Position numbers and translations under genes: made by a program
Notes under the pieces: model-generated
What the model saw: only the letters and a program-made list of their open reading frames with translations
Database searches by the model: none
Told to the model about the DNA's origin: nothing
IMG/VR virus record: IMGVR_UViG_3300008448_000469
Span: 1-28,183 of that record
Source of the DNA: a virus
Strand: one strand, 5' to 3'
DNA: 28,183 bases
Part shown: positions 1 through 28,183 of the stretch, piece after piece
Numbering within the stretch: position 1 is the stretch's first letter
Layout: each line of letters begins with the position of its first letter

Positions 1-322
1 CAAGCGGTGCTGCACTTTCGCGTCCCAGATTTAAGCGAGGGGCGCTCTCACCTATGCGGATAGTTTCGGTATTACGGGGAGTGTTCTGCGCTTCGCCGTA
101 ATAACGACCGCCAATATTCTGCCCTGTAGCGCTGGTAGCTCCGCGGCGTTCCCGTAACCCTAAAGTAGGCTGGACGGCACGAGTCGCAGCAGCGGGTTTA
201 GCAGCGGGTTTTAAAATGCCGCTTTCAACCAAACCACGTCCAAAAACTTTAAGAACATCTTGTACGTCGGCACCCATACCCTGAAGGGCTCGTAACCCCT
301 CGTCTAAATTGCGAAGTCCCAT
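1..322 (-). CDS. Partial gene of unknown function, cut by left edge
   Basis: A minus-strand frame stays open from ATG at 322 to the edge of the window (107 complete codons, no stop). It begins MGLRNLDEGLRALQGMG and then has an Ala/Pro-rich stretch (KPAAKPAAATRAV) and a Gly/Arg/Asn-rich part. An in-frame TGA lies at 341-343 and no other start follows it, so 322 is the start. No clear ribosome site is visible. It lies 35 nt downstream of the 206-residue gene in the same direction and probably belongs to the same late transcript. The composition resembles virion-associated proteins, but I do not recognise a family; the C-terminus is outside the window. Confidence 0.6.
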   Translation of the reverse strand, partial: MGLRNLDEGLRALQGMGADVQDVLKVFGRGLVESGILKPAAKPAAATRAVQPTLGLRERRGATSATGQNIGGRYYGEAQNTPRNTETIRIGESAPRLNLGRESAAPL

Positions 323-357
323 TAGGCCGACATACTGCTCTCACATAAATATAGCGT

Positions 358-978
358 CTATCTCCAATTTGCGTAAAAGTATAGGCGGTCTGCCCTTGAA
401 ACATCGGGAGGTCCGGGGATAGCTTGAATAAATTCTCCGCCACTGCGCTCAAACCGATAACGAGCTGCCACGGGGTCCCGGTAGTTCGGGATATACAACA
501 TGTGCGCTAAACGATCACATTCATAAAGATAATTTTCTCGCCAAATTTTTGCTGTTTCCCTTTTGTCTTGAATATTAATTGAACGACTAACATCGCCCAA
601 AATAGTTTCTTGCCGACTGGTTGCACGACCAGTTGCAAGCTCTGTTAATCGCTCTGCTTCTTCGCAGCGTTCGACCTGCTGAACAATTTTGTCGAAATAA
701 AACTCACTAGGAACGCTATTACAAGCTTCCATCAAGCGAGCGTAATCGCCCGCAGGAACTGTCGCTATGTTGTACCCTAAGTGATATGCAACACGACTAA
801 AGTTAAAGTCATCTAACCTGTACCCAAACGTTTGCGCCGGGTTGCGGGTTATCTGATTAATTGCTGCGTATACAACTTCACGCTTAGTTGCGTCAGTCGT
901 ATCCGGCTGAAAAACAACACCCTGCTGAGCTAAATAACCCTGGATTTGCTCCAGTTCTTGCGGACTTAACTGGGCCAC
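358..978 (-). CDS. Unknown protein, probable virion or tail-related gene
   Basis: A 206-residue protein starting MAQLSPQELEQIQGYLAQQG and ending in ANWR. It is soluble, largely helical in appearance, charged, and rich in Arg/Tyr toward the C-terminus (MLYIPNYRDPVAARYRF). There is no signal peptide or membrane segment. It follows the helix-hairpin-helix gene by 22 nt and precedes the gene at the left edge, so it sits at the downstream end of the structural cluster. Placement after capsid genes would fit a head-completion or tail protein, but that is inference from position only; no family is recognised. Confidence 0.7.
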   Translation of the reverse strand: MAQLSPQELEQIQGYLAQQGVVFQPDTTDATKREVVYAAINQITRNPAQTFGYRLDDFNFSRVAYHLGYNIATVPAGDYARLMEACNSVPSEFYFDKIVQQVERCEEAERLTELATGRATSRQETILGDVSRSINIQDKRETAKIWRENYLYECDRLAHMLYIPNYRDPVAARYRFERSGGEFIQAIPGPPDVSRADRLYFYANWR

Positions 979-1000
979 AGCTCAGCAGGCGTTCTTTACA

Positions 1001-1459
1001 TCATTCTACGTAAACATTGCCGCTTTCCAAAACTTCATCCCAGTTAACACTTTTGATCGCTTTCAGTTGATCCAGTTTGGTGAAGCGTTCACCAGGGAGA
1101 GACTGCTGAAGCTCTTTAATCTCAGTAGCAGTTTTAATCCCCACTCCTTTAAGAACTTGAGTCAGGAGCTGAGGAGGAGCGCTGTTGAGATTGACGCGGT
1201 TGAAGGCCGGCACCTCCGGCTTAACAAGTTGCCGACCACGCCGCTGCTTAACGCCTTTTTCCTCCGGTTCAGGTTCTTTAACTTCCTCTAAAACCTGATT
1301 CTTGTATGCAAAAAACACCTTCCCCGTGGTGATGGAGCGAACCATAAAGTACTCGCCATCATCGTGAGAACTCAAAACTTCAATTTTTACGCCATTTGGA
1401 GTGTAGGTAAATTCTTTGATTTGAGTCACAGTCATTATGTGAACAGTATCTGAAGTCAT
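1001..1459 (-). CDS. Helix-hairpin-helix (ComEA-like) domain protein
   Basis: A 152-residue protein. The N-terminal half (about 1-60) looks like a small beta-rich domain (FTYTPNGVKIEVLSSHDDGEYFMVRS), followed by a charged linker rich in Glu and Lys/Arg (about 58-80). The C-terminal half (about 88-150) matches the helix-hairpin-helix pattern of ComEA-type proteins: VNLNSAPPQLLTQVLKGVGI, then KTATEI. HhH domains usually bind DNA without sequence specificity. In a phage structural region this could act on DNA in packaging or in the head-tail connector, which is inference. A second Met at residue 9 is an alternative start. The motif ACTGTCA lies 12 nt before the start codon. Confidence 0.75.
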   Translation of the reverse strand: MTSDTVHIMTVTQIKEFTYTPNGVKIEVLSSHDDGEYFMVRSITTGKVFFAYKNQVLEEVKEPEPEEKGVKQRRGRQLVKPEVPAFNRVNLNSAPPQLLTQVLKGVGIKTATEIKELQQSLPGERFTKLDQLKAIKSVNWDEVLESGNVYVE

Positions 1460-1499
1460 CTTACCCTAAACTGACAGTAGGTGATACGTCTACAGGATC

Positions 1500-2000
1500 G
1501 TGCCGTTTAACTTTTCTGTACCTCGATTTCTACAGGTAAACCCGGCAACAAAAAGGATACTGTATGCCATTCCGTTTGTCGGGGACGCATTAAATGTAGT
1601 AGGAGAATATAAAAGAAACAGAGAAGCGGGCTTACCTGCGCCGGCTGCCACGCGGAGAGCTGCTGCCGTTGGCGGAGCTGGCATCGCAGCAAGTGCTGTA
1701 CCTCCTGCGGATATTCTTACGGTTGCACCAGATGTAGTGCGTTATTCCGCTCAACAGTCCAAAACACCGCAGGCGGAAACGCGCAGAGATATTCACAGAG
1801 GGTTAGGCATTGCCGGCGGGGGATTTGCTCCAGAAGCGCTGGAAGCTACCGCAAATATGTTGGATTACATCAACCCAGAAGCTCTCAGTCGCAGCGTTGT
1901 GGATCTTATGGAATTAGGCAAAACCTACAGCCTGAATCCAGACGAACGCCTCAAGCAACTCAAACAAGATCTCTTAGATAAAGCCAGAAACATCCAATAA
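1500..2000 (+). CDS. Lone plus-strand gene, Ala-rich unknown protein
   Basis: A 166-residue protein from GTG at 1500, with AGGA 3 nt before it; an in-frame TGA at 1482-1484 excludes an earlier start. It is Ala/Gly/Pro-rich in the middle (AAAVGGAGIAASAVPPADI) and ends in a charged helical tail (DERLKQLKQDLLDKARN). It is flanked by minus-strand structural genes and is divergent from the helix-hairpin-helix gene. The only minus-strand frames in this stretch are short and look like shadows, so the plus-strand reading is preferred. The composition resembles that of the virion proteins at 19.4-21.7 kb. No family recognised. A weak -35-like CTGACA at 1471-1476 could serve it. Confidence 0.6.
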   Translation: MPFNFSVPRFLQVNPATKRILYAIPFVGDALNVVGEYKRNREAGLPAPAATRRAAAVGGAGIAASAVPPADILTVAPDVVRYSAQQSKTPQAETRRDIHRGLGIAGGGFAPEALEATANMLDYINPEALSRSVVDLMELGKTYSLNPDERLKQLKQDLLDKARNIQ

Positions 2001-2030
2001 AAAACCCCCTCCGAAGAGGGGGTCGAACAT
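2000..2030 (-). terminator. Rho-independent terminator after the structural gene ending at 2046
   Basis: Read on the minus strand, the perfect 7-bp stem CCCCCTC / GAGGGGG (loop of 4 nt) is followed at once by a run of six T. It lies 16-46 nt beyond the stop of the 289-residue structural gene. On the plus strand the tract of A lies before the hairpin and no T run follows, so the terminator works for the minus strand. It should end the abundant capsid transcript. Confidence 0.85.
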
Positions 2031-2045
2031 TCCGTCTGAAGTTTA

Positions 2046-2915
2046 TCAGGCGGGGCTGGTGGAGGTGAACACCGAAGACTCCACGATGCCGGCGGGTTGC
2101 AGAACAACGTCGTCGCGCTTGGGGGGTTCGTCGGGAACGAGCCAGCACACTTCGCAGATTGCGAGGGCTTTGTCTTTGCCAGACAGCTTACCGGCAGATG
2201 CACGATCGTCGTACACACCGGAAGCTTGGCCAAGACCGGACGCAGAGGCGCCACCCAGGTTCTGCACAGAGTACAGCTTGTAGGTGGTGTCAGTAGTAAC
2301 TGCGTGCATGTTCGCATCATTCCAAGCGTTGCTGGAATTGAACGAACCGTTTTCGATCCGGCTGCTGGCGCCAACAATGGTGGCGAAGAAACCACTGGTA
2401 GTGGGGGTGGTGTTAAGACCAACGCCCACGGCAGGACCCACACCCAGGGTGGGAGTAGCGGAACCGCCAGTAATACCACTGGAGATCACGTCGCCGCCGG
2501 TCACCCGCAGGCCCACACGGTACACATAAGCACCGGAAGGAACGGTAATACCGTTCGCAATATCGGTGCGAATGTCCTTGTGGTAATCGGGGGAAGGAAT
2601 GATCACACTGCCGTTAGCAAACGGAGCGTAATCAGCGCCGCCAGAGCCGTAAGGCGTGGCGTAGTACTCAAGTTGGTTAACGCTACCCAGAGCCTGGAAG
2701 GACAGGTCAACGTAACCAACAGCCTGTTGAGCGATCCAGCCGGGACGGAAGATCACGCCAACAGGGCCGCCCACGGGCTGGTTAGCCAGCGTCTGAGCAG
2801 TGCCGTTTGCGTTGAGGAAGTCTACAGACTTAGGTTCGTGCCAATACCGGAGAACGTTGGTGTAGTTACCGGGATAGATCTTCGTAACCGAGATCTGCTT
2901 AGGATTGATTGCCAT
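2046..2915 (-). CDS. Probable capsid decoration or other abundant virion protein
   Basis: A 289-residue protein beginning MAINPKQISVTKIYPGNY. It is rich in Gly, Ser, Thr, Val and Asn, has few long charged stretches, and has no membrane segment, consistent with a beta-rich virion protein. It has the strongest ribosome site in the window (TAAGGAGGT about 8 nt before ATG) and a strong terminator directly after it, both signs of high expression. It lies 17 nt downstream of the major capsid gene. In many tailed phages a decoration, cement or major tail gene holds this place. The exact role is inferred from position and expression signals; I do not recognise the family. Confidence 0.75.
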   Translation of the reverse strand: MAINPKQISVTKIYPGNYTNVLRYWHEPKSVDFLNANGTAQTLANQPVGGPVGVIFRPGWIAQQAVGYVDLSFQALGSVNQLEYYATPYGSGGADYAPFANGSVIIPSPDYHKDIRTDIANGITVPSGAYVYRVGLRVTGGDVISSGITGGSATPTLGVGPAVGVGLNTTPTTSGFFATIVGASSRIENGSFNSSNAWNDANMHAVTTDTTYKLYSVQNLGGASASGLGQASGVYDDRASAGKLSGKDKALAICEVCWLVPDEPPKRDDVVLQPAGIVESSVFTSTSPA

Positions 2916-2932
2916 CGTTAGTTACCTCCTTA

Positions 2933-3904
2933 TCAAGCGTTAAAGGAGTAAGCGATGGTCGAGAAATCAGCGTTCAGAAGTTCGAAACCTGCGTACAGGC
3001 TCCAAATCATCATGATAAAACGGCTGAAATCATCGTTGTTGTTCAACAGAACCTGAGCGTTATTACCGCCGATACCGACGCCAACGCTCTGGGGACCGAA
3101 GAACATACCAATCGCAGCTTCATAAGAAGCGGAGGTGCCGCCGATGCTCGCAGTCTGAGACTGAGAAGGCATGTTGGTGGATTCGAAGAAGCGGACGCCT
3201 TCGAACACAAAACCGGTCGGCATAATCGGCTCACCCGCCACAAAAGTGGCTTGGCCGAAGCCCTGACCCATGTAGATAGCAGCGTTGGGCTGCATCGAGG
3301 ACATCAGGGGGTTGATCTGACCGTTGCCGGGGTAACGAGCAACTTCACGGAAGTCACTGTTCTGGCGCAGGTGCATCAGGAAAGTAGGATCGCAAACGCA
3401 GCGATAGAAACCATCCTGATATGTAGGAACGTTGCGCTTACGCATGGATTTAACCACGCGGAGCAGATCGTCCTTAACGTCGAACTTAGCTTGTTCGGCG
3501 TTTGCGTAGGTGAGGCTACCGACAGCGAGATCGCCGGGGTAGTAGTAACCACCTTGAGAGTCAGAAGCCTGACCCTTAGAAACTGCTTTAAGGAGTTCGT
3601 TAATGAACACCCGGTCGCGCCAACGACGATAGTCGTCGAGCAGAGTCAGCGAACCGATTGACTGGTGGAACGCAGTCAGGTTGCCGGTGTCCAGCAAAAG
3701 ACGCTGCGCGGTGATCAGAGTCTCGCGAGCAATCTTGAAAGTGCTGGGCTGAGTGGGATCACTCGGATCCGCAGGACCAGTGTACTCGCGAAGGGTCACG
3801 AGCACTTTGTCCTTCACAATGTTCCGGCTGTTGGCAGTACCAATGGTCTGCTCAGCAGTGCGCTCCCGAGACTCTTTAGAGCCAGGATTGCCCCAGAAAC
3901 GATA
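2933..3904 (-). CDS. Major capsid protein, exon 3 (main exon)
   Basis: The reading frame from 3904 to the stop at 2933 encodes 323 residues beginning YRFWGNPGSKESRERTAEQT. An apparent TTG start at 3907 belongs to the intron and is not the true start: exon 2 joins in frame to give VQLDR|YRFWGNP. The protein has a charged N-terminal helix region, a long middle part (YYYPGDLAVGSLTYANAEQA) and a Gly/Ser-rich C-terminal part ending in AYSFNA. Size, position between scaffold-like and decoration-like genes, and general look fit an HK97-fold major capsid protein. Together with exon 2 the mature product would be about 370 residues, usual for the family. Identification as capsid is by recognition and context, without a database search. 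Confidence 0.8.
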   Translation of the reverse strand, partial: YRFWGNPGSKESRERTAEQTIGTANSRNIVKDKVLVTLREYTGPADPSDPTQPSTFKIARETLITAQRLLLDTGNLTAFHQSIGSLTLLDDYRRWRDRVFINELLKAVSKGQASDSQGGYYYPGDLAVGSLTYANAEQAKFDVKDDLLRVVKSMRKRNVPTYQDGFYRCVCDPTFLMHLRQNSDFREVARYPGNGQINPLMSSMQPNAAIYMGQGFGQATFVAGEPIMPTGFVFEGVRFFESTNMPSQSQTASIGGTSASYEAAIGMFFGPQSVGVGIGGNNAQVLLNNNDDFSRFIMMIWSLYAGFELLNADFSTIAYSFNA

Positions 3905-4816
3905 CAATTGTTACCCTAGAGGCTCTTTATCCTCTAGTTCTTGCAATTTACCATCCTGCAAGGTCAGACTATATCATCAAGAACACGTATGTGTGTTCTC
4001 GCTCCGCGCTCGTGCCGCCTTATCGCCTTCATCAACCAGAGGTATGCTAAGGCTCGCTTGGTACTCTCTTTTGCTTCGAGTATTGTAAGAAGAGAATAAC
4101 AAGGTGACTTTATGTCGCATCGAGGAGTGAACGTGAGGCCGGATTTTGGAAAGAAACTTGGGCATTTTCCCTCGTGAAATACGAACACGATAAGAAAATC
4201 CGTCTCTGTAAGGTTTAGCCTCTACTCCGGTCAGAGATTCAATCCATTCGCAAACTAGAAGAGCTTCTTCCAATGGACGGTAAAGATTTAAAATCCCTTT
4301 ATTGACCGCAGAGGTGGTCTTACCCACAGAACCATCATCCATCCAAAATACCGCGAGGGCCTCAAGGTCTAAAAGACTTAAAACGTCTTTAGTAAACGAT
4401 TTTTCCCCGTTTTTATAAAATAGAGCGCGAAGCTCTTTTAAAACCGGGTTAACAACCATAGCTTGACAAGAGAGATGACTGTTTTTAGTCCTCTCGTCAT
4501 AGACAAGCCTAGGCTCGCTTACAGATCCTCGTGTCCCCAGCTCTTCGTTTATTCGATTCATTTTGTAAATCAAATAATCTCGTTGAGCAGCCGAATGAGT
4601 AAAACTCAGATAAACGGAATTAGGACGTTCTTTTGGAATTCCTAAACAGCCGTCTCCGGCGACACAGGCGAGAGTAAAGAGAGGGAGCGAAGTCACAGCG
4701 GTAGTCGTTGAACCTTCCGATCATTTCGGATCGGCTTGGCTGCTGATTGCCCTTAAGCATAAAGCCTGGAGGGTTCCCAGCAATTCACGGAGTTTAAAGA
4801 CCGCTATCGCTAATTA
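3905..4816 (-). ncRNA. Group I intron with embedded LAGLIDADG gene in the capsid gene
   Basis: A 912-nt minus-strand group I intron. P1: the exon end GACCGT pairs with GCGGTC (U.G at the splice site). P10: the next exon TATCG pairs with CGATA directly before GCGGTC, and the intron ends in G. Conserved core: P element at 4771-4788 (GTGAATTGCTGGGAACCC), Q at 4738-4748 (AATCAGCAGCC), R at 4702-4713 (GTTCAACGACTA), S at 3967-3975 (GATATAGTC); R and S pair as P7. Near the 3' end are hairpins CTTGCA/TGCAAG (3940-3945 with 3957-3962) and CTAGAGG/CCTCTAG (3916-3922 with 3931-3937). The endonuclease gene lies between R and S. Confidence 0.93.
3977..4696 (-). CDS. LAGLIDADG homing endonuclease in group I intron
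   Basis: A 239-residue protein with two LAGLIDADG motifs, so probably a single-chain enzyme: LACVAGDGCLG at residues 9-19 and LEALAVFWMDDGS at 111-123, each with the catalytic acidic residue. Enzymes of this family cut a long site in intronless alleles, and repair copies the intron into the break. The start is GTG at 4696, just after the R element. The TGA stop at 3977-3979 almost abuts the S element (GATATAGTC), so the gene fills a peripheral loop without breaking the ribozyme core. The C-terminal tail (about 205-239) is basic and polar. Its likely target is the joined exon sequence around 4817/3904. Confidence 0.92.
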   Translation of the reverse strand: MTSLPLFTLACVAGDGCLGIPKERPNSVYLSFTHSAAQRDYLIYKMNRINEELGTRGSVSEPRLVYDERTKNSHLSCQAMVVNPVLKELRALFYKNGEKSFTKDVLSLLDLEALAVFWMDDGSVGKTTSAVNKGILNLYRPLEEALLVCEWIESLTGVEAKPYRDGFSYRVRISRGKMPKFLSKIRPHVHSSMRHKVTLLFSSYNTRSKREYQASLSIPLVDEGDKAARARSENTHTCS

Positions 4817-4952
4817 ACGGTCAAGCTGCACAGTCTGGCCGGGTTGTTTAGAGAAATCATGCACAACCACGGGCTCTGCTGCCATCTCAACGACGTAAGC
4901 CGGATGAGGACGGTAGAGTTCAGCACCGAGCAGCTTCGGAAAATCATTGTCG
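4817..4952 (-). CDS. Major capsid protein, exon 2 (N-terminal part)
   Basis: This stretch between the two introns encodes 45 codons in frame with exon 3: DNDFPKLLGAELYRPHPAY, then VVEMAAEPVVVHDFSK and QPGQTVQLDR. The first nucleotide completes a codon begun in exon 1. The downstream splice site is supported by P1 and P10 pairings; the upstream edge is placed after the terminal G of the first intron (TAACAAAACTG). It is easily missed because it has no start codon of its own and is too short to stand out. No stop occurs in this frame and the sequence reads like a normal capsid N-terminal arm. Confidence 0.85.
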
Positions 4953-5303
4953 CAGTTTTGTTACCCTAGAGGCTCTTTATCCCCTAGCTCTGCATCTTTA
5001 CCATAGATGCAGCTCGGACTATATCATCATCTGCGTGTTTAACACGAGATGTCGGGCGCTCGTGGGCGGTTCATCCGTTCTGGATTATTAAGCCTAGTCT
5101 CTGAACGTTCCATGTGTTCCCACATGGCTTCGCTGCTGATTCCCTCGATCCAACCGCACTGTTGGATCTAAAATCCTGTCCGGTTCTGTGACCGGGGTTA
5201 AATTTTCAAGGTTCTCAGGACAAGTCCTGATTGTTTGTGCTAAAGGAAGGGTTCCAGCAATTCACCCGATTACTGCATAAGCCTCACGACTTATGAGCGC
5301 CTA
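4953..5303 (-). ncRNA. Group I intron without endonuclease, near the capsid gene start
   Basis: A compact intron of about 340-351 nt with the same core elements as the downstream one: P at 5249-5267 (GGGTGAATTGCTGGAACCC), Q around 5127-5145 (AATCAGCAGCGAAGCC), R at 5095-5106 (GTTCAGAGACTA), S at 5017-5025 (GATATAGTC). The 3' hairpins are CTGCATC/GATGCAG (4990-4996 with 5006-5012) and CTAGGGG/CCTCTAG (4966-4972 with 4981-4987). The last 30 or so bases nearly match the other intron, so the two are close relatives. The 3' end after G4953 is well supported. The 5' end is uncertain, at 5292 or 5303. No endonuclease gene is present. Confidence 0.85.
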
Positions 5304-5314
5304 ACGACGAACAA
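5304..5314 (-). CDS. Candidate exon 1 and start codon of the major capsid protein
   Basis: A TTG codon at 5314-5312 lies 8 nt after a good Shine-Dalgarno GGAGG (5327-5323). Reading TTG TTC GTC GT and joining to exon 2 at 4952 gives MFVVDNDFPKLLG in frame. The alternative 5' splice site after 5293 has a better P1 (CTCAT with GTGAG) but breaks this frame. No ATG in the right frame with a ribosome site exists between the upstream gene (stop at 5410) and the intron. The exon is therefore probable but its exact end is a guess. Confidence 0.45.
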
Positions 5315-5322
5315 AGCGTCAA

Positions 5323-5327
5323 CCTCC
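5323..5327 (-). promoter_or_regulatory. Shine-Dalgarno site of the capsid gene
   Basis: GGAGG on the minus strand, 8 nt before the TTG at 5314. It is the only strong ribosome site between 5400 and 4817 and therefore decides the proposed start of the capsid gene. Confidence 0.55.
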
Positions 5328-5409
5328 GAAGAACTACATATGTACTTTAACCAATATTGTGCGAGCTTAAACTACATTTGTCGCATTTTTAGCGGTTATT
5401 TAAAACGGC

Positions 5410-6156
5410 TCACACAGTCTTCTGATTACTGGAATTGACTGTAGGACTGTACGTTCTCAACATAACCCGAACACCTTCAGGAGCTTGATGGTAGATAGAA
5501 GCGTAATTAGACACGTAAGTACCCGCTTTACCCCTGTAGATATACCGTAAAGCCGACGACATCAAACCCGGAGCCGAGCTGCGAACAGTTTCCGTAAACG
5601 TCTGGCAATAAACGGGAGGATTGTACTGCCACGAGGCACGAGAACCTGAAGTGTCGTTAGTGGGATTGGTAAGAATGCCACCTTCATACCTCCCGTGCGT
5701 TACACCTCCCCCAGTGCGGCCTTCCGCAGGCGTATTGCTGGCTGGAGTGTTGTATGGCGTGTAGTTCTGACTAGAAGGAGCTATACCGTTGAAATACGTA
5801 GATTTACCCGTCGTCCGCAAGCCAAATTGAGGCCCATACGACGTGGAAACCTTCACACCCGCAATTGTGGTTATTCCTAACGGTCTATACCCTTCATAAC
5901 TACTAAGAGCACCGCTAGGAGCGTAGTCAACGTCTTGATAATCTGTCCAATAGCCGGAAACAGCAGGTGGAACTGCTCGCCACGCTGTGGTGTTGTACCA
6001 AAGTCCGCTATTAGGGGCACCGGGAGTAACAATCCCTGTGTCGGCCCCTAAATCTCGAATACCTGAGCTTACAACTACGTAACTTTCGTAGTCTGGGCCA
6101 CTTTGGATGCGATGAGCGCCTTGATCGTACCGCCAGTTGCTTAAAGGTGCGTACAT
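5410..6156 (-). CDS. Unknown protein upstream of capsid gene, probable virion component
   Basis: A 248-residue protein starting MYAPLSNWRYDQGAHRIQSG. It is rich in Tyr, Ser, Thr, Gly and Pro with few Lys, and has no signal peptide or membrane segment; such composition is typical of beta-rich phage structural proteins. It is preceded by a 41-nt gap and followed by about 95 nt before the proposed capsid start. Its position between the scaffold-like gene and the capsid gene suggests a head protein (for example a minor capsid or fibre-like component), which is inference from position. No known family recognised. Confidence 0.7.
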   Translation of the reverse strand: MYAPLSNWRYDQGAHRIQSGPDYESYVVVSSGIRDLGADTGIVTPGAPNSGLWYNTTAWRAVPPAVSGYWTDYQDVDYAPSGALSSYEGYRPLGITTIAGVKVSTSYGPQFGLRTTGKSTYFNGIAPSSQNYTPYNTPASNTPAEGRTGGGVTHGRYEGGILTNPTNDTSGSRASWQYNPPVYCQTFTETVRSSAPGLMSSALRYIYRGKAGTYVSNYASIYHQAPEGVRVMLRTYSPTVNSSNQKTV

Positions 6157-6197
6157 TTAAGCGTCTAGCGGCTATTTACAGTATAAAGCCCCGAAAT

Positions 6198-6395
6198 TCA
6201 ACCCTCAGTGGCTTCCGAAGGCGGCGAAACTTCATCAACCGGCGTAATTTTCTGATTTAACGCCTGCATATCGGCACTAATGTTCTGCATGTCTTGCACA
6301 TACAGTTGTTTTAGAGCGTCAATTTCTTGTTTTAGCGATTCAATAGCCGCAGATGCGTCTGAAGAACCTTTATAACGACGATTTAAATTAGCCAC
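6198..6395 (-). CDS. Small coiled-coil protein
   Basis: A 65-residue protein beginning MANLNRRYKGSSDASAAIES. Residues 15-52 form a likely coiled coil with regular hydrophobic positions (IESLKQEIDALKQLYVQDMQ), followed by an acidic Pro/Ser tail. The start is GTG at 6395, overlapping the TAA of the preceding gene by 8 nt, which suggests translational coupling. Function unknown; a scaffold helper or virion adaptor is possible given the neighbours. Confidence 0.65.
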   Translation of the reverse strand: MANLNRRYKGSSDASAAIESLKQEIDALKQLYVQDMQNISADMQALNQKITPVDEVSPPSEATEG

Positions 6396-6594
6396 GCTCA
6401 GTCGTCTCCTTCTTTTTCTTAAATTTTACTGCTTTAGCTTTAGCAGCAGCACGTTTCTCTTTTGACTCGACCTTTTCAGGCAAATCTTTTTTTGTTTTAC
6501 GCTCATACTCGGCGACTTTTGCCTTAGACACGTCACCACGTTCGGCCATCGCGTGAAAAAGCCTGCGCTGGCTCTCTGATTTGAATGGTGCCAA
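6388..6594 (-). CDS. Small basic protein of the phage KSE.QRR.FHAMAERG type
   Basis: A 68-residue Lys-rich protein starting MAPFKSESQRRLFHAMAERG, followed by LPEKVESKEKRAAAKAKAVK. The N-terminal pattern (F-K-S-x-x-Q-R-R-x-F-H-A-M-A-E-R-G) is common to small phage proteins of unknown function, resembling DUF3008-type sequences. The start is TTG at 6594, since no ATG is available in frame before FKSE. The high charge suggests nucleic acid binding, but no activity is known. It overlaps the next gene by 8 nt. Confidence 0.65.
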   Translation of the reverse strand: MAPFKSESQRRLFHAMAERGDVSKAKVAEYERKTKKDLPEKVESKEKRAAAKAKAVKFKKKKETTERG

Positions 6595-6623
6595 GGGTTT
6601 TACTGACTCCTATACGTAATTTA

Positions 6624-6657
6624 GCAATAAAAAACCCCGCCAGTCACGGCAGGGTTT
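6624..6657 (-). terminator. Rho-independent terminator after the scaffold-like gene
   Basis: On the minus strand, ACCCTGCC and GGCGGGGT form an 8-bp stem (one G.U pair) around a 6-nt loop, followed by a run of T and ATTG. It lies about 30 nt past the stop at 6685. It separates portal/scaffold transcription from the small genes and capsid gene downstream. Confidence 0.85.
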
Positions 6658-6684
6658 GAGGTCTCTGTCCGAATATAGCCTAGC

Positions 6685-7608
6685 TCAGGCGTTATCGAGG
6701 AACAGCAGTTTGCTACGCAGAGCATCGGGGCTCATCTGGGACAGATAGCGCCAAGCGTTCTCGGGGCTCTGATCCATGGTTTGAGTGAAACCATCCCACT
6801 GGGATTCAGGATCCGCACTGCGAGCACCGCCCGTGGCCGAAGCGGGGACAGCGGGGAACTGATCGTAGCGGGGCTCGTAGCTAACACCGTTGTTGGCGTT
6901 GTACTGACCATCTTCGTCCACGGGGTAAACCTCGGTGAAGAAGCGGTTGGTGTAATCAGCCAGCTGATCAGGATCAGTCAGGATGTGCTCCATGGCACCC
7001 GCACGCATGGCGAGAGCTTCCAGAGTCTCATTCTGAGAGATCAGGGTGTCTTCGAGAGTAACCGAGTACTCGTTCAGAATCGCAGGAGCTTCGATACCGA
7101 AGTGGTTAACTACGGCGGCGGTTGCCTCGCTTAGTTGAGCGGGTTGCGCTTCCGTAGAAGTCGGATAAGAAGTCGGGATTGTAGATCCGTTGCTGAACGA
7201 GGTCTGCGGATCCGTAGGGGCTTGGTACTGCCAGGGCTGGGCCTGTGAAACCTGACTGTACTGTTGAGTATCCTGCGGCACCATCTGGTACTGCGGATAC
7301 TGTTGTGCCTGGCTGGGGGACGGGGAGATTCGAGACATCACCCGCTCCAGGCTGCCCATCGCCGCTTCCCAGGGATTGGACGGGGAGGAGGCTGACGGAG
7401 ACTGGTTGTACTGGCTGTTGGTAGAAGGGACCGAAGCCTGTGTTGCCGGCGACTGCACTTGGGGCATAACTGCCGAAGGTGCCGCCTGGGTATTGGCTAC
7501 CCACTGCGGGTAGGCTGTTGAGCCCATATCCGCGGAGGGCGCTGCCTGAGGGGCTGCTACCGCCGGGGAGACCGGGCTCGGGATCGAAGCTGGGATCTGC
7601 TGGCTCAT
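6685..7608 (-). CDS. Scaffold-like protein (capsid assembly scaffold candidate)
   Basis: A 307-residue protein. The first half (about 1-160) is low-complexity, rich in Pro, Gln, Ser and Ala (SPSPSQAQQYPQYQMVPQ). The second half is acidic and helical (LSEATAAVVNHFGIEAPAIL, then LEALAMRAGAMEHILTDPDQ) and ends in LLFLDNA. Position between portal and capsid genes, disordered composition and a helical acidic C-terminus fit a capsid scaffold. The first 503 nt overlap the end of the portal gene in another frame. The start at 7608 has only a weak ribosome site; Met28, Met48 or Met84 (at 7359) are alternatives that would shorten the overlap. Confidence 0.65.
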   Translation of the reverse strand: MSQQIPASIPSPVSPAVAAPQAAPSADMGSTAYPQWVANTQAAPSAVMPQVQSPATQASVPSTNSQYNQSPSASSPSNPWEAAMGSLERVMSRISPSPSQAQQYPQYQMVPQDTQQYSQVSQAQPWQYQAPTDPQTSFSNGSTIPTSYPTSTEAQPAQLSEATAAVVNHFGIEAPAILNEYSVTLEDTLISQNETLEALAMRAGAMEHILTDPDQLADYTNRFFTEVYPVDEDGQYNANNGVSYEPRYDQFPAVPASATGGARSADPESQWDGFTQTMDQSPENAWRYLSQMSPDALRSKLLFLDNA

Positions 7609-9337
7609 AGCTGCCCGAGTAAGTCAGTTCTTGCGCAAGGTGATCGAACGTCCTGTATAACAGGCCCGTTAGGTTTAGCCGGGGATCAGCCGCAAGCGGT
7701 TGATTCGGCGCAAGTGGATGTGGCGTCTGCAACATCTGACTTAATAATACTAAAAATTGCTGCATTGCGCCTTGTGTTTGCTGAATCATTCGGAAAGGAA
7801 ATCCTTTAAGCATCTCCCCTCGTTCCGAATCAGTCTTGTCCGGGAACAAGTACTTCAGGGCTTCCACGGAGTCAACACCTAACTCCTGCAGGTTGCGAAC
7901 AACAATGGATTTCTGGTTGATGTCGTACGCAGTGTCCTCGTAAACATCCCCTTGGAATCGATACGTTACCTGCCTATCTCCGTCAGGAGGAAGCCCGTAA
8001 ACGCCTGCAGGAACATCGTTGTTGTCTAAGGAAGCCTTGATTGCCGTATCAACTTTGACCTCAAATTTAGCGAGAGCAACTTGATACTTTTCTTGATTTT
8101 CGGGAGTGTCTTCCTTAGGAGGCTTAGGTTCCTTCAGACCCGAAACGGCAATAAAACTTTCGCGGAAAACTTGCTCTTGATGATACAAAATCATCTCCAG
8201 AAGTTTGCAGAACCCGTAAGTTAAGAAACTTTTGTTTTTCCGCAGGGCCGTGGCCTGAGCCCGACCCATCAGACCTTTGATCTCCGTAGCCGTCGCACCA
8301 GCGGAAATAGAGATTTCGTCAACTCCGCCTAAAGCTGTGCGGATCTCTTCCCGCAGCAACAAAGCGTAACGATTCATGTCCCCGTTTACGGGGTCGGGCG
8401 TCATATAGCCCACGCGGTCGTTGGGCTCGACGTTCGCAATAATGCGAGGAACCTTCAATCCGCCAATACCGGAGCTAGCCCCGAATGGTTCGGATACACG
8501 CGTAGACGGAGTATCGCGACCAGCAAACCCACTCTGGCTGCTGATAGTCGGACGGAAAGTGCGATCCGAATCCGAAGCTTCGACCAGATCACTACGAGGA
8601 CGCGAACTGATCAGCGTGGGGTTACCGAAGAACTCGATGTTCTTGGCAATATTCCGCATCATTTGGTCATGAAGCACAATCTGCTCCATGAACGGTTCGA
8701 ACTCGCCTTCGCCTTCCGTACCGCTGCTATTGGGTTTGTTTAGAACCTCAACAGCCGGAATAAATCCGAGATTGTTAGGACGACTGTTTCGCGGAGTGAG
8801 AATGGCTCCCGGTTCGAGTTCAAAACTCAGTTCAGTGTTTGCCTCAAACTCGTTGATGTGATCATTCGTAATCGAAATGCGAACAAATCGTTCGTTCATC
8901 CCGTAGCTGTCAGAAGGAAGCCCGAGGTTGGAATTCCGTACTTTATAGCTATAGATGATTACAACTTCATCTATATTGCCGTTAATGTCATGGTATACTC
9001 TGTATTGATCTTTAGAGAAGAAATAAATTTGATACTTAAGCTTCGGATCCGGGCGGAAGTAAAACAGCCCGCACCCATCTAGCAGGAAATTACGAATAAT
9101 TGCTGGGAATCGGATATCCAGCTTATTGAGGTCGAGTAAATCTTGTATAAATTTTGTTCTAGCTCTATATGTATCCTGTTCACAATAGAAAAACAGACCT
9201 TTTTTGATCATAAGCAGCACCATCTGCTGCAAATGACCTAAAACCACCATGGTGGCGGATTGACGCGAACGATCCTGCGTCCGAGAAGCTTCGAGAATCT
9301 CGTTAAACCTCTGTCGAACGCCGAGCGTATCCGCCAT
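7106..9337 (-). CDS. Portal protein
   Basis: A 743-residue protein starting MADTLGVRQRFNEILEASRT. The first about 570 residues look like a phage portal: a helical N-terminus, a beta-rich wing (LFYFRPDPKLKYQIYFFSKD), a region with a long stem-like helix (GATATEIKGLMGRAQATALR) and a Gln/Leu-rich helical crown (MQQFLVLLSQML). The portal forms the dodecameric ring at the capsid vertex through which DNA passes. The remaining 170 or so residues are Gly/Pro/Ser-rich and end in a basic tail (TRSTKRGNRRRS); they make the protein longer than the usual 500-600 residues and overlap the scaffold-like gene. Assignment rests on pattern and gene order. Confidence 0.8.
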   Translation of the reverse strand: MADTLGVRQRFNEILEASRTQDRSRQSATMVVLGHLQQMVLLMIKKGLFFYCEQDTYRARTKFIQDLLDLNKLDIRFPAIIRNFLLDGCGLFYFRPDPKLKYQIYFFSKDQYRVYHDINGNIDEVVIIYSYKVRNSNLGLPSDSYGMNERFVRISITNDHINEFEANTELSFELEPGAILTPRNSRPNNLGFIPAVEVLNKPNSSGTEGEGEFEPFMEQIVLHDQMMRNIAKNIEFFGNPTLISSRPRSDLVEASDSDRTFRPTISSQSGFAGRDTPSTRVSEPFGASSGIGGLKVPRIIANVEPNDRVGYMTPDPVNGDMNRYALLLREEIRTALGGVDEISISAGATATEIKGLMGRAQATALRKNKSFLTYGFCKLLEMILYHQEQVFRESFIAVSGLKEPKPPKEDTPENQEKYQVALAKFEVKVDTAIKASLDNNDVPAGVYGLPPDGDRQVTYRFQGDVYEDTAYDINQKSIVVRNLQELGVDSVEALKYLFPDKTDSERGEMLKGFPFRMIQQTQGAMQQFLVLLSQMLQTPHPLAPNQPLAADPRLNLTGLLYRTFDHLAQELTYSGSYEPADPSFDPEPGLPGGSSPSGSALRGYGLNSLPAVGSQYPGGTFGSYAPSAVAGNTGFGPFYQQPVQPVSVSLLPVQSLGSGDGQPGAGDVSNLPVPQPGTTVSAVPDGAAGYSTVQSGFTGPALAVPSPYGSADLVQQRIYNPDFLSDFYGSATRSTKRGNRRRS

Positions 9338-9385
9338 GTCTAGTAATTACTTGTGTGAAGGTTAAAACAGAACACTAGCAGCGGC

Positions 9386-10060
9386 TCAGGCTCCGGTTTG
9401 AGCGGAAGCTTTCCGTTCTTGACGCTTAGTTTTCAGCTGAAATTTTAAAGCCTTCTCTTTAGCTTTAACAGCTTTGAGTTTATCCTTAATAGTCTTAGGT
9501 TTTTTCTGTGCAGCAGTGGGTGCGCTAGTTGTTTCCGTCGTCGTAGCGGTAGTGGAGGTTGTCGGAGTAGTAGTTGCAGCAGGTGTAACGGTTTGAGTAG
9601 GCGCAGCAGGTTTAGAAGCGAACAGACTCTTGGGAAGAACGATCGGATTGTACGTAGTGCGAGCCGGGGAGGATGTATTCCCCTCCCACGGTGTGTTAAC
9701 GCTGGTACGCGGGGTATTAGTCTGGCTGTATCCTGCGTACACTGTACCTTTAGTCATCTGCAGGTTCTGCAAAGGAGCAAGGCTCTCCAAAGCACGCGTT
9801 GTGCCCTTATCTACACCCGGCTGCCCGAAGGTCATGCCGTAAATAGACCGCGTATCGCCTAAATTAGGCCCCATCAAACCGCGATTGAACTTATTAACTA
9901 AGCTGGAACCTAACGCAACCCCCTTATCCTGAGCTTTCGCCATCACCTGAGCGACGGACTTCCCTGTAGATTTAGAAATTTGAGAAGCTTCGCGTTTTGT
10001 GAGATTTGCTCCCGCGCTCTGTATAGCTTGGCCGAGTAAAGCTTTAGCTTGGGATTTCAC
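9386..10060 (-). CDS. Thr-rich linker protein with basic C-terminus, unknown
   Basis: A 224-residue protein from GTG at 10060, which overlaps the stop of the GT17 gene (GTGA). Residues 1-60 are helical with many Lys and Ala; a Thr/Ala/Pro-rich low-complexity stretch (about 150-185, TPAATTTPTTSTTATTTETT) leads to a strongly basic helical tail (KDKLKAVKAKEKALKFQLKT). The pattern of disordered linker plus basic helix fits a virion or DNA-associated protein. It lies directly upstream of the portal gene. No family recognised. Confidence 0.65.
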   Translation of the reverse strand: MKSQAKALLGQAIQSAGANLTKREASQISKSTGKSVAQVMAKAQDKGVALGSSLVNKFNRGLMGPNLGDTRSIYGMTFGQPGVDKGTTRALESLAPLQNLQMTKGTVYAGYSQTNTPRTSVNTPWEGNTSSPARTTYNPIVLPKSLFASKPAAPTQTVTPAATTTPTTSTTATTTETTSAPTAAQKKPKTIKDKLKAVKAKEKALKFQLKTKRQERKASAQTGA

Positions 10061-10893
10061 GGCAACAGATACTGCTTCACTCTCTCAAGTTTAAACAATT
10101 TTTCCGGCAAAAGATCATGCGGGTAAGGAACTAGCACGTGGTCCCCACGGCCAAGGGGATCCGTACCGCCCGCAGAAGCTTTATACGCATCCAAATAAGC
10201 CAACATCTCAGGGCTATCCGCAGGCGCTACCGCATTAGGAATAACATCATAACAATGAGAGAACGAAGTAACCTTACGTTTCATGCGTTCAGCGTCCCCC
10301 ATCCAGCTGAAATGCCAGCCCGCATCGCAATTACCCACAACAATATCGTTGGGGTTTGAGCGGATTTGTGACGGAGTTTGCTTCAGGTGTTGGTGAAGCA
10401 CAACTGTGCCGCACGTCCAGTTTGTCGGAGCTTCCGACGGATCGCCTTCAGGATTCAAAACCCGCAGATCCGCCCGCCCATAGAACATCGGCATCGACAG
10501 GCGGACACATCGATCCGGATCTTCTTTGGCAAGCTCGACTGCTTCAAGCAAAGCCTCAGGTTTGGGGATTTCATCCACATCGCTGAAAAAGAACACCGAA
10601 TCAGGCGGCGTCATCCTCATCCCGACTCCTAGGGCATCGCGTTGCGCGTACTCGCGGGCCCACGGATTAGGAATGTCCTTCGGCGTGGGAAGCTCTACGT
10701 GCAGAACTTGAATTTTTTCCTCAGGGAGACCCAATTCCCGAATAGTATCTACGCACGTAAAAGGCTTGGGATCGCCTTTAAACGTACGGTTGCCATCTGT
10801 GATGATGAAACCATCTACAACATCCTTAAGCATCTCGATACGCAGTTCGAGAAGCTCTTTTTCGTCAAAATACAAAAAACAATCGAAAAGCAC
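10057..10893 (-). CDS. GT17-family glycosyltransferase
   Basis: A 278-residue protein that looks complete. It begins MLFDCFLYFDEKELLELRIE and contains the motifs expected of family GT17 (the family of beta-1,4-mannosyl-glycoprotein N-acetylglucosaminyltransferase): FFFSDVDEIPKP at residues 101-112 with the DxD metal-binding pair, and CDAGWHFSWMG toward the C-terminus. GT17-like enzymes in bacteria and phages transfer sugars to surface glycans, but the donor and acceptor cannot be read here. It sits in the late operon between small structural genes and the gene before portal, suggesting virion or host-surface glycan modification. No membrane segment is seen. Confidence 0.82.
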   Translation of the reverse strand: MLFDCFLYFDEKELLELRIEMLKDVVDGFIITDGNRTFKGDPKPFTCVDTIRELGLPEEKIQVLHVELPTPKDIPNPWAREYAQRDALGVGMRMTPPDSVFFFSDVDEIPKPEALLEAVELAKEDPDRCVRLSMPMFYGRADLRVLNPEGDPSEAPTNWTCGTVVLHQHLKQTPSQIRSNPNDIVVGNCDAGWHFSWMGDAERMKRKVTSFSHCYDVIPNAVAPADSPEMLAYLDAYKASAGGTDPLGRGDHVLVPYPHDLLPEKLFKLERVKQYLLP

Positions 10894-10917
10894 GGCAGGT
10901 CTTAAGCTGCCAGCATA

Positions 10918-11232
10918 TTAGCGCTTAACGGCGTAATTGATACCGCCGGAAGCGCGGTAAGCGGGTTCGCCGTTAGTCGGGCGACGCTTAGTTTGCGCTT
11001 TTGAAATCAGATCTTCCTTAACGTCCGTTACGTAGTCGTTGATATCTGCCTGTTCTCCGCCAGGTTCGTTTACCGAAGGAGGCACCGCACCGATTGTGAG
11101 ATTCGTGGAGTACGGATTTATTTCGGCATCATCCGACGTTCGCTCGGTATCTTTTTCCTGCCTTACTGCAGCAGCGTTCTGATCGGAGTAAGACCGACCA
11201 AAAAAATCAGCTGCACGAGAGTAAGGATTCAT
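10918..11232 (-). CDS. Small hydrophilic protein, unknown
   Basis: A 104-residue polar protein beginning MNPYSRAADFFGRSYSDQNA and ending in SGGINYAVKR. The motif NPYS appears twice (residues 2-5 and about 39-42), and the middle is acidic. It is probably disordered. It lies 2 nt after the previous gene, as part of a run of five nearly overlapping small genes (12212 down to 10918). No family recognised; a virion role is possible from position. Confidence 0.6.
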   Translation of the reverse strand: MNPYSRAADFFGRSYSDQNAAAVRQEKDTERTSDDAEINPYSTNLTIGAVPPSVNEPGGEQADINDYVTDVKEDLISKAQTKRRPTNGEPAYRASGGINYAVKR

Positions 11233-11234
11233 GT

Positions 11235-11456
11235 CTAAGCCGTAGTAGCCCGCTTCTTAATATACTCGGAAGCCCGACGCCTCGCTTCTTTAGCTTTTTC
11301 CGTGTTAGGTACACGGGTGTTTACCGGCTTGTCCCCTTGAGTCGCGCGTTTCTTAGCTTCATCTGTAGCGCGTCTTTCGGATGGCGATAATTCCGCCCAC
11401 GCTCTACGTGGCAGATACCGCTCAGTCCGCCCTTTTTCGCGAGCCAGATCAGCCAT
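11235..11456 (-). CDS. Small basic protein, unknown
   Basis: A 73-residue protein rich in Arg, Lys and Ala: MADLAREKGRTERYLPRRAW, then ELSPSERRATDEAKKRATQG, and NTEKAKEARRRASEYIKKRA. The YLPR-x-AW...LSPSERRATD...NTEKAKEARR pattern resembles small viral proteins of unknown function that I have seen described, but I cannot name the family with certainty. The basic charge suggests DNA binding or packaging with nucleic acid. The start ATG overlaps the stop of the preceding gene. Confidence 0.6.
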   Translation of the reverse strand: MADLAREKGRTERYLPRRAWAELSPSERRATDEAKKRATQGDKPVNTRVPNTEKAKEARRRASEYIKKRATTA

Positions 11457-11701
11457 CAGATGTACTGAGATAATTTGTTGGCAGGAGCTATCGTTCCTTG
11501 CGAAAGTTGCGCAGCTGCTAACAGCTCATCTTTTAGGGGCTCGATTATGCGGCTCAATAGAGCCAAGCGACGAGTATCGCTCCCCGTAATATCCGAAAAA
11601 AGCTCGGCTGAAGTTACATCGGACAAGGAATCGTCACGAAAACCCCTCCGTTCTCCAGTCAGGGCTGTGACAAGATCCTTAGTCGAATAAGAGGAAGCCA
11701 T
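11456..11701 (-). CDS. Small helical protein, unknown
   Basis: An 81-residue protein starting MASSYSTKDLVTALTGERRG and ending in APANKLSQYI. The C-terminal half is predicted helical with Leu/Ala repeats (LALLSRIIEPLKDELLAAAQ). It overlaps its neighbours by one base at each end, so it is translationally coupled in the small-gene run. No recognised family. Confidence 0.6.
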   Translation of the reverse strand: MASSYSTKDLVTALTGERRGFRDDSLSDVTSAELFSDITGSDTRRLALLSRIIEPLKDELLAAAQLSQGTIAPANKLSQYI

Positions 11702-11928
11702 CAGTCAGATCCTTTTTCGTATTCTTCGCGAGTTTGCCAGTCTTCTTTAGACCAGCGACTCAGACGATTTTCGGACGATTTTTTGCCGGCATACCGACCG
11801 CCCGCATCTTTATAGTACTTAGTCGCAAGCTGCATTGCGCGAGCGCTATGTCCGCCAAGCTTTGCACGAGCTTTGGCTTTAGCTTGAGCCCACTTAGCGG
11901 GATCTTTTTTCTTAGCTATGTCGGCCAT
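11701..11928 (-). CDS. DUF5872-like small protein
   Basis: A 75-residue basic protein: MADIAKKKDPAKWAQAKAKA, then LGGHSARAMQLATKYYKDAG, and a C-terminal NRLSRWSKEDWQTREEYEKG. The combination of Lys-rich start, HSARAMQLA..YYK.AGGRY and LSRWSKEDW resembles the DUF5872 type found in viruses and phages; no function is established. It overlaps both neighbours by one base. The assignment is from memory of the motif pattern. Confidence 0.6.
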   Translation of the reverse strand: MADIAKKKDPAKWAQAKAKARAKLGGHSARAMQLATKYYKDAGGRYAGKKSSENRLSRWSKEDWQTREEYEKGSD

Positions 11929-12212
11929 TAATACAACACAAATACACCTTCGACACTGCCACTAATGAGGGCAGTACAAGAAATAGGAATCAAAGTGTTC
12001 CCTTCTAAGTTTATAGCTGTCGAAACTTGTCCAGGAGCATCAGCTAACTCAACCGACAAGTACTCTTTCGCGTTTGTTGGTTTAGCTTCGATAAAAATTG
12101 CGCGGCAGCAGGGAAAATTCTTCCGACCGCCCGCGGGCTCCCACCCAAACCCACTGGCGTACGGTAGGGCAGCAGATTGCCCATACACCGATCCAAAAGC
12201 TCTGATGTCCAT
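11928..12212 (-). CDS. Small virion-type protein, first of a tandem paralogous pair
   Basis: A 94-residue protein, MDIRAFGSVYGQSAALPYAS followed by NFPCCRAIFIEAK and a beta-rich remainder ending in VEGVFVLY. The pattern (NFP.CRAI.I, hydrophobic strands, terminal LY) is shared by small phage proteins usually found among head and tail genes and thought to be structural. It is clearly related to the next gene upstream (12287-12571) by equal length and shared motifs. The two were probably produced by duplication. Confidence 0.7.
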   Translation of the reverse strand: MDIRAFGSVYGQSAALPYASGFGWEPAGGRKNFPCCRAIFIEAKPTNAKEYLSVELADAPGQVSTAINLEGNTLIPISCTALISGSVEGVFVLY

Positions 12213-12246
12213 GTCGCAAAGTTCCTGAGTTTCGTTTAAGCGAGTC

Positions 12247-12266
12247 TAGGTTTCTTTATAAACCTA
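12247..12266. repeat. Inverted repeat between the two paralogous genes
   Basis: TAGGTTT at 12247-12253 and AAACCTA at 12260-12266 form a perfect 7-bp stem with a 6-nt loop. No T run follows on either strand, so it is not a typical terminator. It could be an mRNA hairpin that affects translation or stability of the downstream paralog. Confidence 0.5.
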
Positions 12267-12286
12267 CCTAAATACTACGCGCACCA

Positions 12287-12571
12287 TCAGTACAGAAGAA
12301 CAACTTCAGCTACGGTAGACCGAGCGCCGCTAATGGTGACAATTGATAAAGGCAGCAAATCGTTAGGAGTAACTTTTTTTAAAGTAACAGGAACGCCTAA
12401 ACCATCCGCAAACACGACTTGCAAATCGTGATTAGCGGTTCCGTCGTTTATGTACACCGCACGACAAGCCGGAAAGTTGTGAGACTGACCACTAATCGTA
12501 AGCGCATATCCGCTCGCGTAAGGCAAAGATGCGGTTTGTGAGTAGTAACTGCCTAAAGCTCGAACGTCCAT
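12287..12571 (-). CDS. Small virion-type protein, second of a tandem paralogous pair
   Basis: A 94-residue protein with the same layout as its neighbour: MDVRALGSYYSQTASLPYAS, NFPACRAVYINDG, and a C-terminus ending in VAEVVLLY. Identical positions include the MD-RA-GS start, the LPYASG box and the NFP-CRA box. It is beta-rich with no membrane segment. Related small proteins occur in many phages in structural clusters. Having two copies with different surfaces could give two virion components from one fold. The start is ATG at 12571. Confidence 0.7.
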   Translation of the reverse strand: MDVRALGSYYSQTASLPYASGYALTISGQSHNFPACRAVYINDGTANHDLQVVFADGLGVPVTLKKVTPNDLLPLSIVTISGARSTVAEVVLLY

Positions 12572-12585
12572 CTCGAATCCGGTGC

Positions 12586-12858
12586 TTACGATAGTTTAGA
12601 GGATTTGATTGTTTCTTCTATCAAACGATCTAAATACCACGCACATTTTTGAAGATCTTGAACGCCGTTCTTATGCTCAGTTCGCCAAAGATACTTAAAA
12701 CAAGCTCCCCGACAATACGCCTTAAAACCTTCTACACCTAAGGCAGCCCGCAAAGCATCAATACACTCAATATCTCCTTGAGTATAGTGCGCAGGATGAT
12801 GTACCGCTTCGTCGTCAGTTAGGATCGAACCAAAAAATCGTTCCATTGTGAGCTTCAA
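12586..12858 (-). CDS. DUF3310 family protein
   Basis: A 90-residue protein with the complete DUF3310 pattern: VHHPAHYTQGDIECIDALRA at residues 19-38, YCRGACFKYLWRTEHKNG in the middle, and DLQKCAWYLDRLIEE near the end. DUF3310 proteins are frequent in phages and are thought to act in nucleotide metabolism or its regulation, but no activity is firmly established. The start is ATG at 12858 or the second Met at 12846; the gene overlaps the short upstream frame ending at 12815. Its place among structural genes is unusual for this family. Confidence 0.8.
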   Translation of the reverse strand: MKLTMERFFGSILTDDEAVHHPAHYTQGDIECIDALRAALGVEGFKAYCRGACFKYLWRTEHKNGVQDLQKCAWYLDRLIEETIKSSKLS

Positions 12859-12964
12859 TGAATTTGCGCAGTCTATAGGCGTCAGCGCGAGTGACTGTCT
12901 GAAAATTTGTTTTTCCCGAAAGAAGATATCCGACTGTTACGTAAGCGGCTCCTCTCCCGACCAC
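12815..12964 (-). CDS. Small protein, overlaps the DUF3310 gene
   Basis: Read directly on the minus strand: GTG at 12964 opens 49 codons to TGA at 12815. The product begins MVGRGAAYVTVGYLLSGKTN and ends RKFIEAHNGTIFWFDPN. It starts 2 nt after the stop of the glycosyltransferase gene and overlaps the start of the DUF3310 gene by 44 nt, a spacing typical of coupled phage genes. The sequence looks like a small folded protein and not like random translation. No family recognised; only one start codon is possible, because an in-frame TAA lies just upstream. Confidence 0.5.
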   Translation of the reverse strand: MVGRGAAYVTVGYLLSGKTNFQTVTRADAYRLRKFIEAHNGTIFWFDPN

Positions 12965-12966
12965 AA

Positions 12967-13878
12967 CTACGTAAGTTTAAATATCTGAGAACAGTCTAAC
13001 AACGGCTCTTGCCTGTCTTCCAAGTTTTTAGAGTATTTAACATCATCATGCAAAACTAAACCACATGGTTGCAGTTGATAAACCCCATCTCGACGAACAA
13101 CCGGAACACACCTTCGGTGTTCATAACCATCCGGGACAGACTCAAAAGCCAACCCCATGGAACTTCTGTCGGCAATAGGCCAGTTTCGAATACCTACTTT
13201 CCGATAGCTGTGCTCAGGATCAAAACTCTCCGAGCGTATGTACTTCTCCCCATCTGCCTGATTTAAGATCATCGCTCCGTAATACGGATTAGCGAGCTGT
13301 GCGAAAAAATTAACGTCATGATCTACAACCAAAATTTTCGGAACAGTAAATCCCACGTCGCTCCAAACTTTCGGAGTCTCCCGAACAAGCGAATACCGAT
13401 AATGATTATCAAAAGGAACTCGTTTTCCGAGGTAATCCTCGTACCGAACAAACCCAGGTTCCAGCCCCAGGCGGTTGAGCCGAGGCTTCCACCGAACCCA
13501 GTACAAGAAATTATCAGCAGTGAGAACCATATCGTTCTCTTGGTAAATATAAAAATCTGCTCTGCGATTAAGAATTTCTAGGGCTAGATCTGTCTTATGC
13601 GCCCAAGTCAGATACCAATTTTTATAATCAGGGGAAGCGACTTTTATCTCAGTAGTCGCATGTGAGACAGCACTTAAGACTGTTGCCAGAGTCTCGACAT
13701 CATCCTGCGCATCGTAATTAATGTACACACAGATATGCACCTGACAAGGGTATGCCGAGTACGCATTTATTACTCTTAGTAACGAATCGATACGCTCTAG
13801 AGGATTATGAGCGGTGATCGCTACCCAAATCTTTTTGTCCCGCATGTCCAGCTCGGCATCGCCGAGAACCTTTTGCAC
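12967..13878 (-). CDS. GT-A type glycosyltransferase
   Basis: The start is chosen at GTG 13878, 8 nt after GGAG, giving about 303 residues; the frame is open further up to 13980 but that part lies inside the terminase gene. ATG at 13845 (MRDKKIWVAI) is another option. The N-terminus IWVAITAHNPLERIDSLLRV resembles the nucleotide-binding start of a GT-A fold, and FYIYQENDMVLTADNFLYW carries an acidic metal-binding motif in DxD position. The C-terminus holds several His/Arg/Asp residues. The protein probably transfers a sugar to a surface glycan; donor and acceptor are unknown. It follows the terminase gene by 25 nt. Confidence 0.72.
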   Translation of the reverse strand: MQKVLGDAELDMRDKKIWVAITAHNPLERIDSLLRVINAYSAYPCQVHICVYINYDAQDDVETLATVLSAVSHATTEIKVASPDYKNWYLTWAHKTDLALEILNRRADFYIYQENDMVLTADNFLYWVRWKPRLNRLGLEPGFVRYEDYLGKRVPFDNHYRYSLVRETPKVWSDVGFTVPKILVVDHDVNFFAQLANPYYGAMILNQADGEKYIRSESFDPEHSYRKVGIRNWPIADRSSMGLAFESVPDGYEHRRCVPVVRRDGVYQLQPCGLVLHDDVKYSKNLEDRQEPLLDCSQIFKLT

Positions 13879-13903
13879 TTTAGTGTCTCCCACAGGTGTC
13901 CGA

Positions 13904-16621
13904 TCAATACTCAATGGAAAACTCCCCTCGCCGCTGTAAAAACGTAATGAGCCAGGTGTACGCGTCCAGCAGGTCATCATGCGCCGTGGCGCCGACGTTG
14001 ATCAGCTGATCGAACAAAGCGTCGAACTTGCGGTACTTATTGAACGTGATTTTCTTGTTTTCTAGCAAACCTAAAGTTCCACGGAAGCGGGCCACCTTGT
14101 CCCCCCGGAACCCTTTAACTTCGTGAATGTGCAGATTGCCCAATTCCCTCTCATTAATAAGGACACGGCGTAGGTCCGCCGCCAGCGAAGCCTGATACGC
14201 AACAGACTCAACAACCAGAGTCACCGTGGAATATGTCGGCATATACGTTCCGTCATGCTGCGTCAAAATCCCCCACTCCAGCAACATATCGCAAAGCAAA
14301 TCGATCTTCTCCAAGTTGCCGATAGAGCGGCACTGGTGCGCATCGATTATGTAGTACTTATCTTTAAGGCGACCACCTAACACAAACGCCGTGTAGTCAC
14401 TTGTTTCATTTTTACTAGCAGACAAGTCGATACCGATAGCCAAACTATCGAACTCCGTAACAACTTCCCCTTTAACCAGCAAGTCAGGCGACACGACCAG
14501 ATCCGATGTCATGACCGGCTGCTGCTGATACTGGTACGCAAAGGCCACGGGGTCCAGCTCTTTCTGACCGAGCAGATACTCAGCGGACCACTGCTCAGGC
14601 CAATAGCTAACAGGTTGTCCAACGTTGTCGTACGTAATCGCTTCCTGTGTTACCTGTTTCCACCCTTTCGACGGCACGAACATCGTCTTATGGATGTCCA
14701 ACGGGTGGAATCGGGTGCCCAGACAGATTGACCGGCCACCTTCAAAAATAATGGGCGCGATAACCGAGGACCAGTTGTTGTTCATTTCGTCCCGAATAGT
14801 CGGGTTGCGAATGTCCGCACTACTTTTAATAGGGTCATCCACGATCACAAGGTGCGCACGTTTAGACGTAATCGAACCCCGAAGACCAGCGGCCCTCAAC
14901 GTAAATTCTTCGTCACCGACCCTAGGGATACCCGCGTAATCGAAGTCAATCGACCAGCCGATGTCGGATTGCATCCCGGACTTCAGCTGAACCTTCGGAA
15001 AAATCTTGCGATACTCCGGCGAGTCAATCAGTTGTCTAATAATGCGACTCTTGGGAATAGCCGTTGCGATGTTGTACGAAACGTAAATAATTTGCAAAGG
15101 CATTCCTGCTGTTGTGTGGCGCCCAATAATCCACGCTGTAAACATGTTCAGCACCGTGGACTTGGCGCTATTTTTGCTCACAACATAATCTTTAATAAGA
15201 AATCGTTCTTGCTGATTACTGACTGTCAAACAACGCACGTCGCTGACGCCAGCAGGCTCGATATTGGTTATAGATCGTACGCAACCCCTATTCGACCGAC
15301 CGGAAGCTGGTCCCAAGTACTTTTTGCTCTTACGTGCGCAATAAAACGGTTTAATATCTGCCGGAAGGCTGACGCTCACACGATAAGCTAAATTTTTACT
15401 TACAATTTTTACCTCATTCTTGTAGTAGTGAGGGTAATAAGGTTTATTAAAACGTACTATTCCGCCTAAAGAACGTACAAGTTCGCTGAATCCTTGAATA
15501 AGTTTAAAGCTAGAACTACCAAAACCCAGTCCCCCTAATCCTTCTGAATTTTTGCCGTGTCCGTTTCTAGTTCCATCTGAGTCAAGTAAACCTCGCAACA
15601 ACCACTCTCGTTGCTCAATGGAACCTCGAAGATACTGCTCCGGAATACTCTTCTCTAAGGAGCTTTTACCGCGCAGGCCCAACTGCTCCAAAACCAGCGA
15701 TACAGCTTTCTTAAAACCTCCCCGCCGACCATCAATAATCGGTTGAGTCGCTCCTTCCGCAAGTTGAATTTGATAGTTATATTTTCGGCACTCGTAAGAA
15801 CGCTCAACTAAAACATTATCTGCAGGCAAAATAGTATTAATAAAATCAGCTATATCCTTATCCGCAGTAGTGATATTAATACTGGTTAGATCTGTGAGAC
15901 CCCCGTCACCTAATAAAATTCCGATGAGGTACGGATGCAGGGGAAGTTCTAATTCAGGGTACTGAACAGCAGAAGTTACAGGTACTTGATAACGCGAGTA
16001 ACCTTTTTTATCCAGCCACGGTTGCTCATCAGGTAGAGCTTGGCGAACAGTTCGCGTCACTCCCGTGCGCCAGTTACCTCGAATCCCCGTGGTTACTAGG
16101 GTTCGGATTTCCTGGAGAGTGGTGGTGCGGTAGTCGCCCTTTGCATTTGTCCCTAAGCGGCGTACGTCAAATCGATGTGAGTCATCACACAACATCGAGG
16201 TTCCGTCAGAAAAAGTCACCTTAAACACGGGAACTTCCCCGTAAGATGGCGTATCTAAAACGGTTGTTGGCAGTCCATCATCACCGTAAACTGTATCTCC
16301 TGTCTTGATATCTTTAAGTTTCACCCATCCTGTAGGTGTTGCAACTTCGGTATCGGGATGTAAAGGTCCCCTAGGGGCCAGAATATCAAGGTTAGGGCCA
16401 GCAATATCTAATAAGTACCTATTGCTCTCACCTGTAATCAGGTGATGATGCCACTCCAGCATGTGCTTAGCCGGAGGCTTGTCTATTAACGTACAGAACG
16501 TCTGAAAGTCATCAGCAGCTTTAGTGTAAATAGAGTCAATAGAACCAACTCTGTTTTCTTGCGCACGCAGAGCACGCACTTGAGCCCCACGGCGATAAGC
16601 AAAAGTTTCCCGACTGGGCAT
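13904..16621 (-). CDS. terL: Terminase large subunit with intein
   Basis: A 905-residue precursor; removal of the intein (residues 86-484) leaves 506 residues, normal for a large terminase. The N-extein ends LDILAPRG and the C-extein begins SAKSTVLNMF, so splicing restores the Walker A motif APRGSAKST. The ATPase domain continues with Walker B LVIVDDP at 591-597 and a coupling region SICLGTRFH. The nuclease domain has AIGIDLSASKNETSDYTAF (catalytic Asp732) and a C-terminal HDDLLDAYTWL with the last acidic residues. The enzyme cuts concatemeric DNA and pumps it into the prohead through the portal. ATP hydrolysis should be impossible before splicing. Confidence 0.93.
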   Translation of the reverse strand: MPSRETFAYRRGAQVRALRAQENRVGSIDSIYTKAADDFQTFCTLIDKPPAKHMLEWHHHLITGESNRYLLDIAGPNLDILAPRGPLHPDTEVATPTGWVKLKDIKTGDTVYGDDGLPTTVLDTPSYGEVPVFKVTFSDGTSMLCDDSHRFDVRRLGTNAKGDYRTTTLQEIRTLVTTGIRGNWRTGVTRTVRQALPDEQPWLDKKGYSRYQVPVTSAVQYPELELPLHPYLIGILLGDGGLTDLTSINITTADKDIADFINTILPADNVLVERSYECRKYNYQIQLAEGATQPIIDGRRGGFKKAVSLVLEQLGLRGKSSLEKSIPEQYLRGSIEQREWLLRGLLDSDGTRNGHGKNSEGLGGLGFGSSSFKLIQGFSELVRSLGGIVRFNKPYYPHYYKNEVKIVSKNLAYRVSVSLPADIKPFYCARKSKKYLGPASGRSNRGCVRSITNIEPAGVSDVRCLTVSNQQERFLIKDYVVSKNSAKSTVLNMFTAWIIGRHTTAGMPLQIIYVSYNIATAIPKSRIIRQLIDSPEYRKIFPKVQLKSGMQSDIGWSIDFDYAGIPRVGDEEFTLRAAGLRGSITSKRAHLVIVDDPIKSSADIRNPTIRDEMNNNWSSVIAPIIFEGGRSICLGTRFHPLDIHKTMFVPSKGWKQVTQEAITYDNVGQPVSYWPEQWSAEYLLGQKELDPVAFAYQYQQQPVMTSDLVVSPDLLVKGEVVTEFDSLAIGIDLSASKNETSDYTAFVLGGRLKDKYYIIDAHQCRSIGNLEKIDLLCDMLLEWGILTQHDGTYMPTYSTVTLVVESVAYQASLAADLRRVLINERELGNLHIHEVKGFRGDKVARFRGTLGLLENKKITFNKYRKFDALFDQLINVGATAHDDLLDAYTWLITFLQRRGEFSIEY
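15170..16366 (-). other. Intein with LAGLIDADG endonuclease domain inside terL
   Basis: A 399-residue intein in the Walker A loop of the terminase. Splicing block A: PLHPDTEVATPTGWVKLKDI at its start. Block B: TFSDGTSMLCDDSHRFDV with the conserved His (intein residue 64). LAGLIDADG motifs: LIGILLGDGGL (147-157) and LLRGLLDSDGT (256-266). Block F: VSDVRCLTV with Cys379. Block G: DYVVSKN followed by Ser. The first residue is Pro and not the usual Cys or Ser, and the penultimate residue is Lys and not His. The F-block Cys suggests a class 3-like mechanism. Boundaries are set by comparison with the Walker A consensus and have not been tested. Confidence 0.9.
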
Positions 16622-16675
16622 GTCAGTAAATTGACAGTGTTGCTATATTACTCGTATCGAAATGATACTCCAGGA
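16622..16675. promoter_or_regulatory. Divergent control region between terL and GT4 gene
   Basis: Only 54 nt separate the start of terL (minus) from the GT4 start (plus). It holds the inverted repeat TGTCA-N6-TGACA (16621-16625 and 16632-16636), which includes a consensus -35 TTGACA at 16631-16636 for the plus strand. A -10 at proper spacing is weak (TATCGA near 16655); a TATATT at 16644 is too close. AGGA at 16672-16675 is part of the GT4 ribosome site. The dyad could be an operator that affects both directions, by inference only. Confidence 0.4.
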
Positions 16676-17848
16676 ATGGCGAAAATTCTTTGGTACGGTG
16701 ACGTTTGTAGTAATACCGGATTTGCGCGTGTAACACATAGTGTGCTGGATCATCTCAGTAAAGAGCACGAGGTGACCGTACTGGGAATTAACTACGCAGG
16801 AGATCCGCACGACAAAACTTACAAAATTTACCCGGCGTCCACGATCCACTGCCCGGATCGATTCGGCATACCTCGTGTCACCGAGGTCATCGAAAAAGTG
16901 TGCCCTGATGTTGTTATCTGTCTAAACGACATCTGGGTTGTCAACCAATTCTGGGAGCGATGCCAGTTCCTTAAAGACAAACACAAGTTCAAATTTATTG
17001 CCTACTTCCCCATCGATAGCGAACGCTATTACCCCGACATGCTGCGGAACATTCCGCACTGGGATCTAGCCATAACCTTCACCGTTGGCTGCGCTCACCG
17101 AATTCTGGCGCACAAAATTCCTGCCGCAAAGCTGGGAGTGCTGCCGCACGGCGTAGACACTGGGAAGTTCAGCCCCGTGCCCATGGAGGAAGCTCGCGCA
17201 AAATTAGGACTCCCAACCGATAAATTCATCGTTTTCAACGGCAATAGAAACCAGCCCCGCAAACGAATCGACCTGACCATTCAGGCATTCGCGCAATTCG
17301 CGGAAGATAAACCTGATGCCATGTTGTACCTGCACATGGGGGCCAAGGACATGGGATGGGACATCATTCCCCTGTTTAAGCGCGAGATGGAGCGGCGCGG
17401 AATCGACGACAACAAGAAACTGATTTTGACTTCAGAGCAAATTAACTACATGGATGCTCCCCCAGACGAACTCCTTAACACCATCTACAACGCGTGCAAC
17501 GTCGGCCTCAACACAGCTGATGGAGAAGGCTGGGGCTTAGTTAGCTTCGAACACGCAAGTTGCCGCAAGCCTCAAGTAGTACCCAATCACACAGCTTGCG
17601 CTGATATCTGGGACGAAGCAGCCATGCTCGTCGATATCGCCACGTGGATCACGGATAAGGATCGAGGCGTCGAGCGCGGACTAATTGATGTAAATGATGC
17701 CGTTCGCTGCTTAAACGAGTTGTACTACAACAAAGAGACTTACGACGAAGTGGCAGCAGCATGTTTTGCTGTAACTCAACGTCCTGAATACCGCTGGGAA
17801 ACCGTTTCGGCTGGTTTCTCGGCCGCTGTACACGATCTTCTTTCTTGA
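16676..17848 (+). CDS. GT4-like glycosyltransferase (GT-B fold)
   Basis: A protein of about 390 residues from ATG at 16676 (preceded by CAGGA); the frame is open further left to 16559 but that part lies in terL. The N-terminal domain starts MAKILWYGDVCSNTGFARVT, a glycine-rich start of a Rossmann-type domain. The C-terminal domain has FNGNRNQPRKRIDLTIQAFA and the EX7E motif in GEGWGLVSFEHASCRKP, which binds the nucleotide-sugar donor in GT4 enzymes. It likely transfers a hexose from a nucleotide sugar. It forms a two-gene plus-strand unit with the GH130-like gene, 3 nt apart, inserted between terminase genes transcribed the other way. Confidence 0.85.
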   Translation: MAKILWYGDVCSNTGFARVTHSVLDHLSKEHEVTVLGINYAGDPHDKTYKIYPASTIHCPDRFGIPRVTEVIEKVCPDVVICLNDIWVVNQFWERCQFLKDKHKFKFIAYFPIDSERYYPDMLRNIPHWDLAITFTVGCAHRILAHKIPAAKLGVLPHGVDTGKFSPVPMEEARAKLGLPTDKFIVFNGNRNQPRKRIDLTIQAFAQFAEDKPDAMLYLHMGAKDMGWDIIPLFKREMERRGIDDNKKLILTSEQINYMDAPPDELLNTIYNACNVGLNTADGEGWGLVSFEHASCRKPQVVPNHTACADIWDEAAMLVDIATWITDKDRGVERGLIDVNDAVRCLNELYYNKETYDEVAAACFAVTQRPEYRWETVSAGFSAAVHDLLS

Positions 17849-17851
17849 TAT

Positions 17852-18931
17852 ATGAACTACACTCACAGGTTTCTACACGCATACAGCAACGTTCTGTTTC
17901 CGATCAAACGCTCAGAAACAGGCGTATCTAGTGTGTATGCACAAGCTGAGAACTTAAACGGGTCCTTCACGCGCATCCTCTACGGACTGCCTGAAGGTAA
18001 CGTCGCTAACTTTAGCCCCAGCGTCGTCAAGCACAACAACAAAACTTACATCGCGTGGCGCTCACAGCCTGAGCCTTTTGGCTTCAGGCATGACATGAAA
18101 TACTTCTATCTGAATGGGCAACCTACAGATATCTACATCGGAGAGCTGGCGGATGACTGCACAATCGTCGGCACGAAGAAACTGCGTTCTAAGAAACACA
18201 GACTGAGTTACGAAGATCCCCGCCTATTCGTAGGTCCCGATAAAAACTTGTACGTACAGTTTGTCGCATCTACGTACGCCAGCAAATACGACAACAAACC
18301 TGACAAGTTGTTCAACAGCCCGAAGGTAGTTGTCTGCGCAGTCGACGAAACTTTCGAAGCTGTCCAAGCTGCGATTCCGCCAATTGGCAAAAACCTTGTT
18401 AAAGGTGAAGCCGAAAAAAATTGGTGTTTCTTCAGCCGGGATAACGAACTTAACTGTTTGTACTCCACGCGTCCGTTAGTGATTGAGCGGGAAGCAAGTG
18501 AAACAATCACAATCAACACGGATGTACTGGAGACCGTAACCAACGGTGCCCCAACCTTCAGTTCGTTGCCCCCTATTAGTTTGGGTTACGGGCATCTGGT
18601 GTTTTATCACTGGAAGCACATGGCTATAACCCCTACAGGGCAAAGCTATCTGCTGTATCACCTAGGCGCTTACATCCTCGACCGAGACTTTACCAAAGTT
18701 CTGTACGTCGATAAAGCTCCATTGCTCACAGGTTCTTTGAACGACCATGTGATCATCTGGACGGATTACGCAGGAAATCCAGTTTCGAACCAACCTGCCG
18801 TAATGCTGCCTTTCGGGGGTTACATCGAAAATACCGAGCTTGTGTTGTCTCTAGGTGTCAACGATGCGTTCATGGGGATCCTTCGGTGCCCCCTTGAAAC
18901 CATCATGAGTCGGATGGAGCGAGTCGCTTAG
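17852..18931 (+). CDS. GH130-like glycan phosphorylase/hydrolase family protein (beta-propeller)
   Basis: A 359-residue protein that appears to be a five-bladed beta-propeller of the kind seen in GH130 and related glycan-active proteins. Motifs include FSPSVVKHNNKTYIAWRSQ, LSYEDPRLFVG (the EDPR box that holds the acidic residue in GH130), and GEAEKNWCFFSRDNEL. GH130 enzymes act on beta-mannosides; related phage and bacterial proteins may only bind or transfer. It begins 3 nt after the GT4 stop, so it is coupled to it. Its stop overlaps the stop of the convergent minus-strand gene (CTTAGG at 18927-18932). Confidence 0.72.
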   Translation: MNYTHRFLHAYSNVLFPIKRSETGVSSVYAQAENLNGSFTRILYGLPEGNVANFSPSVVKHNNKTYIAWRSQPEPFGFRHDMKYFYLNGQPTDIYIGELADDCTIVGTKKLRSKKHRLSYEDPRLFVGPDKNLYVQFVASTYASKYDNKPDKLFNSPKVVVCAVDETFEAVQAAIPPIGKNLVKGEAEKNWCFFSRDNELNCLYSTRPLVIEREASETITINTDVLETVTNGAPTFSSLPPISLGYGHLVFYHWKHMAITPTGQSYLLYHLGAYILDRDFTKVLYVDKAPLLTGSLNDHVIIWTDYAGNPVSNQPAVMLPFGGYIENTELVLSLGVNDAFMGILRCPLETIMSRMERVA

Positions 18932-19458
18932 GACTTCTCCTCGCGCTCCATCGTCGACCACACAAGCAGCGACGAATCCTCAAGCAAAGCTTGGATTCCG
19001 GGCTGACCGTCAAAGGTTTGCATCAGCTCCCTTAAGCAACGGTCAGCCCCCGCAAGCAGAAGCCCACGGCGATCAAGACCGTCTGAAATAGACCGAACGG
19101 CTTGGATGTGCGACCGCAACTCTTTCTGCAGCGCAGAGACTTTGGTTGCAGCAGTAGCGTAGTCCAGCATTCCGGTGAGGGTCATGCTGCGGACATTTTG
19201 AATGTCTGTCTGCAGACTGTCGATCTCCATAAGAAGAATCTTACGAAGATCTTCTTTGGGATACTTTTCCTGTACCCACGCGGTTAAATCAGAAATGCTG
19301 CCAGCAAAACCAGGCGTAAGAAATCGAGCGTACAGATAAGCCTCGATATCGCTAGTTGCATTCTTTGCATAAAAGACAAACGCATCTTTTTGCGATTTTT
19401 CTAGCGACTCAAGCCAACCGGCAACCGTCGTCGGATCTCCAATAGTGGTTTTCATCAA
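18928..19458 (-). CDS. Possible terminase small subunit
   Basis: A 176-residue soluble protein beginning MMKTTIGDPTTVAGWLESLE. Residues 38-70 could form a helix-turn-helix (AYLYARFLTPGFAGSISDLT), and 75-125 a long helical or coiled-coil part (LLMEIDSLQTDIQNVRSMTL), a layout seen in small terminase subunits, which recognise phage DNA and form a ring. Its place before terL in transcription order supports this, although the glycan cassette lies between. It overlaps the previous gene by 4 nt. There is no direct motif that proves the assignment; a general virion adaptor is possible. Confidence 0.5.
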   Translation of the reverse strand: MMKTTIGDPTTVAGWLESLEKSQKDAFVFYAKNATSDIEAYLYARFLTPGFAGSISDLTAWVQEKYPKEDLRKILLMEIDSLQTDIQNVRSMTLTGMLDYATAATKVSALQKELRSHIQAVRSISDGLDRRGLLLAGADRCLRELMQTFDGQPGIQALLEDSSLLVWSTMEREEKS

Positions 19459-20171
19459 GCAAATGCCGCTTGGCCAGCCAGAGCCAGACCCGCACCGTAC
19501 CGCTTGAGGGCTAGTTGACCCTCCGTGGCGGCACGCTGCTTAACTAACTCGTTTCGAGTTTGTTCTTGTTGCTGGCGAATACCCAAGTTGGTGGAGCCAA
19601 TACTCGTAGCGAGCAGGTTTTTACCTTGCTGTGCTGTTTGACCCGCTGCGGCTAAGGAGGCTGCAGTCGGATTCAACAAACTAGCCTCCCCCGTCAACGT
19701 GCCGGCAGCTAAATTCGCGGCAGCCGTGGCGTAGTTCTTAGCCATATTACCGGCTGTTTCAATGCCTAGAGTCTCTGCAGCTAGACGCCCCTTACCGGCA
19801 AGATCCTGTAAACCAATGGCACTGCTGGCGTACTGAGAAGCAATACCCGCCAGTTGACCCGCAGCAGTCTGATCTTTCTGCAGAGAATTTTTAAATTGGT
19901 CGTACGCAGACTGACCAGCAATTTGGGTCTCTGCCCCTTCCGCCTGAAGCCACGGTTGCAACATGGCGCCGTAGCGGTACTGCTGCATAGTTAGGGGGAC
20001 TTGTCCCGCCGCTAACTGTGCGTACAGAGCAGCTTGATCTTCCAGACTTGGTTGCTGAGTTCGTCCCCCTCCGAAGGCTCCGATCAGAGAACCGATACCG
20101 CCTGCAGCGGCTCCAGCACCACCTAGAAGTGTGCCGATATTTGCTAAACCAGCCAGAGCAGGAGCTGCCAT
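19455..20171 (-). CDS. Ala/Gly-rich probable internal virion or ejection protein
   Basis: A 238-residue protein starting MAAPALAGLANIGTLLGGAG. Residues 1-35 are hydrophobic and Gly/Ala-rich, a possible membrane-active segment with GxxxG spacing. The rest is a long series of Ala/Gln/Leu helices (LLATSIGSTNLGIRQQQEQT) with almost no Cys or Trp. Such composition is typical of phage ejection or internal core proteins, such as T7 gp14-type proteins. It is one of three adjacent proteins of similar style (19455-21698). Function inferred from composition and position. Confidence 0.6.
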   Translation of the reverse strand: MAAPALAGLANIGTLLGGAGAAAGGIGSLIGAFGGGRTQQPSLEDQAALYAQLAAGQVPLTMQQYRYGAMLQPWLQAEGAETQIAGQSAYDQFKNSLQKDQTAAGQLAGIASQYASSAIGLQDLAGKGRLAAETLGIETAGNMAKNYATAAANLAAGTLTGEASLLNPTAASLAAAGQTAQQGKNLLATSIGSTNLGIRQQQEQTRNELVKQRAATEGQLALKRYGAGLALAGQAAFA

Positions 20172-20172
20172 A

Positions 20173-21006
20173 TCAAGCCTTCAGTTGAAAAGAGCCACCG
20201 ATAGCGCCCTGAGCAGCTTGTGTGCCCTTGGCGAGAACATCAGCCATAGCGGCATTAGGCTGTTGCGCAGAAATAAAGGCTTGTCCTAGGAGCGCTTGAG
20301 ATAGCAAGTTAGTCTGCATGGTTGCTTTCTGCAGATCAGTCCACTGCTTAATGCGCTCCAGTTCGACTTCGCGCTTATAACGCTCCCTAGATTTCTCAGC
20401 ACCCAGAGCTTGGCTGATCGTGCTGGTAGCGACAAACTGACGGATAGCTTCGTCAGTGCGACCTTTTAGAAACTCAGGACTAAGAGATTTTTCCAGTAGT
20501 TTCTGCAGATTTTCAAATCCGGGCTCTTTGCCAGAAGTTTGAACTTGTGCAGGATACTGTTCGGTAGCGATATCCCCAGGTGTGCCCCACCCTTGCGTGG
20601 CATCGGGAATTCCGCCAGCAGGAGCAGGAGGCGCGGAGCCAGCTTCAGCTTCCCAATCTGCAGTAACAGGAGGAACAGCTGTGCTGCCGGCGGGAACACC
20701 AGGAGAACCAGGAGTCGGAGGCTTAGGAGCCCCTTTAATCTCAGGAAACTTAGTGGGGTTTGCTTGGCGAAGCTTTAAGTAAGTATCTACAGATTGATCG
20801 CCGTAATCTTCACCGGCATAAACTTTAAAAGGCTTGCCGCCCAAGATAGACGTTACTGTTCCCACGGGGCGACCGGATGCTTCGTCCTCCTTATTCTTCG
20901 AAAGCATTCCGTATCCCAACTCCGTAGCTGCGGACAGCACATTCAGCGCAGGATTAAATGCGCCGGCAAATCGCATGACATTTCTGACATCATTAAAATC
21001 CGGCAT
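20173..21006 (-). CDS. Pro-rich linker plus helical virion protein, unknown
   Basis: A 277-residue protein. It begins MPDFNDVRNVMRFAGAFNPA; residues about 90-160 form a Pro/Gly/Ala-rich linker (PKPPTPGSPGVPAGSTAVPP), and the C-terminal part is helical (EKSRERYKREVELERIKQWT) with Ala/Gln-rich end. It overlaps the upstream gene by one base and sits 1 nt from the downstream gene, so all are translated together. The style fits an internal virion or head-tail protein; no family recognised. Confidence 0.6.
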   Translation of the reverse strand: MPDFNDVRNVMRFAGAFNPALNVLSAATELGYGMLSKNKEDEASGRPVGTVTSILGGKPFKVYAGEDYGDQSVDTYLKLRQANPTKFPEIKGAPKPPTPGSPGVPAGSTAVPPVTADWEAEAGSAPPAPAGGIPDATQGWGTPGDIATEQYPAQVQTSGKEPGFENLQKLLEKSLSPEFLKGRTDEAIRQFVATSTISQALGAEKSRERYKREVELERIKQWTDLQKATMQTNLLSQALLGQAFISAQQPNAAMADVLAKGTQAAQGAIGGSFQLKA

Positions 21007-21698
21007 CAGACTGCCCTCGCAAGCTCAGTGAGCGTATTAGCTGCTTCAATTTTATCTCGGAAGGCAATATTCTTGATCGCTGAATCCAGCAAGTTGGAAG
21101 CTGCTCCGTACTGAGACTGAAGTCGCTGACTCTGAACTTCGCCCAGTGAAGTTACTTTCTGAGATTCGACTTTAGCTTGAGCGTCAGCTAGAGCGCGGAT
21201 CTTTTCTTTCTGAATGCCTGCTTGCGCTTCAGCTAAACGAGCAGCATAGTCGTATTCTTTCTCAGCGCGAATACGAGCAATCTCTCGTGCAGTGAGACTT
21301 TGGGCTTGGGCTTCTGTAAGAGCCGCTTGTCCGACAAACTGCCCATCAACAAATCCGCCCACGAGTTCTTCGCGAGTCGGAACGGGGCGAAGTTTATCCC
21401 CTAGGCCGGGGATCATCCCCAGTAAGTTGCGCTTCAGCTCCTCCCCAGCAAGATACTGCTCAGCCGCAAGCTGCGAACTAGGAGATGTGAAGTAGTTACT
21501 GCGACCCATAGGGTCTGCCGTCTGGTAACTAGACGGACCCATAGCCCCGCCGCCGGGGCCGAAAATTAATTTTTCAGCGCCCTGAGCTGCGACATTTGCT
21601 ACAAGGTTGGCAATAATTCCTTCCAGTACTGCATTACCGCCAGCAGCAGCGGCAGGAGCAGCAACAGGAGCAGCGGCAGCGAGAGCGGGGAGAGCCAT
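21006..21698 (-). CDS. Ala-rich N-terminus with long coiled coil, virion protein candidate
   Basis: A 230-residue protein. Residues 1-40 are an Ala-rich hydrophobic stretch (MALPALAAAAPVAAPAAAAG) followed by a Gly-rich turn (FGPGGGAMGPS). Residues about 125-200 are a strong coiled coil (LTAREIARIRAEKEYDYAAR, then AGIQKEKIRALADAQAKVES). The pattern is close to that of its two downstream neighbours and may reflect a set of proteins forming an internal core or ejection complex. No known family recognised. Confidence 0.6.
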   Translation of the reverse strand: MALPALAAAAPVAAPAAAAGGNAVLEGIIANLVANVAAQGAEKLIFGPGGGAMGPSSYQTADPMGRSNYFTSPSSQLAAEQYLAGEELKRNLLGMIPGLGDKLRPVPTREELVGGFVDGQFVGQAALTEAQAQSLTAREIARIRAEKEYDYAARLAEAQAGIQKEKIRALADAQAKVESQKVTSLGEVQSQRLQSQYGAASNLLDSAIKNIAFRDKIEAANTLTELARAV

Positions 21699-21931
21699 TA
21701 GTACCGATCAGGCCGATCGAAAGAAGTACCCGATTGGGGTTTCTTCATATAGTTTATCGCATCCTCTTGTGGCTGCATTGATGCCCGTTGTTCTTTCTGT
21801 TGCGCTGAAGGATGTGAAGCTGTTTGTGGAAAATTAGACTCTAAGTACAGTCTCAAAAATTCATCAGCCGCAAGATCCGGAGCATCTTTGCGAACGTCGT
21901 TTTCAAGCAAACGATGCTGAATGTTGTTCAT
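21698..21931 (-). CDS. Small polar protein, unknown
   Basis: A 77-residue protein beginning MNNIQHRLLENDVRKDAPDL, with a short helix (AADEFLRLYLESNF) and a Gln/Ser/Pro-rich, probably disordered tail that ends SGTSFDRPDRY. It shares one base with each neighbouring gene. It is probably an accessory protein of the same virion module; function unknown. Confidence 0.6.
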   Translation of the reverse strand: MNNIQHRLLENDVRKDAPDLAADEFLRLYLESNFPQTASHPSAQQKEQRASMQPQEDAINYMKKPQSGTSFDRPDRY

Positions 21932-22434
21932 CAGCCCAGCTCTTGATAACGAATCGAGGGGGGAATCGATGAATTAGAGGGGGCATTCAGCAAAGAGTAC
22001 TGACCGCCGTAACTAGGCATGTCGTACTCCGCAGGACGCTGACGGCTCAGATACTCCCCACCTTCATTAGCCTGGTTAACCATCTGATCGACAAACTGCA
22101 GGAACATCTGCTGCATTTGAGGATCGCTGATAAGCAGCTCGATCAAGCGCTCAACTTCACCTTCATCTTCAGATGAAACCACGCCTGCAGTAAGGCGGTG
22201 GGCGAGTTGATCCCGAGCTTCAGGCTGAGAAACCCGTGGCTGCGGATTGAGCGAGCGAGTAGCGGAAGTATTAAGGCCGTCTCCCTCAAAACCCGGCATG
22301 GGCGCCGGAGCTTTGTAGTACGAACGAAGCACAGCAGCAGTCATTGGTGTTGCTGCAGCGCACTCAGCGGGGGTCTTAGGAACCGGAAGACCCAGCAGCC
22401 GAGCAGCTAGTTCATAATCCTGAGGGGCAAACAC
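21931..22434 (-). CDS. Unknown protein at head of virion module
   Basis: A 167-residue protein starting MFAPQDYELAARLLGLPVPK. The N-terminal third is compact and contains a Pro-rich segment (KAPAPMPGFEGDG); residues 90-125 form an acidic amphipathic helix (EDEGEVERLIELLISDPQMQ, then QMFLQFVDQMVNQA); the C-terminus is Ser/Pro/Tyr-rich. It overlaps the regulator gene by 23 nt. No family recognised; a head-tail connector or chaperone role is possible from location. Confidence 0.6.
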   Translation of the reverse strand: MFAPQDYELAARLLGLPVPKTPAECAAATPMTAAVLRSYYKAPAPMPGFEGDGLNTSATRSLNPQPRVSQPEARDQLAHRLTAGVVSSEDEGEVERLIELLISDPQMQQMFLQFVDQMVNQANEGGEYLSRQRPAEYDMPSYGGQYSLLNAPSNSSIPPSIRYQELG

Positions 22435-22696
22435 CAGAACACATCGCTACCACTGGTTCTATCTTAGGAGCAATTTTAAGAATATCGCCAGGCTGTACTT
22501 CCAAAATCAGACAGATACGCTCCAGAACATCAGGAGAAGGTATGTACTTATCGTCTACATAAATCTTACGTGTTGTTGTCGGAGACAATTCCGACAGTTT
22601 ACTCAGCTTGAACGACGAAACCCCACGCTGATCTAGAAGGTCCCGCAGCGTATTAACTAGCTGCCCGCAAGTTGTGTATGACGAGTAGTAAGGCAT
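22412..22696 (-). CDS. XRE-family helix-turn-helix regulator
   Basis: A 94-residue protein with a Cro/CI-type helix-turn-helix between about residues 16 and 70: LRDLLDQRGVSSFKLSKLSE, LSPTTTRKIYVDDKYIPSPD, then VLERICLILEVQPGDILKIA. Proteins of this type bind palindromic operators and usually repress. The C-terminal 20 residues hold two Cys (MCSGVCPSG) and come from the region overlapping the next gene. The motif ACTGTCA lies 2 nt before the start codon. It could control the following virion genes; the target is not known. Confidence 0.82.
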   Translation of the reverse strand: MPYYSSYTTCGQLVNTLRDLLDQRGVSSFKLSKLSELSPTTTRKIYVDDKYIPSPDVLERICLILEVQPGDILKIAPKIEPVVAMCSGVCPSGL

Positions 22697-22722
22697 AGTG
22701 ACAGTTTACAGATCCTAAAAGT

Positions 22723-23055
22723 TTAAGTTTTAAACGTAGGAATTAAGAAACTCGAATCCAAACCAGCTTCCCGGATCATGGCGTTGCAGGTACTCGCATT
22801 CAAAGCAAACCAAGATTGCTGATCGATACCCAGTATTTCGCCAACTTCTTTGATGCGGCACAGCAAAGGTCGCTCATCGTAAACAGAACATTTACCATCT
22901 ATAAATTTTTCACAACTACCATCATCGAGTACGCTATACGGAAAACTCTGTCCAATTAACTTAAAGACAAGCGAATCCGCAGACAAACAAACCGACACAG
23001 CGTTGCCAATACGGCGACAACATTCACCACATTGCGTGCAAGGGAAATCTTCCAT
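22723..23055 (-). CDS. YkgJ-family cysteine cluster protein (zinc/iron-chelating type)
   Basis: A 110-residue protein with the YkgJ pattern: PCTQCGECCR at residues 5-14 (C6, C9, C12, C13), then CEKFIDGKCSVYDERPLLCR in the middle, and a later Cys pair region near ASTCNAM. Family members are thought to bind Zn or Fe with these cysteines; many bacteria and phages have them with no known reaction. It overlaps the GT2 gene stop by one base. It could be involved in modification of a cofactor or of the glycan genes next to it; this is a guess. Confidence 0.8.
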   Translation of the reverse strand: MEDFPCTQCGECCRRIGNAVSVCLSADSLVFKLIGQSFPYSVLDDGSCEKFIDGKCSVYDERPLLCRIKEVGEILGIDQQSWFALNASTCNAMIREAGLDSSFLIPTFKT

Positions 23056-23837
23056 CAGAAGCCCAAGTTCTTCTGACGCACAAAATGTAAATCGTACGTT
23101 GTAAAGTCCAGAGGTAGGCTTGGGTTATTAAAGGGGGTTTCATACACTTCCCCTTCAACATGAGCTTGCCACGCCGGTGACCATTTCGCGTGTAAGTAAT
23201 GTTTATTAAGTTCGTGCGCAATATGAATCCCATTAGCAAGTTCAGGTTCACTACGCCAAGTTTGCGAACCATCTTGGTAATCGCCGCAGGTTTCTCCGTG
23301 GTAATAGGGGACGCCTACAGACATATGACGCTTAAGCTCGCGATGCTTGAAGCGCATTCCGTAATCCATGTCCTCGCAATACGCCGGATAGAGGTTCTCA
23401 TCAAAGAGCCCGTACTCCTGAACGACCCAATCTTTGATAAGAAAGATATCCCAACTTCCGTTTTCGCCGTGAACAATCCCGGTTTCTGCATCCTGAGCGT
23501 GTGTAACCATCGAGCTTAAAAAGCCCGGTGTAAACATTAAATCGTGATTCGTGATCACCCAGTACGGGGCGTTCATATACGATTTAATGATCAAGTTCCA
23601 CGCACCGCTGCACCCGAGGTTCGAGGGCAAGTGGCACACAACGACTTTCTTCACGTACTTATGCGGGACCTCGCGCAGCAGATCCAGCTCGTGTGTAATC
23701 TGATCCCGTCCGTTGTTATCGAAGACAACAAAAGTATCTACAGGATAATCGATGCTGTAGAACAACCTGTACACCCAATGAGGTGCGTTAACACAAGCCG
23801 TACCAATAACGGGTATGGAGGGCGTCGTTGTATCCAC
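23055..23837 (-). CDS. GT2-family glycosyltransferase
   Basis: A 260-residue GT-A enzyme. The N-terminus IPVIGTACVNAPHWVYRLFY leads to a short acidic site (FVVFDNNGRD at 36-45), SNLGCSGAWNLIIKS at 72-86 as in GT2 rhamnosyl-like transferases, a metal-binding NHD at 97-99, and FDENLYPAYCEDMDYGMRFK at 145-164, the usual ED-x-D-x-GxR box. It probably adds a sugar to a polysaccharide or a virion protein. The start is GTG at 23837. It is divergent from the FkbM gene, 44 nt away, so both may be controlled from that gap. Confidence 0.82.
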   Translation of the reverse strand: MDTTTPSIPVIGTACVNAPHWVYRLFYSIDYPVDTFVVFDNNGRDQITHELDLLREVPHKYVKKVVVCHLPSNLGCSGAWNLIIKSYMNAPYWVITNHDLMFTPGFLSSMVTHAQDAETGIVHGENGSWDIFLIKDWVVQEYGLFDENLYPAYCEDMDYGMRFKHRELKRHMSVGVPYYHGETCGDYQDGSQTWRSEPELANGIHIAHELNKHYLHAKWSPAWQAHVEGEVYETPFNNPSLPLDFTTYDLHFVRQKNLGF

Positions 23838-23881
23838 TTTCGACGTTTAACTGCTACTATGTTAACACTTAATCCCGAACC
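23838..23881. promoter_or_regulatory. Divergent intergenic region between GT2 and FkbM genes
   Basis: A 44-nt gap between two divergent starts. It includes TACTAT at 23855-23860, a possible -10 for the plus strand, and GTTAAC just after it. No good -35 is visible for either direction. Any promoter here is a weak guess based on layout. Confidence 0.3.
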
Positions 23882-24586
23882 GTGACGACATTCCTCTGGG
23901 GCCCGAAGGAGTCACTAATAGTCCCCACACCGGACGTTGGTTTTTTGATGCACGACGATGACTCCGGACGTTGCCAAATGCACAACGTGGGCATCCCAGA
24001 GAAAAACCTGATCGACTGGGCCCGTCAGTTTTCCGACAAAACCAAAAATTTCATCGATTGTGGCGCTCACATGGGCGCGTACTCCATCCTGCTTGCAGAC
24101 GGATTTAAAGAAGTTCTTGCATTCGAAGCACAACGTCGCACGTTTTTTCAGCTGTGCGGCAACATCTTTATAAACGAGAAAAGCAACATCACCCCCAGGC
24201 ACATCGCCGTAACCGATAAAGTCCACGCTCACCAGAACGTGACCCTATCCGTCGTATCCGAAGACGGTGGCGGCTCGACCGTTCTGATCCCCAGGCAACC
24301 TGTGCTGAGCAGCGAACGCGTGCCGGCAATGCACTTGGACGAATACCGCATCGACGACGTGGGGCTGATCAAGCTCGACATCGAGGGCGGCGAACTGGCT
24401 GCACTCAAGGGCGCTGAACTCACCATCAAGCGTAGTGGTTACCCTCCGATCATCTTCGAAGCCAACAACGACAGCTGGTACATCCAGAAGAAACAAGAAC
24501 TGTTTAGTTATCTTTCTGATATAGGCTACAAAATTGCGGAAATTCGCCCGTACGAAAACATGTACGTCGCCATGAAACAGGACTAA
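23882..24586 (+). CDS. FkbM-family methyltransferase
   Basis: A 234-residue SAM-dependent methyltransferase from GTG at 23882. Motif I NFIDCGAHMGAYSILLADG at residues 56-74 binds S-adenosylmethionine, an acidic EVLAFEAQRRTF follows in motif II position, and DDVGLIKLDIEGGELAALKG at about 157-176 is the FkbM signature. FkbM-like enzymes put methyl groups on hydroxyls of sugars or other small molecules. Next to a GT2 gene it likely caps a phage- or host-derived glycan. It is one of only four plus-strand genes. Its stop overlaps the end of a small convergent frame. Confidence 0.87.
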   Translation: MTTFLWGPKESLIVPTPDVGFLMHDDDSGRCQMHNVGIPEKNLIDWARQFSDKTKNFIDCGAHMGAYSILLADGFKEVLAFEAQRRTFFQLCGNIFINEKSNITPRHIAVTDKVHAHQNVTLSVVSEDGGGSTVLIPRQPVLSSERVPAMHLDEYRIDDVGLIKLDIEGGELAALKGAELTIKRSGYPPIIFEANNDSWYIQKKQELFSYLSDIGYKIAEIRPYENMYVAMKQD

Positions 24587-24669
24587 GGCAGGATCTTGGA
24601 CGCCATCCACAACAGGCAAGCGCACGTTAAAACGTACGCAACCAAGATCTCCGCAATAGCCTTGCCCAT
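24583..24669 (-). CDS. 28-residue small membrane protein (candidate)
   Basis: Read directly: ATG at 24669 to TAG at 24583, giving 28 residues, MGKAIAEILVAYVLTCACLL followed by WMASKILP. It is one hydrophobic helix with Lys at both ends, so it could span a membrane. It starts 7 nt after the dCMP deaminase stop in the same direction and ends overlapping the stop of the FkbM gene. No other gene fills this gap. Small membrane peptides are common in phages but no function can be inferred. Confidence 0.45.
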   Translation of the reverse strand: MGKAIAEILVAYVLTCACLLWMASKILP

Positions 24670-24676
24670 AGCCGTA

Positions 24677-25117
24677 CTAGAAATCAACTTCTAGGAGCGT
24701 CAAATCAACCTTAGCTTCCCTAAACATCGACTGGGACATCGTAAAACTGTCAATCCATCGATCCGGAATAGGAAAATCAGGGGCGACCACGCGGGTAATA
24801 CCTGCTTGGATCAGCAGCGTGCAGCAGTTGCTGCAGGGCAGAAAAGGCCAAACGTAGACCGTAGACCCCTCCAAACTGACACCATTACGTGCCGCGTGGG
24901 CAATGATGTTTGCCTCAGCGTGGACGGTGCGCAGTAGCTTCTCGTCGCGATTCGACAAACGACCCGGCAGATCCGCAACGCCTCGAGGGAAACCGTTGTA
25001 ACCGGTTCCCAGGACGCGCCGGTTTTTAACGGCAACCGCGCCCACCTGTGTCGATGGGTCTTTACTCCACGAGGCAATGAGCTTGGCCTGCTCTAGAAAC
25101 CGGCTATCCCAAGACAC
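24677..25117 (-). CDS. dCMP deaminase
   Basis: A 146-residue zinc-dependent deaminase. The catalytic HAE is at residues 66-68 (LLRTVHAEANIIAHAARNG), and the zinc-binding PCSNC at 94-98. The N-terminus MSWDSRFLEQAKLIASWSKD with DPSTQVGAV is typical of deoxycytidylate deaminases, which convert dCMP to dUMP, the precursor of dTMP. Length and motifs are normal. In phages it supplies thymidine nucleotides for replication. The start is GTG at 25117; it follows the previous gene by 3 nt in the accessory minus-strand operon. Confidence 0.93.
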   Translation of the reverse strand: MSWDSRFLEQAKLIASWSKDPSTQVGAVAVKNRRVLGTGYNGFPRGVADLPGRLSNRDEKLLRTVHAEANIIAHAARNGVSLEGSTVYVWPFLPCSNCCTLLIQAGITRVVAPDFPIPDRWIDSFTMSQSMFREAKVDLTLLEVDF

Positions 25118-25120
25118 GGG

Positions 25121-25354
25121 TCAAACGAAAGCAACGTTGTCTGCAGCGTCGTCCAACGAATACGTCAGCGACGGGGGCCACTCCTCAGGACGGGCAGCGT
25201 GAGTGGTCTCGACAATATAGAAACGCATAAGGCTACCTCGGGAGTTTTTCTTCTCGCCGTAGCCAATGATGACGCCGTGTTTGTTGGGTAGGCTGAGGTT
25301 AGCTGACGCTTTCTTTTTGCCCACGTGGGTTCCGATCGGATACTTCATGTTCAT
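25121..25354 (-). CDS. Small protein, possible SH3-like fold, unknown
   Basis: A 77-residue protein beginning MNMKYPIGTHVGKKKASANL. The pattern YPIGTHVG....HGVIIGYGEKKNSRG...RFYIVE has alternating strands and glycines as in small SH3-like or KOW-type proteins, though no family is certain. It overlaps the upstream gene by 56 nt, with both frames looking real. It is part of the accessory operon leading to the dCMP deaminase. Confidence 0.6.
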   Translation of the reverse strand: MNMKYPIGTHVGKKKASANLSLPNKHGVIIGYGEKKNSRGSLMRFYIVETTHAARPEEWPPSLTYSLDDAADNVAFV

Positions 25355-25499
25355 TTAGAGGCCAGTAGTAATCACAGTTAGGACCAGGCTCAGGAGGAGC
25401 CATGTAGCTCTGGTAGCGTCCGGGGTCGGCTACGTAACGGTAGCATTTCATGCGCAGGGAGCACAACTCCCCGTTAGCACACTTGGAAATATCAGCCAT
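25299..25499 (-). CDS. Small Cys-containing protein, unknown
   Basis: A 66-residue protein starting MADISKCANGELCSLRMKCY and continuing RYVADPGRYQSYMAPPEPGP. Cys at 7, 13, 19 and 42 could form a metal site or disulphides. The KC-NG-LC-L-KCYR pattern is frequent in phage genomes without known function. The last 18 residues overlap the next gene by 56 nt; the shared part is hydrophilic. The start is ATG at 25499, just after the stop of the zinc-ribbon gene. Confidence 0.65.
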   Translation of the reverse strand: MADISKCANGELCSLRMKCYRYVADPGRYQSYMAPPEPGPNCDYYWPLNEHEVSDRNPRGQKESVS

Positions 25500-25871
25500 T
25501 TATCTAGTCAAAATGTATGTAGAACATTCTGACGCAAACGTGCCGCCCGCCTCAGGAAACCCAAAAGAGCATTCACCTTTTGTCATGTATTGGCACGACT
25601 CGCATGTAGCGGAATTGTGCTGACTCTGAGCGGGTGTATGCCCGCCCAACGCTGACCGCAACTTGTCGACGATCTGGGCGTTCTGAGTAGCCGTGCGATA
25701 AAACGCCTGAGTTACCTCATATGTCGTAGTGCGGTGTCCGCAGTTTGCACAAGCTTTACGACGACGCGTAAGGCCGTCCGTGGTGCGGCTTTCAATAACC
25801 TTAAACCCCAGTTGCCCGCACTTAGGGCACACACTAGGGTGAAACTGCGAGGATTTATTATTTGCTTTCAT
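25500..25871 (-). CDS. NrdR-like zinc-ribbon protein without ATP-cone
   Basis: A 123-residue protein. Residues 14-53 match the NrdR zinc ribbon: VCPKCGQLGFKVIESRTTDG, then RRRKACANCGHRTTTYEV (C15, C18, C41, C44). Bacterial NrdR is about 150 residues with an ATP-cone and represses ribonucleotide reductase; here the second half is a different Cys-containing part (CESCQYMTKGECSFGF). It may therefore bind DNA or RNA without nucleotide sensing. It overlaps the AP2 gene by 14 nt. A second, shorter zinc ribbon of this type is at 26269-26505. Confidence 0.75.
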   Translation of the reverse strand: MKANNKSSQFHPSVCPKCGQLGFKVIESRTTDGLTRRRKACANCGHRTTTYEVTQAFYRTATQNAQIVDKLRSALGGHTPAQSQHNSATCESCQYMTKGECSFGFPEAGGTFASECSTYILTR

Positions 25872-26139
25872 GTGTCTCCGAAATATCGTTTATTACGGCA
25901 TAATCTCCAATAATTCTGAGGGCTGCTTTGTTGTAGGCCAAGGCCGCCTCCACTTCAGTTTCAAAAGTACCTAGGTGATACCGGCGCCCTTTGTACCCTA
26001 GAGATGCGCGGTAAGGGTGCGTTGCGGTCCCTTTTGACACACCCCTGTACTTACTGAATGCGTTTTTTTTCAGGGGTCGGGTTGCTTGCGACAAGTAATA
26101 GTCTTTGTCGGACATCCGACGGGTCAAGTAACTAGCCAC
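25858..26139 (-). CDS. AP2-domain DNA-binding protein
   Basis: A 93-residue protein whose residues 29-80 form an AP2/ERF-type domain: SKYRGVSKGTATHPYRASLG, YKGRRYHLGTFETEVEAALA, then YNKAALRIIGDYA. The domain binds DNA through a three-stranded sheet; in phages it often occurs fused with HNH nucleases, but here it stands alone and no nuclease motif is present. It could be a regulator or the remains of a mobile endonuclease. The start is GTG at 26139, with ATG at 26115 as alternative. Confidence 0.85.
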   Translation of the reverse strand: MASYLTRRMSDKDYYLSQATRPLKKNAFSKYRGVSKGTATHPYRASLGYKGRRYHLGTFETEVEAALAYNKAALRIIGDYAVINDISETHESK

Positions 26140-26268
26140 GGTGAATCAACTAAAGCTCAAGTTTGGTGTTAAAATTTGAATCCAATGATTTCTCGAAATC
26201 ACTGGGCATTCCGTAGTTGGGAGGGCTGCGGTGAGGCTGACACCTCGTGAGGATCAGCCACCTTCCCC
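26140..26268. other. Gap with two dyad symmetries
   Basis: No convincing gene. It holds the near-perfect palindrome TGATTTC-TC-GAAATCA (26186-26201) and an imperfect one, CTGACACCTC-GT-GAGGATCAG (about 26235-26255). No T run follows either on the minus strand, so they are not typical terminators. They could be operators for the AP2 protein gene downstream. A minus-strand frame crosses part of the gap but overlaps the zinc-ribbon gene and looks like a shadow. Confidence 0.45.
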
Positions 26269-26505
26269 CTAATCCTCCTCGGGATCGCAGTGGTCGAAGT
26301 AGAACCCCTGCAACCGCTCCACAATATCGTGCGCTGCCACGAGTTGCTGGAAAAACTTCTCGCTTACAACATACGAAGTCATGCGGTGCTTGCAGATGTA
26401 GCACTCGTTACGTCTGCGCTTTGCCCTGCGGTTGTATGTGGCCTCCTGCATAACCAGGCGCATTGCCCCGTTGCATTCAGGGCAACGTTGCTCGCCTAAG
26501 TTCAC
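26269..26505 (-). CDS. Short NrdR-like zinc-ribbon protein
   Basis: A 78-residue protein: MNLGEQRCPECNGAMRLVMQ, then RRNECYICKHRMTSYVVSEK. The four Cys (C8, C11, C35, C38) and the RRR-NEC-x-x-C-x-H-R-x-x-x-Y-V spacing are those of the NrdR zinc ribbon, with no ATP-cone. The tail is acidic (FDHCDPEED). The start is GTG at 26505, overlapping the stop of the preceding gene. Likely a nucleic acid-binding protein; it differs from the one at 25500 in its C-terminus. Confidence 0.7.
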   Translation of the reverse strand: MNLGEQRCPECNGAMRLVMQEATYNRRAKRRRNECYICKHRMTSYVVSEKFFQQLVAAHDIVERLQGFYFDHCDPEED

Positions 26506-26768
26506 AGGGCCTCCAGCTCGGCGGCGATGGCACGAAGCGCATCCGAGGCTTTAGCGCTTGTCAGTTGAGATGCAGCAGCCCGCAAGGCGGCGGCGAGAGC
26601 GGGAATCAGATCCTCACTGGTGTACTCAACACGCACCGGATAAGTGCCAAAGGCTGTCACCACCGCCTGCGCAGCGGGTGAAAGCGGCGCCGCAATGCCG
26701 TGCTCACTCATCAGCAGCAGAGCCTCGTGCTCCTCGTTGGTGAGGTCGTCCATCAGTTGTTCAGTCAT
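26502..26768 (-). CDS. Small helical protein, LSPAAQAV type
   Basis: An 88-residue protein from ATG at 26768, which overlaps the previous stop (ATGA); the frame is open up to 26882 but that part lies inside the next gene. It contains LSPAAQAVVTAFGTYPV, then LIPALAAALRAAASQLTSAK and ALRAIAAELEAL. The layout resembles that of the protein at 27178-27525 and I associate it with short cyanobacterial and cyanophage proteins. No function is known; the helices may mediate protein contacts. Confidence 0.65.
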   Translation of the reverse strand: MTEQLMDDLTNEEHEALLLMSEHGIAAPLSPAAQAVVTAFGTYPVRVEYTSEDLIPALAAALRAAASQLTSAKASDALRAIAAELEAL

Positions 26769-26980
26769 TCGTCCAGCTCCTTGACGAGTTTCTTGAGTGC
26801 CTTGAATTCCCCCCACGTCAGCTTGATGGACTGATCGCTCTGGCTGCTGAAATGGGCGTCGAAACCCGCGCCGTTGTGCCATAGGGACACTTCGAGGTAG
26901 GCATCAGGTTTGGCGAGACAGTCAAACTTTTGAAGGGAGGTGAATGCAGCATCAAGCTTGTAGAGCGTGATGTCAGTCAT
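26765..26980 (-). CDS. Small protein, unknown
   Basis: A 71-residue protein from ATG at 26980 (MTDITLYKLDAAFTSLQKFD), chosen over an upstream ATG at 27007 because the preceding gene stops at 26973 and the ATGACTGA overlap is a usual coupling. It is mixed in character (YLEVSLWHNGAGFDAHFSSQ, then a Lys/Leu-rich end KALKKLVKELDE). No family recognised. It lies in a run of short genes with 4-8 nt overlaps. Confidence 0.6.
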   Translation of the reverse strand: MTDITLYKLDAAFTSLQKFDCLAKPDAYLEVSLWHNGAGFDAHFSSQSDQSIKLTWGEFKALKKLVKELDE

Positions 26981-27185
26981 CGGAAAGATTCCAGTAGCTA
27001 ATAGCAAAAAACGGAAACCGTGGTTTGGGAAACACTATCCACGTCTTATGACTGGACAAGTCAATCCATCCAGTTAACCCTCGCGGATCTAGGGCTCCTT
27101 GGTTATGCCATACGAGGCCGAATACCTTACCCCAATCAGAAGTAATTTGAATCGGTGGGTCAGGCTGAATCTGCGGGTCAGGCAT
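26973..27185 (-). CDS. Small protein rich in Trp and Pro, unknown
   Basis: A 70-residue protein beginning MPDPQIQPDPPIQITSDWGK, then WHNQGALDPRGLTGWIDLSS and ending in FFAISYWNLSDD. It has four to five Trp and many Pro for its size and may be a small beta-rich domain. It overlaps the genes on both sides by 8 nt. Function unknown. Confidence 0.55.
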   Translation of the reverse strand: MPDPQIQPDPPIQITSDWGKVFGLVWHNQGALDPRGLTGWIDLSSHKTWIVFPKPRFPFFAISYWNLSDD

Positions 27186-27525
27186 GGTAGTTTTCTAATT
27201 CGCGAGCAATAATTTGAAGCCTGTGGCGAGCAAACGCAGCGCCTGACATTTGATCTACAGAGTAAGGAGTGAGGTAATCTGCAGCGGCTTTGAGTGCTGC
27301 CGCGAGCATTTCGCGATCATTCACTTCTCGATTCAGTCGATCAGCTTCAGTACAGTATGCTTCGTAAATAGCATCTGCAGCAGGAGAAAGACTTCTGTAC
27401 TGCGGAGCCAAATTGCCTAACTCGTCAATTAGCCCAGCTTTTCGAAGAAACTTGCGAGCATCTGCTGGATTCTTGTACTTAGACAAGAAACTTTTGATGT
27501 GTTCCGGCGTTAGTCGATCGGTCAT
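27178..27525 (-). CDS. Helical protein related to the LSPAAQAV-type gene
   Basis: A 115-residue protein. The N-terminal half, MTDRLTPEHIKSFLSKYKNP, is unique; the second half shares the pattern of the gene at 26502: LSPAADAIYEAYCTEADRLN, MLAAALKAAADYLTPYS and RLQIIARELENY. The pattern LSPAA-x-A...LAAAL-x-AA is likely a repeated helical module. It starts 21 nt after the previous stop and overlaps the next gene. Function unknown. Confidence 0.65.
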   Translation of the reverse strand: MTDRLTPEHIKSFLSKYKNPADARKFLRKAGLIDELGNLAPQYRSLSPAADAIYEAYCTEADRLNREVNDREMLAAALKAAADYLTPYSVDQMSGAAFARHRLQIIARELENYHA

Positions 27526-27546
27526 GAGAAGGAGAAGTGAGGTGGT

Positions 27547-27813
27547 CTACTTAAGTTGATGCTTGCGCTTAGAGGCCAAGTCAGCGTTCGTGATGCCCAT
27601 ACGCAGACAATACCCTCGGCAATAATAGTGACGGTCCCACCCACACGGGAAAGCAGTTTCAAGCCTGATTTCTTTTGGTTGAGCAAGAATATCCAAACAC
27701 TCGGGATCTGGTGGATGATGTGCCGATGGACAGTGCTGACAAGCACCAGGGCGCATCTCTGGTACTGGTTCTGGAAGAAGCTTTGGCGCAGCAATCTTGA
27801 TTGTTGAGGTCAT
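27547..27813 (-). CDS. Small Cys/His-rich protein, probable metal-binding
   Basis: An 88-residue protein with RPGACQHCPSAHHPPDPECL near residue 21-40 and TAFPCGWDRHYYCRGYC in the second half. Seven Cys and several His suggest a Zn- or Fe-binding fold. I have the impression this pattern recurs in phages (GACQHCPSAHHP), but no function is known. It starts sharing its first base with the end of the upstream gene. Another frame on the same strand (27522-27794) is a shadow. Confidence 0.65.
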   Translation of the reverse strand: MTSTIKIAAPKLLPEPVPEMRPGACQHCPSAHHPPDPECLDILAQPKEIRLETAFPCGWDRHYYCRGYCLRMGITNADLASKRKHQLK

Positions 27814-28061
27814 TAGTTGATCGGATACTGGGAAGGGAAACAGTCAGCAACTGTGATGTCCAGGTCCATTTGCTCCGCATGGTAAACGCAGGCATGACTG
27901 GGCCAACGCAGAACATTTGATCGCACCTCTTCGACTTCAACTGTTGGTCGTTCGTCCTGAGCGATAGATAAACCAATGTCTTCGGCATCGTAATCGTCAT
28001 CGGCTACGACGTAGCCGCGATACTGAAGCGTGACCATAAAGACTTTCTTGTTGTTGTTCAT
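27813..28061 (-). CDS. Small acidic protein, unknown
   Basis: An 82-residue protein starting MNNNKKVFMVTLQYRGYVVA, followed by a very acidic part (DDDYDAEDIGLSIAQDERPT) and a C-terminus with Cys and His (WPSHACVYHAEQMD). The start at 28061 follows a run of eight C, with no ribosome site visible. The sequence looks like a genuine small alpha/beta protein. Function unknown; it is first in a run of coupled small genes. Confidence 0.6.
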   Translation of the reverse strand: MNNNKKVFMVTLQYRGYVVADDDYDAEDIGLSIAQDERPTVEVEEVRSNVLRWPSHACVYHAEQMDLDITVADCFPSQYPIN

Positions 28062-28102
28062 GGGGGGGGTAGTGATGTTGACATGTGGGCTTGAGGTTTG
28101 TG

Positions 28103-28183
28103 TTAGTCACTAAGTTGAGCCATTTGTTTTTCCATGTGATCCGCCCATGCCACCAGATCGCTGGCACGGACAAGCTGCTCACC
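28103..28183 (-). CDS. C-terminal end of a gene cut by right edge
   Basis: On the minus strand, 26 codons run from the right edge to TAA at 28103: ...EQLVRASDLVAWADHMEKQ and MAQLSD. It is helical and similar in style to the other small helical proteins in this block. It precedes the acidic protein gene by 41 nt. Start and full length lie outside the window. Confidence 0.5.
   Translation of the reverse strand, partial: GEQLVRASDLVAWADHMEKQMAQLSD

Follow-up and report, generated by a model that had tools for sequence, protein, structure and literature searches.

Group I introns are removed from mRNA by guanosine-initiated transesterification. About 18.5 such introns per genome are described for the Jug phages (PMC12363816). 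In the Zeta group of crAss-like phages the capsid gene is reported to lie in five fragments with group I introns (PMC7886860), and splicing of a capsid intron in mycobacteriophage LittleE was demonstrated by RT-PCR together with N-terminal sequencing (PMC3706429). Capsid genes with several introns are already in print (PMC7886860).

Here we describe a window of 28,183 nucleotides, i.e. the whole stretch of IMG/VR record IMGVR_UViG_3300008448_000469 that was analysed, in which the major capsid gene is found on the minus strand from 5314 to 2933 as three exons and two introns (Table 1). The gene is of the S-EIV1-like type, and it is very probably interrupted by two self-splicing group I introns whose removal would join the exons into a 371-aa protein. 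An earlier note on this DNA had located exon 3, exon 2 and both intervals exactly where they are found here, while the 8-nt exon 1 and the limits of intron 1 are additions. Intron sites are named by the last nucleotide of the capsid CDS before the intron, giving site 8 for intron 1 and site 144 for intron 2.

Table 1. Predicted features of the interrupted capsid gene, in window positions.
Feature	Position	Strand	Basis
Likely Shine-Dalgarno GGAGG of the capsid gene	5323..5327	(-)	Sequence; similar purine-rich stretch upstream of the start codon in the intronless relatives shown
Exon 1, 8 nt (UUGUUCGU): TTG start + TTC + GT	5307..5314	(-)	
Group I intron 1, after CDS nt 8, 354 nt, ends AACTG	4953..5306	(-)	RF00028, covariation, same-site introns
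Exon 2, 136 nt: C + 45 codons DNDFPK...QLDR	4817..4952	(-)	Contiguous with exon 3 in 77/80 relatives
Group I intron 2, after CDS nt 144, 912 nt	3905..4816	(-)	RF00028 below cut-off; P1 6 bp, P10 7 bp; 12 further introns at the site
Intron 2 guide: P10 partner AGCGATA (4811-4805) + IGS GCGGTC (4804-4799)	4799..4811	(-)	Pairing with exons
LAGLIDADG homing endonuclease ORF, 239 aa, overlaps P3 3' strand of the Rfam alignment	3977..4696	(-)	PF03161 E 4.7e-15; phrog_11023 E 1.6e-12
Exon 3, 972 nt: 323 codons YRFWG...SFNA + stop, major capsid protein	2933..3904	(-)	PHROG match

The predicted identity as major capsid protein rests on PHROG profiles. Exon 3 matches phrog_1357 (major head protein) with an E-value of 2.3e-18, and the intact gene of the relative L004 matches the same profile with an E-value of 1.6e-21, covering residues 34-365. 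In a comparison with 50,697 phage records, a set that may omit those closest to the window, the sole match of exon 3 was Synechococcus phage S-EIV1 with 65.5% identity, and from S-EIV1 alone, a virus of lake cyanobacteria, we infer a bacterial host. No solved structure of weight was matched by the capsid sequence, the best hits being four chitinase chains with E-values of 0.7-0.86, and the predicted model (mean pLDDT 28.8) was unusable for the question of an HK97-like fold. The S-EIV1 record does not annotate its capsid gene as one CDS either.

A capsid query was used for extracting relatives from IMG/VR, and the best 80 loci of a longer list were kept (at least 80 exist); all relatives except S-EIV1 are virus-collection contigs from metagenome assemblies. 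Exon 2 and exon 3 are joined in 77 of these best 80 loci, interrupted in two (L009 and L053) and not covered in one. The QLDR|YRFWG region is continuous in S-EIV1 as well, in agreement with the junction VQLDR|YRFWG that had been proposed from the window alone. Across the start region, 74 of the best 80 loci are likewise uninterrupted. Because relatives are uninterrupted at these places, the junctions of both introns are fixed. They read CGU|CGUUAG...CUG|CGAC for intron 1 and CGU|UAAUUA...UUG|UAUCG for intron 2, and alleles lacking the introns read straight through these very points as CGU|CGAC and CGU|UAU. In both cases the 5' exon ends with U and the intron with G (the U/G rule); the cut of intron 1 can slide by up to two bases, and the position obeying this rule was chosen. 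The nearest relatives, L004 and L005, carry no intron.

Exon 1 was derived from intronless relatives, in which TTGTTCGT|CGACAATG or a synonym is uninterrupted, and the start region reads TTGTTCGTCGACAATG or a synonym in the intronless examples displayed. Joining the window exons by script gives 1116 nt encoding 371 aa with no internal stop, collinear with the intact L004 gene. Among 14 uninterrupted relatives, 44 of the 48 N-terminal positions show no or almost no variation. An alignment to intronless capsid homologs had been suggested as a check; the segment DNDFPK...QLDR is kept in them, and no intronless relative starting at YRFWG was found among the best 80 loci. A capsid start at YRFWG was rejected, since the relatives extend through 48 further N-terminal residues. 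We also rejected an intein, as in-frame stops follow both 5' splice sites (five codons on at site 8, immediately at site 144). The warning that gene callers truncate the capsid protein of the window was right, and the number of residues lost, given as at least 45, is corrected to 48.

The covariance search with the Rfam group I model RF00028, which had also been suggested, gave a minus-strand match at 5316-4990 of 66.8 bits (E 4e-15) for intron 1, above the curated cut-off of 50 bits. For intron 2 the minus-strand match at 4826-3946 scores 38.7 bits (E 1.1e-6), which is below the cut-off, and a 720-nt ORF is inserted; introns at site 144 without a full endonuclease ORF score 64.5 (L104) and 60.1 (L119) bits. 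The claim of a group I intron in each interval is upheld by these matches together with the empty sites, covariation and guide pairing.

Both pairings claimed for the downstream intron, P1 (GACCGU with GCGGUC) and P10 (UAUCG with CGAUA), are present. The IGS GCGGTC of intron 2 pairs with GACCGT of exon 2 (4822-4817) for a 6-bp P1, and AGCGATA pairs with TATCGTT of exon 3 (3904-3898) for a 7-bp P10. P10 tracks synonymous exon 3 changes among 13 site-144 introns, as TATCG with CGAT[AG] and TACC with GGTA. Intron 1 has a short P1 of three pairs spanning the splice site, one of which changes from GC to AU between sites 8 and 57. A simple P1 scan of intron 1 favours a longer decoy further inside, and no P10 was found for it in the window by a simple scan. 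Intron 1 holds no endonuclease ORF. Site-8 introns are found whole in six further loci and also in L089, where the intron is cut by the contig end.

For a survey of the relatives, searches with the intron 3' end, the endonuclease and an inner capsid segment (best 80 kept) were added; results of the second intron-3'-end search are those among the matches listed. A total of 275 sequences were collected, 191 of which (window included) have a capsid match, in 136 distinct regions. Sites were resolved by spliced alignment and the U/G rule. Following removal of 12 of 30 candidates, at least 18 resolved intron positions remain, after capsid CDS nt 8, 12, 18, 54, 57, 64, 92, 107, 109, 144, 154, 233, 265, 321, 418, 831, 854 and 1029. 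At least one intron exceeds the Rfam cut-off at 14 of the 18 sites; the best scores at sites 54, 107, 233 and 321 are 29.2, 41.4, 48.2 and 25.2 bits, respectively, and fall under it. Sites 107 and 109 hold close relatives two bases apart.

Among the candidates dropped, 68 was seen in two truncated contigs and passed the U/G rule but lies within an endonuclease region, 104 and 119 come from the L089 chimera, and 106 (L098, L104) has an Rfam intron whose splice points are not fixed. Candidate 244 belongs to the truncated L113, 422, 436 and 500 fall at the contig end of L103, and 320, 336 and 365 (L228) as well as 1102 (L119) were unconvincing. In all, 21 rows were dropped, some of them at retained sites. 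The 104 intron rows minus five (two at site 68 and those of L110, L113 and L068) give 99 retained rows. First exons of L058, L085 and L092 were set by hand, the aligner having placed them wrongly 1.8-2.2 kb upstream; one L092 row was relabelled by eye from 107 to 109, and site 418 in L275 was likewise positioned by eye.

Four introns are found in the gene of L092 (sites 12, 109, 144 and 321) and in that of L275, a 59-kb record (sites 57, 321, 418 and 831). L098 and L104 seem to carry four each, one with splice points not fixed, and L089 has five intron stretches, of which one is truncated where the contig ends and another is chimeric. The earlier note was correct in giving two introns to the capsid gene, while its word "unusual" has to be toned down, considering the crAss-like gene in five fragments and the four introns in relatives. 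An in-frame stop occurs within 25 codons after the 5' splice site at all 18 sites (median 5).

In a census with the inner segment (best 80 loci), at least one intron was found in 26 of 78 informative loci and none in 52, L006 and L163 being uninformative as they begin too late; because the query misses genes interrupted within its segment and orders loci by their similarity to the window, the proportion is not a population frequency. RF00028 was also run over 30 whole records (1,483,813 bases), giving 50 matches in 21 records, all of which overlap the capsid-match stretch or lie within 1131 nt of its edge, the zone that contains the introns of the gene itself, and were assigned to the capsid gene by hand. 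The 30 records were picked for carrying the capsid gene, 13 of them from the intron-end or endonuclease searches, and weak introns could be missed. Because of this choice, it is the absence of matches elsewhere that is the informative part.

A structure alignment was made from seven site-8 introns and two at CDS nt 57, i.e. nine introns in 8 distinct rows. The RNAalifold helices were read as P1, P2, P3, P4, P5, P6, P8, P9.1 and P9.2, where the labels P9.1 and P9.2 are our own. In the initial structure 30 of 84 pairs have both bases changed in one or more of the sequences. Adding P7 and removing seven exon-exon pairs led to a revised structure of 82 pairs with 96.9% of cells paired and 30 pairs double-changed. 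Shuffles, which leave sequence relatedness in place, gave a mean of 15.1 double-changed pairs with 0 of 500 reaching 30, and slid versions gave at most 8. The signal from further pair types is weak (45 versus 40.5, matched by 30 of 500 shuffles). P7 is invariant within the nine-intron set. Across 97 introns it is GACUA/UAGUC in 92, with three compensatory variants in the remaining five; the partners were located by patterns near the expected motif, making the 92 standard cases partly a product of selection. The two introns at site 54, which did not match these patterns, are absent from the P7 count and from the tree described below.

The guide pairing was evaluated using one intron from each of the 18 sites. 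With a 24-nt limit, the P1 score is 105.6 with the introns' own exons versus 50.4 (sd 8.1) with permuted exons (0 of 10000), and excluding the two sites of the window gives 91.2 versus 41.7 (0 of 10000). Site 54 scored 0 with this limit. A looser test searching deeper into the intron gave 113.3 versus 77.1 (0 of 5000). Here the own exon was the single best match in only 3 of the 18 introns, and the guide-exon signal is therefore collective.

Intron 1 and intron 2 of the window have 3' domains of one kind (P9.1/P9.2), which are 85% identical over 74 nt (E 3e-16). Both seem to be members of one intron family that settled at many capsid sites by change of guide. In a tree built on short concatenated core pieces (72 distinct cores, 17 sites), which has low support at several nodes, 20 site changes are needed versus a mean of 52.4 for shuffled labels (least 45). 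When sites 107 and 109 are merged, there are 16 site changes for 16 sites, the minimum possible being 15. An intron therefore mostly remains at its site and is passed from phage to phage. The tree speaks against one single entry for each site, since the site-144 introns are located at three points in it and the site-831 introns at two.

Endonucleases from one intron at each of nine sites are all LAGLIDADG proteins. At six sites (54, 64, 107, 233, 265 and 321) they are of PF03161 type and encoded on the sense strand, and at the other three (92, 418 and 854) they are of PF14528 type and encoded on the opposite strand. For the window endonuclease, dN/dS is 0.105, 0.097 and 0.088 in three of nine pairs (dS 1.6-2.0), with dS saturated in the other six. 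Judged by these three pairs, with dS near or at saturation, the endonuclease of intron 2 is under purifying selection.

Under the favoured explanation, predicted splicing would join the exons of 8, 136 and 972 nt, with 5' splice sites picked through a P1 helix that has U.G at the cut, and intron 2 would additionally use P10 for aligning exon 3. Intron 2 would be mobile: its endonuclease would cut intronless alleles near QLDR|YRFWG, and repair would copy the intron in. Intron 1, having no endonuclease ORF, may be a deletion derivative or may have been carried along. The patchy presence and the intronless alleles are consistent with homing.

What speaks against functional introns is the score of intron 2 under the Rfam cut-off, together with the weak, short P1 of intron 1 and its lack of a P10 by simple scan. 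The same points would fit group I introns that have decayed and lost the ability to splice, leaving the phage defective or with a truncated capsid protein from the TTG at 3907. However, the core helices are intact and covarying, intron 2 has both of its guide pairings (6 and 7 bp), the three exons are open and encode the residues of the relatives, including the highly conserved N-terminus (44 of 48 positions), and the endonuclease appears to be kept by selection. We regard decay as very improbable. We give marginally less credence still to an assembly artefact, i.e. introns of other phages joined into the capsid gene in silico. The window is itself a virus-collection contig, repeats common to introns can mislead assemblers, and L089, which is without exon residues 37-48 and fuses halves of two introns out of frame, looks like a chimera of this type. 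In the window, by contrast, both insertions are at exact U/G splice points with the frame kept and the exons fitted, and introns at the same sites are found in other contigs (seven more at site 8, one of them cut, and 12 more at site 144).

Instead of persisting as selfish elements, the introns might be retained because their splicing works as a switch to delay or tune capsid production. Such a role would be compatible with two self-splicing introns as proposed here, and we regard it as unlikely, though less so than decay or misassembly. At intron 1 the start codon, ribosome site and 5' splice site are found within 21 nt, and initiation and P1 could compete; the early stop at every one of the 18 sites would also suit a switch, but such stops are to be expected in any intron that is tolerated. 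Presence is moreover patchy, with two thirds of the informative census loci (52/78) and the nearest relatives L004 and L005 being intronless.

It is conceivable, although we would not rate it as probable, that one intron family multiplied within the capsid gene by site-to-site copies with a new guide each time, perhaps through reverse splicing into capsid mRNA and copying back, followed by homing between phages. The reverse-splicing idea presupposes that capsid mRNA is the most abundant late transcript, and off-target cutting is a second candidate route to new sites. If such multiplication is true, the capsid gene would act as a nursery where new group I introns arise, comparable to the intron bursts of eukaryotes. 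Eighteen sites in one 1.1-kb gene, along with intronless alleles, constitute a natural experiment on entry into new sites and change of guide. They also provide test pieces for how a high-output gene copes with as many as four ribozymes in the mRNA.

Among the top matches of the literature searched, which lies mostly outside the subscription journals, nothing was found on introns in the capsid gene of S-EIV1-like phages, nor on a comparable number of sites within a single short gene that are occupied, as it seems, largely by one retargeted intron family. LittleE likewise has a capsid intron with an endonuclease-like ORF (named LAGLIDADG in the main text and HNH in a figure or table legend), but unlike the window it has a single intron of ~820 bp with the ORF on the opposite strand, and the type is called unclear, most likely group I (PMC3706429). 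Fungal rDNA group I introns likewise occupy many sites in one gene region and reverse splicing has been proposed for them, whereas they are nuclear, use over 90 sites and are found neither in phage nor in protein-coding sequence (PMC1299323). In the Zeta group of crAss-like phages the capsid gene is also multiply interrupted; there, introns and inteins crowd many genes (PMC7886860), whereas in the S-EIV1-like phages all 50 Rfam matches in the 30 records are in or beside the capsid gene.

The capsid gene of the window was compared over 2933-4952 and the flanks with its nearest relatives, L004 and L005, both of which carry the gene without introns. Identity to these loci is 84-87% for exon 2 together with 1.5 kb upstream but 99.5-100% over the initial 200 nt of exon 3, a step that may mark a recombination breakpoint at intron 2. 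The corresponding group I introns, at nucleotide 144 of the capsid coding sequence (site 144), open with an in-frame stop codon (TAA, TGA or TAG) in 13 of 13 loci.

Several related loci depart from the regular exon-intron arrangement. Exon residues 37-48 are absent from L089 and L112 (approximately 594-962), where the 5' half of the site 109 intron is joined out of frame to the 3' half of the site 144 intron, the result of either recombination between introns or an assembly chimera. Between nucleotides 92 and 109 of the coding sequence, splice points were sought in L098 and L104 and none could be placed. Around 4094-4427 of L098 this region has about 50 additional nucleotides ahead of VVHDFS, a segment which itself seems to be located within the intron. 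Exon 2 of L009 is 7 nt shorter than in relatives (approximately 2940-2950), a gap representing a frameshift or a sequence error.

An 18-nt motif belonging to the 3' end of these introns was also found in other phages, namely L090 (5234-7406), L094 (1-1300) and L099 (86-1943). The motif in L090 adjoins a split major head gene of a different family (phrog_11589). Three group I matches were found in L094 and four in L099; the one exon piece of L094 that was tested was assigned no PHROG (phage protein family) name. A preference of this intron type for capsid genes may extend beyond a single phage lineage.

In Synechococcus phage S-EIV1 (L003) the intact capsid ORF, at 7782-9008 of the locus (KJ410740.1, 60784-62010), is unannotated; the record instead has one CDS on the opposite strand and one short C-terminal CDS.

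Further features of the window.
Feature	Position	Strand	Basis
anti-hemB match, sub-threshold	1996-2075	minus	27.9 bits (cut-off 49.5)
Terminase large subunit with intein-like insert	13904-16621	minus	domain matches
dCMP/cytidine deaminase-like gene	24677-25117	minus	PF00383

The anti-hemB match is probably just a terminator hairpin behind the gene at 2046-2915. The terminase insert covers approximately residues 86-485, ahead of SAKST, with LAGLIDADG_3 above its cut-off and Hint_2 and Hom_end below theirs. The S-EIV1 terminase is continuous at this point but carries an insert farther along, at approximately residues 200-531.

Follow-up and report, generated by a model that had tools for sequence, protein, structure and literature searches.

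A predicted divergent class 3-type intein beginning with proline in the large terminase subunit of an S-EIV1-related cyanophage

The interrupted terminase gene and its surroundings

The window analyzed here is the whole stretch of 28,183 nucleotides of the IMG/VR virus record IMGVR_UViG_3300008448_000469, which belongs to a freshwater cyanophage related to S-EIV1. The gene for the large terminase subunit (TerL) is located on the minus strand and includes the following parts.

13904-16621, minus strand: TerL ORF, large terminase subunit of 905 aa, frame open throughout
16367..16621, minus strand: TerL N-extein of 85 aa (MPSRETF...NLDILAPRG), with the same N-terminus as intein-free homologues
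15170..16366, minus strand: intein of 399 aa, P1 to N399, in Walker A (APRG|SAKST), delimited by the empty alleles of 70 relatives
13904..15169, minus strand: TerL C-extein, starting with SAKST, with the Terminase_6C nuclease domain (PF17289, E 5e-6; phrog_38, E 2e-72)

The insert corresponds to TerL residues 86-484 (399 codons). It starts with PLHPDTEVATPTGW and ends with YVVSKN, after which a Ser follows; the N399 codon occupies positions 15170-15172 and the Ser+1 codon positions 15167-15169 of the minus strand. Without the insert, TerL reads NLDILAPRGSAKSTVLN, and the phrog_38 terminase match begins directly after the insert. A search of IMG/VR with the C-extein as a query resulted in 80 TerL loci. 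An uninterrupted PRGSAKST was found in 70 TerL homologues among the IMG/VR loci examined (complete ORFs of about 505-514 aa), some of them more than 95% identical in the C-extein, and in other loci this very bond was interrupted by 396-407 aa. Given the empty site in 70 relatives, the boundaries are firm, and the coordinates, the boundaries and the restoration of Walker A on removal, as given in a preliminary description of this DNA, proved to be exact. The insert is an intein, being in-frame, facing empty alleles at the same bond and having a HINT fold, a C-terminal Asn and Ser+1; its self-excision is predicted.

The TerL P-loop is also the insertion place of the mycobacteriophage TerL1-a and TerL1-b inteins (PMC5050341). 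TerL1-a separates the invariant Lys from the Thr and TerL1-b is displaced by one residue, whereas the intein of the window separates the Gly from the Ser in G|SAKST.

Among deposited TerL proteins, that of S-EIV1, a freshwater phage of Synechococcus, is the closest, with 53.5% over the C-extein. At both the DNA and the protein level, deposited phages yielded no intein relative of more than 60% identity, so this allele is absent from the deposited phage collection. A scan of genome contigs with the Pro1 intein family gave no match.

Several other elements were found in the window. Two group I introns break up the major capsid gene region on the minus strand. One of them (4990-5316) scored 66.8 bits, above the Rfam threshold, and the other (3946-4826) scored 38.7 bits (E 7e-8), below it. 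The latter contains a LAGLIDADG_2 endonuclease ORF (3977-4696), and a head-protein ORF (2933-3907) begins just after this second intron. Also, a glycosyltransferase gene (16676-17848, plus strand; phrog_2170) is located beside the minus-strand structural genes, and an FkbM-like methyltransferase gene (23882-24586, plus strand) was recognized by eye only. Their presence suggests glycan-modifying accessory genes.

Residues conserved in the Pro1 intein family

Added scans with the intein and with its N-terminal part led to 15 distinct complete alleles as well as partial ones; these relatives come from metagenomic contigs. The residues considered below are positioned in the window as follows.

16364..16366, minus strand: Pro1, block A position 1; Pro in 15/15 alleles, Ala or other residues in canonical homologues
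16169..16189, minus strand: block B core C60-D61-D62-S63-H64-R65-F66, with H64 at B:10, R65 at B:11 and F66 at B:12
15230..15232, minus strand: Cys379 at F:4, the predicted first nucleophile; Cys in 15/15 of the family and in 62/62 canonical class 3 inteins
15170..15178, minus strand: end of block G with S397 (G:5), K398 (G:6) and N399 (G:7), sequence YVVSKN|S

The preliminary description had listed Pro at position 1, Cys379 in block F, Phe (HRF) in place of the block B Trp, Ser in place of the block G Thr and Lys in place of the penultimate His. All of these readings were borne out, and most of them extend to the relatives. Pro1 is present in all 15 distinct alleles at the same TerL site, which is far beyond chance. 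Block B of the window is LCDDSHRFDV, with F66 at B:12, where canonical class 3 inteins have Trp; the family has Phe, Ile or Met here (HRM in the allele L093). Block F is VSDVRCLTV, C379 is correctly numbered, and its Cys is kept in 15/15 alleles amid neighboring residues that vary. Ser397 is found in all 15 full alleles, and the partial allele L099 has Thr at G:5. Overall, Pro1, Cys60, His64, Cys343, Cys379, Ser397, Asn399 and Ser+1 (in SAKST) are constant in 15/15 alleles, and the variable columns are B:11 (Arg/Lys65), B:12 (Phe/Ile/Met66) and G:6 (Lys/Ser/Asn398). The clade therefore has the signature [F/I/M]-C-S in place of the WCT (Trp B:12, Cys F:4, Thr G:5) of canonical class 3 inteins, and the penultimate His is absent.

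The Pro1 alleles are under purifying selection, with dN of about 0.15-0.4 and saturated synonymous sites, alike in the splicing and endonuclease parts. Since the odd residues are common to all 15 distinct alleles under such selection, they are neither errors nor decay. These data also bear on the possibility that the intein is dead for splicing, or capable of cleavage only, in a contig with a defective terL. Such a state would agree with the lack of several textbook catalytic residues. However, one open frame is present in all alleles except the frameshifted contig L096, the odd residues are kept across alleles that are 60-79% identical and subject to purifying selection, and a TerL with a broken Walker A should be unable to package DNA. 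We consider a defective intein very improbable. The frameshift of L096 is located near residue 358 and could be explained by sequencing error or decay.

It should be noted that a different TerL intein, with class 1 features and located at the Walker B site, was found in S-EIV1 (L100, TerL 2243-4783), L094 and L199. Its junctions in S-EIV1 and L094 are HL|C...N|C(L/I)xDDP. L094 and L199 also hold the Pro1 intein, and thus two unrelated inteins reside in one terminase.

Relationship to canonical class 3 inteins

An alignment with class 3 inteins, proposed in the preliminary description as a check, gave a full-length match. In a profile-profile alignment (hhalign) against four phage class 3 inteins of the canonical kind, residues 5-399 matched 5-367 with a probability of 100 and E 3e-55. 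Here F66, S397 and K398 of the window intein correspond to Trp, Thr and His, and C379 and N399 coincide with the class 3 Cys and with Asn; the HMMER alignment also set C379 on the class 3 Cys. The best sequence matches in the PDB were the class 3 DnaB inteins Msm DnaBi1 and MchDnaB1 (6bs8 and 6rix), whose splicing domain superposes on that of the window intein at 1.5-1.9 A. These inteins differ in residing in chromosomal DnaB and in having the canonical WCT residues, and their structures are those of mini-inteins without an endonuclease domain. In the maximum-likelihood tree, the 15 alleles formed one clade (100/100 support) with a long stem (0.92) among WCT inteins; the root was set at the midpoint, without a class 1 outgroup, and the tree speaks for nesting among the sampled sequences but not for the order in which events took place.

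The HINT splicing fold is common to all intein classes. The AF2 model of the intein, built from 28 sequences, had a pLDDT of 83 and a pTM of 0.85, and matched 6bs8 with Z 17.6 (1.5 A over 123 residues, 30% identity) and the AceL NrdHF intein (6zgq) with Z 15.1. Residues 1-399 of the model align to 1-139 of 6bs8, which puts its predicted ends at the places of class 3 ends. Over the full length, the structure matches were PI-SceI-type inteins. As gp41-1, a class 1 intein, scored as high against the model as class 3 inteins did, and as the fold is shared, the class does not follow from the fold by itself.

With the canonical phage class 3 inteins (WCT, in helicases, terminases, PhoH and portal proteins), the TerL clade shares homology over the full length, including the LAGLIDADG domain, as well as the F:4 Cys, the B:10 His, the terminal Asn and Ser/Thr+1. 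Most of the canonical inteins also lack an N-terminal nucleophile. The differences lie in five positions, where they have mostly Ala1, Leu/Ile at B:11, Trp at B:12, Thr at G:5 and His at G:6, whereas the TerL clade has Pro1, Arg/Lys, Phe/Ile/Met, Ser and Lys/Ser/Asn. Among 62 canonical homologues, gathered partly with patterns including the block G end, Trp B:12, Cys F:4, Thr G:5 and His G:6 were present in 62/62; B:10 was His, B:11 Leu/Ile and G:7 Asn. Position 1 was mostly Ala (48), followed by Ser, Met and others.

In a second census, only the first 59 residues were used as a query, and 67 class 3 inteins were parsed (17 loci did not parse, and L311 did not fit the stricter pattern). Trp and THN were found wherever the reading was unambiguous. 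Seven cases of non-Trp or non-THN (L255, L263, L265, L272, L281, L288 and L294) turned out on inspection to be parsing errors.

Two of the 67 inteins start with Pro and are otherwise canonical WCT inteins, namely L262 (LPG|PQPL...THN|TLEE, G|T) in a PhoH-like protein and L283 (MAA|PQPL...THN|TYSN, A|T) in a portal-like protein, both proteins being recognized by eye from the exteins. Class 3 inteins are tolerant of many first residues. With L262 and L283, Pro1 is rare yet not confined to the clade, and alone it is unremarkable. What distinguishes the clade is the joint change at B:11, B:12, G:5 and G:6, fixed in one lineage. When further inteins carrying a block B HR[F/I/M] were sought, the matches were limited to this TerL family and to WCT inteins of the canonical type. 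A literature search returned no paper on Pro1 inteins; the founding class 3 papers lay outside it, and an earlier notice is possible.

Within the clade, conservation is not enough to point to C379, since C60 of block B and C343 are invariant as well, and one of these could be proposed as the first nucleophile. However, a Cys at the position of C343 is absent from canonical homologues, most of which have Leu there, and C60 occurs in only 38/62 of the canonical class 3 set, a frequency that would fit a packing role. Of the Cys residues, C379 alone is common to all 77 sequences compared, and initiation by C60 or C343 seems to us extremely doubtful.

A 2020 survey of 1701 sequences defined class 3 by the absence of an N-end Cys and by a Cys at C2:4, and reported departures at B:12 in about 6.1% and at G:5 in about 4.6% of them (PMC7891396). 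The Pro1 intein has a non-nucleophilic residue at position 1, and hence no Cys1, Ser1 or Thr1 of class 1. It also has Cys at F:4, Ser+1 in every allele and a place among WCT inteins in the midpoint-rooted tree; B:12 is Phe/Ile/Met in the clade, and G:5 is Ser397. By the definition of that survey it is a class 3 intein, and by the strict WCT it is not, as two of the three residues differ.

Predicted splicing pathway and mobility

As was stated in the preliminary description, Pro1 makes the standard N-terminal acyl shift impossible. This residue offers no nucleophilic side chain, and its nitrogen is part of an imide bond. The boundaries, the empty sites, the homology, the conservation and the fold prediction are read from the sequence; from these we infer the chemical steps given below, the role of Arg65 and the endonuclease activity.

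We suggest the following pathway for splicing. Cys379 (F:4), aided by His64 (B:10), would attack the Gly-1 carbonyl at the Gly-Pro1 bond, resulting in a block F branched thioester. Then, the N-extein would be transferred from Cys379 to Ser+1, Asn399 cyclization would release the intein, and an O-to-N shift would ligate APRG to SAKST, by which the P-loop would be restored. Phe66 (Ile/Met in relatives) may pack into the core where class 3 inteins have Trp, and Ser397 would retain the hydroxyl of Thr G:5. Arg65 (Arg/Lys in the clade) probably substitutes for the missing penultimate His, as proposed for Arg69 of AceL NrdHF.

Mutation of Cys F:4 in class 3 inteins blocks splicing totally, that of Trp B:12 impairs it, and that of Thr G:5 can have a minimal effect (PMC5222942). 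In gp41-1, replacing the equivalent Thr by Ser does not alter the rate of C-cleavage (PMC12245125). The same literature bears on a class 2-type route, in which the Gly-Pro1 bond is attacked by Ser+1 itself, with a purely structural part for Cys379. Both the lack of a nucleophile at position 1 and the Ser+1 of every allele would suit this route, but the F:4 Cys is kept in 15/15 alleles amid varying neighbors, the homology and the tree favor class 3, and in the class 3 inteins tested, the +1 residue was unable to initiate splicing when the F:4 Cys was missing (PMC5222942). A direct attack by Ser+1 is in our opinion distinctly unlikely.

Initiation by Cys379 finds a parallel in the AceL NrdHF intein (6zgq, PMC7891396). 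Like the TerL clade, it has a non-nucleophilic residue 1, HR followed by a large hydrophobic residue, the F:4 Cys, no penultimate His and Ser+1; it differs in being split, in its location in NrdHF, and in having Ala1 and Thr at G:5. Its B:12 and B:11 residues are Met and Arg, a Gly stands where the penultimate His would be, the F:13 His is missing, and this Met-Cys-Thr intein splices via Cys124 by class 3 chemistry (PMC7891396). Its Arg69 lies close enough to the C-scissile carbonyl for a hydrogen bond, and activity is lost on addition of the His (G145H) (PMC7891396). The TerL clade repeats this combination, which makes Arg/Lys65 a good candidate for the function of the missing His; the correlation between B:11 and G:6 rests on few independent lineages. 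Replacement of Met70 of AceL NrdHF by Trp or another aromatic residue killed its activity, so the B:12 site is context dependent (PMC7891396). AceL NrdHF was not among the matches of PDB sequence searches with the TerL intein and shares 16% identity with it in the structure alignment, and hence the two are probably independent departures.

It is also possible, though doubtful, that the class 3 site was remade as a unit, with the Trp/Thr/penultimate-His set giving way to [Phe/Ile/Met]/Ser/Arg-or-Lys65 and an obligatory Pro1 making a strained Gly-Pro1 bond that takes on the task of the usual residues; the clade would then have reached an AceL NrdHF-like arrangement independently. That this bond is strained, or perhaps cis, is a conjecture.

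The intein also contains a putative homing endonuclease.

15317..16054, minus strand: LAGLIDADG homing endonuclease domain, residues 105-350, bounds approximate (PF14528, E 1e-5; PI-SceI structures, Z about 24)
15899..15928, minus strand: LAGLIDADG motif 1, LIGILLGDGG, residues 147-156, core LLGDGG in 15/15 alleles
15572..15601, minus strand: LAGLIDADG motif 2, LLRGLLDSDG, residues 256-265, D[S/T]DG in 15/15 alleles

The acidic catalytic residues of both motifs are kept in all 15 alleles, and the endonuclease looks intact and is presumably active. The domain would carry the intein into empty terL alleles. The C-exteins of some filled and empty alleles are identical or nearly so over the first 110 residues (for example, L092 with L036 and L037, L084 with L038). 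L084 and L088 are 94% alike in the extein and only 67% in the intein, and L098 compared with the window has 61% in the intein and 53% in the extein. This sporadic distribution is suggestive of a homing element, although intein and extein similarity still correlate overall among the Pro1 alleles.

Based on the above, it is highly probable that the Walker A loop of this TerL holds a mobile, splicing-competent class 3-type intein with splicing initiated by Cys379. The best explanation is that it would work like class 3 inteins, as a divergent variant of that known kind and by no new mechanism. The divergent class 3-like mechanism put forward in the preliminary description is thus backed by homology, phylogeny, structure comparison and residue conservation, from which splicing is predicted.

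To our knowledge, a Gly-Pro imide N-junction is cleaved by few if any studied inteins. The Pro1 inteins form a coherent natural lineage rather than a lone oddity, in which WCT is broken at two of three places and the nucleophile is retained. Such a lineage makes the requirements of class 3 splicing directly testable by residue swaps, and annotation based on WCT would misclassify inteins of this kind.
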